Below the pieces are notes generated by a model. It searched no databases. It saw only the letters and a list, made by a program, of their open reading frames with translations, and was not told where the DNA came from. The position numbers were made by a program, and so were the translations under genes. Below are positions 1-64,000 of a DNA stretch of 64,000 nucleotides, in pieces. How positions within the stretch are numbered: the first letter of the stretch is position 1; every line of letters begins with the position of its first letter. The stretch comes from Ihuprevotella massiliensis (GTDB lineage: Bacteria; Bacteroidota; Bacteroidia; Bacteroidales; Bacteroidaceae), in the NCBI GenBank assembly GCA_900095835.1, contig LT608321.1:166373-230372 (forward strand), written 5' to 3'.

Positions 1-2435
1 GAAATCAGGCGTTGTTCGGGACCTTCGGCTGCATAGCACGCAGGACGGTGCTTTTTGCGAGGGAAGACAATCGTAACGGTGGTATCTGGGTGTGCAGCAT
101 GACCGGACGAACGCCATGCAAGAAGGTTCACATCGGGTTCACTCATGCCCGAAGCAACGGGAAGAGCAGATAAAAGTTTGGAAAGTAATAACTGATTACC
201 TTCTGCCTTTTCCCCAATTACCACAAAGGCAGGGCAAGCGTAGTTGCGCAATAAATAGATACCTTCGTGCTTGTGCGTGTAGCCAGCTTCTTCTACTTCT
301 ACAATCTCTTCAGTGGAAATAGGATAGAGGCGTTCAAGGCTTCCTTCGTATTGTGCCCAATCGCGTTCAAGAGGAACGACCCCTCTTGCACCTGCTTGGA
401 AGTGCATATGGTCGGGGGCAGAAGCTCCACAGCGAGCACCATTGTAAAATACTATGAAGTCGGGCAACTCCATTACCATTTTACAGAAATCTCCTAAACG
501 TCCTTTGAGTGATTGTGGGGTGTGACGACGACTTACAATCGTGAGGTGTTGAGGAAGAATGGGGTAGGGGTTGATCAATACTTGGTATTTGCCTTCCACA
601 GGTAGGCATGTTTGTACCTTTGGACGATGGTTGTCACAGAGGAAACAGGGACGTTTCTTCAGAAAGTCTTGGGTAATATTGGCTTTTGTGGAGTGAATGC
701 GTGTAGGATTGTGCTGCGCTGCGAGTGTACAGGTGGCAGTAGGGAGAGATTTCAGTTCAGTAGAATGATGAAGTGCCTCGAAGCGTTGGCGTACTTCTTC
801 CCAAGCAAAGAGTTGTTGTCGGATGAAATCTACTACTTCTGACTGCTGAAGATTATGATTCCAGCGAAGATTCATTTGTTGTCTTGCCTGAATCTCAATG
901 GTACGCAACTGATCTTTATAAGCATTATGGCGGTTCACAGCATCAATGGCAAGAGCTGCATCAGAATTCCCCTCCCATCGGCGGCAAAGATAAAGCTCGT
1001 CATAGATACGTCCAATGCGATAGTGGCGTGAAATCGCGAGCCCCAGTGCATAGTCTTCACCGTAGCTCGTGTTGGGGACACCAATGCCGCGTAGTATTGT
1101 CACGTCAAACGCACGTGGAGCTCCCAAACCATTGATACGCAACGCATTGTTTCTGCCATTGTCTGGCGTCCATTCAGCATGAGCAATGAGACCCGGAGGT
1201 AGAGTGTTGAGCGAGAAATCCACCATACGATAGGCGCCTATCACCATAGCTGCCTTTTGCTCGTGAAAGGCTGCGACAATACGACTCAATACATCAGTAC
1301 CGCTATAAAGATCGTCGGAGTCAAGTTGTATTGCAAAGCGACCGCAATGCTCACTGCGAATGGCCAAATCCCAGCAACCTCCAATTCCCAAGTCGGTTTG
1401 TTGCGGTGTTAGCACTTTAACTCTCGAGTCTACAGCAAGTTTCTCTAATATATCGCTTGTACCGTCGGTCGAATGGTTGTCTATGACAATGACATTAAAG
1501 GAGAAGTCTGCCACTTGTGACAAAGCTGACTGAACAGCATCGGCAATAGTACGTACACGATTCCGTACGGGAATGATGACCGATGCCATTACTGGGAAGT
1601 GTTCGGTGTTTCCTTCGAGAGGTACGGTAGGCAGTGCGGTGATCTCTGTGGAAGCCTGGGAGAGGGTATTGGGCTTCTCTGTAGCGTTCAGTAGAGAGGA
1701 TGGAAAAGGAGTGGGGACATCATCGAATTCTTCGGGAGATACCCATGCGCCAATTTCTTTAAGATGCAGAGTGCATGCCTTCTCCATCTCTAGTTGTACT
1801 TCGCGAGCAGAAGGGTTTACGTAGTCAAACTGCTTTTCACCACTTTTGCGTACGTCTGTTTCTATCATTGAATAGAGTGGCTCACGCAGATGCACGATGT
1901 TACCACTACGACTTAGGAAAAGGCGTAGCGAATAAGGGGCAGCATATTTATAGCGTTGTTTGTGACCGACAGCGAATTGTCGGAGTAATTCGCCACGAAT
2001 AAGCCACAAACCACCAAAATCAAAATCATCGCGAACAGAACCTATTTGGTGGTCATTGACAGGATGCAATATAGGTGGTGTGAAACTTCCATCTTCATGT
2101 TCTTGTTGCTCCCAGCGATCAGCATATACCATCGAAGCATTGGTGTCTTTTGCTACTTGTAGCATACGATCAATACAACGATAATTGGGTAAGAATCCCT
2201 TGGGTTGCAAGAATAGAAGTACAAATTCTGCAGAACTTTCGCGAGCAATGGTGCGTATGGTCTTAGAAGAAGTGGGTAAATCTATACCTATTGTTGAAAG
2301 GGCTTCTGGAAGTTGGACATCATCGTCCTGTAAAACATGCACACTTTCCACGGCAGGGTGAGCTGTCATGGAAAGTGCGGTGTCAATGTTTTGAGAAGGA
2401 CGGCAATAGATGAAGAAATCAATAGATGCAGTCAT
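1..2435 (-). CDS. Glycosyltransferase family 2 / DUF4922 multidomain protein (3' end outside window)
   Basis: The frame is open from an ATG at 2433-2435 to the left edge (811 codons), so the C-terminus is missing. Residues 1 to about 260 resemble a degenerate GT-A domain (an [10 protein letters not shown] segment). A clear GT2 domain starts at residue 283 ([11 protein letters not shown]) and has a QLDSDD metal/nucleotide-binding motif. A third region has a CFLCDN cysteine pair and [11 protein letters not shown], with H676 and H678, which matches the DUF4922 family related to HIT-type and galactose-1-phosphate uridylyltransferase enzymes. Known for the families: GT2 enzymes transfer sugars from nucleotide sugars, and HIT-like enzymes act on nucleotide-phosphate bonds. 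Inference: a cytosolic glycan-assembly protein with a nucleotide-sugar phosphorylase-like module. It follows clpC by about 100 nt on the same strand. The substrate is unknown. Confidence 0.85.
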
Positions 2436-2482
2436 ATCTTATAAATCTGTTTTCGCCCGAAAGCGAAGAATACCGTTGGAAC

Positions 2483-2524
2483 ACCCACTACTATCTCTGT
2501 AGATAGAGAAAAACGCAAGTGGGT
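2483..2524 (-). terminator. Hairpin after clpC
   Basis: ACCCACT and AGTGGGT form the outer arms, and CTATCT-CTGT-AGATAG forms the inner stem. It lies between the clpC stop and the next gene on the same strand. There is no clean T-run, so it may reduce rather than stop transcription. Confidence 0.4.
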
Positions 2525-2535
2525 ATCAAAACGGG

Positions 2536-5049
2536 TTAAAGGGTATCGGAAGAGGTTAGTTTGAGCTTTTTGCCATGTTCATCGATATCAATGCGGAGAA
2601 CAGGCTTCTGGTCACCATCTAAGAACAGGTCGCAGATTGGGTCTTCCACATATTCTTGAAGTGTGCGACGCAAAGAGCGAGCTCCATATACTGGGTCAAA
2701 AGCTTTTTTCGCCACAAATTGCTTCGCTGCAGGAGTAAGTTCCAGTTGATGTCCATTGTCTGATAGACGTTTGGAGAGAGCTTGAATCTCCAGTTCGGCA
2801 ATCTGTGCAATTCCTTCTGCGTTGAGCGGGTCAAACATGATGATTTCGTCTAGGCGATTGAGGAATTCTGGAGCAAACTGGCGTTGCAGAGCTTTTCGAA
2901 CAATGCTTTCTGCCGCATCTGCTGAAATTCCGTCGGAAGAACTGCCGAAACCTACTCCAGCTCCAAATTCTTTTACCTGCCGGCTACCACTATTAGAGGT
3001 CATAATGATGACGGTGTTGCGAAAATCGACAGTAGTGCCATTGCCGTCTGTCATACGACCTTCGTCCATCACTTGGAGAAGTGTATTGAAAACATCAGGG
3101 TGTGCCTTTTCAATTTCATCGAGTAGGATAATAGAGTAGGGATGTCTTCGCACTTGTTCCGTGAGCTGACCACCTTCTTCATAGCCTACATATCCAGGAG
3201 GTGCACCAATGAGACGCGAGGTTGAAAACTTTTCTCCATATTCGCTCATGTCAATACGAATGAGAGAGTCTTTCGTGCCAAACATAAATTCCGCCAAGGT
3301 CTTTACTAAGTGAGTCTTACCAACACCGGTAGGTCCAACAAACATAAAAGTACCAATGGGACGATTAGGGTCTTTAAGCCCAAGTCTGTTGCGTGTGATG
3401 GCACGTGTGAGACGATGAATGGCACGGTTTTGGGCAATAACCTTACTAGCAAGTGCTTGTTGCATGCCTTTGAGGCGAATCGTTTCTTCTTCTTGCATGC
3501 GTTCCACAGGGACACCACTCATGAGCGAAACAACACTTGCTATGTCTGCTTCATCTACAGTGATGCGATGCTCCTTTAGATTTGATTGCCATTCTGCCTT
3601 CAAACGCTCGACTTCAGCTTCTGCCAGACGGAGTTGGTCTCGTAATTCAGCGGCCTCTTCATATCTTTGTTCTGCCGCAGCAGTTTCTTTTGATTGGCGA
3701 AGAGCTTCAACAGTCTTTTCTTGTGCAACAATGGGTTCAGGTAATTGCACTTTCAATAAGTGCATGCGGCTACCTGCCTCATCCAAAGCATCGATGGCTT
3801 TATCGGGTAGTGAGCGTTCGAACATATAGCGCTCTGTCAATGTGACACAAGCCTGCAAAGCGGCGTCGGTATATGTCACATTGTGGTGATCTTCATAACG
3901 CGCTTTGATGTTATTTAGTATGACGAGAGTATCCTCGGATGTGGTAGGTTCAAGTTGAATCTTCTGAAAACGGCGCTCCAAAGCTCCATCTTTTTCGATG
4001 GTCTTACGATACTCACTAATGGTGGTGGCACCAATGCATTGCACTTCTCCACGTGCTAGAGCTGGCTTAAGGATATTAGCAGCATCTAAAGAACCAGGGG
4101 CACTACCAGCACCAATTATGGTGTGAATCTCATCAATGAAAAGAATGATTTCACGATGGGACTTAAGTTCCTCGATGAGCTTACGTAGGCGATCTTCAAA
4201 CTGCCCACGATATTGTGTCCCTGCAACGATAGAAGCCATATCTAACGTCACAATGCGCTTATTCATCAACAGATGAGGCACCTGATTTTTTACAATAAGT
4301 TGGGCCAAGCCTTCTACAAGGGCACTTTTGCCCACGCCTGGTTCACCTATCAAAATAGGGTTGTTCTTTTTGCGACGTGTAAGAATTTGTGCCACACGTT
4401 GGATTTCATCATGACGTCCTACGATAGGGTCTAACCAACCTTGTGCAGCGGCTTGTGTCAGGTCTTGCCCAAACTTATCAAGGATAGGAGTTTCGCTGTT
4501 ACTTACACCACCATTTGGAGAGTTTGAGGTTACACCACGTTGAGCTTCTCCGTTACTACTGGGCATGTCACCAGCCATTTCAAGAGAGTTCTCGGGGTTA
4601 CGTTGATTTGTTGTAGGAGTAGAATTCGTATGATTTGATGTGATGTTTTTATATTCTACTCCATATTGATTAATGAGTTTGCAGGCTTCGTTGTGGCGGT
4701 CGCGAAGCAAAGCAAGAAGCATGTGTACATCAGTCGTTTCTTGCGATTTCTGTAGTCGTGCTTCAAGATGGGATAAGCGGAGAATTCGTTCTGCGTCAAC
4801 ATCCAGTTGCGGTTCCTCCGCAGCAATCTCATGGTTAGAGGTATTTGCCATTCTTTGTTCAAGAGTATCACGAAGAAGTTCCACTGGAGCTCCCAAATTC
4901 TCAATCATTTGTCGCACTTGCCCCTCTTGATTACGGAGCATAGCCAGCAACAACGCCAAAGAGGTCACCTTCGGATGATGAAAGCGACGAGACTCCTCCT
5001 TACTCAGGGTGAGAACTTGGGCAATTATAGGCGATAAGTTGTCAGTCAT
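2536..5049 (-). CDS. clpC: Clp protease ATP-binding subunit ClpC
   Basis: HSP100 AAA+ unfoldase that feeds proteins to ClpP in the cytoplasm. It has two N-terminal Clp repeats (about 1-135), a Ser/Asn/Thr-rich linker (135-188), and AAA1 with Walker A GEPGVGKS (235-242) and Walker B IILFIDE (301-307). A UVR-type coiled segment with [11 protein letters not shown] follows, then AAA2 with GPTGVGKT and [12 protein letters not shown]. The start is set at the ATG at 5047-5049 (837 aa). A longer frame with a TTG start at 5094 is unlikely because that codon lies inside the promoter element TACCTTTG (5092-5099), so transcription should begin downstream of it. The UVR-like middle region favours ClpC over ClpA or ClpB. 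Confidence 0.93.
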
Positions 5050-5091
5050 TATTTCTGTATCGGATATATCTTTTATGTAGAGTAATCTTTG

Positions 5092-5099
5092 CAAAGGTA
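5092..5099 (-). promoter_or_regulatory. clpC promoter -7 element
   Basis: TACCTTTG on the minus strand matches the Bacteroidetes -7 consensus TAnnTTTG. It predicts a transcript start near 5085 and a 5' UTR of about 35 nt before the ATG at 5049. Confidence 0.7.
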
Positions 5100-5171
5100 C
5101 AACTTTCTAGCTGTAATGCTTGCCCTATTCCTACAATAATAATGCCAAAATGAGGATTTTGCTCGAAATAC

Positions 5172-5202
5172 TTGGTCGTTTTGCAAGAATGTTGTACTTT
5201 TG
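5172..5202 (+). promoter_or_regulatory. Promoter of rpsF-rpsR-rplI
   Basis: TTG at 5172-5174, a 20-nt spacer, then TACTTTTG at 5195-5202, a complete Bacteroidetes-type promoter. The expected start near 5209 gives a leader of about 90 nt before rpsF. Confidence 0.7.
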
Positions 5203-5213
5203 CATCGTCTTTT

Positions 5214-5256
5214 GGGCTATTCTGCCATTTTCTCTGTGTAAATGATGTTGAAGCCC
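5214..5256 (+). promoter_or_regulatory. Structured leader of rpsF operon
   Basis: GGGCT (5214-5218) pairs with AGCCC (5252-5256), enclosing CATTT (5226-5230) paired with AAATG (5240-5244). It sits between the promoter and rpsF, where S6:S18 feedback sites occur in other bacteria. Whether it is such a site is inference. Confidence 0.3.
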
Positions 5257-5298
5257 TAAGAGAATGTTCATTTATTCACTCAATACATTCACAACATG

Positions 5299-5634
5299 AT
5301 GAATCAGTATGAGACCGTTTTCATCCTCACTCCCGTTTTGTCTGAAGTTCAGATGAAGGAAGCGGTCGAAAAGTTCAAAGGTATCCTCACCGCTAATGGT
5401 GCTGAGGTTATCAATGAAGAGAACTGGGGCCTCAAGAAGTTGGCTTATGCCATCGACAAGAAGAGCACTGGTTTCTATCAATTGGTGGAGTTCAAGGCTG
5501 AACCCTCTGTAGTAGACAAATTGGAAGTTGGTTTCCGTCGCGACGAGCGCGTAATCCGTTTCCTTACTGTTAAACTCGACAAGTTTGCTGCTGAATATGC
5601 TGCAAAGCGTCGCTCAAATAAGAAGGAGGACTAA
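5299..5634 (+). CDS. rpsF: 30S ribosomal protein S6
   Basis: Small-subunit protein that binds 16S rRNA as a pair with S18. The N-terminus [18 protein letters not shown] is typical of Bacteroidales S6, and the C-terminal tail is basic ([11 protein letters not shown]). Two ATGs lie in a row at 5296 and 5299; the second gives the usual family start (111 aa). It is the first gene of the S6-S18-L9 operon; rpsR follows after 3 nt, so the genes are almost certainly cotranscribed and translationally coupled. Confidence 0.97.
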
Positions 5635-5637
5635 AAC

Positions 5638-5901
5638 ATGGCACAATCTGAAATCCGTTATTTGACTCCCCCTACAGTAGACGTCAAGAAGAAGAAGTAC
5701 TGCCGTTTCAAGAAGAGCGGTATCAAGTACATTGACTACAAAGATCCTGAATTCCTTAAGAAGTTCCTCAACGAACAAGGTAAGATCCTTCCCCGTCGTA
5801 TCACTGGTACTTCTTTGAAGTTCCAACGTCGTGTGGCTCAGGCCGTGAAGCGTGCTCGTCATCTTGCACTCCTTCCCTTCGTAACTGACTTGATGAAATA
5901 A
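5638..5901 (+). CDS. rpsR: 30S ribosomal protein S18
   Basis: 87 aa, the expected length. It binds the platform of the 30S subunit next to S6. The conserved core [18 protein letters not shown] and [19 protein letters not shown] are present. It starts 3 nt after rpsF and ends 18 nt before rplI, in the conserved S6-S18-L9 operon. Confidence 0.98.
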
Positions 5902-5919
5902 TAAAGAGGAGGTACACAC

Positions 5920-6369
5920 ATGGAAATTATTCTCAAAGAAAACGTGCAAGGTCTCGGTTTCAAGAATGAAATCGTTACTGTGAAGGACGGCTACGGTCGT
6001 AACTTCCTCATTCCCACTGGTAAGGCTGTTGTAGCTACTGCTTCTGCAAAGAAGGAACTTGCTGAAGTTCTCAAGCAACAAGCTCACAAGCTCGAGAAGA
6101 TCAAGAATGATGCTCTCGCACTTGCTGCCAAAATCAACGCTGTTGAAGGTATCAAAATTGCAACTAAGGTAAGCGCTACTGGTGCTATCTATGGTTCAGT
6201 TACTAGCCTCCACATCGCTGAAGAACTCGTTAAGCTCGGTCTCGATGTAGATCGTAAGAGCATCGTTCTCAAGGATGTTAAGGAAATCGGTACTTACAAG
6301 GCTGCTGTTAAGCTCCACAAGGACGTAACTGCTGAAGTTACTTTCGAAGTAGTTGCTGAAGAAGCCTAA
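5920..6369 (+). CDS. rplI: 50S ribosomal protein L9
   Basis: 149 aa, a normal length. The N-terminal domain carries LGFKNEIVTVKDGYGRNFLIP, the L9 signature that binds 23S rRNA. It is followed by the long connecting helix (KKELAEVLKQQAHKLEKIK) and the C-terminal globular domain. A GAGGAG-like stretch lies just upstream, which is unusual in this phylum. It is the last gene of the operon, followed by a strong terminator hairpin. Confidence 0.97.
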   Translation: MEIILKENVQGLGFKNEIVTVKDGYGRNFLIPTGKAVVATASAKKELAEVLKQQAHKLEKIKNDALALAAKINAVEGIKIATKVSATGAIYGSVTSLHIAEELVKLGLDVDRKSIVLKDVKEIGTYKAAVKLHKDVTAEVTFEVVAEEA

Positions 6370-6402
6370 ACTTCCCCTTGCAGCTGTAAGTAACTAGCAT
6401 TT

Positions 6403-6438
6403 ACGCTGTACTCCTATTATAGGGGTACAGCGTTTTTT
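6403..6438 (+). terminator. Terminator of rpsF-rpsR-rplI operon
   Basis: ACGCTGTACTCCT (6403-6415) pairs with AGGGGTACAGCGT (6421-6433) with one G-U pair, a 5-nt loop, and TTTTT-C-TTT following. Confidence 0.9.
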
Positions 6439-6619
6439 CTTTACTTATGATTTTGTGCAAGCGATGACTTTGTTTGCATTAAGCTGCAATTTCGAGGAGG
6501 CTTGGTTGGTGCCATACTGATTTAAGGCTTCTTCTTTCCTATTAAGTCGCTGTAAGTGTGGAGATTTATTGTTGTCCGAAAATAAACCTAGCATCTCTCT
6601 GCGCTGTAAACTATATTTT

Positions 6620-7348
6620 ATGCGTTACTTTATCACCTTTTCTTACGACGGCACTAATTATCATGGTTGGCAAGTCCAACCTAATGCAGATAGTGTACAA
6701 GCCCGCCTTAATGATGCCCTAACAAAATTGTTACCAGTGCCCACGGAATGTGTTGGAGCTGGGAGAACAGACACAGGGGTGCATGCTTCTATGATGGTGG
6801 CTCACTTTGATACTGACCAAATTTTGGACGAAGAGGCCTTTGCTTTCCGATTAAATCGTATAGTCCCAGCAGATATTGCTGTTGAGAAAGTGGAAAGAGT
6901 GGCGAATGATAAGCATGCGCGTTTTGATGCAAAGCGAAGAACTTACCATTACTTTGTTTATTCAAAGAAGAATCCCTATCGACGTCATTATGCCAACCGA
7001 CTAACTTATATGCCTAACTATCATTTGATGAATGAAGCTGCTAAGGTTTTACTAGAAGTCGATGACTTTACCAGTTTTTCTAAAGTCAATAACGATCAAA
7101 AAACAAACTTTTGTTCAGTGACGCATGCACAGTGGGTGCAACTTGACGAAGATTATTGGAGATTTGAAATCACTGCAAATCGTTTCCTTCGTAATATGGT
7201 ACGTGCAATTGTAGGAACCTTGTTAGAAGTAGGCAGAGGACGTATGTCGGTTGAAGATTTCCGAAAAGTAATCACAGTGAAAAACCGTTGTTCAGCAGGC
7301 GAGAGTGTAGCAGGTAATGCTTTATTCTTGGTCGATATTCAATATTAA
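6620..7348 (+). CDS. truA: tRNA pseudouridine(38-40) synthase
   Basis: Isomerises uridine to pseudouridine at positions 38-40 of the tRNA anticodon arm. The N-terminal MRYFITFSYDGTNYHGWQ and the catalytic GAGRTDTGVHA motif, with its Asp, are visible. NRFLRNMVRAIVGTLLEVG lies near the C-terminus. The ATG at 6620 gives 242 aa and the family N-terminus; the open frame further upstream (TTG at 6569) adds residues with no family match. It ends 19 nt before the EamA gene, so the two are likely cotranscribed. Confidence 0.95.
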   Translation: MRYFITFSYDGTNYHGWQVQPNADSVQARLNDALTKLLPVPTECVGAGRTDTGVHASMMVAHFDTDQILDEEAFAFRLNRIVPADIAVEKVERVANDKHARFDAKRRTYHYFVYSKKNPYRRHYANRLTYMPNYHLMNEAAKVLLEVDDFTSFSKVNNDQKTNFCSVTHAQWVQLDEDYWRFEITANRFLRNMVRAIVGTLLEVGRGRMSVEDFRKVITVKNRCSAGESVAGNALFLVDIQY

Positions 7349-7367
7349 CTGCAAGTATCTAAGTTTT

Positions 7368-8291
7368 ATGTGGTTTTTTCTAGCTGTGATTTCGGCTGTC
7401 TGCTTGGGATTTTATGATGTCTTTAAGAAAATCTCATTACGAAATAATGCGGTACTTCCTGTTTTGTTGCTCAATACTTTAATAGGTAGTCTTCTTTTCC
7501 TTCCCCTAATTATCTCCTCTTATGCTGGTTGGCTACCAACAGTCAGTCATTGGTTTGTGCCCTCTGCTACTGTAGAAGCACACTTGTGGGTATTTCTCAA
7601 AGCAATCATTGTGCTATCTTCATGGATATGTGGCTATTTTGCAATGAAGCATCTACCTATTACTTTGGTAGGCCCCATCAATGCAACGCGACCTGTGATG
7701 ACATTGTTAGGAGCGATGCTTGTATTTCATGAGCAGTTCAACTTATGGCAGTGGGCAGGAGTGGCTTTAGCTATTTTTTCTTTCTTTTTGATGAGTCGAA
7801 GTGGACGAAAAGAAGGTGTAAACTTTTTCCACAATCGCTGGATTTTGCTCCTCATTCTAGCCGCAGTGCTCGGGGCTTGCAGCGGGCTTTACGACAAGTT
7901 CCTGCTTCGTACTCCTAGCTTAGGAGGCATAGGGTTGAGTCCGATCTTCGTACAGTCTTGGTTCAATATCTATCAATTGGGATTAATGAGTTTGATTTTT
8001 GCTTTCCTTTGGTGGCCTATTCGTAAAAGTACTACGGCGTTTCAGTGGCGATGGTCAATTGTAGGGATAAGCATCTTCCTCGCTTTAGCTGATTTAGTCT
8101 ATTTTTATGCGCTTACAGACCCAGATGTTCTCATCGCGATTGTTTCAATGACACGTCGAAGCAGCGTATTAGTGAGTTTCTTCTTTGGTGCTTTCTTATG
8201 GCGAGAGAATAATATACGCGCAAAGGCTTTTGATCTTCTCTTAGTCTTTGTTAGTTTGATTTTCCTTTGTATTGGAGCATTACAAAGCTAA
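7368..8291 (+). CDS. EamA/DMT-family transporter
   Basis: 307-aa very hydrophobic protein with about ten predicted membrane segments in two repeats, as in drug/metabolite transporters of the EamA type. Recognisable stretches are GPINATRPVMTLLGAMLVFHE at the end of the first repeat and a matching TRRSSVLVSFFFGAFLWRE in the second. The start is the ATG at 7368; upstream in-frame codons overlap truA. It probably exports a small metabolite across the inner membrane; the substrate cannot be told. A 14-bp-stem terminator follows. Confidence 0.85.
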   Translation: MWFFLAVISAVCLGFYDVFKKISLRNNAVLPVLLLNTLIGSLLFLPLIISSYAGWLPTVSHWFVPSATVEAHLWVFLKAIIVLSSWICGYFAMKHLPITLVGPINATRPVMTLLGAMLVFHEQFNLWQWAGVALAIFSFFLMSRSGRKEGVNFFHNRWILLLILAAVLGACSGLYDKFLLRTPSLGGIGLSPIFVQSWFNIYQLGLMSLIFAFLWWPIRKSTTAFQWRWSIVGISIFLALADLVYFYALTDPDVLIAIVSMTRRSSVLVSFFFGAFLWRENNIRAKAFDLLLVFVSLIFLCIGALQS

Positions 8292-8314
8292 GAGCAGTAC
8301 TTGGGGGATAATAA

Positions 8315-8376
8315 AAGACCTCTCTTCTTTCCTTGTCAGTCTCAGATGAGAAGTGGTAGGAGAGAAGAGAGGTCTT
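8315..8376. terminator. Bidirectional terminator
   Basis: AAGACCTCTCTTCT (8315-8328) pairs perfectly with AGAAGAGAGGTCTT (8363-8376) across a 34-nt loop. It lies between the convergent EamA and AraC genes and can serve both. Confidence 0.75.
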
Positions 8377-8385
8377 CTTATGTAA

Positions 8386-9288
8386 TTACTTCTTGCGAAA
8401 CGCAGTAGGAGCTAAGTTTGTGTGGCGCTTAAAGAAAGCATTAAAACGTGTGGGTTCAGAAAAGCCCAGTGCATAGGATATTTCAGAAATAGACAAGGGT
8501 GATTGTTGGAGTAGCTTTTTGGCTTCAAGCAGAAATCTTTCTGCTATTACCTCACCGGTGGTTTTTCCTGTGACTTCTTTTACCGAACGGTTCAAGTGAT
8601 TTACGTGAATGTTCAGTTGTTGAGCAAAGTCTGATGGGCTGTGCAATTGCACGCTGCGATGCAGTTCGTCAATGGGGAATTGACGTTCGAGCAGTTCAAA
8701 CATGATGTGCGTGATACGCTCGGCTGCATTGCCAGCAGGACGCTCCTTGGAAATGTCTGGGTGCATCTTCATTGCAAAGTGCAAAAGGTCGAAGATATAT
8801 CCTCTCAACACATCATACTTATAGAGATAGCTGGAGTGAAGCTCTTCCTTCATGCGCATGAAAATGCTTTCCGCTTGGTTATACAATACTTCATTGAGCG
8901 GAAATACGTGGATTCCTCCAGCTTGATATACTGGATAATCCGACAATTGTCCAAAACGATGGAAAAATGCTTGATTAAAAATGCAATAATGTCCGAATTC
9001 GATATGCTCCAATCCTTCCCAACTATAGGGAATCAGTGGATTGGAAAATACCAGAGCATAGCCATCAATTTCCACTGTTTTATCTGCATAGTTGAGCACC
9101 ACACCTTTACCATAAAGGAGTGTGATTTTGTAAAAATCACGTCGTTTATAGGGAATTGTGGAGTGCTCCTTGTCTACCAGTGGGCTAAGATCAAAAACAT
9201 TGAAGTGGCCGTGCTCCAATTCCAAACCTTTTGGCAACCAGCCAAACTGTTGTTCGTAGAAATTTGCGAGGCTTTCTGTATTCTTCAT
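8386..9288 (-). CDS. AraC-family transcriptional regulator
   Basis: 300 aa. The C-terminal third holds the two helix-turn-helix units of AraC/XylS regulators (FAQQLNIHVNHLNRSVKEVTG and the conserved ISEISYALGFSEPTRFNAFFKRH). The N-terminal 180 residues are a cupin-like sensing domain. The -7 element TATCTTTG (9355-9362) lies about 67 nt upstream. No divergent target gene is adjacent, because the neighbouring TonB receptor gene reads in the same direction and ends 453 nt away, so the regulon and effector are unknown. Confidence 0.9.
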   Translation of the reverse strand: MKNTESLANFYEQQFGWLPKGLELEHGHFNVFDLSPLVDKEHSTIPYKRRDFYKITLLYGKGVVLNYADKTVEIDGYALVFSNPLIPYSWEGLEHIEFGHYCIFNQAFFHRFGQLSDYPVYQAGGIHVFPLNEVLYNQAESIFMRMKEELHSSYLYKYDVLRGYIFDLLHFAMKMHPDISKERPAGNAAERITHIMFELLERQFPIDELHRSVQLHSPSDFAQQLNIHVNHLNRSVKEVTGKTTGEVIAERFLLEAKKLLQQSPLSISEISYALGFSEPTRFNAFFKRHTNLAPTAFRKK

Positions 9289-9354
9289 GCTCTATATTGT
9301 TCTGTGATGGAAAGACAAAACGAGAAACTCCCGTTTGCTTGTATAATCTTGCAA

Positions 9355-9362
9355 CAAAGATA
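9355..9362 (-). promoter_or_regulatory. Promoter -7 element of AraC gene
   Basis: TATCTTTG on the minus strand, about 67 nt before the start codon. I did not find a convincing -33 TTG at the usual spacing. Confidence 0.5.
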
Positions 9363-9741
9363 CAACTTTGTTGGGAAATAGCATTTGCGATAATCAAACA
9401 GATTGACAGGGAAATGTCCAAATCACCTTAAAATAGTCGCATATAATTATGAAAGCGAAGATTTTGCAAACTCAATGACATATAAACATAACAATCTTGT
9501 AAGTCTTGATGTCAGAATAACGAAACACACTGATTTAACTTATCCGACTAAAGTCAAGCCCATTGGGAGATAAGTCAATCGTTATGATTATTCCTTTCTA
9601 GTCGTAAGTTTACGCACTTATTGACCACCTACGCATAGTTTTTTTGCGATTTGACTTTTAGTTTATCGGACTTGTCCTACCAATATAGGTAAGGTAAATT
9701 GCAACAATCTGTTATCCGTTGTTGAAAGTGCAATGAGTCAA
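9363..9741. other. Gene-free stretch between TonB receptor and AraC genes
   Basis: No open frame with family resemblance, no tRNA and no strong hairpin were seen here. It is upstream of the AraC promoter and downstream of the TonB receptor stop. Confidence 0.5.
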
Positions 9742-12144
9742 TCAAAACTGTAGTGAAAAACGCAAGTTAAGCTGTCGTCCTGTTAGGTAGTTAGGAACAG
9801 CATGCTGAGAATTGCTAATATCGGTTATCCAATAATATGAGCTGACATTGCGAATGCCCAATAGATTGAAACAATCAAGTCCAATCCATGCGTTGCTTAA
9901 CCACCGTCCTGTGCCGACGATAGGTCGCTTCCCATCTTTTAGCTGAACATTGAATAGATGATAAGCTAGACCTATATCCACGCGTTTATAGGAAGGAGCT
10001 CGATAAGTTTGTACACTGCGATCTGTGTGTGGAGGGGTGAAGGGAAGTCCGCCAGCCAAGGCACCGCGCAAAGTAACTGCCCAACGGGTGCTGCCAGGAA
10101 AATAGTCGGTAAAAAAGAGAGAAAAGTTATATATTTGGTCAGTTGGTCGTGGTATCCATGAACCATTTAGTCTTTCTTGGGTACGCATCAAGGAGAAAGT
10201 GAGCCATGAGTCAGTGCCTGGTACAAATTCTCCAAAGAGTTTAACATCAACACCGGCTGCAAATCCGTTGGTTGTCTTATCACCTTCATACACAATACGT
10301 ACATTGTCTATGGTATAAGGGATAAGAAGCGAGAAATGCTTGTAGTATGCTTCTGTTGTCAACTTGAAAGGTCGGTTCATTAAGCGGAAAGCATAGTCAC
10401 TACCTATAACGAACTGGAATGATTGCTGGCTGCGAGCTTGTGTGTTGAGAAGCACTTCCGCTACACCATCATGCATGGACGTTTGGCGCAACTCTTTGTA
10501 GAAAGGTGGTTGATAGTACCAGCCTGTGGCAAGGCGAAATGTCCAATTATCGTAGCTAGAAGGAGTGAAGCCTAGAGATAAACGTGGCGAAAAGAAAGAC
10601 TCGTTGTTCCAGTTGCGGTGCGTAAATCTCAAGCCGTAAGTTAGATTGAACAATCCAATAGCCGAATTATGGCGATAAGTATCTTGGACATAGGCTTCTG
10701 TAGTATGCGCTGTTAGGCTGTTTTCAGAATGGAGTGCGTAGATAAGTTGTAAAGTTTCAGCAGAGTGGGGGAGGGAGTAACCAGATGAGTCACGCATCTC
10801 CCATTCTCGTGCACGTTCTGCCGCATATTCAGTGCGCCAATCTATGCCCGCAAGTAGTTGGTGTCCATGCAAGCGTGTTCCAAAACGAAGACCCAACTTG
10901 AAAATTCTTGCATTCAAGAAATTGCGAGCATGCTCCATATAAGTGCCAACGCCTAGTTGTGTGGCAGTTGTAGCTTCACTGAGCCAATACTGTCCTTGAA
11001 TATCATAAGTTTCTCGTTCGTTAGTGGAAAAATTTGATACTTGCGCTGCCAGATAAGTGGATGGAGAAAAGTGTCGTGTCAGTGTTGCTGCAGTAAATAA
11101 CGATTGAAAACTATCGTCTTCCTTTCCATCAAAGTAGACTTTGAAAGAACGAGCATCGAATAGCGTACCAAAACGAGTATCACGATCTTGAGGGACGAAA
11201 GAATATCTATTGTCTGCAAAGTTACCAAGGATATCGAGTGACCATTGGGAGGACGGACGCCATGAAGCAAAGAGTTGATAATCTAAGAAATTGGGATTAT
11301 ATTCTCCGTTTGTATCTAGCGAACCTAATAAGTAACTTGTGGTTTTATAACGTACGCTGCTCATGAGTGAGAACTTTCCCTTCTTATCTCCCCATCCAGC
11401 GTAAAGCCCAGCACCAAGAAGAGACGTATTGACTGATGCTTCAAGCCGTTCTGGACGTTTGTAGGTGATGTCCAATACCGACGACATCTTATCACCATAT
11501 TTGGCTTCAAATCCTCCGGCAGAGAATCGAATGCTCTCAACCATGTCACTATTGATAATGGAGAGACCTTCCTGTTGTCCAGAACGAACCAACTGAGGAC
11601 GATAGAGTTCTATACCATTGAGATAGACTACGTTTTCATCGAATGAGCCACCACGAACATTATATTGTGAAGAGAGTTCGCTGTGACTTGATACTCCAGC
11701 TTGAGAAGTCACAAGTTCTTCCACTGCATTACCTGTTGTCGAAGGGGCTTGGCGACTAGCATCGAGGGTAATACGCTGTGTAGTTCCTAGCTGTTTCCCT
11801 TGTGTTTTGACGACAGCTTCGCTCACCATGATGGAGTAATCAGGAAGTACGAAGTCAATGCGTACAGAATCTTTGGGAGCTAGTAATGTCCGCTTACGAG
11901 TTTCATAGCCCACCATAGCACAAACAACTATAATGCTATCAGTTGAAGTGCTATAAAGACTATACTCTCCTCGAAGATTACTCACGGTGAGTGCGGCTGT
12001 TCCTGCCACCCGCACCGTAGCTAATTCTATTGGTGAGCCATGGGTGTCTCGAACGGTGCCAAAAATTTTGACACGTTGAGCAAACACAGATACATTAAAA
12101 ATGATGGTGCTGAGTAGAAAAAGGAAAATACGGGTGTGGAACAT
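9742..12144 (-). CDS. TonB-dependent outer-membrane receptor
   Basis: 800 aa. A signal peptide (MFHTRIFLFLLSTIIFNVSVFAQ) is followed by a carboxypeptidase-regulatory-like domain (about 24-110), a plug domain with SSQYNVRGGSFDENVVYLNG, and a long beta-barrel ending in an aromatic residue (RFSLQF). It resembles SusC-like/FecA-like receptors for energised import, but no SusD gene is adjacent, so the ligand could be a siderophore, cofactor or small glycan. It begins 24 nt after the RapZ-domain gene and appears to be the last gene of the rsmE operon, an odd partner for tRNA/rRNA and cell-wall genes. Confidence 0.9.
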   Translation of the reverse strand: MFHTRIFLFLLSTIIFNVSVFAQRVKIFGTVRDTHGSPIELATVRVAGTAALTVSNLRGEYSLYSTSTDSIIVVCAMVGYETRKRTLLAPKDSVRIDFVLPDYSIMVSEAVVKTQGKQLGTTQRITLDASRQAPSTTGNAVEELVTSQAGVSSHSELSSQYNVRGGSFDENVVYLNGIELYRPQLVRSGQQEGLSIINSDMVESIRFSAGGFEAKYGDKMSSVLDITYKRPERLEASVNTSLLGAGLYAGWGDKKGKFSLMSSVRYKTTSYLLGSLDTNGEYNPNFLDYQLFASWRPSSQWSLDILGNFADNRYSFVPQDRDTRFGTLFDARSFKVYFDGKEDDSFQSLFTAATLTRHFSPSTYLAAQVSNFSTNERETYDIQGQYWLSEATTATQLGVGTYMEHARNFLNARIFKLGLRFGTRLHGHQLLAGIDWRTEYAAERAREWEMRDSSGYSLPHSAETLQLIYALHSENSLTAHTTEAYVQDTYRHNSAIGLFNLTYGLRFTHRNWNNESFFSPRLSLGFTPSSYDNWTFRLATGWYYQPPFYKELRQTSMHDGVAEVLLNTQARSQQSFQFVIGSDYAFRLMNRPFKLTTEAYYKHFSLLIPYTIDNVRIVYEGDKTTNGFAAGVDVKLFGEFVPGTDSWLTFSLMRTQERLNGSWIPRPTDQIYNFSLFFTDYFPGSTRWAVTLRGALAGGLPFTPPHTDRSVQTYRAPSYKRVDIGLAYHLFNVQLKDGKRPIVGTGRWLSNAWIGLDCFNLLGIRNVSSYYWITDISNSQHAVPNYLTGRQLNLRFSLQF

Positions 12145-12168
12145 ACTAAGCGTAACGAGGAGGTATTC

Positions 12169-12615
12169 TTATTGTTGTGCTAGGAAGGTATGGTGAATGT
12201 TTTGTTCACGATGTTCCAATATAACTGTGATGCCAAATTTACTGTGAATATGTTCTGCAAGATGTTGTGCTGAGTAAACACTTCTGTGTTGTCCACCTGT
12301 GCATCCAAAAGAGAACATCAAATTAGTGAAACCTCGCTCAATATATCGGGCGACATGTACATCAGCCAAGGCAAAAACGTGTTCTAAAAATGATAGAATT
12401 TCTCCATCTTTTTCTAGAAAATCTATGACAGGTTGGTCTAGCCCTGTAAGCTGTTTGTAAGGCTCGTAGCGTCCAGGGTTGTGAGTGCTGCGACAATCAA
12501 ATACGTATCCTCCGCCATTTCCACTTTCGTCTGATGGAATGCCTTTTTTATATGAGAAACTGAAGACGCGAACTACAAGTTTGTTGTTGCCTTCTGTTGT
12601 GTCTTTACTTTGCAT
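12169..12615 (-). CDS. RapZ C-terminal domain protein
   Basis: 148 aa corresponding only to the C-terminal half of RapZ. It has FDCRSTHNPGRYEPYK and the hallmark GCTGGQHRSVY (104-114). In E. coli the RapZ C-terminal domain binds glucosamine-6-phosphate and small RNA; the N-terminal P-loop kinase-like half is absent here. It overlaps the upstream phosphotransferase gene by 11 nt, so the two are translationally coupled. Inference: an amino-sugar sensing or RNA-binding partner of the adjacent kinase. Whether it controls any RNA in this organism is unknown. Confidence 0.85.
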   Translation of the reverse strand: MQSKDTTEGNNKLVVRVFSFSYKKGIPSDESGNGGGYVFDCRSTHNPGRYEPYKQLTGLDQPVIDFLEKDGEILSFLEHVFALADVHVARYIERGFTNLMFSFGCTGGQHRSVYSAQHLAEHIHSKFGITVILEHREQNIHHTFLAQQ

Positions 12616-13897
12616 GATATGCTTTATCTAATTGTATATTTGTATTTTGTGATAGCTGAGATAGAATGCTCTTTAGTGTAGGATAATGCTTGGTAACTCC
12701 CTTGTCTATTAGTTGTTCAATTTGGCGCAACGCTAATGGGATAGACTGTAGGAAGTAAGGTTTTCTTTCGTATAGTCCACGTAAACCGTAGGCACCTAAT
12801 ACTTGTAACATTCGGAAAAGTACAAATAAGAGTAGTTCTTCTTTGAATTGGTCACGGTCAATGGCTATGAGAGTAGACAATTCATCCAGGTATTCCTCTA
12901 TCAAAGTAGCGCGTAGTGCATCGGGGTATTGTGCAGAAGCCTGCCAAAGGAAGGATGCTATGTCATAATGCAGAGGACCTTTGCGACCACTTTGGAAGTC
13001 AATAAGCCAAGGTTGTCCTTTGTACACCATTACATTTCGCGCTTGAAAGTCTCGATAAAGAAAGGTAGAACCGGCGTGGTCACATTGCAGCAAACGAGAA
13101 GCAAAAGCATCGAAATCATCTTCTAATGCAGTTTCGTCAAAAGGTAAACCAGCAGGTTTCAGAAAACAGTATTTGAAGTAGTTCAGATCAAACATTATGG
13201 CACGTTTGTCAAATGTCTGAGGAGAGAGCAAGTGGTTGGTGTCTAGTGATTCACCTCCTTTTATCTGTACATTTGCTATGAGTCGGATTGTGTTGCGAAG
13301 AAGTTGGTAACCCTCAAGAGCCATCTGAGGAATTGCTTCGAGCAATGGTTGTTTGTCGTGGCATTCATTCCGAAGAGTTCTGAGAACTTCAATATAATCT
13401 CCAAGAATTGCAGGATTTTCTACTACGTTTTTGGAAAAATCTCCGACATTTTTAGAGAAATCTTCGACGTTTTTTGGGGGATTTAGGAGAGATTGCTGAT
13501 TGATATCTTGTTGGTTGGCTGCGACATTGGGAGTTCCAGCAGTGTCCACGCGAAGAGAATATCCAGTCTTCTTCCAAGAAGCCAGGACTTCGTGGAGAGA
13601 TAAATCGCCTAGGTCGCTTTGTAGATAGCAAAGATGGTCGTCCGATATGGCATATATTTGAGGGACCGGTAGTGATTTTGTTTGAAAAAGCTGAGAAAGA
13701 TAAATGAAAGCATCATTTTCCTTGGCGTTGCTGCCAAAGGCTCCCACTACGCTTTTACCATTGCTTCGAGTTAATCGGAGATATATACGATTTGAACCAG
13801 CACTGTGTAGCACTTGCGTGGAAGTTGGTTGCTCTCCAAAATGATGTTCAAAAAGAATTTCAATAGAAGCCCTTGTTTGTTGGAGGAAGTCATCCAT
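12605..13897 (-). CDS. APH-type phosphotransferase (amino-sugar kinase-like)
   Basis: 430 aa with the aminoglycoside-phosphotransferase fold. It has an N-lobe (1-105), a catalytic loop FLYRDFQARNVMV with the catalytic Asp, and a metal-binding LIDFQSG (about residues 278-310). The layout is like AmgK, the cell-wall amino-sugar anomeric kinase. An insert at about 118-163 follows the hinge and carries three heptads of the form KNV-x-D-F-S (142-162), encoded by a 21-bp tandem repeat. Coupling to the RapZ C-terminal gene supports a role in N-acetylmuramate or glucosamine salvage rather than antibiotic resistance; this is inference. Confidence 0.8.
   Translation of the reverse strand: MDDFLQQTRASIEILFEHHFGEQPTSTQVLHSAGSNRIYLRLTRSNGKSVVGAFGSNAKENDAFIYLSQLFQTKSLPVPQIYAISDDHLCYLQSDLGDLSLHEVLASWKKTGYSLRVDTAGTPNVAANQQDINQQSLLNPPKNVEDFSKNVGDFSKNVVENPAILGDYIEVLRTLRNECHDKQPLLEAIPQMALEGYQLLRNTIRLIANVQIKGGESLDTNHLLSPQTFDKRAIMFDLNYFKYCFLKPAGLPFDETALEDDFDAFASRLLQCDHAGSTFLYRDFQARNVMVYKGQPWLIDFQSGRKGPLHYDIASFLWQASAQYPDALRATLIEEYLDELSTLIAIDRDQFKEELLLFVLFRMLQVLGAYGLRGLYERKPYFLQSIPLALRQIEQLIDKGVTKHYPTLKSILSQLSQNTNIQLDKAYHAK
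13421..13489 (-). repeat. 21-bp tandem repeat inside the kinase gene
   Basis: Three units spaced exactly 21 nt apart (TACTACG at 13421, TCCGACA at 13442, TTCGACG at 13463), so the reading frame is kept and heptads are encoded. The core on the coding strand is AAAACGTCGGAGATTT. The same core and period recur at 55684-55760. Confidence 0.8.
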
Positions 13898-13901
13898 AGG
13901 A

Positions 13902-14642
13902 TTAGTGTGTTTTTTTGAGATTTATCAACTGCACTGCAACAAGTGCCGCAGTTTCGGTGCGTAGTCTGCTTTTGCCTAGGGAGATGCTCTGGTAGCCTAA
14001 AGAAGTAGCAAGTCGCACTTCGTCAATGGAGAAATCTCCTTCTGGTCCAATTAAGACAAGTGTTGGGCAATCTTTCTGGACAACATCAAAGAGAAAGGGT
14101 TTTTCATCTGAGTTGTTGATGTCACCTTGTTCGTAGCAATGTGCGATAAATTTATCTCCTTCAAAGGGTTTAGATATGAATTCCTTGAATTTTTCCATTG
14201 CGGATACTTCTGGGAATGCACCTTTGTGACTTTGTTTTGCGGCACTAACCACGATTTTCTCGATGCGTTCCGTTTTTAATACATGACGTTCTGAGTTGCA
14301 ACACTCGAGAAAATGCAAGCCATTAAGTCCTATCTCTGTGGCTTTTTCAGCAAACCATTCTATTCTATCCATATTTTTGGTCGGGGCTACGGCCAGATGA
14401 ATGTTGCTTTTCCAATGTTGTTCCCAAGGATATTGAGCCTCAATAGAAACAAAGCATTGGGGATGGCGACCCGTGCCAATAGCGGTAATGGTGCAGTCAT
14501 AGAAAGTGCCAGCACCATCGGTTACCCATAAAAAGTCTCCCTCTTTTCGACGCAAAACACGCACTGCGTGAGCAGCTTCTTCGTCAGGGAGTTGAAGAGA
14601 TTTTGCCAAATCGGGGGCATAAAACAAATGAGATTCCTTCAT
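13902..14642 (-). CDS. rsmE: 16S rRNA (uracil(1498)-N(3))-methyltransferase
   Basis: 246 aa SPOUT-class methyltransferase that methylates U1498 of 16S rRNA with S-adenosylmethionine. It has an N-terminal PUA-like domain (AHAVRVLRRKEGDFLWVTDG) and the C-terminal knot motif LVLIGPEGDFSIDEV followed by SLGKSRLRTETAAL. It heads the probable operon rsmE > kinase > RapZ-C > TonB receptor, with a 4-nt gap to the kinase gene. It is divergent from hpt, with promoters of both genes in the 110 nt between them. Confidence 0.95.
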   Translation of the reverse strand: MKESHLFYAPDLAKSLQLPDEEAAHAVRVLRRKEGDFLWVTDGAGTFYDCTITAIGTGRHPQCFVSIEAQYPWEQHWKSNIHLAVAPTKNMDRIEWFAEKATEIGLNGLHFLECCNSERHVLKTERIEKIVVSAAKQSHKGAFPEVSAMEKFKEFISKPFEGDKFIAHCYEQGDINNSDEKPFLFDVVQKDCPTLVLIGPEGDFSIDEVRLATSLGYQSISLGKSRLRTETAALVAVQLINLKKTH

Positions 14643-14661
14643 GAAGTGGTCGTTTTATCTG

Positions 14662-14669
14662 CGAAGGTA
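14662..14669 (-). promoter_or_regulatory. Candidate rsmE promoter -7 element
   Basis: TACCTTCG on the minus strand, one base off TAnnTTTG, about 20 nt before rsmE. The short distance implies a very short leader. Confidence 0.4.
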
Positions 14670-14722
14670 CGATTTTTCTTCAGAAAAGGGGGTAGAAATG
14701 CACGAACTTCGGTTTTTTTTCC

Positions 14723-14730
14723 TACTTTTG
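14723..14730 (+). promoter_or_regulatory. hpt promoter -7 element
   Basis: TACTTTTG, 22 nt before the hpt ATG at 14752. Start codons further upstream in the same frame would lie before the transcript start, which supports the chosen start. Confidence 0.65.
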
Positions 14731-14751
14731 CAGATAAATTTTTATCGTTCT

Positions 14752-15291
14752 ATGGACCTCGTTACCGTAAAAGACAAACAATTCGCCATCTCGCTCTCCG
14801 AAGAACGCATTCGCCAACGCGTTGCAGAGACGGCAGCTCAAATCAGTCAAGACTTAGAAGGGAAGAATCCTATCTTCTTGGCGGTGTTGAATGGATCTTT
14901 CGTGTTTGCTGCTGACCTCATGCGCGGAATTTCAACTCCTTGTGAAATCAATTTTGTGCGTTTCTCTAGTTATGACGGAATGTGCAGCACAGGAAGTGTG
15001 AAAGAACTCCTTGGACTTAATCAAAGTCTGAAAGGCCGTACTGTCGTGGTGGTTGAAGATATCATCGATTCGGGTTTGACAATGCAAGAATTGTTAGTGT
15101 ATTTACAGAAGTTTGAGCCCGCAGAGTTGAAGGTCGCTTCGCTCTTGGTTAAGCCCGGAAACATGCAAGTTAAGCTCGATATCGACTACACTTGTTTTGA
15201 GATTCCCAATGATTTTATCGTGGGGTATGGTCTTGATTACGATGGATTTGGCCGTAATCTCTCTTCCATCTATACTGTTGTAGAAGACTAA
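14752..15291 (+). CDS. hpt: Hypoxanthine phosphoribosyltransferase
   Basis: 179 aa purine-salvage enzyme joining PRPP to hypoxanthine or guanine. The PRPP-binding motif VVVVEDIIDSGLTM and the N-terminal LAVLNGSFVFAADLMR flap region are clear. The ATG at 14752 follows the promoter and gives the normal family length; a longer frame from 14641 would begin before the promoter. It is the first gene of the conserved Bacteroidetes cluster hpt-adk-obgE-pgeF. Confidence 0.95.
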   Translation: MDLVTVKDKQFAISLSEERIRQRVAETAAQISQDLEGKNPIFLAVLNGSFVFAADLMRGISTPCEINFVRFSSYDGMCSTGSVKELLGLNQSLKGRTVVVVEDIIDSGLTMQELLVYLQKFEPAELKVASLLVKPGNMQVKLDIDYTCFEIPNDFIVGYGLDYDGFGRNLSSIYTVVED

Positions 15292-15411
15292 CTCAAGCGA
15301 ATCCTTGTGCAATCCTCATAGTGGTACCTATATCAGGGGTTGGTCATGAGGCTTTGAAGGGAAATGCCACAATCTTGCAAATTATTAGATAATATATTTC
15401 ATCCTATAACA

Positions 15412-15981
15412 ATGAAAAATCTTGTCATCTTTGGTGCACCTGGTTCTGGTAAGGGCACACAAAGCGATATTCTCGTCGAAAAATATGGTTTTGATCACAT
15501 CTCTACTGGTGATGTGCTTCGTGCTGAAATCAAAGCCGGCAGTGAATTAGGCCGTACTGCAAAGGAATATATCGACAATGGTCAGCTTATTCCTGACTCT
15601 TTGATGATTGATATCTTGGCTGCAACTTATGATGCACTTCCTAAGACACAAGGGGTTATCTTTGACGGATTCCCCCGTACTATCCCTCAAGCAGAGGCAC
15701 TCAAGGCTATGCTTGCAGAGCGTGGAACACAAGTACATGCCATGCTTGAACTGAATGTTCCTGATGAGATGTTGATGGAGCGTTTGATCAATCGCGGTAA
15801 AACGAGCGGACGTGCTGACGATAACGAAGAAACGATTGCAAAGCGTCTTGGCGTTTATCACAGTCAAACGATGCCCCTTATTGAGTGGTATGAAAAAGAA
15901 GGTCTTCGCAATGCTGTGAAGGGGCATGGCTCACTCGAAGAAATCAATGCAAACTTGTGTGTTGTCATTGATGCGCTTTAA
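15412..15981 (+). CDS. adk: Adenylate kinase
   Basis: 189 aa short-type adenylate kinase (ATP + AMP to 2 ADP). The P-loop GAPGSGKGTQ (residues 7-16) starts the protein, then the AMP-binding STGDVLRAEI and FDGFPRTIPQAEAL. The lid is short, without a zinc-binding insertion. The ATG at 15412 gives the family N-terminus MKNLVIFGAPGSGKG; upstream in-frame codons add no homologous residues. The stop codon lies in the loop of a perfect 14-bp hairpin. Confidence 0.96.
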   Translation: MKNLVIFGAPGSGKGTQSDILVEKYGFDHISTGDVLRAEIKAGSELGRTAKEYIDNGQLIPDSLMIDILAATYDALPKTQGVIFDGFPRTIPQAEALKAMLAERGTQVHAMLELNVPDEMLMERLINRGKTSGRADDNEETIAKRLGVYHSQTMPLIEWYEKEGLRNAVKGHGSLEEINANLCVVIDAL

Positions 15982-15995
15982 GCATCAATGACAAC
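15961..15995 (+). promoter_or_regulatory. Hairpin straddling the adk stop codon
   Basis: GTTGTCATTGATGC (15961-15974) pairs perfectly with GCATCAATGACAAC (15982-15995). The 7-nt loop contains the adk TAA. No T-run follows, and obgE starts 17 nt later. It could be an RNA-stability or partial-termination element between adk and obgE. Confidence 0.6.
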
Positions 15996-16011
15996 ACCGT
16001 AAAGAATATCG

Positions 16012-17169
16012 ATGGAATCAAATTTCATTGACTACGTAAAAATCTATTGTCGCTCAGGTAAAGGTGGCCGCGGTTCGATGCACATGCACCGTGGTAAGTA
16101 TCAACCCTTGGGCGGCCCTGATGGTGGTGATGGTGGTCGTGGAGGTAATGTTTATCTTCGCGGCAATCATAACTATTGGACCTTGTTGCACCTCCGATTT
16201 GACCGACACGTTTTTGCAGGCCATGGTGGAAATGGCGGAAAATGTTGTAGTCACGGCAGTGATGGTGAAGATAAGTACATTGAAGTACCACCAGGCACGG
16301 TGGCTTATGATGCCGAAACCGGTAAGTATCTCTGCGATGTCGTAGAAGACGGACAAGTGGTGATGTTGCTCAAAGGTGGACGTGGGGGATTAGGAAATTT
16401 CCAATTCCGCACTGCAACCAATCAAGCACCTCGCTATGCACAACCAGGAGAACCTATGCAGGAAATGATGGTTGTGTTGGAACTGAAACTACTTGCAGAC
16501 GTAGGTTTGGTCGGTTTTCCCAATGCGGGAAAGTCAACCCTCGTAAGTGCTTTGTCAAACGCTCGTCCTAAAATTGCCAACTATCCCTTCACCACGCTTG
16601 AACCTTCTTTAGGGATTGTGCCTTATCGCGATGGGCGTTCCTTTGTGATGGCAGATATACCCGGTATTATTGAAGGAGCAGCCGAAGGACGTGGACTTGG
16701 ACTTCGATTTCTGCGTCATATTGAGCGCAACTCTTTATTGCTCTTTATGGTGCCAGGAGACACTGACAACATAAAGCGAGAATACGAAATTCTTCTCAAA
16801 GAAGTTAGCGAGTTTAATGAAGGGCTGCTTAACAAGCATCGCGTATTGGCTGTGACCAAAAGCGATTTGTTGGATGAAGAACTGATGGAAATGCTCAAAG
16901 AAGAGCTTCCAGAGGACTTGCCAGTAATCTTTATTAGTGCTGTGACGGGACACCACATTCAAGAACTCAAAGATTTGTTGTGGCAAGAACTGAATAGTGA
17001 AAGCAACAAGCTGCAGAGTGTGGCGGAAGGTGGTAGCATTGTGCATCGCGATCGCGAAGTAGAGCATTTTGATCGAGACTTCTCTGATTGGGCAGACGAT
17101 GTTGTCGAAATTGATGACGATGATATCGAAGAACTTGAGGATTACGAAATTGAGGATGTGGAAGAGTAA
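16012..17169 (+). CDS. obgE: GTPase ObgE/CgtA
   Basis: 385 aa ribosome-assembly GTPase. The Gly-rich Obg domain (1-159: [23 protein letters not shown] and repeated GG turns) is followed by the G domain with G1 [10 protein letters not shown]3 DIPGI and G4 TKSD. The C-terminal tail is strongly acidic ([21 protein letters not shown]). It acts on the 50S subunit and links growth to the GTP pool. It follows adk closely and precedes pgeF. Confidence 0.97.
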
Positions 17170-17218
17170 TGGAATAGTGATTGGTTCCTGCTAATTCCCA
17201 ACTCCAAGACTTTAGCAA

Positions 17219-17989
17219 ATGAACTTGCTTGAATATCATTTAGGTAAAGGTGTACGCGCTTTTTCAACCCTTCGTAATAGCGGGGGAGTGGGGGAAGGCG
17301 CGTATGCTTCTTTTAATATCACGCCCTATTGTGGCGATAGTCTAGAAAATGTTGCGGCAAGCCGTGTCGAACTTGCTGAAGAATTAGGCATAATAGACGA
17401 GAGAATCATCCTTCCAACTCAGAAACATACCAACACTGTCAAAGTTTTGGATGATGCTTATTGGGCGATGTCTTTACAACAGCGTGTAAGCTATCTCCAA
17501 GATGTTGATGCGCTGGTTACTAAGTGTAGAGGAGTTTGTATTGGTGTCTCGACTGCTGATTGCGTTCCAGTACTTTTGTTTGATGAAAAACGACATATTA
17601 TAGGTGTCGCCCATGCCGGTTGGCGTGGTGTCTTGGGGCATATAGTTCAAAATGTTGTGCAGAAGATGAAGGATTTAGGGAGTGACGCGAAAGACATTAA
17701 GACAATTATTGCTCCAAGTATCGGACCTGCTTCTTTTGAAGTCGGAGAAGAAGTTGTCGAGGCTTTTATTGAAGGAGGATTCCCCGAGACTATTGTACTT
17801 CGGAATTATACAAAACCTCATATAGATTTGTGGGCTTCCGTGGCTTGGGAGCTTGAGAATGCAGGCATTCTATTGCAAAATATCCAAATTGCAGGAGTTG
17901 ATACTTACACGCATTCTGATAGTTTCTTCTCTGCACGACATCTAGGCATCTTGTCTGGTCGTATCTTTAGCGGGATTTTACTAGAATAA
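17219..17989 (+). CDS. pgeF: Peptidoglycan editing factor PgeF (laccase-domain)
   Basis: 256 aa of the YfiH/YlmD multicopper-polyphenol-oxidoreductase-like family, which in E. coli removes wrongly incorporated amino acids from muropeptide precursors. Metal-binding residues sit in KHTNTVKV, STADCVPVLLFD and GVAHAGWRGVLGHI. The length is normal. It is the last gene of the hpt-adk-obgE-pgeF cluster; the next gene, proS, has its own promoter. Confidence 0.9.
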   Translation: MNLLEYHLGKGVRAFSTLRNSGGVGEGAYASFNITPYCGDSLENVAASRVELAEELGIIDERIILPTQKHTNTVKVLDDAYWAMSLQQRVSYLQDVDALVTKCRGVCIGVSTADCVPVLLFDEKRHIIGVAHAGWRGVLGHIVQNVVQKMKDLGSDAKDIKTIIAPSIGPASFEVGEEVVEAFIEGGFPETIVLRNYTKPHIDLWASVAWELENAGILLQNIQIAGVDTYTHSDSFFSARHLGILSGRIFSGILLE

Positions 17990-18014
17990 CTAGGCGTATA
18001 TCAGTAATTATTCG

Positions 18015-18022
18015 TAAATTTG
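18015..18022 (+). promoter_or_regulatory. proS promoter -7 element
   Basis: TAAATTTG, giving a leader of about 120 nt before the proS start at 18148. Confidence 0.55.
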
Positions 18023-18035
18023 CCGAGAAATATAT

Positions 18036-18065
18036 GATTTACTTTGTTGTTACAACGAGTAAATC
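18036..18065 (+). promoter_or_regulatory. Leader hairpin of proS
   Basis: GATTTACT (18036-18043) pairs with AGTAAATC (18058-18065), enclosing GTTG-TTA-CAAC. It lies near the expected 5' end of the proS transcript. It has no T-run, so it is not a terminator. Confidence 0.4.
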
Positions 18066-18147
18066 CAACTTTATATCGAAACACGAATGAATTGACTAGA
18101 GGATTTCGGTAAGTATTATCACGTAATTAGACACATTCAATTATATA

Positions 18148-19629
18148 ATGGCCAAAGAACTCAAAGATCTTACCAAGCGTAGTGTTGACTATTCTCGCTG
18201 GTATAACGAATTGGTGGTAAAAGCAGATCTCGCAGAACAGTCTCCTGTGCGTGGTTGCATGGTAATTAAGCCTTACGGCTACGCCATTTGGGAAAGTATT
18301 CAACAAAGTCTTGATGCTCGCTTCAAAGCTACTGGCGTGCAAAATGCTTATTTTCCGCTTCTCATCCCCAAAAGCTACCTCTCAAAAGAGGCTGAGCACG
18401 TAGAGGGCTTTGCTAAAGAATGTGCGGTCGTAACACATTATCGACTCAAAACAAACGAAGAAGGTAACGGCGTTGTTGTAGATCCTGCAGCGAAGCTTGA
18501 GGAAGAGCTCATTATTCGTCCTACTTCAGAAACTACCATTTGGAATACTTTCCGCGGATGGATTCAATCTTGGCGCGATCTTCCCTTGCTTTGCAACCAA
18601 TGGTGTAATGTGATGCGATGGGAAATGCGTACGCGTCTATTCTTGCGTACCTCTGAATTCCTCTGGCAAGAAGGGCATACCGCTCACGCTACTCGAGAAG
18701 AAGCTGAAGCACGTGCCAAGCAAATGCTCGATGTTTATGCTGATTTCGCCAAAGATGTTTTGGCTATTCCTATGGTGAAAGGCGTGAAGAGTGCAAATGA
18801 ACGCTTTGCAGGAGCACTCGAAACATACACCATTGAGGGAATGATGCAAGATGGTAAGGCGTTGCAAAGTGGTACTTCTCACTTCCTAGGACAAAACTTC
18901 GGTAAGGCCTTTGACGTGAAATTTGTCAACAAGGATAACCAAGAAGAATATGCTTGGGCTACATCTTGGGGAGTCTCAACTCGTTTGATGGGTGCCTTGA
19001 TTATGAGCCACTCAGATGATAACGGTTTAGTACTTCCTCCACACGTAGCACCCATTCAAGTGGTCATTGTTCCTATTTTCAAGAATGGCGAACAAGAAAA
19101 GTTTGATGCAGTGCTTGGAGAATTGGCTAAAAAACTTCAGGCTAAGGGCATCCGCGTGAAGTATGACAATGCAGAAAACAAGCGTCCAGGCTTTAAGTTT
19201 GCTGATTACGAATTGAAGGGTGTTCCCGTTCGTCTCGTAATGGGAGGACGTGACTTAGAAAACGGCACCATTGAGGTGATGCGCCGCGACACCTTGGAAA
19301 AAGAAACTCTCTCTTTTGAAGGTATTGAAGAAAAGGTCGTTGCTTTGTTGGAAGAAATCCAAGAAAATATTTATCAAAAGGCTTTGAAACTTCGCGAAGA
19401 AAAGACCTATACTTGCACCACTTACGATGATTTCAAAGAACGCATCAAAGACGGTGGCTTCTTCATCTACGATTGGGATGGAACTTCCGAAACGGAAGAA
19501 CAACTAAAAGCAGACACACAAGCTACTATTCGTTGTATTCCTGATGCTTTGTCGCAAGACAATTTGGGAACCGATATGATCAGCGGCAAACCCGCAGTAG
19601 CTCGTGTCTACATCGCTAGAAGTTACTAA
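18148..19629 (+). CDS. proS: Prolyl-tRNA synthetase
   Basis: 493 aa class II synthetase of the short, eukaryote/archaea-like type without an editing insertion. Class II motifs are visible: motif 2 [24 protein letters not shown] and motif 3 around [24 protein letters not shown]-terminal anticodon-binding domain and an extra C-terminal domain end in ARSY. It charges tRNA-Pro in the cytoplasm. It is likely transcribed alone from the promoter at 18015. Confidence 0.97.
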
Positions 19630-19704
19630 CCACCAGCACCTCATCACAAATTCCCTACAACTATTATAGCGAATACATCACGCTATTCCCGTTGATAGCA
19701 CGTT

Positions 19705-20301
19705 ATGAATAGTGTCGATACGCAATATAATATGACCACGCAACAGCAGTTTGAGCAAGCCATAGCTTTGTGCCGTGACATTTTTGTCAAGAAAATGTAC
19801 GACTACGGCACTGCGTGGCGCGTGCTTCGCATACCATCGCTCACCGATCAGATTTATATCAAGGCCAACCGCATCCGCTCTTTGCAAACGAAAGGTGTTT
19901 CCAAGGTAGGGGAGGGGATTGTTCCAGAATTCATAGCTATTGTCAACTATGCCATAATGGGACTCATCCAACTCGAATTGGGAGTGGCTGATGGTACGAA
20001 TAAAGATGATTTGCACGATGAACGAATGGCAGAGGCCTACGACAAACAGGTTGAAGCTGCATTACAACTTATGTTGCGTAAAAATCACGATTATGATGAA
20101 GCGTGGAGGTTGATGCGAGTGTCTTCTTACGTAGATTTCATTCTTACAAAGGTGTTTCGCACCAAACAGATTGAAGAACACGAAGGCAATACGCTCGTGA
20201 GTGAAGGCATTGATGCCAATTATTTGGATATGCTCAACTATGCCATCTTCGCTATCATCAAACTTGAGGTAGAAAAGTCTGAACAAAATGCCGAGAAGTA
20301 A
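19705..20301 (+). CDS. DUF1599 tandem-domain protein
   Basis: 198 aa made of two similar halves. The first (about 15-90) has [29 protein letters not shown] and the second (about 115-190) has [28 protein letters not shown]. Each half ends in a similar NYAIMG/NYAIFA segment. This matches DUF1599, grouped with nucleotide-modification-associated domains; biochemical function is not established. The start could also be the ATG at 19732. It overlaps the next gene by 14 nt, so they are translationally coupled. Confidence 0.85.
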
Positions 20302-22327
20302 AGTCACTTATGTCATACTTCGCACAATAACCCTACTATCTCAGTGGTTGTTGGCAGGTACGTTCCTGTTTTCGGGCTTCGTCAAAGCCCTAGATCCCAT
20401 GGGAATGGAGCATAAGTTGGCCGCTTACTTTACGCATTGGGGAATAAACCTTCCCGCTGGTTCTTTGTACCTTGACGCTGCAGTCCTTTTGCTTGCCCTT
20501 GCAGAGTTTACTCTTGGGGTGTATCTCTTGTTGGGAATGCGAAAACGCGTTGCTGCCATTGGAAGTTTTGCATTTATGTTGGTGATGACATTACTCACCA
20601 TATATATATATGCATTTAATCCCGTTGCAGACTGTGGCTGTTTTGGTACAGCAATTACGCTAACCAATGGTGAAACGTTAGCAAAGAACATTGTACTACT
20701 CGCTTGCGCATTTATTATCCTCACTCAGCGTCGCCATTCCTTAAGAATCATTACCGTTCATACTCAGTGGTTGCTGTCGTTATATGCAATGGTATATCTG
20801 CTAGGTGTCACACTCTTTTCGCTCCACTATTTGCCTTTGATGGAATTTACTCCCTACGAAACGGGCATTTCCATCCCCGAAGCAATGAAAGGGAAGCAAA
20901 ATATGAGTTTCATCTACGAAAAGAACGGACACAAGCAAAGTTTTGATATAGACCACTTGCCCGAGGACAGCACTTGGACGTACGTTGAAACCCAAACAGA
21001 AGTCCTTCAAGCACCAAGCATCAAGGATTTCTCTTTGACTGACAAAGATGGAGAGGAAATTGCTGACGAGTTGCTAGCCGACAGTAGTTTGGTTTACATC
21101 GTTACAATGCCCAATCCCTCCACAGCGGATGCAGGTTGTAGCGATCGAATCAATGATATCTACGATTTCGCCAACGACCACCACCAACGCTTAGTTTGCG
21201 CCACGGCAGGAAAACAATCAGAGATAACACAATGGATAGACCTCACAGGGGCTGCTTATCCATTTGTAGAAAGCTCCACCGAAGCACTCAACGCAATGGT
21301 TCGCTCCAACCCTGGAGTCCTGTTGCTCAAACAAGGACGAATCATAGCTAAATGGAGCAGAAACGACCTTCCTAATGAGGAAGAACTAAAAGCTATAACG
21401 GCTAATCCTGAACTGCAAATCCAACGTTTTGCCACGAGTCACGCATTGTTGAAGTTGTTCTTGTGGTTTATCCTTCCGTTTGGACTACTTCTGCTTGCTG
21501 ATCGTCTTTGGATTGGCAGCCGATATTATCGCATTTACAAACATTACAAATCCCATAATAAAAAGAAAATGAGAAAGCACATCGTAGCCGGCAACTGGAA
21601 GATGAACAAGAACCTCCAAGAAGGTCTTGCTCTTGCCGCAGAAGTAAATGAAATTCTCAAGAATGAGAAGCCAAATTGCGAAGTAATCCTTGGTACTCCC
21701 TTCATCCACTTGGCAAAGGTGAGCGAGTTGGTTGACCACAGTCTCGTGAAGGTTTCAGCAGAGAACTGCGCTAACCATGCATCAGGTGCTTACACTGGTG
21801 AAGTTTCAGCTGAAATGGTGAAGTCAACAGGTGCTGAGTATGTTATTCTTGGTCACAGCGAGCGTCGTGAATATTACAGCGAAACTCCTGAGGTTCTCAA
21901 GGAGAAGGTAGATCTTGCACTTGCAAATGGTCTTAAAGTTGTGTTCTGCATTGGTGAAAGCCTTGCACAACGTGAAGCTGGTGAGCAAGAAGCTGTTTGT
22001 AAGGCTGAGCTTGAAGGTAGCGTATTCCATCTTTCTGCAGAAGAGTGGAAGAACATTGTTATCGCTTACGAACCCATCTGGGCTATTGGTACTGGTAAGA
22101 CTGCTACTTCTGACCAAGCTCAAGAAATCCATGCCTTCATCCGTAAGTGCGTAGCTGAAAAGTATGGTCAAGAAGCTGCTGACAACACTTCTATCCTCTA
22201 TGGTGGTTCTTGCAATGGTAAGAATGCTCCTGAACTTTTTGCTAAGGAAGACATCGATGGCGGTTTGATTGGTGGTGCTTCTCTTAAGGCTGCTGATTTC
22301 AAGCTCATCATTGACGCTTGGAAGTAA
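20288..22327 (+). CDS. tpiA: DoxX/MauE-type membrane protein fused to triosephosphate isomerase
   Basis: One uninterrupted 679-aa frame. Residues 1-180 are a DoxX/MauE-like region with five membrane segments and a DCGCFG motif (115-120). Residues about 185-378 look like a thioredoxin-fold periplasmic domain, and 380-402 is a sixth membrane segment. From M428 (ATG at 21569) the sequence is a complete triosephosphate isomerase: GNWKMN catalytic Lys, LGHSERR catalytic His, [11 protein letters not shown] catalytic Glu, and GGSCNGKN. The topology (last segment out-to-in) would leave TPI in the cytoplasm, where glycolysis needs it. An A-rich stretch before ATG 21569 could allow separate translation. 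Either a true fusion or a lost stop codon of the membrane-protein gene. Confidence 0.85.
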
Positions 22328-22363
22328 TTAGAAAAGGGAATTATCCTTAGATTACACATATTT

Positions 22364-22410
22364 GAGGAAGGTGAGATTCAATCAGAATCTCACCATCCTC
22401 GTTCTTTTTA
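22364..22410 (+). terminator. Terminator after tpiA
   Basis: GAGGAAGGTGAGATTC (22364-22379) pairs with GAATCTCACCATCCTC (22385-22400) with one mismatch, then GTTCTTTTTA. Confidence 0.85.
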
Positions 22411-22524
22411 CTAAGATATAAGTTTCTCACTATCCAAGTTTTCTCGTGAAGCAAACGATATGATGATTATTTTTGCAGTGGTTGTGTACATCCACTAACT
22501 GTAGTAGTTCATTCTTTCTCATAG

Positions 22525-22950
22525 ATGAAACTTTTTTTCTTGATACCACTATTGAGCCTTCTTTCTGGCAATGCGTTTTTATCACATGCCAAACCTGCTC
22601 AACGTCTGCAAAGAGTAGATAGCACTAGCACGACAAGGCATCGCAATGGAGCGGATCCTGTAAAGGAAAGCAACCGTCCACGTTATCGTACCCAAGGTTA
22701 CCGCATACAGGTATTTACCGGTGGGAATGATCGCGCCGCTAAACGTGCAGCTCAGGAGATGAAGACAAAGATTCAAAGCCATTTTCCTGAGCTATCAGTC
22801 TACATACATTTTCAATCTCCTCGGTGGGTTTGCCGTGTTGGCGACTTCTTATCACGTGAAGAAGCGCAGCATTACGTGAAGCTTATCAGAAAGAAACGCC
22901 TTTCTCCCGAGGCCGCGATTGTAAAGAGCCCTATTCTAAGAGCTTACTAG
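22525..22950 (+). CDS. SPOR-domain secreted protein
   Basis: 141 aa with a signal peptide (MKLFFLIPLLSLLSGNAFLSHA), a short polar linker, and a SPOR domain (about 55-135: YRIQVFTGGNDRAAKRAAQ and WVCRVGDFLSREEAQHYVK). SPOR domains bind septal peptidoglycan lacking stem peptides. No catalytic domain is attached. It sits between tpiA and folE. Confidence 0.85.
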   Translation: MKLFFLIPLLSLLSGNAFLSHAKPAQRLQRVDSTSTTRHRNGADPVKESNRPRYRTQGYRIQVFTGGNDRAAKRAAQEMKTKIQSHFPELSVYIHFQSPRWVCRVGDFLSREEAQHYVKLIRKKRLSPEAAIVKSPILRAY

Positions 22951-23022
22951 TTATATGTAAGTGAGCCATAAATACAATCTTCTATTTTTCCCATTGTAAA
23001 TTACTTACTTCTACTAGTAGAT

Positions 23023-23592
23023 ATGACGGATCAAGAACGCATCGAAAAATTGAAGTACCATTATCGAGAGACTCTCGAACTTCTTGGCGAACATTCGTCA
23101 AGAGAAGGTCTTCTTAAAACTCCTGAGCGTGTGACAAAAGCCATGCTTACTTTGACTCGTGGCTATGCCATGGATCCTGTTGCTGTACTGAATAGTGCAA
23201 AGTTTAAAGAAGAATATAACCAGATGGTGATAGTCAAGGATATCGAATTCTATAGTCTTTGTGAGCATCATTTGTTGCCTTTCTTTGGAAAGGCTCATGT
23301 GGCGTATATTCCTGATGGATACATTTGTGGGCTATCTAAGATTCCTCGCGTCATTGATATTTTCTCGCATCGTCTTCAAGTGCAAGAACGACTAACTTTG
23401 CAAGTTATGGAAGCTATTCGTGAAGCGCTAAACCCAAGAGGGGTGATGGTCGTGATGGAGGCTGAGCATATGTGCATGCAAATGCGAGGAGTAGAAAAAC
23501 AGCATTCTTGTACCACTACTAGTTCATTTTGTGGGGCTTTTGAACAAGCAAAAACAAGAGAAGAGTTTTTGCAACTAATCAAACGAAGTTAA
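23023..23592 (+). CDS. folE: GTP cyclohydrolase I
   Basis: 189 aa enzyme converting GTP to 7,8-dihydroneopterin triphosphate, the first step to tetrahydrofolate. Zinc ligands appear in [20 protein letters not shown] and in the later [30 protein letters not shown] is the conserved dimer/active-site stretch. It is followed by a hairpin terminator that resembles the 21-bp repeat found elsewhere in the window. Confidence 0.97.
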
Positions 23593-23623
23593 GTTTTATA
23601 TATGCCATCTTTGGCAATGAATG

Positions 23624-23669
23624 CCTAAAAACGTGGAAGATTCATAGAGAAATCTCCCACGTTTTTAGG
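23624..23669 (+). terminator. Terminator after folE
   Basis: CCTAAAAACGTGGAAGATT (23624-23642) pairs with positions 23650-23669 with one G-U pair; the 3' arm carries GTTTTTAGG. The arms share ACGT[C/G]G[A/G]AGATTTCTCTA with the repeat in the kinase gene at 13421-13489. Confidence 0.75.
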
Positions 23670-23793
23670 TTTATCACTAACATCGCAAAAGCTGGCTTCT
23701 TAATATCTCTATTGTACAAATAGGACAAAAATAAATATAAAGCCAAAGGAATGATGAGCAAATACCTTCTTTAAGCGATTGTTTGAGATATAA

Positions 23794-23801
23794 TATCTTT
23801 G
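23794..23801 (+). promoter_or_regulatory. Promoter -7 element before PepSY remnant
   Basis: TATCTTTG, about 80 nt upstream of the broken PepSY gene, suggesting that the gene was once expressed from here. Confidence 0.45.
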
Positions 23802-23882
23802 CAGTAACATGGAGATGGCTGTTGATATTATCAGCAGAACTTTTCCTCTTATAAATATAAACTAGACATACCGATTTTTTTA

Positions 23883-24417
23883 ATGAAGAAGACTTTTAAA
23901 CGAATTCATTTGTGCCTTGCAGTGCCCTTGGCTGTGTATCATCAGTTTAATATGTTTCACTGGAGCGTTGATGGTTTCTGAGCGCGAGATTACTGAGTTG
24001 ATACGCTATGACATGTATCATGTGAAGGAAGTAAAGACGAAGATCTTACCGATTTCAGCACTTATTAATAAGGTCATCCCCGAATTGCAGGATAGTGTTT
24101 CTGTTACGGGCGTAACTATCTCCAATAATCCATTGCGCCCATATAAGGTTAAAATTCCAGCTCCGCGTAAAGCAGGAATTATGATCGAGCAGTATTCAGG
24201 TGAGGTCTTAGGCATGGATTAAAAAATGCCATTTTTCAAGACTACCCTGAAGCAAAGCCCAAGCAAAAGGTGAAGGGTTTGTTCTGTACATACCGGAAGA
24301 TGGGGAGGCTATCTTACGAGAGTATTGCAGTTTCTAGCTGCTTTATTGGGCGCTTTTCTACCTTGTACAGGCTATTATCTTTGGATGAAACGAAGTATTA
24401 AGAAATCGCGCAAGTAA
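23883..24417 (+). pseudogene. PepSY-associated TM protein, frameshifted and internally deleted
   Basis: The first frame reads MKKTFKRIHLCLAVPLAV from ATG 23883, the typical start of inner-membrane PepSY proteins, then derails near 23935. The expected continuation IISLICFTGALMVSEREI is in the +1 frame and runs through EQYSGEVLGMD to a stop at 24222. In the same frame, MPFFKTTLKQ follows, then another stop, then the family C-terminus HTGRWGGYLTRVLQFLAALLGAF ending at 24417. The whole remnant is about 175 codons, less than half of an intact gene, so most of the middle is gone. Intact relatives are linked to iron or siderophore reduction. Confidence 0.85.
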
Positions 24418-24436
24418 TATTGTAGTTTCTTTAGAT

Positions 24437-24504
24437 AAGCATAAACATGATAAAGGCTTTACCCACCCATCAAGGTCGGTAAAGCCTTTATCATGTTTAT
24501 GCTT
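24437..24504. terminator. Bidirectional terminator with 27-bp perfect stem
   Basis: Positions 24437-24463 and 24478-24504 are perfectly complementary with a 14-nt loop; TTTT follows on the plus strand. The nth stop codon (24497-24499) lies inside the stem. Confidence 0.85.
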
Positions 24505-25150
24505 TTACTTGAATATAGTTTCCTATGGAGGGACAGAGATGGGCAAGTCCACACTTTTGACAAAGCGGCTTTCTTGCCAAACAAGTGTAGCGTCCATGAA
24601 GTAACAGCCAATAGTGACCAGCAGCAACTTTCTCTTTGGGAATGTACTTCATCAATTCAATTTCAACACTATAGGGTGTTGTGCAACGTTTAGGTACAAG
24701 CCCAAGACGATGGGAAACGCGAAAGACATGAGTATCTACTGCAAGGGCTGCTTTATGGAAGGCAACAGCCTGCACTACATTAGCTGTTTTTCTTCCTACG
24801 CCAGGAAGCGAGGTAAGTTCTTCAAGAGTAGATGGAACTTCTCCGTTAAAGTCAGCAACTAACTTCTGTGCAAGACCAACCAGATGTTTTGCCTTATTGT
24901 TAGGATAACTCACAGATTTGATGTATTCAAAAATGGTTTCTGGAGTGGCAAGTGCCATTGCTTCTGGAGTAGGGTAGTCCTCGAATAGACGTGGAGTCAC
25001 TTGGTTGATGCGCTTGTCTGTGCACTGCGCTGAAAGAACCACAGCAACGATGAGTTCAAAGTTATTACGGAAATCAAGTTCTGTTTCCGTTGCATCCATT
25101 GTTTTCTCAAAGTAGTCTAGTATTTGCGCAAAGCGTTCCTTCTTTAGCAT
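24497..25150 (-). CDS. nth: Endonuclease III
   Basis: 217 aa DNA glycosylase/AP lyase of base-excision repair, acting on oxidised pyrimidines. The helix-hairpin-helix with the catalytic Lys and Asp is seen as LPGVGRKTANVV and AVDTHVFRVSHRLGL. The four cysteines of the 4Fe-4S cluster lie in CLARKPLCQKCGLAHLC. The length is normal. The stop codon is embedded in the terminator shared with the PepSY remnant. Confidence 0.96.
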   Translation of the reverse strand: MLKKERFAQILDYFEKTMDATETELDFRNNFELIVAVVLSAQCTDKRINQVTPRLFEDYPTPEAMALATPETIFEYIKSVSYPNNKAKHLVGLAQKLVADFNGEVPSTLEELTSLPGVGRKTANVVQAVAFHKAALAVDTHVFRVSHRLGLVPKRCTTPYSVEIELMKYIPKEKVAAGHYWLLLHGRYTCLARKPLCQKCGLAHLCPSIGNYIQVKA

Positions 25151-25187
25151 AGATTGTTGAGTCTATATTAGAAATAAATGTTGCATA

Positions 25188-25790
25188 CTAGGCTAGTTGT
25201 TGCATTCTAGCAATATATTTTCCTATGATATCAAATTCCAAATTCACTTTTGTGCCGACTTCGATATTATGGAAGTTGGTGTTATCATAGGTGTAAGGGA
25301 TGATGCACACCTGAAAACTTGAATTGCTGGGATTGCATACAGTGAGACTTACTCCATTGACAGTGACGCTGCCTTTATCAACACAGAAATATCCACGTTG
25401 AGCCATCTCTTTGCTCGTTTCGTATTGGAAGGTGAAACGATAGCTGCCTTCTTCATTTTCTTTTCCTACACACGTTGCTACTTGGTCCACATGCCCTTGT
25501 ACGATATGTCCATCCAAGCGACCGTTCATCATCATGGAGCGCTCCACATTCACCTCTGTGCCGACAGTCCAATCCCCAAGGTTGCTACGTTCAAGGGTTT
25601 CATTCATTGCTGTCACCACATATTGTTTGCCTGTCAATTCAACAACAGTGAGACAAACTCCATTGTGAGCTACACTTTGGTCTATCTTAAGTTCGTCGGT
25701 AAAGTTGCATTCTAGCGTGAAGTGAATGTTCTCTTGGTCTTTTCTTATGTTTACCACGCGTGCGGTGGACTCTACGATTCCTGAAAACAT
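25188..25790 (-). CDS. ribE: Riboflavin synthase, alpha subunit
   Basis: 200 aa enzyme that dismutates two 6,7-dimethyl-8-ribityllumazine molecules to riboflavin. It has the two lumazine-binding repeats: MFSGIVESTARV and the internal MNGRLDGHIVQGHVDQVA, with conserved NGVCLTV and NGVSLTV segments. Its promoter element is TATCTTTG at 25826-25833. The 37-nt gap to nth on the same strand suggests cotranscription ribE-nth. Confidence 0.95.
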   Translation of the reverse strand: MFSGIVESTARVVNIRKDQENIHFTLECNFTDELKIDQSVAHNGVCLTVVELTGKQYVVTAMNETLERSNLGDWTVGTEVNVERSMMMNGRLDGHIVQGHVDQVATCVGKENEEGSYRFTFQYETSKEMAQRGYFCVDKGSVTVNGVSLTVCNPSNSSFQVCIIPYTYDNTNFHNIEVGTKVNLEFDIIGKYIARMQQLA

Positions 25791-25825
25791 AGTTGTATGG
25801 GATAAATGAGGTTGAAATATAAGTA

Positions 25826-25833
25826 CAAAGATA
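25826..25833 (-). promoter_or_regulatory. ribE promoter -7 element
   Basis: TATCTTTG on the minus strand, 35 nt before the ribE start codon. No FMN riboswitch-like structure fits in so short a leader. Confidence 0.55.
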
Positions 25834-25990
25834 CGACTATTTTACGAGATAAGATTGTATTTTGCCTTATACATGCAAATTGGATGTGGATATAACAGAC
25901 CGTTTCTATAGCTTTCTTTGCTTTTACGTATAAAGTGTACGGAGAATTGTTTTTTTCTGCTGAAAATTTGGATACTAACAAATAAAAACG

Positions 25991-25998
25991 TAACTTTG
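25991..25998 (+). promoter_or_regulatory. tRNA-Val promoter -7 element
   Basis: TAACTTTG, 24 nt before the mature tRNA 5' end. Confidence 0.6.
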
Positions 25999-26022
25999 CA
26001 TCGCAATTAAGGAAAACCCTTA

Positions 26023-26097
26023 GGGCGCTTAGCTCAGCTGGTTCAGAGCGTCTGCCTTACAAGCAGAGGGTCGGCGGTTCGAATCCGTCAGCGCCCA
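26023..26097 (+). tRNA. tRNA-Val (anticodon UAC)
   Basis: 75 nt cloverleaf. The acceptor GGGCGCT pairs with AGCGCCC, the anticodon arm is TCTGC-CTTACAA-GCAGA with TAC, and the T loop is GGTTCGAATCC. The discriminator is A; the CCA end is not encoded. It has its own promoter and a terminator hairpin 8 nt downstream. Confidence 0.97.
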
Positions 26098-26104
26098 CAA
26101 TTTA

Positions 26105-26142
26105 TAGCCGCATCAAAGAATATTTGATGCGGCTAAATTTTT
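26105..26142 (+). terminator. Terminator after tRNA-Val
   Basis: TAGCCGCATCAAA (26105-26117) pairs perfectly with TTTGATGCGGCTA (26123-26135), followed by AATTTTT. Confidence 0.9.
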
Positions 26143-26186
26143 AGGCGTATAGGTCAAATTACAGGCTGAGAATTTTGTCTTTTTGC

Positions 26187-26217
26187 TTGTGCAAGTCAAT
26201 AGATAGCATTATATTTG
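26187..26217 (+). promoter_or_regulatory. Promoter of candidate small RNA
   Basis: TTG at 26187-26189, a 20-nt spacer and TATATTTG at 26210-26217, a complete Bacteroidetes-type promoter with no protein gene behind it. Confidence 0.6.
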
Positions 26218-26221
26218 TGCC

Positions 26222-26336
26222 CGCAGTTTGAAGCATAGCAGAGCTCTGCGGGGGAGCAACTCTGTGAGGAATAAAATGGCATATAGCGACATGCATAAAA
26301 CAGGATATACATCATTGTGTATCCTGCTTTTTTATG
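26222..26336 (+). ncRNA. Candidate small RNA, about 110 nt
   Basis: A full promoter (26187-26217) and an intrinsic terminator (CAGGATATACA 26301-26311 with TGTGTATCCTG 26316-26326, then six T) are about 110 nt apart. The interval holds the 12-nt palindrome GCAGAGCTCTGC. An open frame from 26228 reads through the terminator and resembles no family, so I treat the unit as non-coding. I do not recognise it as SRP RNA, 6S RNA, tmRNA or a riboswitch. The 3' end overlaps a transposase remnant on the other strand. Confidence 0.45.
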
Positions 26337-26587
26337 CAAAGAGCTTTTATCAATGCCAAGAAAAACCCACAAACGAAACGCTTGCGGTTCTTTGTCGACA
26401 GACCGCTATGGTTGTTCAAATTCTTTTTCAAATCAGTGAATGTACCCTCAATCTTATTGTTCGTATTTGGCATACCTGCACAGTTCTGTTTTTGATAGGT
26501 AGAAAGAAGGGTTGTGGGCTATAACCTAAGTAAAATGGAGATGACCTTAAACCGAATAGGGGAGTAGGGTGAATGTAGGTCTTTTCT
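26312..26587 (-). pseudogene. Transposase C-terminal remnant
   Basis: On the minus strand one frame reads KDLHSPYSPIRFK, an in-frame TAG (26519-26521), then LLSTYQKQNCAGMPNTNN and KIEGTFTDLKKNLNNHSGLS, ending at 26312. The NTNNxxEGxFxDLK...H.GLS pattern is the C-terminal end of a DDE-type transposase (IS1249/IS256-like group by memory). No N-terminal part and no clear terminal inverted repeats are present. It is a dead fragment between tRNA-Val and fba. Confidence 0.65.
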
Positions 26588-26589
26588 AC

Positions 26590-26621
26590 AAAAAAGAGGA
26601 TATGCATAGGCATATCCTCTT
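26590..26621 (-). terminator. Terminator after fba
   Basis: Minus strand: perfect 12-bp stem, AAGAGGATATGC and GCATATCCTCTT with an ATAG-type loop (26594-26621), followed by TTTTTTG. Confidence 0.9.
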
Positions 26622-26654
26622 GTGAACTTGTTCGAGTATCTACAAAAGAGTAGA

Positions 26655-27698
<1,044 letters not shown>

Positions 27699-27749
27699 TC
27701 AAAATCTACTCTTTAGAAAGAAACTATCAGAGGTTGGATTTTTCTGCCA

Positions 27750-27757
27750 CAAAGTTA
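27750..27757 (-). promoter_or_regulatory. fba promoter -7 element
   Basis: TAACTTTG on the minus strand, 84 nt before the fba start. Confidence 0.6.
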
Positions 27758-27912
27758 CGATTATCCTTTGTTCAAACAAAATTTTAATCGCACTTTTTTG
27801 TAGACAAGTCCTCTTTGTTTCTGAATCTTGCTACGATTGATTTATCAGCAAGCGTGCAAAGAATAATGAAACAGAAAAAGTCTAATAGCAAAGCAGAAAA
27901 AGCGTGGAGAGA

Positions 27913-28245
27913 TTATTCTTCAAAATCATCACCATAGGAAAGCTCAGCTTCTGCAAGAAGGAGTAGCTCTTCAGTGGTGAAGTCTCCCATTTTATCTTTC
28001 TTTGCTTGTTGTAAAAGATGCATAGCGATTTCTTCTAAATCGATATTTACATAGCCTTCCTCATCTGGTTCTGACTCTAATACGTCGCTTTCTGCCAGAT
28101 AGTCTTCTAATACATCATGAAAGTAGTAAAGAAGCTCTTCTGAGAATTTTTCTTTCATTTCTTGAGAAAGTAGGCTTTGGGTATGAGCTATTACAGCAGC
28201 ATCATGTTCTGCATCAGCCCATAATTCATTGTCTAGTACAGCCAT
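27913..28245 (-). CDS. Conserved acidic hypothetical protein
   Basis: 110 aa from the ATG at 28245 (an upstream in-frame start at 28320 would add 25 residues of doubtful origin). It is very acidic with a helical look: SQEMKEKFSEELLYYFHDVL, LESEPDEEGYVNIDLEEIA and a GDDFEE tail. From memory, similar short proteins occur beside trxA in Bacteroidales, but no function is known. It is 146 nt downstream of trxA on the same strand, beyond the trxA terminator. Confidence 0.7.
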   Translation of the reverse strand: MAVLDNELWADAEHDAAVIAHTQSLLSQEMKEKFSEELLYYFHDVLEDYLAESDVLESEPDEEGYVNIDLEEIAMHLLQQAKKDKMGDFTTEELLLLAEAELSYGDDFEE

Positions 28246-28338
28246 AAGGGAAAGTCTATAGTGAGAAACAGAGAATAAATCTAAGTTCTGGAGGTTTTGA
28301 TGTAGAGTATATTTCGTCAAATTGTTACAACAAAAGAC

Positions 28339-28380
28339 AACCGCTATGTAGGAGGGATAAAACCTCCATACATGGCGGTT
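28339..28380 (-). terminator. Terminator after trxA
   Basis: Positions 28339-28355 and 28363-28380 form a near-perfect stem (AACCGC at the base, GGAGG near the loop). On the minus strand it is followed by GTCTTTTGTT. Confidence 0.8.
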
Positions 28381-28391
28381 GAACTATTCGT

Positions 28392-28706
28392 TTAGAGTTG
28401 GTTGTTGATTTTTTCAACAATCTGAGCCTTGGGCACAACGCCAACGAACTTGTCTACAATTTGACCATTCTTGAAGAAAAGAACAGTAGGAACAGAGCGA
28501 ATGCCAAATTCTATAGCAAGATCTTCGCTTTCGTCCACGTCGATTTTTACAACATTGGCTTTGCCTGTCATTTCTGCACCAACTTCGTCTAGGATTGGTG
28601 CAAGGGCTTTGCAGGGACCGCACCAAGTGGCTGAAAAGTCAGCTACGAGAAGGGTATCTTGAGCCTTTAGTTCATTGAACTGTTGAGAGTTTACTACGTT
28701 TGCCAT
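28392..28706 (-). CDS. trxA: Thioredoxin
   Basis: 104 aa cytosolic disulfide reductase. The redox motif WCGPC is at 28-32 (FSATWCGPCKALAP), and the cis-Pro segment is RSVPTVLFFKNG. The ATG at 28706 gives the standard family length; the frame is open further upstream but without homology. It is flanked by its own terminator; the upstream neighbour is the Kelch/symporter gene on the other side of a 110-nt gap. Confidence 0.97.
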   Translation of the reverse strand: MANVVNSQQFNELKAQDTLLVADFSATWCGPCKALAPILDEVGAEMTGKANVVKIDVDESEDLAIEFGIRSVPTVLFFKNGQIVDKFVGVVPKAQIVEKINNQL

Positions 28707-28816
28707 AATGCGAAATATTTGATTATAGTGAATAAAATGCGATGTCTTACTGATAACGTAATGACATCGGGTAAAGTCTGTTATACCACGATGAGATATA
28801 AACAAGAGTCATACAG

Positions 28817-31411
28817 TTAGTTTTGCTTTGACATGCCTTGCCAAGTTAGTCGCTCATCAGATTTTTTCTCATCAAGAATGAAAGATACTAACCATGATAC
28901 CAATACGCTGACCATCATGCCTATTGCTCCATATAGTAGGAAAGAGGTATCAGTTAAATTCTTCGTGAGGAACACGGAAACAATCCCTGCAACAAAACCA
29001 ATCGTGGCTGCCTTTGCTCCAATTCTAGGGAAGAAAATTCCCATCAAGAATAAACCTCCTAAGCCAGAAGAGAGCAGACCAAGAATTTCTTGGAAAAAGT
29101 CTAACAGAGAAAGGATGTTCCATGTTGCCATTAATAAAGCAATAAGCATGCCAAATACGCCAGATATCAGACTTGAATAGCGGGCTGTCAGCAATAAATT
29201 GCGGTCAGTTGCATTTTTCTTGAAACGTTGATAAAAATCTACGGTGAATGCTGTTGCAACTGAGTTGATGTTACTAGAGATTGTACTCATAGTGGCTGCA
29301 AAGATAGCAGCTATCAAAAGTCCTGCGACACCAGATGGAAGTTGACTCATCATAAAGAATGGGAAGACGATATCATTCTTTGCCATGGTGTAGTCCATTT
29401 CAGCTGGGTGCGTTTTGAAGAAAGTGTACAAACCTGCGCCAATTGCAAAAAAGGCAACGCTAACAAATACACTCATGACACCATTGAGTAAGATGGAATT
29501 CTTGGCTGCTTTCTCATCTTTGGTGGTGAGGTAGCGTTGAATGACTGTCTGATCAGAGGTATAAGAAATCAAGTTGTTTGCCATACCACCAATAATAACA
29601 ACCCAGAAAGTGGCACTTCGATAGTCGAAAGACCAATCAAAGAGCTGAAACTTCCCATTGTCGGAGGCTATATGGAGAAAACCGCTTGCACCGCCCTCTG
29701 TGGAGAAAACCAAATAAGCAATGGCTAAAAACGCTCCTCCTACGAGGATTATGCCTTGTACGACATCTCCCCAAACCACTGCTTCAACACCACCCATGGT
29801 GCAATAAACAATTGTAATGAGCGCCATTAGTACAATACAAATATATATGTCAATGCCTGTTACTGCTGTGAGGGCCAAGGAGGGTAAGTAAAGTACTAGC
29901 GCCATGCGAGCAACCATAAATATAATAAACAACGCAGATGCCATCAAGCGTAGAGGAGCGTTGAAACGGTGCTCTAAATACTCGTATGCTGAAGTTACAT
30001 TAAGTCTACGGAAAAAAGGTAGATAATAACGAATGACTGGGAACGAAACAATTAGAATCGTTACAAGCATGGGGTAATATGTCCAGTTTGTCGCAAAAGC
30101 CTTAGCAGGATATGCCATGTAGGTGATGGCAGAAAGCATAGTTGCATAGATGCTAATACCTGCAGCCCACCAAGGAATTCTCCCTCCTCCTTTGAAGAAA
30201 TCTTCTGCCCCATTTTCGCGCTTCATAAAGTAATATCCTAATGCTATCATCATTAGGAGATAGGCTATGAGAACTGCCCAATTAAGCCAACCAAAGTTTG
30301 TGTGTGTGTCCATTTTTACCATGGTAACTTCTTTTGCACGTACCCCTGGTTTACTCTCTCCATTGACAATCATCCATTGATTGCCCATTGGAATAACTGA
30401 CATCCCAGCACGGGCTAGAAGTGGTGAACTAGTTTCTGTTACCCAGGTATTGGTGATGGTGTTGTAAATGAGCAAAGATGATCTAAACTTATACCATTCT
30501 GCATCATGTTGCAAATAATCATCACCATATTTACCTTGTATGGCTGCTTCGAAACGTTCCTTATTAACGCCGCCAAAGCATACTACGAACATACTACCGC
30601 TAGAAACGCTTGCTGCTCCAACTAAAGCAATAGATTTACCATCTGCCACTGTGGGGGAGGTTTTACGCCAATTGCCTGCCTTTATGTCATAAACAACACC
30701 ATCATTTGCAACTTGATTTGTGGTATTAGAATATCCCCCGAGTACTATGAATAGAGGACCATTAGCACCATTCTGTACTACTGCTGTAGCTTGAATACGT
30801 GTTGCATCAGGCATTAATGGAAGCTCTTTCCAGTGTTTTGCTCCTGGTTTAAGCGAAAAAGCCTGTTGAGAAGCAACACCATTGCTTTGACCACCAGCAA
30901 TGTATATTGTTCCGTCTGAAGCTACAGCTCCTGCAAAATTGTCCAAAGAAAGAGGTAGGGAGGGAAGTGGGGTTGTAATTACTCCTAATAGGGACTTACT
31001 TTTAGTTTTGAGCAAAAAAACATTCTTGGTGCTTTGTTTTCCATCATTTCCACCCATACAAATAATACCTTCTTTAGTCGTAACACTTACGCCATAGGCT
31101 AATGCTTGGGGTAGTTCTCCTATTTTTCTCCATTGCTGTCCACGTAATGCGTAAACAGTATTATAGAATACTTTAGTACCTCCTTCGTCTGCTGGAGTAT
31201 TGGGAAAGTTACAACCACCAGCAACAATAGCTTGTCCATCTATATTACCACTAAAAGCTCCTGAAACTCCTTGATTAGGGGATATTTCAAGAGAAGGAAG
31301 AGATTGAAAGCTTACTTTATTGAATCGGTTGTCGTTGCCTTTAATAGAACTACAAAAGACTGATAATGAGCACATGATAAGTGCCCACAGCATAAAAAGC
31401 CTAGGTTTCAT
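28817..31411 (-). CDS. Kelch mutarotase-like / sodium:solute symporter fusion
   Basis: 864 aa. A signal peptide (MKPRLFMLWALIMCSLSVFC) is followed by a Kelch beta-propeller (about 30-370) with repeated GG-type blades (VAGGCNFPN, CMGGNDGKQS, IAGGQSNGVAS, VLGGYSNTTN). A 13-or-so-segment sodium:solute symporter domain follows (from about 375; FKGGGRIPWWAAGISIYATM and GGVEAVVWGDVVQGI). Kelch proteins of the NanM group are sialic acid mutarotases and SSS carriers include sialic acid transporters, so the likely job is periplasmic anomer conversion plus uptake of N-acetylneuraminate or a related sugar (inference). No nanA/nanE genes are nearby. Confidence 0.85.
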   Translation of the reverse strand: MKPRLFMLWALIMCSLSVFCSSIKGNDNRFNKVSFQSLPSLEISPNQGVSGAFSGNIDGQAIVAGGCNFPNTPADEGGTKVFYNTVYALRGQQWRKIGELPQALAYGVSVTTKEGIICMGGNDGKQSTKNVFLLKTKSKSLLGVITTPLPSLPLSLDNFAGAVASDGTIYIAGGQSNGVASQQAFSLKPGAKHWKELPLMPDATRIQATAVVQNGANGPLFIVLGGYSNTTNQVANDGVVYDIKAGNWRKTSPTVADGKSIALVGAASVSSGSMFVVCFGGVNKERFEAAIQGKYGDDYLQHDAEWYKFRSSLLIYNTITNTWVTETSSPLLARAGMSVIPMGNQWMIVNGESKPGVRAKEVTMVKMDTHTNFGWLNWAVLIAYLLMMIALGYYFMKRENGAEDFFKGGGRIPWWAAGISIYATMLSAITYMAYPAKAFATNWTYYPMLVTILIVSFPVIRYYLPFFRRLNVTSAYEYLEHRFNAPLRLMASALFIIFMVARMALVLYLPSLALTAVTGIDIYICIVLMALITIVYCTMGGVEAVVWGDVVQGIILVGGAFLAIAYLVFSTEGGASGFLHIASDNGKFQLFDWSFDYRSATFWVVIIGGMANNLISYTSDQTVIQRYLTTKDEKAAKNSILLNGVMSVFVSVAFFAIGAGLYTFFKTHPAEMDYTMAKNDIVFPFFMMSQLPSGVAGLLIAAIFAATMSTISSNINSVATAFTVDFYQRFKKNATDRNLLLTARYSSLISGVFGMLIALLMATWNILSLLDFFQEILGLLSSGLGGLFLMGIFFPRIGAKAATIGFVAGIVSVFLTKNLTDTSFLLYGAIGMMVSVLVSWLVSFILDEKKSDERLTWQGMSKQN

Positions 31412-31438
31412 GGAGGATTATTGCGAATTGATTTGCTG

Positions 31439-31446
31439 CAAAAATA
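31439..31446 (-). promoter_or_regulatory. Promoter -7 element of Kelch/symporter gene
   Basis: TATTTTTG on the minus strand, 27 nt before the start codon. Confidence 0.5.
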
Positions 31447-31509
31447 CGCAATTCTGCTATATAAACCAAGCATAGTGGGCATATCGTGTCTCTTTTAGTA
31501 CAAGAAAAA

Positions 31510-31533
31510 GCAGCTACTCTGTAGAAGAGTAGC
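31510..31533 (-). terminator. Terminator after Tyr/Asn-rich protein gene
   Basis: Minus strand: GCTACTCT pairs with AGAGTAGC over a 5-nt loop, then TGCTTTTTCTTG. Confidence 0.75.
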
Positions 31534-31620
31534 CACCCAAATATGAAAAAGCAATAAAAAAAATGTATTGTAGAGATTCGAGGTAGAGTGGTCTTGACCA
31601 AGAAGATAAACAGGCTAGTA

Positions 31621-32622
31621 TTATCTGCGTCCACCTACAATCGTAGTGCCATTAACTTGTCTAGAACTTTCTTGGTTGGAATTTTCTGGTCGCGCTTCCA
31701 TATTACTTCTACTGTCGCGTTGAGGTTGTGAGAAAGCACCTGTTCCTCTTCTACCTGAATCATAGTTGTTGCCGTAATTCACACGACTATCTTGTCTGTT
31801 ATATGGCTGATAGCCATTATTGTTTCTGTTAAGATTATAGCTCCCATGGTCATAGCTACGATTATCGTCGTAAATGCCACGATTGTATTCTGCATTACTG
31901 CGACGTCCTTCGTATAAATCTACACGTCTTTGCTGGACTCCATAGTTTCTAGATCCATAATCATAGCCGTAGTGGCGAGATGAAGGGGAAACGTAATAAC
32001 CATTATTACTATAACCATAACGTTGATTATCGTACCCTAATCTAGAATTACCACCATAACGACTATCGAGGATGATCAAGGGCTCGCGTTGATAAGGTTG
32101 TACACTGATAGGAGTGTTGTAGTAGCGTACGTAGGAATCACGCATACCACCAAAGCTAAAATCAAAGGAGATTCCCCAATATGGTGAACGAGCACTCGTT
32201 AGTCGCAATGCCCAATTGGAACCTTCGTAACTATCATAACAGGATGGTCGACCAAAGTAATAGTTATTGCGATAGCTATAACGATTATAGATATTAAAAA
32301 CCCAAGAACCGCGTCCCCAAGAAAGAGGGCGATAGAAGTAGTTAGCATTGATATAGTCCCAATACTGACGCTCTGAAAGGATATAACGTAAATCGTCGTC
32401 ACGATACTCTTGGTAGCGATCTATATTATAGGGTGAATTGATTGCTAGGAAGTAGTCAAGGTTGACTTCATATACACGTTCATATTGTAGTGGCGTGAGA
32501 TTCAGCTCATATGCCATCTTATCCGTCAAGAAATAGGCGTACTCACGAGCGTCACGTGCGTTCATCGCAGAAGCAGAAATTCCAGCAGCAGCGAGAAGAA
32601 GGGAGAAAAGAATTCGTTTCAT
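31621..32622 (-). CDS. Secreted Tyr/Asn/Arg-rich low-complexity protein
   Basis: 333 aa. A signal peptide (MKRILFSLLLAAAGISASA) and a folded-looking N-terminal part (20-110: YFLTDKMAYELNLTPLQYER and YILSERQYWDYINANYF) come first. Then about 200 residues are dominated by Y, N, R, S, G and Q, with motifs such as RNYG, NRNNNGYQPYN and NYGNNYDSGRR. I recognise the N-terminal segment as common in Bacteroidetes secreted proteins, but no function is assigned. The tail could bind polyanions or assemble; that is speculation. It has its own terminator. Confidence 0.75.
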   Translation of the reverse strand: MKRILFSLLLAAAGISASAMNARDAREYAYFLTDKMAYELNLTPLQYERVYEVNLDYFLAINSPYNIDRYQEYRDDDLRYILSERQYWDYINANYFYRPLSWGRGSWVFNIYNRYSYRNNYYFGRPSCYDSYEGSNWALRLTSARSPYWGISFDFSFGGMRDSYVRYYNTPISVQPYQREPLIILDSRYGGNSRLGYDNQRYGYSNNGYYVSPSSRHYGYDYGSRNYGVQQRRVDLYEGRRSNAEYNRGIYDDNRSYDHGSYNLNRNNNGYQPYNRQDSRVNYGNNYDSGRRGTGAFSQPQRDSRSNMEARPENSNQESSRQVNGTTIVGGRR

Positions 32623-32826
32623 ATCGCTTATTTGTTAGAGGTTTGAATAATGTTATAGAGCAAATGTCGGTATTATCTTCAAAACAGCAAACCAATACAC
32701 TATAAATTCGTCGATTATTTTTCTTTATTGTGGATGAATGATGCAATAAATTGATAAAATAGCAACTTGAATCTCAATGGGCGAGTGTGAAATGTTTTAA
32801 TTTTTGAGTTGGAATCTGTCATCTGT

Positions 32827-34926
32827 CTATGAAATGCCTGAGAAATTGTGCTGTTGTTGCTTGATTTGTTTTAGCTCATTCCAGATTGGAGAGAATTTTT
32901 CTAGTTGCTGGGAAGGGTCTTGTTGAAGTATCCATGCAGCAGCTTCGCGAGCTTCAGACATGAGTTCTGCATCTCCAAATAAATTTGCGATCCGTAAATC
33001 AAAAGGTAAGCCGCTCTGTGCTGTTCCTTCCAAATCTCCAGGTCCACGAAATTTCATATCAGCTTCTGCTATTACAAAACCATCGTTTGTTTCAACCATG
33101 ATGTCCATACGTTGTCGAGTGGACTCTGCCAGATTATCTTTAGTAACAAGAATGCAATAGCTTTGTTCTGCTCCTCGACCAACACGACCACGCAACTGGT
33201 GAAGCTGTGCTAGTCCAAAGCGTTCTGCGTTTTCGATAACCATCACCGAGGCATTGGGAACATTAACTCCGACTTCAATAACAGTGGTAGCAACAAGTAT
33301 TTGAATTTCATTGGCAGCAAAGGCGCGCATCACCTCTTCTTTCTCAGTAGGTTTCATCCGTCCATGCATGCGTCCTACCTTCCATGGATGAAATGCAGTA
33401 GCAACAGCTTCATAGCCTTGTTCAAGGGCTATGAGATCAAGTTTTTCATTTTCATCTATGAGAGGATATACAAAATAGGCTTGTCTGCCCTTTTGTAGTT
33501 CTTGTATTATTCCCGAAAAAAGCTGTTTTCGTTGTCCTGAACGATAATGGCGAGTTTGAATGGGTTTTCGGCCAGGGGGGAGTTGGTCAATAATACTTAC
33601 ATCTAAGTCGCCATATACGGTCATCGCTAGCGTTCGAGGAATAGGGGTAGCAGTCATGACAAGGATGTGTGGTGGCCTTTTATTTTTTGTCCATAGTGCA
33701 GCACGCTGTTTCACACCAAATCGATGTTGTTCGTCAATCACGCATAATCCAAGATTCTGAAAAGTAACTGATGGTTCTATCAGTGCGTGAGTGCCAATTA
33801 GCAGCTGCACTTCGCCTGTTGCGACTTCTGATAAAATCTCTTTACGACGCTTTCCTTTCACGTTTCCTGTCAACAATTCAACACGAATACCTAAGGGGGC
33901 AAGTTGTTTGGATATTCCCTTGTAATGCTGTTCTGCTAGTATCTCTGTGGGTGCCATTAATGCAGCTTGAAAGCCATTGTCCAGTGCCAACAAACAAATT
34001 AGAGTAGCTACCATGGTCTTACCTGAACCTACATCTCCTTGTAAAAGGCGATTCATCTGTTGACCACTGCGTAAGTCATTGTGCACCTCCTTAATGACGC
34101 GTTTTTGAGCATCAGTTAGAGCAAAAGGTATATGCTCTTTATAGAAGGTGTTGAAGTATTGACCCACTCGAGGAAACATCCAGCCTTCATTGTTTGTTTT
34201 TTGTGACTGATGGTATTGTAAAATTGAAAGCTGGAGGTAAAAGAGTTCTTCGAATTTTAGCCTATGCTTGGCAGCAGCCACGTCTTGTGCTTGCTGTGAC
34301 AGGTGAATGTCTCTCACCGCCTGATCATGCGTGGTAAGTTGATGCTCTTGTAAAAAGTCACGCGGAAAGACCTCTCGCATAGGAGAGGGCATTCGTTCTA
34401 ACGCATTAGCCACAAGTTCGCTTATCGTTTTCGAGGAAATGTGGGCGCGTGTCAATCGTTCGGTAAGGTGGTAGACTGGCTGCATACGAAGAAGAGGACG
34501 GTTCTTCACCTTTTCCAACTCCTCAACTTCTGGATGAGCTATAGAAAAATAGGAACCAAAAGCTTTTGGCTCTCCAAATATTTGATAGTCTATTCCCACT
34601 TTATACATAGATTCCAGCGCTTTAGACACACGGAACCAAACTAATTGTATAAACCCAGTACCGTCAGAAAAGTTAGCGATTAGCCTTCGTTTTGCCCCTT
34701 CACCCACTTTTTGTATCATAACGATGCGCCCTCGAAGCTGTATATTCTGCATCCCTTCTACGATATCTGCTATGCGATGGATCTTTGTGCGATCCTCATG
34801 GCGAAATGGATAGGTATGCAATAAATCTCTTACAGTTGTAATTCCCAATTGCGATTGAAACAATTGGGCACGGTGCGGGCCTACTCCTTTGAGATAGGTG
34901 ATGTCTTGATCTAAATAGGAAAGCAT
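32827..34926 (-). CDS. recG: ATP-dependent DNA helicase RecG
   Basis: 699 aa superfamily 2 helicase that reverses stalled forks and processes Holliday junctions. An N-terminal wedge/OB domain (about 50-150) is followed by the helicase core: Walker A LLQGDVGSGKTM, DExH-type box VIDEQHRFG, motif III MTATPIPRT and motif VI LHQLRGRVGRG. The C-terminal TRG region contains GPGDLEGTAQSGLP. The length is typical. It begins 110 nt after the nspC gene on the same strand and may be cotranscribed with it. Confidence 0.97.
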   Translation of the reverse strand: MLSYLDQDITYLKGVGPHRAQLFQSQLGITTVRDLLHTYPFRHEDRTKIHRIADIVEGMQNIQLRGRIVMIQKVGEGAKRRLIANFSDGTGFIQLVWFRVSKALESMYKVGIDYQIFGEPKAFGSYFSIAHPEVEELEKVKNRPLLRMQPVYHLTERLTRAHISSKTISELVANALERMPSPMREVFPRDFLQEHQLTTHDQAVRDIHLSQQAQDVAAAKHRLKFEELFYLQLSILQYHQSQKTNNEGWMFPRVGQYFNTFYKEHIPFALTDAQKRVIKEVHNDLRSGQQMNRLLQGDVGSGKTMVATLICLLALDNGFQAALMAPTEILAEQHYKGISKQLAPLGIRVELLTGNVKGKRRKEILSEVATGEVQLLIGTHALIEPSVTFQNLGLCVIDEQHRFGVKQRAALWTKNKRPPHILVMTATPIPRTLAMTVYGDLDVSIIDQLPPGRKPIQTRHYRSGQRKQLFSGIIQELQKGRQAYFVYPLIDENEKLDLIALEQGYEAVATAFHPWKVGRMHGRMKPTEKEEVMRAFAANEIQILVATTVIEVGVNVPNASVMVIENAERFGLAQLHQLRGRVGRGAEQSYCILVTKDNLAESTRQRMDIMVETNDGFVIAEADMKFRGPGDLEGTAQSGLPFDLRIANLFGDAELMSEAREAAAWILQQDPSQQLEKFSPIWNELKQIKQQQHNFSGIS

Positions 34927-35035
34927 CGTGATATTTATTGCTAAAGGGAAATAATCTGCGTTTTGCTTAGATTGTCAAGTCCAGAGTCCTATAATGCAGT
35001 CTTTTCTATATTAAATAGAAAGTAATAGGAAGGAT

Positions 35036-36217
35036 CTAATCCATGCGGTCACGGTAATCTTCATATTGGTACTGGCGCAATACTTCGATGGTTCCGTCAA
35101 GGTGTTGCATGCAAATAGCAGGGTGGTGGATACCATTAAACATATTTGTTTTCACTGTAGTGTAATGAATCATATCTTCAAAAATGATTTCATCTCCCAC
35201 ATTCAGTGGTTGTTTAAAGCGCCAATATCCCATATAGTCTCCACTTAAGCAACTATTGCCACCGAGTCTATAGACGCACTCTGCGGTCTCCAAGCCTTCT
35301 TCTTTTCCAACTGCTAGGGTTTCTGCACCTCTAACACGAGGATGATAGGGCATCTCTAAGCAATCAGGCATGTGACATGTAAAAGAGGCATTGAAGAGAG
35401 CTGTCTTCACTCCTGCATTAGTTACTACATCCACAATCTTGGCCACTAATGGGCCTGTTTGCCATGCAAATGCGCTTCCAGGTTCCATGATTACACGAAG
35501 ATGAGGGTGGCGAGATTTAAATGCAGTCAAAGTTGAAATGAGATGCTCTACATCATAATCCGCGCGCGTTACGAGATGTCCGCCACCAAAGTTGATCCAT
35601 TCTAATTGATCAAACCATCCTGCAAACTTTTCCTCAAGATGCTTTAAGGTGTTTTCGAAGGCATAACTACTGCTTTCGCAGTGGCAATGGATATGGAAGC
35701 CTCGGATGTCTTGAGGTAGTTGAGAAGGAAGTGCGGTATTAAGAACTCCAAAGCGTGAGCCTGGAGCACAAGGATCATACAGAGCAGTTTCTATCTCTGA
35801 GTACTCTGGGTTTACGCGCAATCCGCAGTCTACATATTGAGAAGCCTCGTGAGTTGCATTCCATTTCGCAACCAAAGGTTGAAAACGTTGGTATTGATTA
35901 AGAGAATTGAAGGTAATCACAGAGGAGCATCGTAGCATTTCTTGAAAGGTTTCCTCTTCGTAGGCTGGGGTATAGGTGTGGGCACGACTGCCAAATTCTT
36001 CAAATGCAAGACGAGCTTCGTAAGGAGATGAGGCGGTGGTGTGATGGATATATTCACGAAAGATAGGAAAAGTGCGCCAAAGAGCAAAGGCTTTGAAGGC
36101 AAGAATAAATTCTACACCTGCGCGTTCTGCAATGCTCGTAATTAAAGAAAGATTGTTGCGCAATCGACTTTCTTCGAGGATATATGCAGGGGATGGTGCA
36201 CCAGGGTATTGTGACAT
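35036..36217 (-). CDS. nspC: Carboxynorspermidine decarboxylase
   Basis: 393 aa fold-III PLP enzyme making norspermidine or spermidine from the carboxylated precursor. The PLP lysine lies in EFILAFKAFALW. Other family landmarks are GFHIHCHCESSSY, INFGGGHLVTRADYD and RLGGNSCLSGDYMGYW, with the active-site Cys. The partner dehydrogenase (Lys1-like) is not in the window. The alternative-pathway polyamine synthesis common in Bacteroidetes fits. Confidence 0.93.
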   Translation of the reverse strand: MSQYPGAPSPAYILEESRLRNNLSLITSIAERAGVEFILAFKAFALWRTFPIFREYIHHTTASSPYEARLAFEEFGSRAHTYTPAYEEETFQEMLRCSSVITFNSLNQYQRFQPLVAKWNATHEASQYVDCGLRVNPEYSEIETALYDPCAPGSRFGVLNTALPSQLPQDIRGFHIHCHCESSSYAFENTLKHLEEKFAGWFDQLEWINFGGGHLVTRADYDVEHLISTLTAFKSRHPHLRVIMEPGSAFAWQTGPLVAKIVDVVTNAGVKTALFNASFTCHMPDCLEMPYHPRVRGAETLAVGKEEGLETAECVYRLGGNSCLSGDYMGYWRFKQPLNVGDEIIFEDMIHYTTVKTNMFNGIHHPAICMQHLDGTIEVLRQYQYEDYRDRMD

Positions 36218-36328
36218 AGTTATGGGGGAGCTGATTAGTTAAGAGTTAAATGCGAATGAAATCAATGATAGAGAAGACTCTCTAGCATATCTATGAGAGA
36301 TAAGGGAGAGAAGAATCCATAAAGCAAT

Positions 36329-36358
36329 GCGCCCTGTCCACTCTGTTGGATAGGGCGC
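36329..36358 (-). terminator. Terminator after thrS
   Basis: GCGCCCTGTCCA (36329-36340) pairs with TGGATAGGGCGC (36347-36358), one G-U pair and a 6-nt loop. It separates thrS from nspC. Confidence 0.75.
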
Positions 36359-36398
36359 AATAATTGGATTTGAAACTTCTGAGGAAGTGTGCTATGGC

Positions 36399-38345
36399 TT
36401 AGTATTCGCCCATTTGTTCTGCCACTTCAGAACGAACACGCGCAGCAAAGTCCTCTATAGACATCACTTCTTGGCCGCCACCTTGACCTTGTACACGCAC
36501 GGCAACAGTTCCTTCTGCTGCTTCCTTCTCACCAACTACAAGCAAGAAAGGTATGTGCTTTATTTCATTGTCACGAATCTTACGACCAATCTTTTCACTA
36601 CGATCGTCAATGAGCGTGCGCACATCGGCGGCTTCCAAACGATTGCGAACTTCACGCGCATAGTCATTGAACTTATCGGAGATAGGCAATACCACAGCTT
36701 GATCGGGCATCAACCAAAGTGGGAAGTGTCCGGCAGTGTGTTCGATGAGCACAGCAACGAAACGTTCCATAGAACCGAAAGGAGCACGGTGAATCATCAC
36801 AGGACGGTGCTTCTTGTTGTCTTCGCCCGTATATTCGAGTTGGAAACGCTCTGGAAGGTTGTAGTCCACTTGAATTGTACCAAGTTGCCAACGACGTCCA
36901 AGCGCGTCCTTCACCATGAAGTCGAGTTTTGGACCATAGAATGCAGCCTCACCATACTCAATCTTTGCGTTAAGTCCCTTTTCTTCGCAAGCTTCAATGA
37001 TAGCTTGTTCTGCCTTTTCCCAATTCTCTTCCGAACCAATGTACTTAGCGCGGTCTGTTTGGTGACGAAGAGAGATTTGCGCTTCAAAGTTCTCGAATTT
37101 GAGAGCTTTGAAAATGATGAGAATGATGTCCATCACGTTGAGGAATTCCTGCTTCACCTGATCGGGACGGCAGAAAATGTGGGCATCGTCTTGGGTAAAT
37201 CCGCGAACACGGGTAAGCCCATGCAATTCACCACTTTGTTCGTAGCGATAAACAGTACCAAACTCAGCTAAACGTAAAGGGAGATCCTTATAAGAACGAG
37301 GCTTCCATGCATAGATAGCACAGTGGTGTGGACAGTTCATTGGTTTGAGGAAGTACTCTTCGCCTTCTTCTGGAGTGGTGATGGGTTGGAAGGAGTCCTT
37401 ACCATATTTTGCGTAGTGCCCAGAAGTAACATAAAGATTTTTAGAACCAATATGGGGAGTCATCACCTGTTGATATCCAAAACGTTTTTGGATGCTCTTA
37501 AGGATGTCCTCAAGACGAAGACGAAGCGCTGTGCCCTTGGGCAACCACATTGGAAGCCCCTTACCTACTAATTCAGAGAACATGAAGAGCTCCATCTCCT
37601 TACCAATCTTGCGGTGGTCACGACGCTTAGCTTCTTCTAAAAGTGCAAGATACTCATCGAGCATTTTCTTTTTAGGGAAGGTGATACCGTAGACACGTGT
37701 GAGCATTGGACGCTTTTCATCTCCACGCCAATATGCTGAACTAACAGACATAATCTTTACAGCCTTAATTGGAGCCGTAGACATGAGGTGAGGTCCACGG
37801 CAAAGGTCTGTAAATGCGCCTTGGGTATAGGTCGTGATATTGCCGTCTTCAAAATCTGCAATTAGTTCATTCTTGTAGAATTGACCACGATCTCCAAAGA
37901 ATTTTAGAGCGTCATCTTTTGAAATGGAACGACGCACGAGTGCTTCTTTCTTTGCAGAGAGCTCAAGCATCTTTTTCTCAATTTTCACGAAGTCCTCTTC
38001 GCGGATGCTTACGCCTTCTGGAGGCATAACATCATAGTAGAAGCCGTTTTCAATGGCTGGTCCTATGCCGAACTGTGTGCCAGGAAACAATTCTTGCAAT
38101 GCTTCTGCCATAAGGTGAGCAGAAGTGTGCCAAAAGGTGCGCTTACCTTCTTCGTCATCCCATTTGTAGAGAGTGATAGTTGCGTCTTCAGTGATTGGGC
38201 GGTTGAGTTCTACTGTTTTACCATTGACTCCGCATGACACAACGTCTTGTGCCAAACGACTAGAAATGCTTTCTGCAATTTGCAATCCCGTAACCCCATT
38301 TTCGTATTCACGAACGCTGCCATCGGGAAAAGTAATCTTTATCAT
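36399..38345 (-). CDS. thrS: Threonyl-tRNA synthetase
   Basis: 648 aa. TGS domain (1-62: [20 protein letters not shown]), editing domain with [12 protein letters not shown], class II catalytic core with [12 protein letters not shown] (zinc Cys) and [20 protein letters not shown], then a C-terminal anticodon-binding domain. It charges tRNA-Thr and clears mischarged serine. Transcribed from a promoter at 38432; its leader (about 80 nt) has only a weak hairpin and no T-box or leader-peptide features that I can see. Confidence 0.97.
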
Positions 38346-38431
38346 CGTAACCGGATGTTATATATGTTGCTATAGATAATTAATTGACTGAAATCTAGAG
38401 CATACCCTAGACTCTGCTGTCTTTATTACGG

Positions 38432-38439
38432 CAAAGTTA
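38432..38439 (-). promoter_or_regulatory. thrS promoter -7 element
   Basis: TAACTTTG on the minus strand, about 85 nt before the thrS start. Confidence 0.55.
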
Positions 38440-38566
38440 CTTTTTATGTGCCGAACAGCCAAAAAAAACACGTGCTTTTTAATGCTTTCCCAATATCTGC
38501 ATTCATTTTTCAGGTTCCTTCGATTCTACGAGTGTACAATCTATAATCTATTGGGATGAAATGTGT

Positions 38567-38604
38567 CAACTCTCCCATAAGTTCTTGAAAATATGGGAGA
38601 GTTG
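38567..38604 (-). terminator. Terminator-like hairpin after HIRAN gene
   Basis: CAACTCTCCCATA (38567-38579) pairs perfectly with TATGGGAGAGTTG (38592-38604). No long T-run follows on the minus strand (ACACATTT), so it may also be a 3' stability element. Confidence 0.6.
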
Positions 38605-38639
38605 CTCAAAAAAAGATTGTGAAAGGCTTAGGAGCTCAA

Positions 38640-39530
38640 TTAGTCGTTAATGTACTTTCTAAAGGTTGTAAAACATTGCAAAACCTGCAGCTTGAGGCTT
38701 TTCTCCGCAACTAATCTAGGTCTTAAAGAACAAGAGCCTAACATCTCTACAGCGGGTATGTCTTCATTCTTGACGTTTAGGGTTTCGTCGAGAGATGTGA
38801 GAACAAATGCGCTACAATCATCTATACACTCTATTTTGTTGGGGTCTCTGATGAAAGCATAGCAATCGTCATCTGTAGCAATGATTTTCATTAATAGCAT
38901 CTGGGTATGTACGCCATCTCGTTCATAGATAAGCACATTCATCGAGCGCTTTATTTTATCTAATTCGTATGGGTATACGCAACAAACTCTCCAACGAAAA
39001 TAGGCAAACCCGTGTTTCCAGATTTCTTTATGAAGTTGCTTCCAATCTTTCTTGTTGACTTGTAGTGCCATTAAGGGGGCTTCTAGTTCTTCTTGTCTAA
39101 GAATTGTCTCTTTGTTCACTACATAGATGGTCATCTTAACAGCATTATGCTCTGTGGACTTTGATTTGAGTTCGCTGATTTCGGCTTTAAAAGATTCATC
39201 CCATCCCATGTCAAGCAAGGTTGCTATGGCAGCGTTAGAGGTCTTGGGGACGTATCCAAGGATAAGGTCAAAATCAAAGTGGTCTGGGTCTCCATCGTAG
39301 TCATCGGCTAAGGCAACGGCCACGGCGTTAGTATCATATTTGTTATGTTTTTCACGCACAAGTGCTAGCTTTGCTCCTACATACAGTTCATCCCAAACAT
39401 CAGAGATATCATGATAAGCCAGACCAGCTATGGGGCATTCTAGTAGTACTTTATGTTCTGGAAGAGAAGAAATTGCCGTCAGACCACAAGGTGTATCTTC
39501 TTCTTTATCGAAAAATTGTGTTGTATCCAT
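38640..39530 (-). CDS. HIRAN-domain protein
   Basis: 296 aa. The N-terminal part (about 28-115) is a HIRAN domain: LLECPIAGLAYHDISDVW, GAKLALVREKHNKYDTNAVAV and LGYVPKTSNAAIATLLD. HIRAN domains bind DNA 3' ends or damage and are usually fused to helicases or nucleases; here no enzymatic domain follows. The remaining 180 residues (two Cys-containing stretches, FAYFRWRVCCVYPYELDKI and LGSCSLRPRLVAEK) resemble nothing I know. It lies 55 nt downstream of a GlsB-like gene, probably in one operon. Confidence 0.8.
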   Translation of the reverse strand: MDTTQFFDKEEDTPCGLTAISSLPEHKVLLECPIAGLAYHDISDVWDELYVGAKLALVREKHNKYDTNAVAVALADDYDGDPDHFDFDLILGYVPKTSNAAIATLLDMGWDESFKAEISELKSKSTEHNAVKMTIYVVNKETILRQEELEAPLMALQVNKKDWKQLHKEIWKHGFAYFRWRVCCVYPYELDKIKRSMNVLIYERDGVHTQMLLMKIIATDDDCYAFIRDPNKIECIDDCSAFVLTSLDETLNVKNEDIPAVEMLGSCSLRPRLVAEKSLKLQVLQCFTTFRKYIND

Positions 39531-39585
39531 AGTATAGTTTGAGGATATGAGTAAGATGTCTGTTTGTATTTATGAAGTGCGTTGA

Positions 39586-39816
39586 TTATCGACGCGTTGA
39601 AAACAACCACAAAATCACGACAGCACCGATTATAGATGAGAGAAGTTCACCTATCGTGTCGTTTATTGTGAAATGCGCAAATGAGAATAATAAATTCCCT
39701 ACAACTCCTCCGATAATCCCCAAGAAAAGATTGCCTAAGCAACCACTACTTTTTCCTTTTTGAATATGACTCGCGATGTAGCCCGCGAGAATTCCTATGA
39801 TTAAACTTCCAATCAT
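39586..39816 (-). CDS. GlsB/YeaQ/YmgE-family membrane protein
   Basis: 76 aa with three hydrophobic helices. The family pattern is clear: LIIGILAGYIASHIQKGKSSG, then CLGNLFLGIIGGVVGNLLF, then a last helix IGAVVILWLF with a basic end. It sits in the inner membrane; relatives are general-stress-induced but have no defined activity. Promoter TATCTTTG lies at 39855-39862. Confidence 0.9.
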   Translation of the reverse strand: MIGSLIIGILAGYIASHIQKGKSSGCLGNLFLGIIGGVVGNLLFSFAHFTINDTIGELLSSIIGAVVILWLFSTRR

Positions 39817-39854
39817 GCAAAATTGATGTTTTTAAATAAATATGAGGTTTGGTG

Positions 39855-39862
39855 CAAAGATA
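39855..39862 (-). promoter_or_regulatory. Promoter -7 element of GlsB-like/HIRAN unit
   Basis: TATCTTTG on the minus strand, 39 nt before the start codon. Confidence 0.55.
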
Positions 39863-40194
39863 CGGAATATTCGAGAGATTGCGATGTTTTTCCTCTAAAA
39901 AGCAGAAAGAAATCATCTTCTTGTAAATAGAAGGTGTATGCTAGAGGAGATGTTCTTAACTTGTTGTTGTACAATGAAATATAATATACAAACTTGTAAG
40001 CTTGTGGAACCTGTCTGCATTAATGACGAATTTCTTTAATTAAGTCTGTCGACACCTATCTAAGGAATACTTTATTCTTACGTTTTTCAAATCAAAAGAA
40101 ACGAGTCTAATGCGAAGTTGTGCGTTTTCTGGCAGGCCTAAATAGCAATATCAAGGAAAATTACGTGAGAAACGTTTTTTTTTTAGAGAAATCG

Positions 40195-40224
40195 TTGTTA
40201 TAAAACGAAAAAATACTACTTTTG
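40195..40224 (+). promoter_or_regulatory. Promoter of orphan transcript
   Basis: TTG at 40195-40197, a 19-nt spacer and TACTTTTG at 40217-40224. It is one of the best promoter matches in the window, yet no protein gene follows on this strand. Confidence 0.65.
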
Positions 40225-40230
40225 TACCGT

Positions 40231-40586
40231 AAACAAAACAGAGCGTTCTGACTATCTGTGAGTATCGAACATTGTGTTTCCGGTTAAAATGTTAATGGGG
40301 CGAAAATGTACATGATGCATGTCATTGGGTATAGTACAATTTATAGGTATTCAAGGTCAGAAATAAATAATACGTACGGACTTTATAACACATTATGCAG
40401 AAAGCTGTATATATGAGATGATATCTAATGGTTATCCCAGCCTTGTGTGTTTGCAGGTTGTATATATTATCTTGCGCCACACACCTGATTTTACTCTCTA
40501 AAAACACGATAAGATCTTATAGGTCTTAATTATTACCAGAAACCATCCCTAAGAACAACTTCGGTTGCACCTAGGGGTGGTTTTAA
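40231..40586 (+). ncRNA. Candidate structured non-coding RNA, about 355 nt
   Basis: A strong promoter ends at 40224 and a terminator-like hairpin spans 40541-40582. In between are serial hairpins: CAGA-GCGT-TCTG (40239-40250), AACATT/AATGTT (about 40268-40291), AATG-ACATG/CATGT-CATT (about 40305-40327), GTGTGT...GCAGG with CTTGC...ACACAC (about 40444-40484), and AAGATC/GGTCTT. There is no long open frame and the next gene is convergent. It lacks the landmarks of tmRNA (tag peptide), RNase P RNA or SRP RNA. Its identity is unknown; it could be a divergent 6S-like or other regulatory RNA. Confidence 0.5.
40541..40586 (+). terminator. UUCG-capped terminator of orphan transcript
   Basis: AACCATCCCTA (40541-40551) pairs with TAGGGGTGGTT (40572-40582); the inner stem CAAC-TTCG-GTTG has a stable UUCG tetraloop. 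TTAAT follows. Confidence 0.7.
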
Positions 40587-40805
40587 TATGTAGGGCTGAT
40601 TGCCCTTAAATAGTAAGTAAGTTTGATTTGGGGAGATTTACCCTTCGTAGCTTTAAGTTCCTTGTCTAATCATAGATAATACTTTGGTCTGATCTATTCG
40701 TTAGGCTTGGCATTATATGTCGTAGAGAATAGAAAGATGAGGTGCGAAGTCTTCTTTTGAATTTCAATGCTTCCTCTTTACTAAAGTGTGTCATAACTGT
40801 AAGCC
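40587..40805. other. Gene-free stretch before tyrA stop
   Basis: Only a small hairpin, GGGC-TGATT-GCCC (about 40593-40605), was seen. No coding frame was recognised. Confidence 0.4.
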
Positions 40806-41591
40806 TTATATCGTGCCATTTCTTAAATTCTTTCGAATCTTTTCCAAGTAGCTTTTCATTCCTGTAGTATCCTTTGAGTCGATAATTGCTAGAAGTTCAG
40901 AAAGTTCATTACGAATTTGTTCAACTTGACAAGATGTGTATGGATTAAACAATACTTCCTGTAGCAGATAGTCGTCTTCTCCGAGTACTCCTTTCGCAAT
41001 ATTCATGTGTCGCTTAAAAGTCGTGCCTGGAGCATCTTGGTGCTTCATTACAGCTGCAAAGACAAATGTGCTAACAAATGGGATACTGAGCGAGTAGGCC
41101 ACGGTTTGGTCATGCTCCTCAAAGGTGTACTCATAGATATTGAGACCGAGTTTCTGATACAAATCCTTGAAGAAAATGCGTCCCATATAATCTCCTTCGC
41201 TGATGATAATTGCATTTTCGTGGCTCAATTGCTGAAGGTTAGCAAAGGTTGGGCCAAACATAGGATGTGTGCTTACAAACGGATGGCCAGACTTGTTGTA
41301 GAAGGCATGAAGGTCTGTCTTGACAGATGCGATGTCGCTTAGAATACACGAAGCAGGTAAATATGGAAGTACTTCTTTAAAAGCCGAAATTGTGTACTTC
41401 ACTGTTACTGCATTGATGACCAATTGGGGTTGGAATTGAGCAATTTCCTCAAGGGACGTGAAACGTTCACAGTTATATGTAAACCGCATACGCTGAGGAT
41501 TTTTTTCAAAAACCGCTATTTCATGCTCAAAGCTTAGTAAATCAAGGAAGAAGCTTCCCATCTTACCAGCGCCTAAAACGAGTATTTTCAT
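40806..41591 (-). CDS. tyrA: Prephenate dehydrogenase
   Basis: 261 aa NAD(P)-dependent enzyme converting prephenate to 4-hydroxyphenylpyruvate for tyrosine. A Rossmann GAGKMGSF motif starts the protein; STHPMFGPTF and the helical C-terminal dimer domain follow. The ATG at 41591 gives the family N-terminus; an in-frame TTG at 41675 lies within a leader hairpin (TTTCACTG 41625-41632 with CAGTGAAA 41662-41669). It is the last gene of the aromatic amino acid cluster, after the DAHP synthase/chorismate mutase gene. Confidence 0.92.
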   Translation of the reverse strand: MKILVLGAGKMGSFFLDLLSFEHEIAVFEKNPQRMRFTYNCERFTSLEEIAQFQPQLVINAVTVKYTISAFKEVLPYLPASCILSDIASVKTDLHAFYNKSGHPFVSTHPMFGPTFANLQQLSHENAIIISEGDYMGRIFFKDLYQKLGLNIYEYTFEEHDQTVAYSLSIPFVSTFVFAAVMKHQDAPGTTFKRHMNIAKGVLGEDDYLLQEVLFNPYTSCQVEQIRNELSELLAIIDSKDTTGMKSYLEKIRKNLRNGTI

Positions 41592-41718
41592 AGAGCTGAA
41601 GGGGATTTGTGTAGGTTGCGTTAGTTTCACTGAAAGATGTTTTCTTGTTTGAAGATGCTGCCAGTGAAAGCCCAAGTTTTAGTTTGTAAGAAAGATGGTA
41701 TAGTGAGTAGCCGTTTGA

Positions 41719-42783
41719 CTATTGGTTGATAATTTCCATTTGCTGTCTCACAGACTCTTCGTGTATACTCTCGAATACAGTAGCAACAAACTCTGCAGTC
41801 ATACCATATAGAGCCCCTTGCGCGCCACGTTTAGCCAAAATCTCGTTGTAGCGGTTAGCTTGAAATACCGTCATGTTGTGATCACGCTTATATCTACCAA
41901 TCTGACGACACACGCGCATTCTCTTTGCCAATAGTTCCATCATTTGATGATCCAAATCGTCTATCTGTTGACGAAGATCGACTATCTCGTCTATTTGTTG
42001 GTGTTCGTCACGTATGATAAGCAATGACAATATGTAGCTTAGTACATCGGGTGTGATTTGTTGAGCCGCATCACTCCATGCTTTGTCGGGGGTGCAGTGA
42101 GATTCAATGATGAGACCGTCAAACCCTAAGTCCATAGCTTGTTGACAGAGTGGAGCAATGAGTTCGCGTTTACCTCCAATGTGACTTGGATCACATATAA
42201 TAGGTAATTCAGGGATGCGACGACGAAGCTCCAAAGGAATCTGCCAAGTTGGATTATTGCGATATAATTTATTGTCATAGCTTGAAAAACCACGGTGTAT
42301 TGCCGCCAATCGTCGAATACCAGCTTGATTTAGACGCTGCATGGCACCAATCCACAATTCAAGATCAGGGCTCACAGGGTTTTTCACCAAGATAGGCACA
42401 TTTACTCCTTGTAAGCTATCGGCGAGAGATTGCATCGCAAAAGGATTTGCGGTGGTTCGAGCACCAATCCAGAGCATGTCTAAGCCATATTTGAGGCAAA
42501 GTTCTACATGTTCGGGGGTTGCCACTTCTGTTCCTACGAGCATCCTAGTAGATTCTTTGACTTGTTGCAACCATTTTAGTGCCATTTCGCCATTGCCTTC
42601 AAAACCTCCTGGCTTTGTGCGTGGTTTCCATACTCCAGCTCGAAATAGGTGGCAACCTTTTTGTGCTAGGGATTTTGCTGTATTGAGGACTTGTTCTTCT
42701 GTTTCTGCAGAGCAAGGTCCTGCAATCACTAAAGGACGATGAGCATCTGATGCAAGATTGAGAGGGAGAATGTCTAGTTCCAT
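41719..42783 (-). CDS. Bifunctional DAHP synthase / chorismate mutase
   Basis: 354 aa. Residues 1-260 form a type I-beta DAHP synthase-like domain (PLVIAGPCSAETEEQ, RAGVWKPRTKPGGFEGNG, PIICDPSHIGGKRELI). The C-terminal 90 residues are an AroQ-type chorismate mutase (LRQQIDDLDHQMMELLAKRM and a RYNEIL segment). It catalyses the first committed step of the shikimate pathway and the chorismate-to-prephenate branch step in one protein, allowing feedback control by the mutase domain as in related fusions. It has its own promoter at 42829, inside the pheA operon. Confidence 0.94.
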   Translation of the reverse strand: MELDILPLNLASDAHRPLVIAGPCSAETEEQVLNTAKSLAQKGCHLFRAGVWKPRTKPGGFEGNGEMALKWLQQVKESTRMLVGTEVATPEHVELCLKYGLDMLWIGARTTANPFAMQSLADSLQGVNVPILVKNPVSPDLELWIGAMQRLNQAGIRRLAAIHRGFSSYDNKLYRNNPTWQIPLELRRRIPELPIICDPSHIGGKRELIAPLCQQAMDLGFDGLIIESHCTPDKAWSDAAQQITPDVLSYILSLLIIRDEHQQIDEIVDLRQQIDDLDHQMMELLAKRMRVCRQIGRYKRDHNMTVFQANRYNEILAKRGAQGALYGMTAEFVATVFESIHEESVRQQMEIINQ

Positions 42784-42828
42784 AAGGATATCGTGTTTAA
42801 ACGTGGTAGACGTATGTGTACGTTAATG

Positions 42829-42836
42829 CAAAGATA
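42829..42836 (-). promoter_or_regulatory. Internal promoter -7 element before DAHP synthase
   Basis: TATCTTTG on the minus strand, 46 nt before the DAHP synthase/chorismate mutase start. It would give expression independent of the attenuator ahead of pheA. Confidence 0.5.
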
Positions 42837-42892
42837 CGACAAAAGACGGAGAATATAATATAGAATGGAGTAGAGGGGTATGGAAAACTAAT

Positions 42893-44080
42893 CTATCTCT
42901 TCTTATGGAGAACAATCCGTTGTAAAGCACGTTCCATAGTCTGCTCGTCAGCACATAGAGAAATGCGGATATATCGCTCCCCATTGCTACCAAAAATAAA
43001 GCCTGGTGTGATGAAAATGTCTAACTCATGAAGTACCCATTCCGTGAGTTCTTCGGCATGAGCGTAATGTTCAGGAATTTTGCCCCACAAGAACATCCCT
43101 ACTTGTTGAGAATTGTAGTGACAACCTAAGGCGGTCATGATGCGTTCTGCTACTTTACGACGACAAAGGTAAACCTTTTGGTTGTACTCTTCGTGCCAAG
43201 CATCAGCATTGTCGATAGCTGTGGCAGCTGCGAGTTGGATACCACGAAAAGTACCGCTGTCGATATTGCTCTTTACGCGAAGCATCCATGCAATATATGT
43301 TGGATTACTCACACACATACCTACACGCCAGCCTGGCATGTTGAAAGTCTTGCTCATCGAATTAAATTCTATGCAGCAATCTTTGGCGCCTGGCACTTGC
43401 ATCAAGGAGGTGGGCTGATTATTGAGGATAAAAGAATATGGATTGTCATTGACTATTACGATATTATGACGCTTTGCGAATTCCACCAATCGTCTGTAAG
43501 TGCTCATTTGGGCAGCTGCTCCCGTTGGCATGTGTGGATAATTAGTCCACATAACCTTTACTTTTGCCAAGTCCATCTGTTCGAGCTCTTCAAAATTAGG
43601 TTGCCATTGGTGCACCTCATCAAGATTGTAGTACACTACTTCTGCTCCCAACAGTCTACTAAGGCTTGTATAAGTGGGATAACCGGGGTTAGGAACAAGA
43701 ACTTGTTCACCAGGGTTTACCAATGCTAGAGTGACATGTAGTATTCCTTCCTTACTTCCAATCAGAGGTAATACTTCTGTTGAGGAATCTAAAGTGACAC
43801 CATACCAACGAGAGTAGAAATTCGCTATAGCTTCCAAGAACTCTGGTGTTCCTTTGGTCGGTTGGTATCCGTGACTTGTTGGTTCTTGTGCCACTAGACA
43901 AAGTCGTTGCACAGTTGCTTGCGACGGTGGTAAGTCAGGCGAACCAATGGCTAAGCTAATCACGTCGTGACCTGCAGCTTTTCGTGCATTTACTTCTTGC
44001 AGTTTGCGACTAAAATAGTATTCTTGTATTTGACTGATTCTAGAAGCTGGAGATATCTTAGAGGTATGAAGAAGTTCCAT
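42893..44080 (-). CDS. PLP-dependent aminotransferase (aromatic pathway)
   Basis: 395 aa fold-I class I/II aminotransferase. The PLP lysine lies in EFNSMSKTFNMPGWRVGM; VPNPGYPTYTSL and NDNPYSFI are cofactor-binding stretches. Its position between pheA and the chorismate mutase gene, overlapping pheA by 23 nt, points to transamination of phenylpyruvate/4-hydroxyphenylpyruvate or prephenate. Sequence alone does not separate these from aspartate or LL-DAP aminotransferases. Confidence 0.88.
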   Translation of the reverse strand: MELLHTSKISPASRISQIQEYYFSRKLQEVNARKAAGHDVISLAIGSPDLPPSQATVQRLCLVAQEPTSHGYQPTKGTPEFLEAIANFYSRWYGVTLDSSTEVLPLIGSKEGILHVTLALVNPGEQVLVPNPGYPTYTSLSRLLGAEVVYYNLDEVHQWQPNFEELEQMDLAKVKVMWTNYPHMPTGAAAQMSTYRRLVEFAKRHNIVIVNDNPYSFILNNQPTSLMQVPGAKDCCIEFNSMSKTFNMPGWRVGMCVSNPTYIAWMLRVKSNIDSGTFRGIQLAAATAIDNADAWHEEYNQKVYLCRRKVAERIMTALGCHYNSQQVGMFLWGKIPEHYAHAEELTEWVLHELDIFITPGFIFGSNGERYIRISLCADEQTMERALQRIVLHKKR

Positions 44081-44903
44081 CGTTATATTCTCCTATAATT
44101 TTAAGTTTTTGAGTGAGTGGGATGATTGCATCTATGCTTTGATGATAGCGCTTTAAGTCGTTGAAAGTCAAATCTACATAGAATAGATATTCCCATTCGT
44201 GTCCAATGACTGGCATGGACTGTATTTTTGTGAGATTGATGCCATAAAAAGATAAAATAGTCAAGACTTTAGAGAGACTTCCTTCCTCGTGAGGGAGTGA
44301 AAAAATTAAGCTTGCTTTATTAACGATTTGCCATGATCGTAGTGAGCCAGCTTTCTGTGGATGACTAACTACCAGAAACCGTGTGAAGTTGTGTTTGTTG
44401 TCTTCGATTTGGTTTTTGAGTATTTTCATTCCATAGAGTTTAGCTGCAGAAGCATTGCAGATTGCAGCCCAGCCTCTTTGTTTCTTTTCTATTATGTTTG
44501 CTGCTGCTCCTGCGGTATCTTCTGCTTCCACAGCTTTTAGACTAGGATGTTGTGCTAGAAATTGCCGACATTGCATCAGGGCAACAGGATGAGAGTGCAC
44601 TTCTTGCAATGTGTCCCAATTGTCCTCTGGTAGGCAACATATTGCATGTTCAATATGGAGTTTATATTCTCCTACAATGGTAACTCCCGAAGCGCGAAGT
44701 AATTCATAGTTATGGAGAAGTGAGCCTGCAATAGTGTTTTCTATTGCAACTAGCCCAATAATCGTGGGGTCACTATTTATGCTATCAAAAACCTCTTCAA
44801 AAGTGTTGCAATAGAGACATTGCACTTGTTCGTTGTGAAAATACTTGTAGGCTGCAATTTCGTGGAAAGCACCTGCGACACCTTGTATAGCGATTCTTTT
44901 CAT
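44058..44903 (-). CDS. pheA: Prephenate dehydratase
   Basis: 281 aa, stand-alone dehydratase converting prephenate to phenylpyruvate. The N-terminal catalytic domain has IAIQGVAGAFHEIAAYKYF and GLVAIENTIAGSLLHNYELL; the C-terminal ACT domain (about 200-275) has FSLPHEEGSLSKVLTILSFYGI and is the expected Phe feedback site. No chorismate mutase domain is attached. It is the first gene of the Phe/Tyr operon and is preceded by an attenuator leader with a Phe/Tyr-rich peptide. Confidence 0.95.
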   Translation of the reverse strand: MKRIAIQGVAGAFHEIAAYKYFHNEQVQCLYCNTFEEVFDSINSDPTIIGLVAIENTIAGSLLHNYELLRASGVTIVGEYKLHIEHAICCLPEDNWDTLQEVHSHPVALMQCRQFLAQHPSLKAVEAEDTAGAAANIIEKKQRGWAAICNASAAKLYGMKILKNQIEDNKHNFTRFLVVSHPQKAGSLRSWQIVNKASLIFSLPHEEGSLSKVLTILSFYGINLTKIQSMPVIGHEWEYLFYVDLTFNDLKRYHQSIDAIIPLTQKLKIIGEYNDGTSSYL

Positions 44904-44927
44904 AGGACTGGATATCGATTTATAGAT

Positions 44928-45046
44928 AAAAAGAAAAATCCCACTTCAACATAAAGTGAAGCGGGATGATATGATGAAAAAATGACAACTTTCAATCATT
45001 GTAGAAATAACTACATGCGACTACCCCTTCACAATGGCTTGTGAAG
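44928..45046 (-). promoter_or_regulatory. Phe/Tyr transcription attenuator of pheA operon
   Basis: On the minus strand, region 1 CTTCACAA (45046-45039) pairs with region 2 TTGTGAAG (45034-45027). Region 2, as GTGAAGGGG (45032-45024), can instead pair with region 3 CCCGCTTCAC (44965-44956) with one bulge. Region 3 otherwise forms the terminator: ATCCCGCTTCA (44967-44957) with TGAAGTGGGAT (44948-44938), followed by TTTTTCTTTTT. The Phe/Tyr codon run of the leader peptide abuts region 1. Stalling there would free region 2 and favour read-through into pheA. Confidence 0.82.
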
Positions 45047-45087
45047 TAAAAGTAAAATCGAAAGAATGAAGTAGTAATTGTAAGCAT
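44992..45087 (-). CDS. Phe/Tyr-rich leader peptide of pheA operon
   Basis: 31 codons from ATG 45085-45087 to TGA 44992-44994. The peptide includes SFFRFYFYF (residues 7-15), seven aromatics in nine residues, and a second SYFYN cluster (26-30). The start is about 20 nt after the predicted transcript start, with an A-rich upstream region typical of Bacteroidetes ribosome sites. No stable protein function is expected; ribosome position on these codons is the signal. Confidence 0.8.
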   Translation of the reverse strand: MLTITTSFFRFYFYFTSHCEGVVACSYFYND

Positions 45088-45114
45088 TTTGCTATTTGTT
45101 TGGTTTGAATATTG

Positions 45115-45122
45115 CAAAAATA
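45115..45122 (-). promoter_or_regulatory. Promoter -7 element of pheA operon
   Basis: TATTTTTG on the minus strand. Transcription would start near 45108, giving a leader of about 205 nt before pheA. Confidence 0.6.
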
Positions 45123-45706
45123 TCACTTATTTTTGAATATTCCAAATGTTTGCTCAGATATTTACAGATAAACTCGCAAAGTCCCTCAAAGTGTTATAAT
45201 CTAAATAATAGTTGGAACCTTAACCTTTAGGAAGTACTTGATTATATTCCTTGACTCCCATATTAAAAAGGAAGTATTTCCTTTCACTACAGATCAGTAG
45301 AGTAGTATGAGTTCTACTATTTTCTGTGCAAAATACATTTTAAAGTAGAGGATAAATCTACTGTAAATGTTGAGGAAAATACAAAGAACTTTCCAATAAA
45401 AACTATGAGATGACAGGCAAAGTAGGCAAAGCGTTGAAAGTTGGGATGAGTTCTCGTTGTTTTTACGTGAAATGCTTGGTAGTTTCTGCTGAAATCAGTA
45501 GTTTTACATCGCAAAGCGGTGTGTGAAGAAATCATTAGGTACATGGACTACTGGAATAGTTTTCTCTATAGCTTGTGCCTAGCTTTGCGGTTTGTCTGAG
45601 AAACGGAAGTGTTATCTCTGTTTCTAGGCAGATGACTTATGTAAATAAATTAGAATATAAGTTAGGCTGGCTTTTTCTTTTCCATGCCTCGAATGATAAT
45701 TTTCGA
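45123..45706. other. Gene-free stretch upstream of S41 protease gene
   Basis: It should hold the promoter of the S41 protease cluster, but I could not place a full TTG/TAnnTTTG pair. A 75-codon frame on the minus strand (45317-45544) has no family resemblance and is probably not a gene. Confidence 0.4.
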
Positions 45707-47458
45707 ATGAAATACTACGCTTCTCGACTTTTACCTTTTTACATAGCTATTGCTGTTGTTATTGGTGTGTTAATCGGAAATTTTTACGCCACTCAATTTG
45801 CTGGAAATCGCATTAGTTTTATCAACACTTCAGGAAATAAAATTAGTACCTTGCTCGATGTTATCAATGAACGATATGTAGACAAGGTGGATATGAATGA
45901 AGTGGCGGAGAAAGCTGTGCCACAGATTTTGAAGGAACTCGATCCGCACTCTACTTATGTTTCTGCTAAGGATGTAGAATCATCCATGCAAGAGCTGAAA
46001 GGTAGCTTTTCAGGTATTGGCGTTCAGTATATGATTTATGAAGATACTGTAAGAATCGTGCGCATCATTGAAGGTGGTCCTGCAGAAGAGGCTGGTTTGC
46101 GTGCTGGCGATCGAATTGTCACAATAAATGGTAAGCCTTTTGTTGGGAAAGCTATAGACAATGAAAAGGTGATGAAGTCTCTAAAAGGAGAAAAAGGAAG
46201 TGTTGTGCACTTAGGTATTCGCAGAAATGGCACAAAAGGTCTTGTGAAAATTTCAATTACTCGTGGAGACGTGGAAGTCAAAAGCGTTGACGCGAGCTAC
46301 ATGTTAGATGCGAAGACTGGTTATGTACGCATTACCTCTTGGGGAGATAATACTTATGCTGAGTTTCTTCGTGCAATGGCTACTTTATCTCCGAAGGGGA
46401 TGGATAATCTTGTGATAGATTTGCGAGGAAATTTGGGTGGATACTTGCAAGCTGCTGTAGAAGTTGCTAACGAATTCCTACCTAAGAATCGCATGATTGT
46501 ATATAACGAAGGTAGAAACTTCACTAAAGAAGAATACAAGAGTGATGGTAAAGGCTCGTATCAAAATATGCCTCTTGTGGTGCTTATTGATGAAACGAGT
46601 GCTTCTGCAAGCGAGATTTTTGCTGGTGCAATGCAGGATAACGATCGTGCATCTATCGTTGGACGTCGTAGTTTTGGTAAAGGATTAGTGCAGGTGCCTA
46701 TAGAGTTCCGTGATGGTAGCATGGTACGTCTTACTGTTGCGCGTTATTACACTCCTTCTGGCCGCTGTGTTCAAAAGCCCTTCAAGCCTGGTGATGAAGA
46801 GGACTATGAAAATGATTTAGTTCAGCGAGCTGCTACAGGGGAATACTTCAGCTCTGATAGCATCAAAACCTCAGGCGAAGTCTATAAAACACATTTGGGT
46901 CGTAATGTCTACGGAGGAGGTGGTATAATTCCTGACTACTTTATTCCTCGAGATACTCTTGGTTTCACTTCTTACTACAAAGAGGCCTATATGTCTGGTA
47001 CAATTAGTCAGTTTGCTTTTTGGTATTTAGACAATCATCGCCAAGAGTTGAGCAAGTATTCAGAGGCCTTGCCTTTAGCAAAGTATCTTCGTGGACAGAA
47101 AATTGTGGAACAGTTTGCGACATACGCTGATAAGCATGGTATGAAGCGCAGAAATCTCATGATAAGAACTTCGCATAAACTTTTGGAACATTCCATTATA
47201 GGCAACATTATTAGTGATCGCCTTGGTATTGGTTCGGCCGTTATTTACCTGAATAATGATGATCCATTCATTATGCGTGCATTAAGCATCTTCCGCAATG
47301 GGCAAGCCTTTCCAAAGGCTCCAAGTGGCAAGAAGACTGCTTATCATAATGCAATGCCTAGTCAACTACTTTGGATACAAAAAACTTATGATTTCCAAAA
47401 ACGAGTTGCGATGCTCTATGCGCGACATTCTGAGAAAACTAAGTCCAGAAAGGCATAA
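45707..47458 (+). CDS. S41 carboxy-terminal processing protease
   Basis: 583 aa. An N-terminal membrane anchor or signal (LLPFYIAIAVVIGVLIGNF) is followed by a PDZ domain (about 90-180: GSFSGIGVQYMIYEDTVRIV and GLRAGDRIVTINGK). The S41 protease domain has the catalytic Ser in IDETSASASEIFAGAMQDN and the Lys in GRRSFGKGLVQVPI. It acts in the periplasm, trimming or degrading proteins. The start at ATG 45707 places the membrane segment at the N-terminus; upstream in-frame codons make no signal. It heads a five-gene overlapping cluster. Confidence 0.92.
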   Translation: MKYYASRLLPFYIAIAVVIGVLIGNFYATQFAGNRISFINTSGNKISTLLDVINERYVDKVDMNEVAEKAVPQILKELDPHSTYVSAKDVESSMQELKGSFSGIGVQYMIYEDTVRIVRIIEGGPAEEAGLRAGDRIVTINGKPFVGKAIDNEKVMKSLKGEKGSVVHLGIRRNGTKGLVKISITRGDVEVKSVDASYMLDAKTGYVRITSWGDNTYAEFLRAMATLSPKGMDNLVIDLRGNLGGYLQAAVEVANEFLPKNRMIVYNEGRNFTKEEYKSDGKGSYQNMPLVVLIDETSASASEIFAGAMQDNDRASIVGRRSFGKGLVQVPIEFRDGSMVRLTVARYYTPSGRCVQKPFKPGDEEDYENDLVQRAATGEYFSSDSIKTSGEVYKTHLGRNVYGGGGIIPDYFIPRDTLGFTSYYKEAYMSGTISQFAFWYLDNHRQELSKYSEALPLAKYLRGQKIVEQFATYADKHGMKRRNLMIRTSHKLLEHSIIGNIISDRLGIGSAVIYLNNDDPFIMRALSIFRNGQAFPKAPSGKKTAYHNAMPSQLLWIQKTYDFQKRVAMLYARHSEKTKSRKA

Positions 47459-47927
47459 AATCGCAGAAAAACTCCTATTAGATCACCTAGCTGCAGACAA
47501 ACATTTTTTGTCTGCAGCTAGGGTGATGCTTTATTATGCTATGCCAAGCGAGGTTTCTACAGAATTAGTACTAGCACGATGGAGCCATGAGAAGAAATTC
47601 TACTTGCCAACTCTTGTCGATGGAAAGATTCAGGTGAGACCATTTGAAGGCAAAGAAAAAATGAGGCAAGGTCAGTTTAATATCTGGGAACCTATAACAT
47701 CACCTCTTGAAGATTTGGCAAGCTTAGACTATATCCTCGTGCCTGGAGTTGCTTTTGATTATCAAGGGCATCGTTTGGGACATGGTAAAGCCTACTACGA
47801 TTGTTTTCTGAGTCAGTCTAGCTTACTACAAGCCCGATACGTTGGCGTGGCTTTCTCAGAACAGGTTCTTCCTCAAATACCTACAGAAGTGCATGATGTG
47901 CCGCTTCCTGATCTAATCATTGTCTGA
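47388..47927 (+). CDS. 5-formyltetrahydrofolate cyclo-ligase
   Basis: 179 aa. It converts 5-formyl-THF to 5,10-methenyl-THF with ATP. Visible are LRCSMRDILRKLSPERH at the N-terminus, LVPGVAFDYQGHRLGHGKAYYD (ATP/substrate loop, here GHGKAYYD rather than the usual GGGYYD form) and the final VPLPDLIIV. The ATG at 47388 overlaps the S41 gene by 71 nt. The coding sequence contains a near-perfect 20-bp inverted repeat (47482-47527). It ends one base before the next gene. Confidence 0.88.
   Translation: MISKNELRCSMRDILRKLSPERHKIAEKLLLDHLAADKHFLSAARVMLYYAMPSEVSTELVLARWSHEKKFYLPTLVDGKIQVRPFEGKEKMRQGQFNIWEPITSPLEDLASLDYILVPGVAFDYQGHRLGHGKAYYDCFLSQSSLLQARYVGVAFSEQVLPQIPTEVHDVPLPDLIIV
47482..47527 (+). 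repeat. Inverted repeat inside cyclo-ligase gene
   Basis: Positions 47482-47501 and 47507-47527 are complementary over 20 bp with a single bulged G and a 5-nt loop (CATTT). The core CTGCAGACAAA/TTTGTCTGCAG is perfect. It encodes part of the protein, about 95 nt after the start codon. Confidence 0.85.
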
Positions 47928-49184
47928 ATGAGATTTTTCTATATATTCTGTTTTTTACCACTTCTTTTCATTGGTTGTAAAGTAAAAAAGGAAGGAGAAT
48001 CCGCTATGTCTGCTGCGTTTGCTAAGGCACCACAGACTACGAGTGGAGAATATGATTTACCAGACCTGCGCAGGGCTGGTGAAATTATAGTTGCTACACT
48101 TTCTGGACCAGAAACATATTATGACTACCATGGTTTACCCATGGGGTTGCAATATGCTTTGGCTGAAAATTTTGCCTCATCTGAGGGATTGAAGGTGCGT
48201 ATGGAGATAGCTAAAGATACAACAGAGTTATTGCAAATGGTCTCAGAAGGAAAGGCTGACTTACTAGCACTTCCCGTGTCTGATAAGCTTATAGCACAAA
48301 AAGGTCTTGTTGCAGCAGGCGCTAGAAACGATAAAGCGAATATAAGCTGGGCTGTAAAGTCGAGTGCTAAAGAACTGATAGCAGCACTTAATGATTGGTA
48401 CACTGATAATAAGGAAGCTGAAGTTGTGCAAGCCGAAAAGGTGCGCATGAAAGAAGTGCATCAAGTGAAAAAGCGTGTGCAAGCTGTTTATCTCTCTAAA
48501 GAGCGCGGAATAATTTCAGTGTATGACCATCTGTTCAAAGCAGCTTCTGCGACAACAGGTTGGGACTGGAAGCTAATCGCTGCTCAAAGTTTCCAAGAAA
48601 GTGGTTTTGACCCTAACGCTCGTTCTTGGGCTGGTGCACAAGGTCTCATGCAGCTGATGCCTAAAACTGCAGCTGGATTGGGGCTCACTCCCGAAGAAGT
48701 TCATGATCCGCGCAGAAATGTCGAAGGTGCTGCAAAACTTATTCGACAACTTACAAGTCAACTTTCGGATATTCGTGATGGAAACGAACGTATAAAGTTT
48801 GTCCTTGCCTCTTACAATGGTGGTCTAGGGCACGTTCGTGACGCCATGGCTTTAGCACGAAAATATGGTAAAAACCCACAACAGTGGGATGAAGTTGCAC
48901 CTTATATTTTAGGTCTTCAGAAGCCTCAATTTTATCGTGACCCAGTAGTGAAATGTGGCTATATGATTGGTAGTGAGACTGCAGGGTACGTGCAAAGTAT
49001 TTTGAGTCGTTGGCGTAGTTATGGTGGCAATGTCATGTTAACAGGTGCCCCCGTTTTACCAGAGTCAAGCACGACCAGCAACACGATGCCCAACGGCGCC
49101 TCAGCTCCAACACACAAAAATAAATTTTCTTCAGGTAAACGCATTCTTTCTCCCGATGATCCCGAGTTTAATCAAATGCATTAA
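47928..49184 (+). CDS. MltF-like lytic transglycosylase lipoprotein
   Basis: 418 aa. A lipoprotein signal peptide ends at LLFIGC with the lipidated Cys. A compact solute-binding-like domain (about 45-190: RRAGEIIVATLSGPETYYDYHG) is followed by a lytic transglycosylase (SLT) domain (from about 205) with the catalytic Glu in AAQSFQESGFDPNAR, then GAQGLMQLMPKTA and LASYNGGLGHV. It cleaves peptidoglycan glycan strands from the periplasmic face of the outer membrane. It starts immediately after the cyclo-ligase stop and overlaps the next gene by 29 nt. Confidence 0.92.
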   Translation: MRFFYIFCFLPLLFIGCKVKKEGESAMSAAFAKAPQTTSGEYDLPDLRRAGEIIVATLSGPETYYDYHGLPMGLQYALAENFASSEGLKVRMEIAKDTTELLQMVSEGKADLLALPVSDKLIAQKGLVAAGARNDKANISWAVKSSAKELIAALNDWYTDNKEAEVVQAEKVRMKEVHQVKKRVQAVYLSKERGIISVYDHLFKAASATTGWDWKLIAAQSFQESGFDPNARSWAGAQGLMQLMPKTAAGLGLTPEEVHDPRRNVEGAAKLIRQLTSQLSDIRDGNERIKFVLASYNGGLGHVRDAMALARKYGKNPQQWDEVAPYILGLQKPQFYRDPVVKCGYMIGSETAGYVQSILSRWRSYGGNVMLTGAPVLPESSTTSNTMPNGASAPTHKNKFSSGKRILSPDDPEFNQMH

Positions 49185-50838
49185 AGCCATTTACTTAGGT
49201 TTTTCTTTTCCACGTCTTTCGCATATCCTTTTTGGGGGCTTTGCGTTGATGGGGATTTTTTGCCCTTTGTTGTCTCAAGCAAAAGAGGCTTCTTGGGGTA
49301 CTGAAGAGATTTTGAAACGTATAGATCGCGCTATTGAGGGAAAAACAATGTTGAGAACTCGATACGAAGCAAAATTGCAGAATCTAAAATCTAAAGCCAA
49401 CAAGGAGACTGGTAAAGAACGTATCCAAACTTACCAACAGATATTTCGAGCTTACGCGCATTTTCAGAGTGATTCTGCCTTAGCATATTTGAATCGAATT
49501 GAAGAAAGTGCAGACTTATTAGACAAGCCTTCTAGTCTTCGCCAGTGGATTACGATTGGTCGTGCTGAAGTCTATGGTATTATGGGGCTTTACAAATCGG
49601 CCGCAACGCTGTTAGAGCAGGTACACATTCAAGCAGAAGACAAGTTTTTGCGACTTTACTACTATCAAGTTGCGCGTTCCGTTTATGGTTGGATGGCTGA
49701 TTATGGTGAAGTGGGTGAGAATCGTAAGGTGCTACAGCAGCTTACTGCCAACTATCGCGATAGCATTTTGTTAGTAGAGACAAATGCCACGAATCGTGCC
49801 ATAGTACAGGCTGATAAGTTACTTAACGAAGGAGCTCTACAAGCCGGTAAAGAACTCTGCTTGCGGACACTTTCTCATGCAGACTCCTTGCAGCATGTCT
49901 ATTTATTTGCCTTATTAGCAGATTTGTCAGAGGCTAGTAATAACCACGATGATTATTTGCACTATCTTTCCTTAGCAGCATTGAGTGATCTTGAACGTGG
50001 GGTAACAGAATACCGCGCATTGCAACAACTTGCTGCAGAGCTTTCTGAGCGAGGAGATGTTTCTCGCGCTTACACTTATTTGCTTTGTGCTATGGATGAT
50101 GCGAATTTTTGTAAGGCTCGCTTACGTAGTTTTGAAGCTACCAATGTTTTTCCCATCATCAATGGTGCCCATAAGGAGCAACTCCAGACTCGTCAAACAA
50201 TAACCTCAGTAATAGTTGTGTTTTCTGTTGTAATTGTTTTGCTACTCTCAGGTTTTATTGTTTTGTTGCGTAAGAAAATGCGTCAATTATCTCATGCACG
50301 ACAAGAGCTCACAGAGGCACTAGTTGCAGTGCGCGAAGTTAATGCAGCTTTGTTGGAGATGAACGAGAAGCTCTCAACAGCCGACAAAGTAAAAGAAACC
50401 TATATTGCTCGCTATCTTCAAAGATGTCGTGGATATATTGACACCCTAGATGAGTATAGACGTGAATTGTTGAAGTTGGCGAAAGCTAAAAACTATGCGC
50501 ATCTTATGGAGCGTTTGCAGAGTGCAGAGCAATTAGTGCAAGAAGAGCAGTCTTTTTACGCAGACTTTGACGAAGCGTTTGTGACATTGTTTCCCAAGTT
50601 TATTGATAACTTCAACGCTCTTCTTCCTGAACAAGCCCAAGTACACCCTAAACGTGATGAGATTCTAAACACAGAGTTGAGAATCTTTGCACTTATTCGT
50701 TTGGGCGTCACGGATAGCAATCGCATTGCCCATTTCCTCAACTATTCAGTTCCTACTATTTATTCCTATCGTTCACGATTGCGCAACAAGAGTTTGTTAG
50801 ATAAGAATGCCTTTGATGAGGCTGTGCTTTCGTGCTAA
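49156..50838 (+). CDS. DUF6377 membrane-spanning TPR/HTH regulator
   Basis: 560 aa. An N-terminal signal/membrane segment (LSHILFGGFALMGIFCPLL), a helical-repeat region of TPR type (about 60-340), one membrane helix (about 348-372, TSVIVVFSVVIVLLLSGFIVL), a coiled coil (ARQELTEALVAVREVNAALL) and a C-terminal helix-turn-helix-like part (TELRIFALIRLGVTDSNRIA and FLNYSVPTIYSYRSRLRNKS). This is the DUF6377 architecture of Bacteroidetes sensors. It may monitor the envelope, given its overlap with the MltF-like gene; the target genes are unknown. The start is the ATG at 49156. Confidence 0.82.
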   Translation: MIPSLIKCIKAIYLGFSFPRLSHILFGGFALMGIFCPLLSQAKEASWGTEEILKRIDRAIEGKTMLRTRYEAKLQNLKSKANKETGKERIQTYQQIFRAYAHFQSDSALAYLNRIEESADLLDKPSSLRQWITIGRAEVYGIMGLYKSAATLLEQVHIQAEDKFLRLYYYQVARSVYGWMADYGEVGENRKVLQQLTANYRDSILLVETNATNRAIVQADKLLNEGALQAGKELCLRTLSHADSLQHVYLFALLADLSEASNNHDDYLHYLSLAALSDLERGVTEYRALQQLAAELSERGDVSRAYTYLLCAMDDANFCKARLRSFEATNVFPIINGAHKEQLQTRQTITSVIVVFSVVIVLLLSGFIVLLRKKMRQLSHARQELTEALVAVREVNAALLEMNEKLSTADKVKETYIARYLQRCRGYIDTLDEYRRELLKLAKAKNYAHLMERLQSAEQLVQEEQSFYADFDEAFVTLFPKFIDNFNALLPEQAQVHPKRDEILNTELRIFALIRLGVTDSNRIAHFLNYSVPTIYSYRSRLRNKSLLDKNAFDEAVLSC

Positions 50839-50873
50839 ATTTCTTTGCATACGAGTTATCCTCTTTATATTTC

Positions 50874-51995
50874 ATGAAAATTCTTCTACTTGGTGATTAT
50901 TCTAATGTGCATGCCACACTTGCTTCTGCTTTGCGAACTTTGGGGCACGAGGTAACTTTGGCCTCAGATGGTGATTCATGGAAAAATTATCCGAGAGATG
51001 TTGATTTGAAGCGTCCGAGTTTAGGGAAGTTCTCTTCTATTGCTTACTATTTGCGTTTGCTTTTCACGTTTAGGAAATTCAGGAACTATGATGTTGTTCA
51101 ACTCATCAACCCATGTTTTTTGCCTTTGAAAGCGGAGCGTATTGGTCGTTTTTATAACTTCTTGCGTCGTCATAACAAGAAAATCTTTCTTGGTGCTTTT
51201 GGAATGGACCACTATTGGGTCAAAGCGGGTTTGGATTGTAAGACTTTTCGCTATAGTGATTTCAATATCGGTAGTCAAGTCAGGGAGAGTGCAGATAATG
51301 AAATATGGATTCGTGACTGGCTTTTAGGCGAAAAAGGAAAGTTGAATCAAGAAATAGCCGAAGATTGTGATGGCATCGTTTCTGGACTTTATGAATACGA
51401 CGCCGCCTATCGTCCCCATTTTGGCGAGAAAGTTCGGTTTATTCCTTTCCCCATTCGCTTAGACAATGAATTACTTTCTCAGAAATCAAGAAGCCTTCAG
51501 GGAGAAAATGGAGAAAGAACTAAGGTTCGCTTTTTTATTGGTATCCAACGTCAGCGCCATGCTTACAAAGGAACTGATGTGATGCTCGCTGCATTAGAAA
51601 GATTACAAGCTGATTTTCCTAATGAGGTAGAATATGTTACGGCTGAGAATGTGCCTTTTGATGAATATGTTCAACTCTTGCGCTCTAGTGATGTATTGTT
51701 AGATCAGCTCTATTCCTACACACCAGCCATGAACGCTCTGCAAGCTATGGCACAAGGGCTGGTTGTTGTGACAGGTGGTGAACCTGAGAACTATGAGATT
51801 CTGGGCGAAACAGAGTTACGTCCCATCATCAATGTGTTGCCTTCTGAGGAATCTGTTTACGAACAATTAAAAGCATTAGTGTTGCGTCGAGATGAAATCC
51901 CTCTACTGTCTCAGCAGAGTAGAGCATACATCATGAAACATCATGAATATCTCAATGTAGCGCAACAATATCTAGATTTTTGGGCTGGAAAATAG
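50874..51995 (+). CDS. Glycosyltransferase family 4-like protein
   Basis: 373 aa. It starts with MKILLLGDYSNVHATLASAL, the GT-B N-terminal nucleotide-binding pattern. The C-terminal half carries KVRFFIGIQRQRHAYKGTDV and the GT4-type donor site SYTPAMNALQAMAQGLVVVTGGEPENYE. The ATG at 50874 is preferred over 50832, which overlaps the previous gene. It likely adds a sugar to a surface glycan or LPS; donor and acceptor are unknown. A terminator follows. Confidence 0.85.
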   Translation: MKILLLGDYSNVHATLASALRTLGHEVTLASDGDSWKNYPRDVDLKRPSLGKFSSIAYYLRLLFTFRKFRNYDVVQLINPCFLPLKAERIGRFYNFLRRHNKKIFLGAFGMDHYWVKAGLDCKTFRYSDFNIGSQVRESADNEIWIRDWLLGEKGKLNQEIAEDCDGIVSGLYEYDAAYRPHFGEKVRFIPFPIRLDNELLSQKSRSLQGENGERTKVRFFIGIQRQRHAYKGTDVMLAALERLQADFPNEVEYVTAENVPFDEYVQLLRSSDVLLDQLYSYTPAMNALQAMAQGLVVVTGGEPENYEILGETELRPIINVLPSEESVYEQLKALVLRRDEIPLLSQQSRAYIMKHHEYLNVAQQYLDFWAGK

Positions 51996-52030
51996 CACGT
52001 AACGCCCTCACTTTTTATTTTTCTACCCCA

Positions 52031-52071
52031 AAAAAGTCGTATCCTTGGTTTATCCAAAGATACGACTTTTT
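52031..52071. terminator. Bidirectional terminator
   Basis: AAAAAGTCGTATCCTTGG (52031-52048) pairs with CCAAAGATACGACTTTTT (52054-52071) with one G-U pair. A-run and T-run flanks serve both strands, between the glycosyltransferase and purC. Confidence 0.9.
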
Positions 52072-52171
52072 GTTGATTTCTCACAAGTGAAGGAACTAGA
52101 CCTTGCAAATGGGAAGTAAGACCAGACAAAGCCACCATATATGCTAGCTTGCTGTCTTGTGGGGATATACT

Positions 52172-53113
52172 TTATTTCGCTAAATACTCGCTTACATTCT
52201 TCTCAATGCGGGCAGCAAGATCAGTATTTTCTTCACGATTGAACTTTTCTCCAGTGATATGTTCATAGAGTTCAATGTAGCGTTCAGAAATGCCGGCTAC
52301 AATTTCGGGAGTCATTTCAGGGACTTGTTGTCCTTCTTTACCTTGGAAGCCGTTCTCCATCAGCCATTCGCGCACAAATTCTTTAGAAAGTTGCTTTTGA
52401 GGTTCTCCTTTTTCAAAACGTTCTTCATAGCCTTCAGCGTAGAAATAACGGCTGGAGTCGGGAGTATGAATTTCATCCATGAGGTAGATTTGTCCATTGT
52501 GCTTTCCGAACTCATACTTTGTATCTACGAGAATCAAGCCACGTTCAGCAGCAATCTGCGTTCCGCGCTCAAAAAGTGCCAAAGTGTACTTCTCAAGGAC
52601 TTCATATTCTTCAGGTGTAGCAAGACCTTGTGCAAGAATTTCTTCTTTAGAGATGTCAGCATCGTGCTCACCAATTTCTGCTTTGGTGGTGGGAGTAACA
52701 ATGGGAGTTGGGAACTTTTCGTTCTCGCGCATACCTTCAGGAAGACGAATGCCACAAATCTCACGAACACCACTCTTATAGGCGCGCCAAGCACTGCCAC
52801 AGAGATAACCGCGCACAATCATTTCAATTGGAAAACCTTCGCAGAGCAAGCCTACAGTGACCATAGGGTCTGGAGTCGCGAGTTTCCAGTTTGGGCAGAT
52901 GTCTGTAGTGGCATCTAAGAATTTAGCTGCGATTTGATTCAACATTTGACCTTTGAAGGGAATACCTTCTGGAAGTACTACGTCAAACGCGGAGATACGG
53001 TCGGTAGCCACCATCACAAGGCGTTCGCCTAAGTTATACACATCGCGCACCTTGCCGTGGTACACACTTTTCTGTCCAGCAAAGTGGAAATCAGTTTTTG
53101 TAAGAGCACTCAT
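52172..53113 (-). CDS. purC: SAICAR synthetase
   Basis: 313 aa phosphoribosylaminoimidazole-succinocarboxamide synthase of purine synthesis. Family landmarks are [53 protein letters not shown] and [22 protein letters not shown]. It is the longer form found in Bacteroidetes and yeast. It stands alone, with 196 nt before phoH's end and no other pur gene nearby. Confidence 0.96.
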
Positions 53114-53274
53114 ATTATTGAGATATTTGAAGGATGAATTGCAAAGAAGTTGGGGATAGTGGAGATAATCGTTCTGATATTCTAAAGGATTCTCAGATTA
53201 TTCCAATACCATGATAGGCTATTAGGAAAAGTATCAGTTATCTTGTTGAGGAGGGAAGAAGGTGGTAATAAAAT

Positions 53275-53343
53275 AGCACCTACACAAGGGTGCTTCAAAG
53301 ACTGAGAGTTCAGTCTTCTTTTGCTTCACTTTGTGTAGGTGCT
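53275..53343 (-). terminator. Terminator overlapping the phoH 3' end
   Basis: AGCACCTACACAA (53275-53287) pairs perfectly with TTGTGTAGGTGCT (53331-53343); inside it AAGACTGA-GAGT-TCAGTCTT forms a second stem (about 53298-53317). The phoH stop (53310-53312) and its last ten codons lie within the structure; ATTTTATT follows on the minus strand. Confidence 0.75.
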
Positions 53344-54308
53344 TCTTTTTCTGTTGATTTAATTTTACGCGCGGCAGCATCTTTGTCATAAGCAGCCACG
53401 ATTCGGCTCACCAACTTGTGGCGCACGATGTCTTCCTGTTGCATATCAATGAAGGCAATACCTTTAACGTCACGGAGAATGCGGCTTGCCTCAATAAGAC
53501 CACTGCGTTGAGAGGGCGCAAGGTCTATTTGTGTAGGGTCACCAGTTACCATCATTTTAGTATTCCAACCCATACGAGTCAGGAACATCTTGATTTGCGC
53601 TGTTGTCGTGTTCTGGGCTTCATCCAAAATCACCACAGCGTCATTGAGCGTACGGCCACGCATGAATGCCAATGGCGCAATTTGTATGACGCGATTCTCT
53701 ATATATTCCTGCAATTTCATGGCAGGAAGCATCTCTTGAAGGGCATCATAAAGTGGTTGAAGGTAAGGGTCAATCTTATCTTTCATATCGCCTGGCAAGA
53801 AACCAAGTTTTTCTCCTGCTTCCACAGCTGGGCGACTCAAAATGATTTTCTTTACTTCTTTGTTCTTTAGAGCACGAACAGCCAAGGCTATCGCAAGAAA
53901 AGTCTTTCCTGAGCCAGCGGGACCAGAAATAAAGAGCATATCATTCTTGTTGTAAGCCTCAACCACTTTGCGCTGATTAGTACTTCTTGGAACAATAGGT
54001 TTTCCCCCCATAGAGTACACAATAGTCTCGTTGTCTCTATGGTCAGCCTGTTCAGCGGTATTCTTGAGAATCTGAATCACTTGCTCCTCATCTAGCTGAT
54101 TGTGTAGCACACAGTATTGTTGAAGACGCTTAAAGCTCTCTTCAAATTCAGCCATATCTTCTTCTGCTCCCATTACTTTCAGCACATTGTCTCGCCCCAT
54201 AATGCGTAGTTTGGGACGCAAAGCGCGAACCAAGCGCAGGTTGGCATTGCCAGCACCAAAGAAAATGGCGGGATCTGCATCTTCTAAGAAGAAATGCTTT
54301 TCAATCAT
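53310..54308 (-). CDS. phoH: PhoH-family P-loop ATPase
   Basis: 332 aa. The N-terminal part (about 1-115) carries a KH-like segment. The PhoH core has Walker A ISGPAGSGKTFLAIALA, IILSRPAVEAGEKLGFLPGD and Walker B NDAVVILDEAQN. Relatives bind RNA or act with ribosome/RNA quality control. The start at ATG 54308 gives the family N-terminus MIEKHFFLED; the open frame continues upstream without homology. Promoter TAACTTTG is at 54472. The C-terminal codons form half of the terminator. Confidence 0.93.
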   Translation of the reverse strand: MIEKHFFLEDADPAIFFGAGNANLRLVRALRPKLRIMGRDNVLKVMGAEEDMAEFEESFKRLQQYCVLHNQLDEEQVIQILKNTAEQADHRDNETIVYSMGGKPIVPRSTNQRKVVEAYNKNDMLFISGPAGSGKTFLAIALAVRALKNKEVKKIILSRPAVEAGEKLGFLPGDMKDKIDPYLQPLYDALQEMLPAMKLQEYIENRVIQIAPLAFMRGRTLNDAVVILDEAQNTTTAQIKMFLTRMGWNTKMMVTGDPTQIDLAPSQRSGLIEASRILRDVKGIAFIDMQQEDIVRHKLVSRIVAAYDKDAAARKIKSTEKEAPTQSEAKED

Positions 54309-54471
54309 AGGGAGAAATCGTGAGATGGAGGAAGCGGATAGAGAGGAATATAATATATTGGGTGCTATCTCAGCTAGTATGTTGGATGATGAATGATAAC
54401 CGCCACGGAGTCTGTGAACGCTCAACAAGTGATTTCATTCATTTTGCAAGAAGCATTGGGCTAAGACAAAG

Positions 54472-54479
54472 CAAAGTTA
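54472..54479 (-). promoter_or_regulatory. phoH promoter -7 element
   Basis: TAACTTTG on the minus strand, giving a leader of about 155 nt before ATG 54308. Confidence 0.5.
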
Positions 54480-54520
54480 CTATATTTTTTGCGTTCTACC
54501 AAATATCATAACTTGACATT

Positions 54521-55474
54521 TTAGCCACGTTGTTCGCTTCTGGCTTGTTGAGACAATTGATAGCTATTCCAAAGGTTATGAAAGATACTGTAGAACCCTC
54601 CAGCTAAGGAAGATAGAGGGTCAAAGAAGGTGAAACCTGCCCAAATAGCAAAGACGGTATTTTTCTGACCTATAGCTTGAGACGCTGCAACTAGACTGTG
54701 GTGCTTACGACCAATTATGCGACCAATTCCGAATTGTAATGCGCAACTCACAAGACTCACGAGACAAATGGAGAGTAGAGTGGAGAAGGGGGCTACACTA
54801 TGCATTAGGGCATGAGTACTTGTTGTGATGGCAAGCGTAAGACAAATAGCCCAAATGTGGAAGGCTAAGTCTTTTACTGCAAGAATTTGTTTTAATATCT
54901 GAGGAAAGTAAGTCCTAATTCCCCATGCTACAAAAAAAGGAAAGATGAGCATCGGGAAAACTTTTGCCATGATGCTCCACAAGGAAGTTAAAAATCCAAT
55001 TTGTGAGGGAATCATCAAACTTACCACTGTGGGGAGCAGTAGTGCTGCCAGCATATTAGCTAAGATGGTGTAGGAAATCACTCCTGCAACATCACCTTTC
55101 AGTTTGTCGGTAACAACAGCTGCAGAAGTTGCTGTTGGACAAATGAAGCACAGTAGAGCGCCTTCCGCTATAGGACGATAGGTGGGGTTAGCTCCTATAA
55201 TGAACATCGCTGCAATAGAAAACCCTAGCGTTTGCAGGATTAGCAAATAGCCATGCCAAGAAGTCAAGCGCAAACTGCGGGGTTCTACTTTGCAGAATGT
55301 GATCATTAGCATGACAAAAATAAGAATAGGCTGCAGCGTCTTAATCCAGTGCATTGCCATCGTCTTTGCGGCAGGATTGGGGAGATAATTGTCTCCTAGA
55401 AAATAGAGCAATACGCCTAATAATATGGCTATGGCAAGCATCCAAGTGCGCAATAGTAGCTTGAGTTTAATCAT
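54521..55474 (-). CDS. Bile acid:sodium symporter (BASS) family transporter
   Basis: 317 aa with nine or ten membrane helices. The BASS signature is recognisable as LLCFICPTATSAAVVTDKLKG (helix 4 region) and later FGIGRIIGRKHHSLVAASQAIGQKNT (helix 9 region). Known members carry bile acids, pantothenate or other organic anions with sodium. The substrate is not predictable here. It reads in the same direction as phoH but phoH has its own promoter. Confidence 0.82.
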   Translation of the reverse strand: MIKLKLLLRTWMLAIAILLGVLLYFLGDNYLPNPAAKTMAMHWIKTLQPILIFVMLMITFCKVEPRSLRLTSWHGYLLILQTLGFSIAAMFIIGANPTYRPIAEGALLCFICPTATSAAVVTDKLKGDVAGVISYTILANMLAALLLPTVVSLMIPSQIGFLTSLWSIMAKVFPMLIFPFFVAWGIRTYFPQILKQILAVKDLAFHIWAICLTLAITTSTHALMHSVAPFSTLLSICLVSLVSCALQFGIGRIIGRKHHSLVAASQAIGQKNTVFAIWAGFTFFDPLSSLAGGFYSIFHNLWNSYQLSQQARSEQRG

Positions 55475-55683
55475 TGTATTTGAGTGCTTATAAGTACTAG
55501 TGTTTAGTGGAGGGGGAAGTGTTAAATCTGAAGGCTCAAAAAAGCATGAGTTTTCATTGAAATAGCTTGAAGAAGTTTCAACATGAAGTGATTTTGAAGG
55601 TCAAACTCGACGAAAATATGAACTCGTCATTAATAAACTCGTATTTTATCAGAGTTTGTCTCTCTATTTCTACTATAATTGCT

Positions 55684-55760
55684 TGTAAAACGTCGGAGAA
55701 CTTTGCAATTTCGTCGGAGAAAATTTGAAAAACGTCGGACGTTTTTGCAATTATCTCCGA
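55684..55760. repeat. Intergenic 21-bp repeat array
   Basis: CGTCGGA occurs at 55691, 55712 and 55733, exactly 21 nt apart, within units of the form AAAACGTCGGAGAANTTTGN. An inverted partial copy (TTATCTCCGAGATAATCTCCG) follows. Core and period match the array translated inside the kinase gene at 13421-13489. Confidence 0.8.
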
Positions 55761-56050
55761 GATAATCTCCGCAACCGTTCTTCTGTCCCTCAATGAACTC
55801 TTCCATGAAGTGAGAAATCATGTACAGGAGCTTCTGGACTTCAATTTCTACGTTAAATAACGGTGTTCAAATTGTGAAGTTTTCTTTTAATGCTTGCCTG
55901 TTTTGCGGACTGTGATCAAAGTTACGTTGAATCTAGAGTCAGTGATTTAGCCCTTGTTAAGGGCTATGCTTATGTCTCTAAAGAAGAGAGTCTTTGACTA
56001 TCTGTTGAAGGGATGTTGGGATTTGCTATTCTTGTGGAGAAAGATATGCA

Positions 56051-56085
56051 AATCGGCTGAGTTTCATCATAAAACCCAGCCGATT
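56051..56085 (-). terminator. Terminator after HAD phosphatase gene
   Basis: AATCGGCTGAGTTT (56051-56064) pairs with AAACCCAGCCGATT (56072-56085), one G-U pair. Confidence 0.75.
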
Positions 56086-56099
56086 CATTTGTTTCGTAC

Positions 56100-56951
56100 T
56101 TATTCTTGCTTATCGTTGGGATAAAGGAGTTGCTCCAATGCGATAGCAATGCCGTCTTCGTCGTTAGAAATAGTGATGAAATCGGCAATTGCTTTGACTT
56201 CATCGACAGCATTTCCCATAGCAACGCCCATACCAGCGTATTCCAGCATGGAGAGATCATTGAAACCATCTCCAAAAGCCATTAGATCTTCACGCTTCAT
56301 GCCTAAATGAGCTAAGAGACGCTGAAGAGACTGCGCTTTATCGATGCCTTTTGGGGTGAGTTCTAGAAAGAAAGGAGCAGAACGGAATATCTCCATACGG
56401 TTGGAAAGCACTTCTTTCATCTTAGCTTCTAAGTCAACAAGGAGTTGAGGTTCTCCTGGAATAAGAAACTTGGTGGCACCTCCTTGAATAGCGCTTGCTT
56501 CAGCTACGAAATTTTCAGCTACGACGACTGGCATTCCGTTGATGCGTGCTTCTTCCGCTAAATATTCTCCTTCGTTGAAACTGGCTAAGATAGCGTTTGA
56601 CTGATAGGTGACAATAGGTAGTTTTGCACTTTCTGCAAAGGTATACAAGGTTGGAACTAGATCAGCATCAACAGTTTGGCTGTATATAGCTTTCTCTGTT
56701 CTCCAGTCTATAATTCTTCCTCCATTATAAGAAAGTACAAATCCACCGAATTTAGCTATTTGTAATTGTTTCGCTAAAGAAGAAATACCGTAAGTGGGTC
56801 GTCCAGAGGCTAATACTATGCGAACTCCCTCGTGTTGTGCTCGCATCAGTGCTTTAAAAGTGCGTGGAGTGATGACTTTTTGGCTGTTGGTTAGGGTGCC
56901 ATCTAAGTCTAATGCAATGATGCGATAGGAGAGAGGAGAGACTATCTTCAT
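56100..56951 (-). CDS. HAD-superfamily phosphatase, Cof type
   Basis: 283 aa from ATG 56951 (a longer start at 57017 overlaps the upstream gene by 16 nt). HAD motif I is IIALDLDGTLTNSQ, motif II VLASGRP, and motif IV ALMAFGDGFNDLSMLEYAG. The C2B cap is typical of sugar-phosphate or nucleotide phosphatases such as Cof/YbiV. It is cotranscribed with the YfcE-like phosphodiesterase gene upstream. Confidence 0.88.
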   Translation of the reverse strand: MKIVSPLSYRIIALDLDGTLTNSQKVITPRTFKALMRAQHEGVRIVLASGRPTYGISSLAKQLQIAKFGGFVLSYNGGRIIDWRTEKAIYSQTVDADLVPTLYTFAESAKLPIVTYQSNAILASFNEGEYLAEEARINGMPVVVAENFVAEASAIQGGATKFLIPGEPQLLVDLEAKMKEVLSNRMEIFRSAPFFLELTPKGIDKAQSLQRLLAHLGMKREDLMAFGDGFNDLSMLEYAGMGVAMGNAVDEVKAIADFITISNDEDGIAIALEQLLYPNDKQE

Positions 56952-57001
56952 TTTTGTCTGTGATTGTTTATGCCTGCTTAGAAGTCTGATGATGTAATTA
57001 G

Positions 57002-57544
57002 CTAGATTTGCATGCAATCTAATAATGTACCATCCAAATGATAGAGCGAGATTAGACCATCTTCGTAGGTGACAAATGTGGGAGGATTACCACCTTTGGG
57101 GAATGTTGGACTACCTGTGTTGACCAACACCGAACCATTTTCCATGCGCGTGATGTGAGGAAGATGTGTGTGTCCATTAAATAGGACATCAAATTTTGCT
57201 CGAGGCAAATGTTTTTCCCCATAAACATGACCGTGTGTAAGGAAAATGCGTGTGCCGTTGTCTACAACCCAAGCATAGTCTCCCATTAAATCAAAGTCGC
57301 AAAGCATTTGGTCTACTTCACTATCACAGTTTCCGCGCACGGCAATGATACTATCAGCTATGGTGTTAAGACGTTTTACGATACCTTGGGGATCAATCCC
57401 TTCGGGAATACGATTCCGCGGACCATAGTTAAGCAAATCCCCAACAAAAAGGAACTGTTCGCACTGCATATTGTCATAGTGCTCAAGTAATTTCTCAAGC
57501 ACTGGAAGTGATCCATGGATGTCCGAACAAATGAGGTACTTCAT
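57002..57544 (-). CDS. YfcE/MJ0936-type metallophosphodiesterase
   Basis: 180 aa calcineurin-like phosphoesterase. Metal ligands are in ICSDIHGSL, FVGDLLNYGPRN, RGNCDSE, THGHVYG and FNGHTHLPH, the full five-motif set. E. coli YfcE hydrolyses artificial phosphodiesters; the natural substrate is unknown. It lies 50 nt ahead of the HAD phosphatase gene, and the two probably form an operon. Confidence 0.9.
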   Translation of the reverse strand: MKYLICSDIHGSLPVLEKLLEHYDNMQCEQFLFVGDLLNYGPRNRIPEGIDPQGIVKRLNTIADSIIAVRGNCDSEVDQMLCDFDLMGDYAWVVDNGTRIFLTHGHVYGEKHLPRAKFDVLFNGHTHLPHITRMENGSVLVNTGSPTFPKGGNPPTFVTYEDGLISLYHLDGTLLDCMQI

Positions 57545-57591
57545 AATGAGGAAATTCTTTTGATTGTGGGAAACTGCAAAGTAAGTTTTGA

Positions 57592-58134
57592 TTAGAGAAA
57601 AAGCATGTCAGCTTTGACCCGGGCAACAGTCGTGGCGTCTACAAAGCGAGCGGCAATGGCAAAGGCAAACTCTGCAGCAGCTCTTGGGCCTTTTGCAGTG
57701 ATGATATGTCCATCTTCAACCACCAAATCACTAACCAGTTCTGCTCCTTCAAGCTCTTGTTCAAAACCTGGATAGCAAGTTGCACGGCGTTGTTTCAAAA
57801 TGCCATGTTTACCCAATACCATAGGTGCTGCACAGATGGCTGCAATGAGATTTTTGCAATCGTGGTGGTAGAGTAGTGCCTTTCTTAAACCTTCGTGAAT
57901 AAGAAGGTTGCGTGCCCCTGGCATACCACCCGGAAGAATGATACCATTGCTCTTATAGATTTCACTTTTACGGAATACGGTTTCCGCCATAATTGACATA
58001 TCATGTGAGCCATGGATAAGTCTGGTGCCGGCGACGGATACAATTTGTACCTCCAGACCACATCGTCTGAGAATATCTATCGTTGTTAGTGCTTCAATTT
58101 CTTCAAAACCATCAGCCAAAAATATGTGTAACAT
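57592..58134 (-). CDS. DJ-1/PfpI family protein
   Basis: 180 aa. MLHIFLADGFEEIEALTTID is the DJ-1 N-terminus with the conserved Glu; the nucleophile Cys is in AAICAAPMVLGKHGIL. Members act as glyoxalases, deglycase-like or redox-sensing proteins (YajL/ThiJ subgroup by overall look). It stands 47 nt upstream of the YfcE-like gene on the same strand. Confidence 0.9.
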   Translation of the reverse strand: MLHIFLADGFEEIEALTTIDILRRCGLEVQIVSVAGTRLIHGSHDMSIMAETVFRKSEIYKSNGIILPGGMPGARNLLIHEGLRKALLYHHDCKNLIAAICAAPMVLGKHGILKQRRATCYPGFEQELEGAELVSDLVVEDGHIITAKGPRAAAEFAFAIAARFVDATTVARVKADMLFL

Positions 58135-58223
58135 ATATCTTTAATCTTGTTTGCAAATCGTGCGCGAGCACACGAGGTTAATTCTATATCTGTGAGGCTA
58201 ATATTCACATGTTAGGTTTCTTC

Positions 58224-58949
58224 TTACTGAGCCAAAGGGGTAAGGCACTTAAGATATGCCTTTATGGTCTGTTCTAAGCCAAGGTAGAGTGCATCGCACA
58301 CGAGGGCATGACCAATGCTCACTTCATCGAGAAAGGGTATCTGCAGAGAGAAGTAGGCAAGGTTTTCCAAGCTCAAATCATGACCTGCATTGATGCCTAG
58401 TCCGATGTTGCGGCAGTGATGGGCACAATCAACATAGGGCGCGATGGCTTCTTGACGATTGACCTTATAGTTTGAAGCGTATGGCTCTGTGTAAAGTTCT
58501 ATTCGGTCGGCTCCGCAACGAAGGGCATAATCAGCCATTTCCTTGTCTGGATCTATAAAAATAGAGACTCTCACATTTGCTTCGTGAAAACGGGCAATAA
58601 TAGGGGTGAGAAAGTCGGCTTTCTCCTTAGTGTTCCAGCCAGCATTGGAAGTGAGTTGGTCTGGAGCATCAGGCACGAGCGTCACTTGCGCAGGTTTAAC
58701 AGCACAGACGAGAGCGATGAAGTCTTCACTTGGATATCCCTCAATATTGAACTCTGTGTTGATGCATTTTTTCAGCTCAAGTACATCAGAGCGGCGAATA
58801 TGTCGCTCATCAGGTCTCGGATGTACAGTGATGCCTTGTCCTCCAAATTGTTCGCAATCTCGAGCCACTTGTAGTAAATCGGGATTGTTGCCACCACGTG
58901 CATTACGTAATGTAGCAAATTTATTGATATTTACGCTCAGTTTCGTCAT
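58224..58949 (-). CDS. pdxJ: Pyridoxine 5'-phosphate synthase
   Basis: 241 aa TIM-barrel enzyme that condenses 1-deoxyxylulose-5-phosphate with 3-amino-2-oxopropyl phosphate in the DXP-dependent vitamin B6 pathway. [35 protein letters not shown] and [13 protein letters not shown] are family motifs. The ATG at 58949 gives the usual start. It is divergent from nadK. pdxA and pdxB are not in the window. Confidence 0.95.
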
Positions 58950-59092
58950 AAATGCTTGGTATAATGAGGAGAATACTGTAATTTTGCTCAAAGAAGCAAG
59001 GAACTCCCTTCCTCATTTATGTCGCGAAATTACGAAAATGTTTCAAATAATGCGCATCCTACGGGGTGAAATGCGGCAATTTACAAATTATT

Positions 59093-59980
59093 ATGCACTG
59101 TTCTCCTCAAAGAATTGCCTTATTTGGCAAGAGTTATAACACAGATAAACTCAACTGTGCTCTTCAGATTATTCACAAGTTACAACATCTTGGTCTAGAT
59201 GTTCTTGTGACAGAGGATTTTATGTCTTTGTTGCATGAACATGCTCCTGATGCTACTGCGCATGTGCACAGCTTTTCTTTGGGAGATTGTCAAGCAAATC
59301 TTGCTATTTCGATAGGAGGTGATGGCACCTTTCTATATACTGCAGAGCGTCTACGCAATAGTCCGATTCCCATCCTTGGTGTAAATCTTGGAAGATTAGG
59401 TTTTTTGGCTGAAGTGACTCCTGAAATTTTGAATGAGGCCTTAGAGCATATCACAGAGGGAAATTACTATATTAATGAGCGTAGTCTGATAGAAGTAAAG
59501 ACGTTGGGTGAAGAGATTGAGACCTATCCCTTCGCTCTCAATGATGTTGCCCTTTTAAAGCATGATAATGCTTCTCTTATAGATGTTGAAACGCGAGTAG
59601 ATGGCGAATTGCTTACTAAATATGTTGCCGATGGACTCGTGATAAGTACCCCGACTGGTTCCACAGCCTATTCTTTGTCTGTAGGTGGTCCTGTGCTAGA
59701 TCCTCAGTCAGCAGCCTTTTGTCTTTCACCAGTGGCACCACATAGTTTAACGATGCGTCCTATTGTACTTCGCGATGACGTACAAATAAAACTGAAGGTG
59801 CACAGTCGCACAGAGCGTTTTTTGTTATCGATTGATGGGCGTAGCCAAAGTTTTTCGACAGACACCGAAGTGACATTGGCAAAGGCTAGTTATAATGTGT
59901 CCGTGGTGCATCTACATCCTAATTCTTTTTTCCGCGCTTTGAATAAGAAGATGATGTGGGGAGAAGACATCCGTGGATAA
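59093..59980 (+). CDS. nadK: NAD kinase
   Basis: 295 aa ATP-NAD kinase making NADP. The GGDG motif is in LAISIGGDGTFLYTAERL; LGRLGFLAEV and LVISTPTGSTAYSLSVGGP are the substrate-binding regions. The ATG at 59093 is chosen over an in-frame GTG at 59066, because it gives a typical N-terminus (MHCSPQRIALFGKSY). It is divergent from pdxJ and 78 nt ahead of the ABC exporter. Confidence 0.95.
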   Translation: MHCSPQRIALFGKSYNTDKLNCALQIIHKLQHLGLDVLVTEDFMSLLHEHAPDATAHVHSFSLGDCQANLAISIGGDGTFLYTAERLRNSPIPILGVNLGRLGFLAEVTPEILNEALEHITEGNYYINERSLIEVKTLGEEIETYPFALNDVALLKHDNASLIDVETRVDGELLTKYVADGLVISTPTGSTAYSLSVGGPVLDPQSAAFCLSPVAPHSLTMRPIVLRDDVQIKLKVHSRTERFLLSIDGRSQSFSTDTEVTLAKASYNVSVVHLHPNSFFRALNKKMMWGEDIRG

Positions 59981-60058
59981 AAAGTTACTGCGTACTACCT
60001 CCAGACTGCTTATACTGGAGAACCACTACCTTGTTTTATAAGATTTACTAGTATAACA

Positions 60059-61747
60059 ATGAAACTAGACTTCCTGTCCTATTGGCATTTTATAGTTTGG
60101 ATGAAGCGGTATTGGCTGACTTATCGTTGGTGGAATATCCTAAATCTCATCCTTGGTACAATAGGAGTGGTCTTAAGTCTGTGTTTTGTTTATCTATTCA
60201 AAACAGCCATTGACATTGCAACAGGTGCTCAAACAGGGAATCTTGTGCTTATCTTGTTTTTTTATGTAGTGGGTACTGTTCTAGAACGCACACTTAGTTT
60301 TGTGGGGAATTGGTTGAGTACATTGCTTTTCACAAAAACAGAGAAGGATATGCGTATGTCTCTCTTTAATACTTTGATGTCTAGTGATTGGCAGCAACTA
60401 CAACAATATCATAGCGGAGATGTGCAAAGTAGAATCTCCAAAGATGTTGATTATTTGGTAGGAATGACTGTAAATACATTCCCTGCTGTATTCATGATGC
60501 TGTTTCAGCTCACTGGGGCTTTCGTTTATCTTTGTTTCTTAGACTATAAACTCGCTCTTTGTTTACTCGTAATAACTCCTTTGGTCTTTTTGCTCCGTCG
60601 TTTATATATTAAGAAACAGCGCGAACTAACTCGTGATGTTCGTGAACAAGATACAGACGTTTTATCTAGATATCAAGAAGCTACACAACACCTTCTTGTG
60701 ATTAAGACAAATCATGCATATGAGGTGATCAGACAGAGGTTAGACTCTGCTCAAACTATTTTGGAAGAAAAGATTAAGCGTAGATTGAAATTTTCTATTC
60801 GTCCCTTTCTTCTGATGCGTTTAGGTTTTGATTTGACCTATTTAGTCGTTTTTGTTTGGGGAGTTGTAGGCTTGCAAAATCAATGGATTACTTATGGTGC
60901 ACTTATGGCGTATGTGCAATTGGTGGCACGAGTGCAGTCACCATTGAAGAACTTGTCTCAATATGTCAATGCGCTTATACAAGGCCATATAGCCTTCGAA
61001 CGCGTCTCTACTTTGGAAGGTTTATCATTAGATGTATATGGTAAGGAATTAAACACAGAAGAAAGCGATGAGCCAACCATTATCAAGCAACAAATAAGGA
61101 AAGGGGAGGCAGATTTCTGTTTATGTCTATCTAATGTTCATTACCAGTATGCTCCGGATGCTCGCATGGTCTTGACTGATTTCTGCTGTAAATTTCCACA
61201 AGGTAGTATAACTGCTATTTTAGGGGAGACAGGATCAGGGAAGACTACGCTCATTCGTTTGCTATTGGGACTCATTACTCCCCAAAAGGGTGCGGTTGAG
61301 TGGTGTTTGCAGGATCAAAGATGTCCTTATGGCTTCTTAGGTAGAGAAGCTATTGCCTACGTACCACAAGGCAACACCTTACTCTCAGGAACAATTCGTG
61401 AAAATCTTCTTTTGGCTAATTCTACAGCTACAGAGGAGGAAATGAATGATGCATTGTTTGTGGCTGCTGCAGATTTTGCTTTTGCTTTTCCCCAAGGCTT
61501 GGATACAGCTTGTCAGGAATTTGGAGGGGGATTGTCAGAAGGGCAGGCCCAGCGTATTTGTATAGCTCGTGCTCTACTTCGTCCTTGTCCGATATTAATT
61601 TTTGATGAAAGTACCTCTGCTCTAGACATCGCTACTGAAAAGCTGGTTATTGAACGCTTAGTGTCGAGCTGTAAGGGCAAGACCATGATATTTGTCACGC
61701 ATCGGGCTGCTGTGCTAGAGCATTGCTCACAAATAATTCAATTGTAG
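60059..61747 (+). CDS. ABC exporter half-transporter
   Basis: 562 aa: an N-terminal six-helix type IV exporter domain (about 20-310) and a C-terminal ATPase with Walker A LGETGSGKTTLIRLL, signature GGGLSEGQAQRICIARALL and Walker B CPILIFDESTSALD, then the H-loop VTHRAA. It resembles MsbA-like or lipid/peptide exporters that work as homodimers. No accessory gene reveals the substrate. Confidence 0.9.
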   Translation: MKLDFLSYWHFIVWMKRYWLTYRWWNILNLILGTIGVVLSLCFVYLFKTAIDIATGAQTGNLVLILFFYVVGTVLERTLSFVGNWLSTLLFTKTEKDMRMSLFNTLMSSDWQQLQQYHSGDVQSRISKDVDYLVGMTVNTFPAVFMMLFQLTGAFVYLCFLDYKLALCLLVITPLVFLLRRLYIKKQRELTRDVREQDTDVLSRYQEATQHLLVIKTNHAYEVIRQRLDSAQTILEEKIKRRLKFSIRPFLLMRLGFDLTYLVVFVWGVVGLQNQWITYGALMAYVQLVARVQSPLKNLSQYVNALIQGHIAFERVSTLEGLSLDVYGKELNTEESDEPTIIKQQIRKGEADFCLCLSNVHYQYAPDARMVLTDFCCKFPQGSITAILGETGSGKTTLIRLLLGLITPQKGAVEWCLQDQRCPYGFLGREAIAYVPQGNTLLSGTIRENLLLANSTATEEEMNDALFVAAADFAFAFPQGLDTACQEFGGGLSEGQAQRICIARALLRPCPILIFDESTSALDIATEKLVIERLVSSCKGKTMIFVTHRAAVLEHCSQIIQL

Positions 61748-61856
61748 ACTTTGCATAAACTTCTAATCAATAATAGCTATACACTATATAATTGGTAAGT
61801 AGACCTATCATCTTCAACCAAACAACAAGAAAAACAACAGATTTCTCATCATTTTG

Positions 61857-61888
61857 TTTGGAAGAAATATAGAAAGGCTGTACCTTTG
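61857..61888 (+). promoter_or_regulatory. Promoter of HAD/metallophosphoesterase unit
   Basis: TTTG at 61857-61860, a 20-nt spacer and TACCTTTG at 61881-61888. Transcription would start near 61895, giving a leader of about 160 nt. Confidence 0.65.
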
Positions 61889-61926
61889 CAATGTTTTCAT
61901 GGTATTAGATTTAAGGTTAAAAGAAG

Positions 61927-61959
61927 ATTGGTTGTCGGGAGACAATCAATTTTTATTTT
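61927..61959 (+). terminator. Intrinsic terminator inside leader of HAD gene
   Basis: ATTGGTTGTC (61927-61936), GGGA loop, GACAATCAAT (61941-61950), ten paired positions with one G-U, followed by TTTTTATTTT. It is about 30 nt after the predicted transcript start and about 100 nt before the HAD gene, which suggests attenuation or a very short RNA. Confidence 0.6.
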
Positions 61960-62055
61960 ATACCTACCGCATCTTATGCATTTCTTGCCGTACGAATAGA
62001 AATCGTTTCTATCGTTCCTTATTCCTCATTCTTTTCATAAACAATTGTACTACAG

Positions 62056-62700
62056 ATGAAAGTTGCTCTCTTTGATTTAGATGGTGTACTCATTGATACC
62101 GAAGGTCAATATGAATCTTTTTGGCGAAAGATAGGTCAGGACTTTTTGCCAGAACAACCAAGTTTTGCGCAAGACATCAAAGGTATGTCGTTAGGGCAGA
62201 TCTACCAGACTTATTTTCCTGGCTTAGAGTCTTTGCAAAAGGAAATGACTTGTCGTCTTAATGCTTTTGAGAAAGAGATGCATTATCCGATTTTTGAAAG
62301 TGTCCTCCCCTTTCTCAAGCGATTACAAGAGATGCACGTGCGATGTGCTGTAGTGACCAGTAGTAATAAAGAAAAGATGAAACAAGTCTATGCTGAGCAC
62401 CCTGAATTTTCTAGCTATTTCTCTAAGATTTTTACAGCTGAACATGTACAACACTCCAAGCCAATGCCAGATTGTTATCTGAATGCGGCTAAAGTTTTAG
62501 AGGTAGCTCCAGAAAAATGTGTCATCTTCGAAGACAGTATTAATGGGCTTAAGGCAGGACGTGATAGCGGAGCGCAAGTTGTTGCATTAGCAACCTCTTT
62601 GTCTCGTGAAGTTTTGACAAACCATGAGAACTCCAAGTTGTATGATATGTTGGTAGATAATTTTAGGCAGATTGCGCCCGAAGCTCTTTTCGCTGATTAG
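62056..62700 (+). CDS. HAD phosphatase, beta-phosphoglucomutase-like
   Basis: 214 aa. HAD motif I ALFDLDGVLIDTE, motif II CAVVTSSNKEKM, Lys motif SKPMPDCYLNAAKVL and motif IV CVIFEDSINGLKAG. The helical cap fits the phosphoglycolate phosphatase/beta-PGM group acting on small sugar phosphates. A terminator sits in its leader. A 58-codon frame from ATG 61900 overlaps its start and has no family resemblance. Confidence 0.9.
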   Translation: MKVALFDLDGVLIDTEGQYESFWRKIGQDFLPEQPSFAQDIKGMSLGQIYQTYFPGLESLQKEMTCRLNAFEKEMHYPIFESVLPFLKRLQEMHVRCAVVTSSNKEKMKQVYAEHPEFSSYFSKIFTAEHVQHSKPMPDCYLNAAKVLEVAPEKCVIFEDSINGLKAGRDSGAQVVALATSLSREVLTNHENSKLYDMLVDNFRQIAPEALFAD

Positions 62701-62851
62701 AGGCTTTTTCTCAGTACTTGAAAGAGGCATATTATGGTTTTATTGGCATAATCTTTGCTCATTAACTAGGACAAAGTTTGTGTGCGAATTTACACAGCAA
62801 GGACTGAAAGATAGAAGTAAAAAATATATCAAGAACAAAATATATAGACGT

Positions 62852-63943
62852 ATGAATATTCCTCCCATTGCCTTCCTTTTCATGCTCTTGCCTATAGTCG
62901 GACAATTATACATCTCCTATGGAGTTTGGCAGATTCTACCCGACATTTTGTGGTTGAAGATTATAACTATCACGCTGATGACTTTAGCTTTCTTGTTGTT
63001 TTTTGTCGCAATGAGTGGTTGGCTTGACAAACTTCCATTAGAATTAGCCACCATTAGCTACAATGTTGGTACTTCATGGCTTATTGTTCTGCTTTATATG
63101 TTTATACTTTTTGCAGTGATTCATGTAGGTGGATGGTTATCATGGATACCTAAGCAATATATTCAGCAGAGCTATATAGGAGCGGCTTTGCTTGGTGGTC
63201 TTCTCTTAGGTTTGTTTGCTTACGCACGTTATCATTATGAGGATAAAAAACGAGTAGAACTTGTGCTTGATGGTAAGGGTAAGATTAAAGAACCAAAGAA
63301 GCTAGTATTAGTTAGTGATCTTCATTTGGGGTATCATAATCGACGTCGTGATCTTCACCGTTGGCTGGAACAAATCAAAGCTGAAAAGCCCGATGCTCTT
63401 TTAATTGCAGGTGATTTGATAGATAGAACTATCAAACCTGTTAATGAAGAAGGTGCTGAAGAAGAATTCAAAAAACTAGGTTTTCCCGTCTATGCTATTT
63501 ATGGCAATCATGATTATTACACAGGAGTTGCAGCGGATCGTAAGTTTTGCGAAAGAGCAGGAATTCAGCTTCTTAAAGATGAAGTGGCTTATTTCGGAAA
63601 CTTTGCTATAGTTGGCAGAGACGACAGAACTAATGTTAATCGTATGACATTGGCACAACTAATGGATGGAATTGATCGATCTAAGTACATCATTGATTTA
63701 GACCACCAACCTTATAATTTAGAGGAAGCTGAAGTAAATGGAGTCGATTTAGAATTTGCAGGACATACTCATTATGGACAAGTTTGGCCTGGAAACTGGG
63801 TGACACAAGCTATGTATGAAAATGCTTATGGGCTTTCTAGACGTAATGCCACAACTTATTATGTAAGTTCTGGATTAGGCATTTGGGGGGCAAAGTTTCG
63901 CATTGGCACTCAAAGCGAATACGTTGTTGTCACTTTCAAATAG
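62852..63943 (+). CDS. Membrane-anchored metallophosphoesterase
   Basis: 363 aa. Four membrane helices (about 5-25, 30-52, 65-90, 105-125) are followed by a calcineurin-like phosphoesterase domain with LVSDLHLGYHNRRRD, IAGDLIDR, YGNHDYY and FAGHTHYGQVWPG. This matches YkuE/YaeI-type phosphoesterases, which act on lipid or undecaprenyl phosphates in some cases. The ATG at 62852 is chosen because upstream in-frame codons overlap the HAD gene and add no helix. It may share the HAD transcript. Confidence 0.88.
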   Translation: MNIPPIAFLFMLLPIVGQLYISYGVWQILPDILWLKIITITLMTLAFLLFFVAMSGWLDKLPLELATISYNVGTSWLIVLLYMFILFAVIHVGGWLSWIPKQYIQQSYIGAALLGGLLLGLFAYARYHYEDKKRVELVLDGKGKIKEPKKLVLVSDLHLGYHNRRRDLHRWLEQIKAEKPDALLIAGDLIDRTIKPVNEEGAEEEFKKLGFPVYAIYGNHDYYTGVAADRKFCERAGIQLLKDEVAYFGNFAIVGRDDRTNVNRMTLAQLMDGIDRSKYIIDLDHQPYNLEEAEVNGVDLEFAGHTHYGQVWPGNWVTQAMYENAYGLSRRNATTYYVSSGLGIWGAKFRIGTQSEYVVVTFK

Positions 63944-64000
63944 ATGGCTGCTTACCGCACAACATTTCTAGTTTGTAGGAGTGTTCTTTCGATTGTATTG

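Follow-up and report, generated by a model that had tools for sequence, protein, structure and literature searches.

The window, the whole 64,000-nucleotide stretch of DNA analysed here, carries on its minus strand a four-gene operon for aromatic amino acid synthesis. The first gene, pheA (44903-44058), encodes a prephenate dehydratase (NCBIfam PRK11898.1, E 1.1e-59, 202 bits against a cut-off of 219) and is overlapped at its end by an aminotransferase gene (44080-42893; NCBIfam LL-diaminopimelate aminotransferase, E 2.9e-115, 385 bits, cut-off 507), which is followed by a gene for a DAHP synthase/chorismate mutase fusion (42783-41719; NCBIfam PRK08673.1, E 1e-54, together with chorismate mutase models, below the cut-offs) and by tyrA, encoding prephenate dehydrogenase (41675-40806; NCBIfam prephenate dehydrogenase models, best E 1.4e-17, below the cut-offs). 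Thus, none of the four genes reaches the curated cut-off of its best model. On the opposite flank, the neighbouring gene (45575, plus strand) is divergent from pheA, so that the terminator described below serves no upstream gene. Neither trpE (PF04715) nor hisG (PF01634) was found in this genome, which is 96% complete; they were matched in 14 of 14 and 13 of 14 control genomes, respectively. Judging from its gene content, the organism is likely a tryptophan and histidine auxotroph that keeps phenylalanine and tyrosine synthesis. Elsewhere in the window, positions 61891-61959 of the plus strand match the Bacteroidetes FopS sRNA (Rfam RF04319, 68.6 bits; gathering score 56). Together with the promoter type and the genes present, this RNA suggests that the window belongs to the Bacteroidales (Bacteroidia, Bacteroidota).

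The earlier note had described a promoter, a leader peptide, paired regions and a terminator, in this order, ahead of pheA, and all of these parts are present on the minus strand. By comparison with the Bacteroidetes promoter consensus, TTTG (45146-45143) and TATTTTTG (45122-45115), the former 20 nt upstream of the latter, are promoter-like and represent candidate -33 and -7 elements. The layout from promoter to peptide stands as to order but not as to distance, which was given as about 20 nt and measures 27 nt from TATTTTTG to the leader ATG. The leader ORF, MLTITTSFFRFYFYFTSHCEGVVACSYFYND (45087-44992; ATG 45087-45085, stop TGA 44994-44992), encodes a peptide of 31 amino acids plus stop that includes SFFRFYFYF; its sensor codons, TTC TTT CGA TTT TAC TTT TAC TTC (FFRFYFYF), occupy 45066-45043, and the window leader has no Trp codon. 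The core of region 1, CTTCACAA (45046-45039; sequence, pairing and fold), had been placed directly after the aromatic codons; it actually overlaps the last Tyr/Phe codons, and the predicted 1:2 pairing extends still further back. Region 2, TTGTGAAGGGG (45034-45024; pairing, covariation and fold), can pair with region 1 or with region 3, ATCCCGCTTCA (44967-44957), and region 3 with region 4, TGAAGTGGGAT (44948-44938), forms an intrinsic terminator with the T-tract TTTTCTTTTT (44937-44928; sequence and terminator scan). These pairings were seen as the note had proposed them and gain further support from covariation; regions 3 and 4 were placed by pairing, covariation and the terminator scan.

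With the initial eight bases of region 2 (45034-45027), region 1 makes a perfect 8-bp hairpin, which the predicted fold continues outwards with a 5′ strand inside the sensor codons (CGAU, UACUU; 45060-45050) and a 3′ strand (GGGUA, GUCG) at 45026-45018. The pairings 1:2, 2:3 and 3:4 are mutually exclusive. The pheA ATG lies outside all paired regions, 34 nt beyond the end of region 4, and the window carries a single unit of this kind. Behind region 2, the peptide has a second aromatic group, Tyr-Phe-Tyr (45009-45001, minus strand; SYFYND and then the stop), and it is the only one of 139 family-level leaders with three consecutive aromatic residues after residue 20.

Such an arrangement is rare by chance as far as the peptide is concerned. 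Across both strands of the 64 kb, no ATG-started ORF of 8-50 amino acids other than the leader has at least six Phe/Tyr residues in nine, and the leader has a terminator behind it. Shuffling its own upstream region yielded a peptide with at least seven of nine Phe/Tyr in 2 of 2000 trials and with at least six of nine in 12 of 2000. The fold of the 169-nt leader has a z-score of -4.18, and none of 200 shuffles was equally stable. Besides this terminator, the minus strand has no terminator-like site in 40500-45600; since both strands of that interval hold five such sites against a shuffle mean of 3.7, the hairpin by itself proves little.

The predicted energies bear on how the alternatives could compete. 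In the window, 1:2 reaches -13.6 kcal/mol when extended back to codons CGA TTT TAC TTT (core, -8.3), and the 2:3 duplex, with one bulge, is weaker than 3:4 (-9.3 versus -16.4 kcal/mol). When region 1 is deleted and the RNA ends at region 3, the predicted fold is 2:3, whereas inclusion of region 4 in the absence of region 1 gives 3:4. Because 3:4 wins once region 4 is present, antitermination would have to be kinetic, with 2:3 forming first. The median 2:3 energy in the family is -19.1 kcal/mol, a value that is not like for like with the -9.3 of the window, the family stretches being longer. The window leader reads AAGGGG in region 2, where most relatives have AAGCGGG, and it scores 61 bits with the covariance model, as against 90-110 bits for four other family members among the matches listed.

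Conservation and pairing of the leader in the family

A search for pheA gave matches in 176 of 201 family-level genomes, and we examined up to 300 nt upstream of the gene in 150 of them. A Phe/Tyr-rich leader peptide precedes pheA in 139 of the 150 regions, representing 21 genera. With ATG starts only, peptides with at least five, six or seven of nine Phe/Tyr residues occur in 137, 137 and 134 of the 150 regions, compared with 56, 6 and 4 of 3000 shuffles, respectively. The element TANNTTTG lies at most 70 nt upstream of the leader ATG in 134 of 139 cases (mononucleotide shuffles, 105 of 2780), with TTG 17-27 nt above it in 125 of the 139 leaders, the latter count having no control. A permissive search picked a terminator-like hairpin in all 139 leaders, at least six of them probably misplaced; like the permissive picks of 1:2 and 2:3 in the same set, it carries no chance control.

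The 11 regions without a called leader are of several kinds. One is cut by the contig end (L073), two retain regions 2-4 with the leader start beyond the 300 nt (L045, L122), and in one the Phe/Tyr-rich frame runs open into pheA without a stop (L052). In L003, pheA lies directly behind another gene, the end of which reads like what we take to be trpA, which suggests that pheA has become part of a trp operon. In the other six of the 150 pheA regions, no leader is discernible by eye (L109, L110, L125, L126 and L142 (g30), and L076 (g11)); by eye, these six have a promoter-like TTTG element shortly upstream of pheA. They represent apparent losses of the attenuator, and the absence of a leader from them implies that the device is dispensable.

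What is kept in the leaders is the RNA and the aromatic run rather than the peptide. Measured from where the paired part of region 2 ends, the stop codon lies anywhere between 12 nt upstream and 37 nt downstream. All three reading frames are represented at the GCGGG of region 2, which is part of the peptide-coding sequence in 91 of 139 leaders and follows the stop in 48 (a few misplaced anchors are included in the reading-frame count). By this pattern, region 2 is conserved at the RNA level. One might suppose that a conserved terminator, which alone would reduce pheA transcription, merely stands next to a small ORF that is translated for some other purpose, perhaps as a membrane peptide, as aromatic-rich peptides can be. 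We consider such an uncoupled ORF very improbable, given that peptide length, stop and frame vary while the nucleotides of regions 1-3 and the Phe/Tyr codons are kept, and that 2:3 covaries.

For the analysis of covariation, 68 of the 139 leaders were aligned, with at most four per genus and with exact copies and sequences longer than 175 nt skipped. Six leaders were dropped because the automatically chosen terminator looked wrong (L031, L034, L039, L044, L046 and L140), and L040 was excluded because it nearly duplicates L038. In 2:3, 88.7% of cells are paired and 38 cells are changed on both sides, neither value being reached in 500 shuffles; the covariation score is likewise matched by 0 of 500, and slid controls pair at 31-52%. 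The number of further pair types lends no support to 2:3, as 497 of 500 shuffles reach it. In 3:4, 91.6% of cells are paired and 37 changed on both sides (0 of 500 shuffles on either; slid controls, 32-57%), with 12 of 500 shuffles reaching the number of further types and 30 of 500 that of pairs changed on both sides. For 1:2, the paired fraction of 90.5% is reached by 24 of 500 shuffles (slid controls, 54-65%), the cells changed on both sides by 17, the covariation score by 2, the pairs changed on both sides by 168 and the further types by 165. Covariation with region 2 as well as with region 4 is seen for column 141 of the alignment, which belongs to region 3. The earlier note had looked to related genomes for conserved aromatic codons and conserved alternative pairings, and both are there, the codons in the 139 of 150 regions noted above and the pairings with covariation that is clear for 2:3 and 3:4 and weaker, in modest excess over shuffles, for 1:2.

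The hairpin and its T-rich tail are kept in the aligned relatives, which bears on whether the leader acts on transcription at all. Leader-peptide systems of the translational type exist, and an alternative hairpin could in principle mask the pheA start. There is very little probability in this, however, with a T-tract directly after region 4, with the pheA ATG uncovered and with both hairpin and tail retained.

Behind region 2, a conserved YRYRYGYR motif has an information content of 0.55-1.0 bit per position (spacer, 0.1-0.4) and pairs with codons that immediately precede or open the Phe/Tyr run, for example AACACATA with TATGTGTT in L006 and CTGTACG with CGTACAG in L114. With fixed offsets, a first test of this outer stem gave a weak signal (best z 2.9), in part because some anchors were wrong (for example, in L014). 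In the corrected version, with a free offset, the genus-weighted pairing is 13.57 compared with a mean of 11.42 in between-genus swaps (0 of 500; z 6.3). Swaps within each of 13 genera gave clear support in g13 (0 of 500), g9 (4 of 500) and g19 (4 of 500) and a weaker lean in g22 (18 of 500), g15 (25 of 500), g21 (29 of 500) and g14 (50 of 500). There was no within-genus support for the outer stem in g1, the genus of the window (238 of 500), g3 (280 of 500), g2 (138 of 500), g6 (127 of 500) or g11 (483 of 500), several g11 leaders pairing further upstream than the stretch used in the test; the 0 of 500 obtained for g30 is uninformative, its sequences hardly varying. At first sight, the motif resembles an RNA polymerase pause signal, and it may also act as one; given its pairing with codons by the Phe/Tyr run, we read YRYRYGYR mainly as the putative 3′ strand of an outer 1:2 stem.

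The codons themselves carry a trace of pairing. At the penultimate aromatic codon (-2) of the family leaders, Tyr is encoded by TAC in 131 cases and by TAT in none, as expected if region 1 must pair, whereas codon -4 has TAC in 104 and TAT in 21, and Tyr codons -5, -6 and -8 favour TAT (these counts are not genus-weighted).

Operon content, codon content and tandem leaders

Where pheA is followed by a further aromatic gene, Phe and Tyr occur together in each of the 106 leader peptides (92 rows), as scored in the best 12 residues; several of these rows represent one place fetched twice. In L193 and L194, a prephenate dehydrogenase gene follows pheA and the leaders are mixed. Phe-only runs were found in three leaders, L183 and L186 (FRFFFFFAFFF) and L185 (FFTHFFFFF), where pheA is seemingly alone, no further aromatic gene being present in the 436-770 nt seen behind it; L185 has an extra small upstream ORF with one Tyr. 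The same three genomes have a second leader in front of either an aminotransferase-DAHP synthase operon (L155, L158: FAYFYYYFYF) or a tyrA-DAHP synthase operon (L184: YYAFYYYFFY). Two tyrA-led loci, L198 (mixed) and L201 (Tyr-rich), belong to genomes other than these three. To judge from these loci, leader codon content follows operon content, the Phe-only state being known from two families and a small sample. Separately, L205 and L206 have no pheA in the locus and carry a Phe/Tyr leader (IYFTFFYFYF) ahead of a DAHP synthase/chorismate mutase gene.

The same loci speak to the possibility that the attenuator is in effect a sensor of Phe only and that its Tyr codons are kept as UAC for the sake of 1:2 pairing. 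The invariant TAC among the 131 Tyr codons at -2, which lies inside region 1 in most relatives, indeed suggests that some Tyr codons are kept for RNA pairing. Yet the Phe-only runs of L183, L185 and L186, in two families, indicate that the structure can do without Tyr; outside region 1, moreover, Tyr codons occur often, with TAT in free use, and the operons led by tyrA or by aminotransferase/DAHP synthase genes have mixed or Tyr-rich runs (L155, L157, L158, L184, L198 and L201). Phe-only sensing is therefore rather unlikely. Sensing of both amino acids, which had been proposed from the mixed run and the presence of tyrA at the end of the operon, is supported by the contrast between the Phe-only runs at the three lone pheA genes and the mixed or Tyr-rich runs at operons led by tyrA, aminotransferase or DAHP synthase genes.

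Beyond the family, the covariance model matches 59 of 247 genomes of the order and 18 of 198 of the class; it was built from the family, so a non-match does not amount to absence. The class-level pheA search matched in 32 of 119 cases, and outside the order of the window, 17 of 26 inspected class pheA regions have a leader with a terminator in a strict scan that counts Trp as well, with aromatic runs that include Trp in L222, L235 and L243. Within the order, 50 loci were inspected and nine without a pheA match were left out. In the strict scan, the remaining 41 pheA loci comprise 9 with tandem leaders, 28 with a single leader and 4 with none; having been picked by model match, they do not give a population rate of tandem forms. 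The nine tandem loci (L163, L169, L178, L187, L188, L190, L193, L195 and L196) come from seven families, and in each of them both leaders have their own terminator and both runs contain Phe and Tyr. No tandem leaders were found in the 150 family-level regions of 300 nt each.

Further loci fall outside the tandem count. L176 and L180 have two leaders and two model matches per genome and were scored as single by the scan, L176 showing two terminators by eye; at the class level, L241 and L245 are tandem by eye; and in L154 and L218, a second small Phe/Tyr-rich ORF lies shortly before the leader. The strict scan also misses the terminators of L151 and L154 as well as L179 and L189, whose leaders are apparently GTG-started.

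Attenuation model and relation to known systems

The leader is very probably an attenuator of transcription mediated by the ribosome, with charged tRNA-Phe and tRNA-Tyr as its signals and the pheA-aminotransferase-DAHP synthase/chorismate mutase-tyrA operon as its target. Its parts, their order, conservation and covariation, and a codon content that follows operon content are all observed. The locus displays the hallmarks of trp/phe-type attenuators, namely, a leader ORF rich in codons for the operon products, a 3:4 terminator, a 2:3 pairing that excludes it, a protector 1:2 and a match between codons and operon.

We infer the transcription start, ribosome stalling, termination and the response to starvation from this arrangement. 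With both tRNAs charged, the ribosome would translate through the Phe/Tyr run, and region 2 would be held away from region 3 either by the 1:2 hairpin or by the ribosome, so that 3:4 could form and transcription would stop near 44930. When Phe or Tyr is short, the ribosome would stall on Phe/Tyr codons in or beside region 1, leaving region 2 free to pair with region 3 as soon as the latter is made; 3:4 would then fail to form in time, and the polymerase would read into pheA.

A leader that senses a protein or a ligand (a riboswitch, T-box or PyrR-like element) and contains the small ORF incidentally would also sit ahead of such an operon. In Rfam 15, the window leader has four weak matches only at E <= 10, among them a PyrR site at 20.4 bits (E 1.1) against a gathering score of 54, and no family, T-box and other cis-regulatory families included, reaches its cut-off for the window leader or six relatives. 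With the conserved signal residing in the codon run, we regard such a ligand-sensing leader as extremely improbable.

As to the history of the charged-tRNA attenuator, we lean slightly towards a joint reading in which it is ancestral to the class, its codons were retuned when operons split and it was doubled in several families of the order, giving two serial checkpoints for the same signal and a steeper response. Retuning would account for Phe-only runs before a solitary pheA and for mixed or Tyr-rich runs before operons led by tyrA or an aminotransferase gene. Collectively, the data provide a complete, covariation-backed model of the apparent control of phenylalanine and tyrosine synthesis in a large group, presumably the Bacteroidales. 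The leaders form a natural series (Phe-only, mixed, Tyr-rich, single and tandem) in which the effects of codon choice and of serial checkpoints can be addressed, and they allow one to ask whether the coupling of translation to transcription in these bacteria is tight enough for attenuation of the trp type.

Enteric pheA and trp attenuators consist of a leader peptide, regions 1-4 and a terminator/antiterminator switch, with the parts in the same order as here. They respond to Phe or Trp alone, whereas the window leader has a mixed Phe/Tyr run ahead of an operon that makes both products; furthermore, unlike in the enteric systems, the sensor codons themselves form region 1 in most relatives studied here.

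Closer to home is Bacteroid-trp (RF01692), the Bacteroidete tryptophan peptide leader RNA described by Weinberg et al. (2010; PMC2864571). With a gathering threshold of 49 bits, this family gave no match to the window leader at E <= 10 and none in its own genome. Two loci of our set, L247 (minus strand, 48.5 bits) and L248 (plus strand, 45 bits), are likely Trp leaders just under that cut-off, which may be strict for this group; both stand before a gene that we take to be trpB. In their cmscan alignments, the sensor codons lie within a long hairpin of the 1:2 type, as in the pheA leaders, and the consensus outer strands of Bacteroid-trp, UACAUAU and AUAUGUAU, are similar to their counterparts in many pheA leaders. 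An extended 1:2 hairpin is thus not special to pheA and, since Bacteroid-trp has a comparable one, is likely a shared trait of such leaders. What differs are the codons, which are for Trp (WWW in L247); Bacteroid-trp is the sister of the pheA leader, for Trp.

In Flavobacterium psychrophilum and other Flavobacteriaceae, a structured 5′ element without an Rfam match has been reported upstream of pheA, and the amino acid operons of this family are reported to show strong clues for leader-peptide attenuation (PMC9723704). That element concerns the same gene and, on the placing given above, the same phylum as the leader described here, the comparison being one by description, without sequence, sensor codons or pairings in the accessible part of that source (PMC9723704). 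The tandem forms recall the Salmonella mgtCBR leader, in which two small ORFs each exert their own control in response to ATP and proline, and which, according to its authors, lacks two terminator sites, in contrast to the tandem riboswitch with which it was compared (PMC3641672). The tandem pheA leaders differ from it in having Phe and Tyr in both runs and a terminator in each unit. Among the papers listed in our literature search, we recognised none on a pheA leader in Bacteroidales. Attenuation was compared across bacteria by Lopatovskaya et al. (2010; cited in PMC4833913), who may already have predicted this pheA attenuator. The type of attenuation is already known; new here are the anatomy of the leader, its covariation support, the relation between codons and operon, and the tandem forms.
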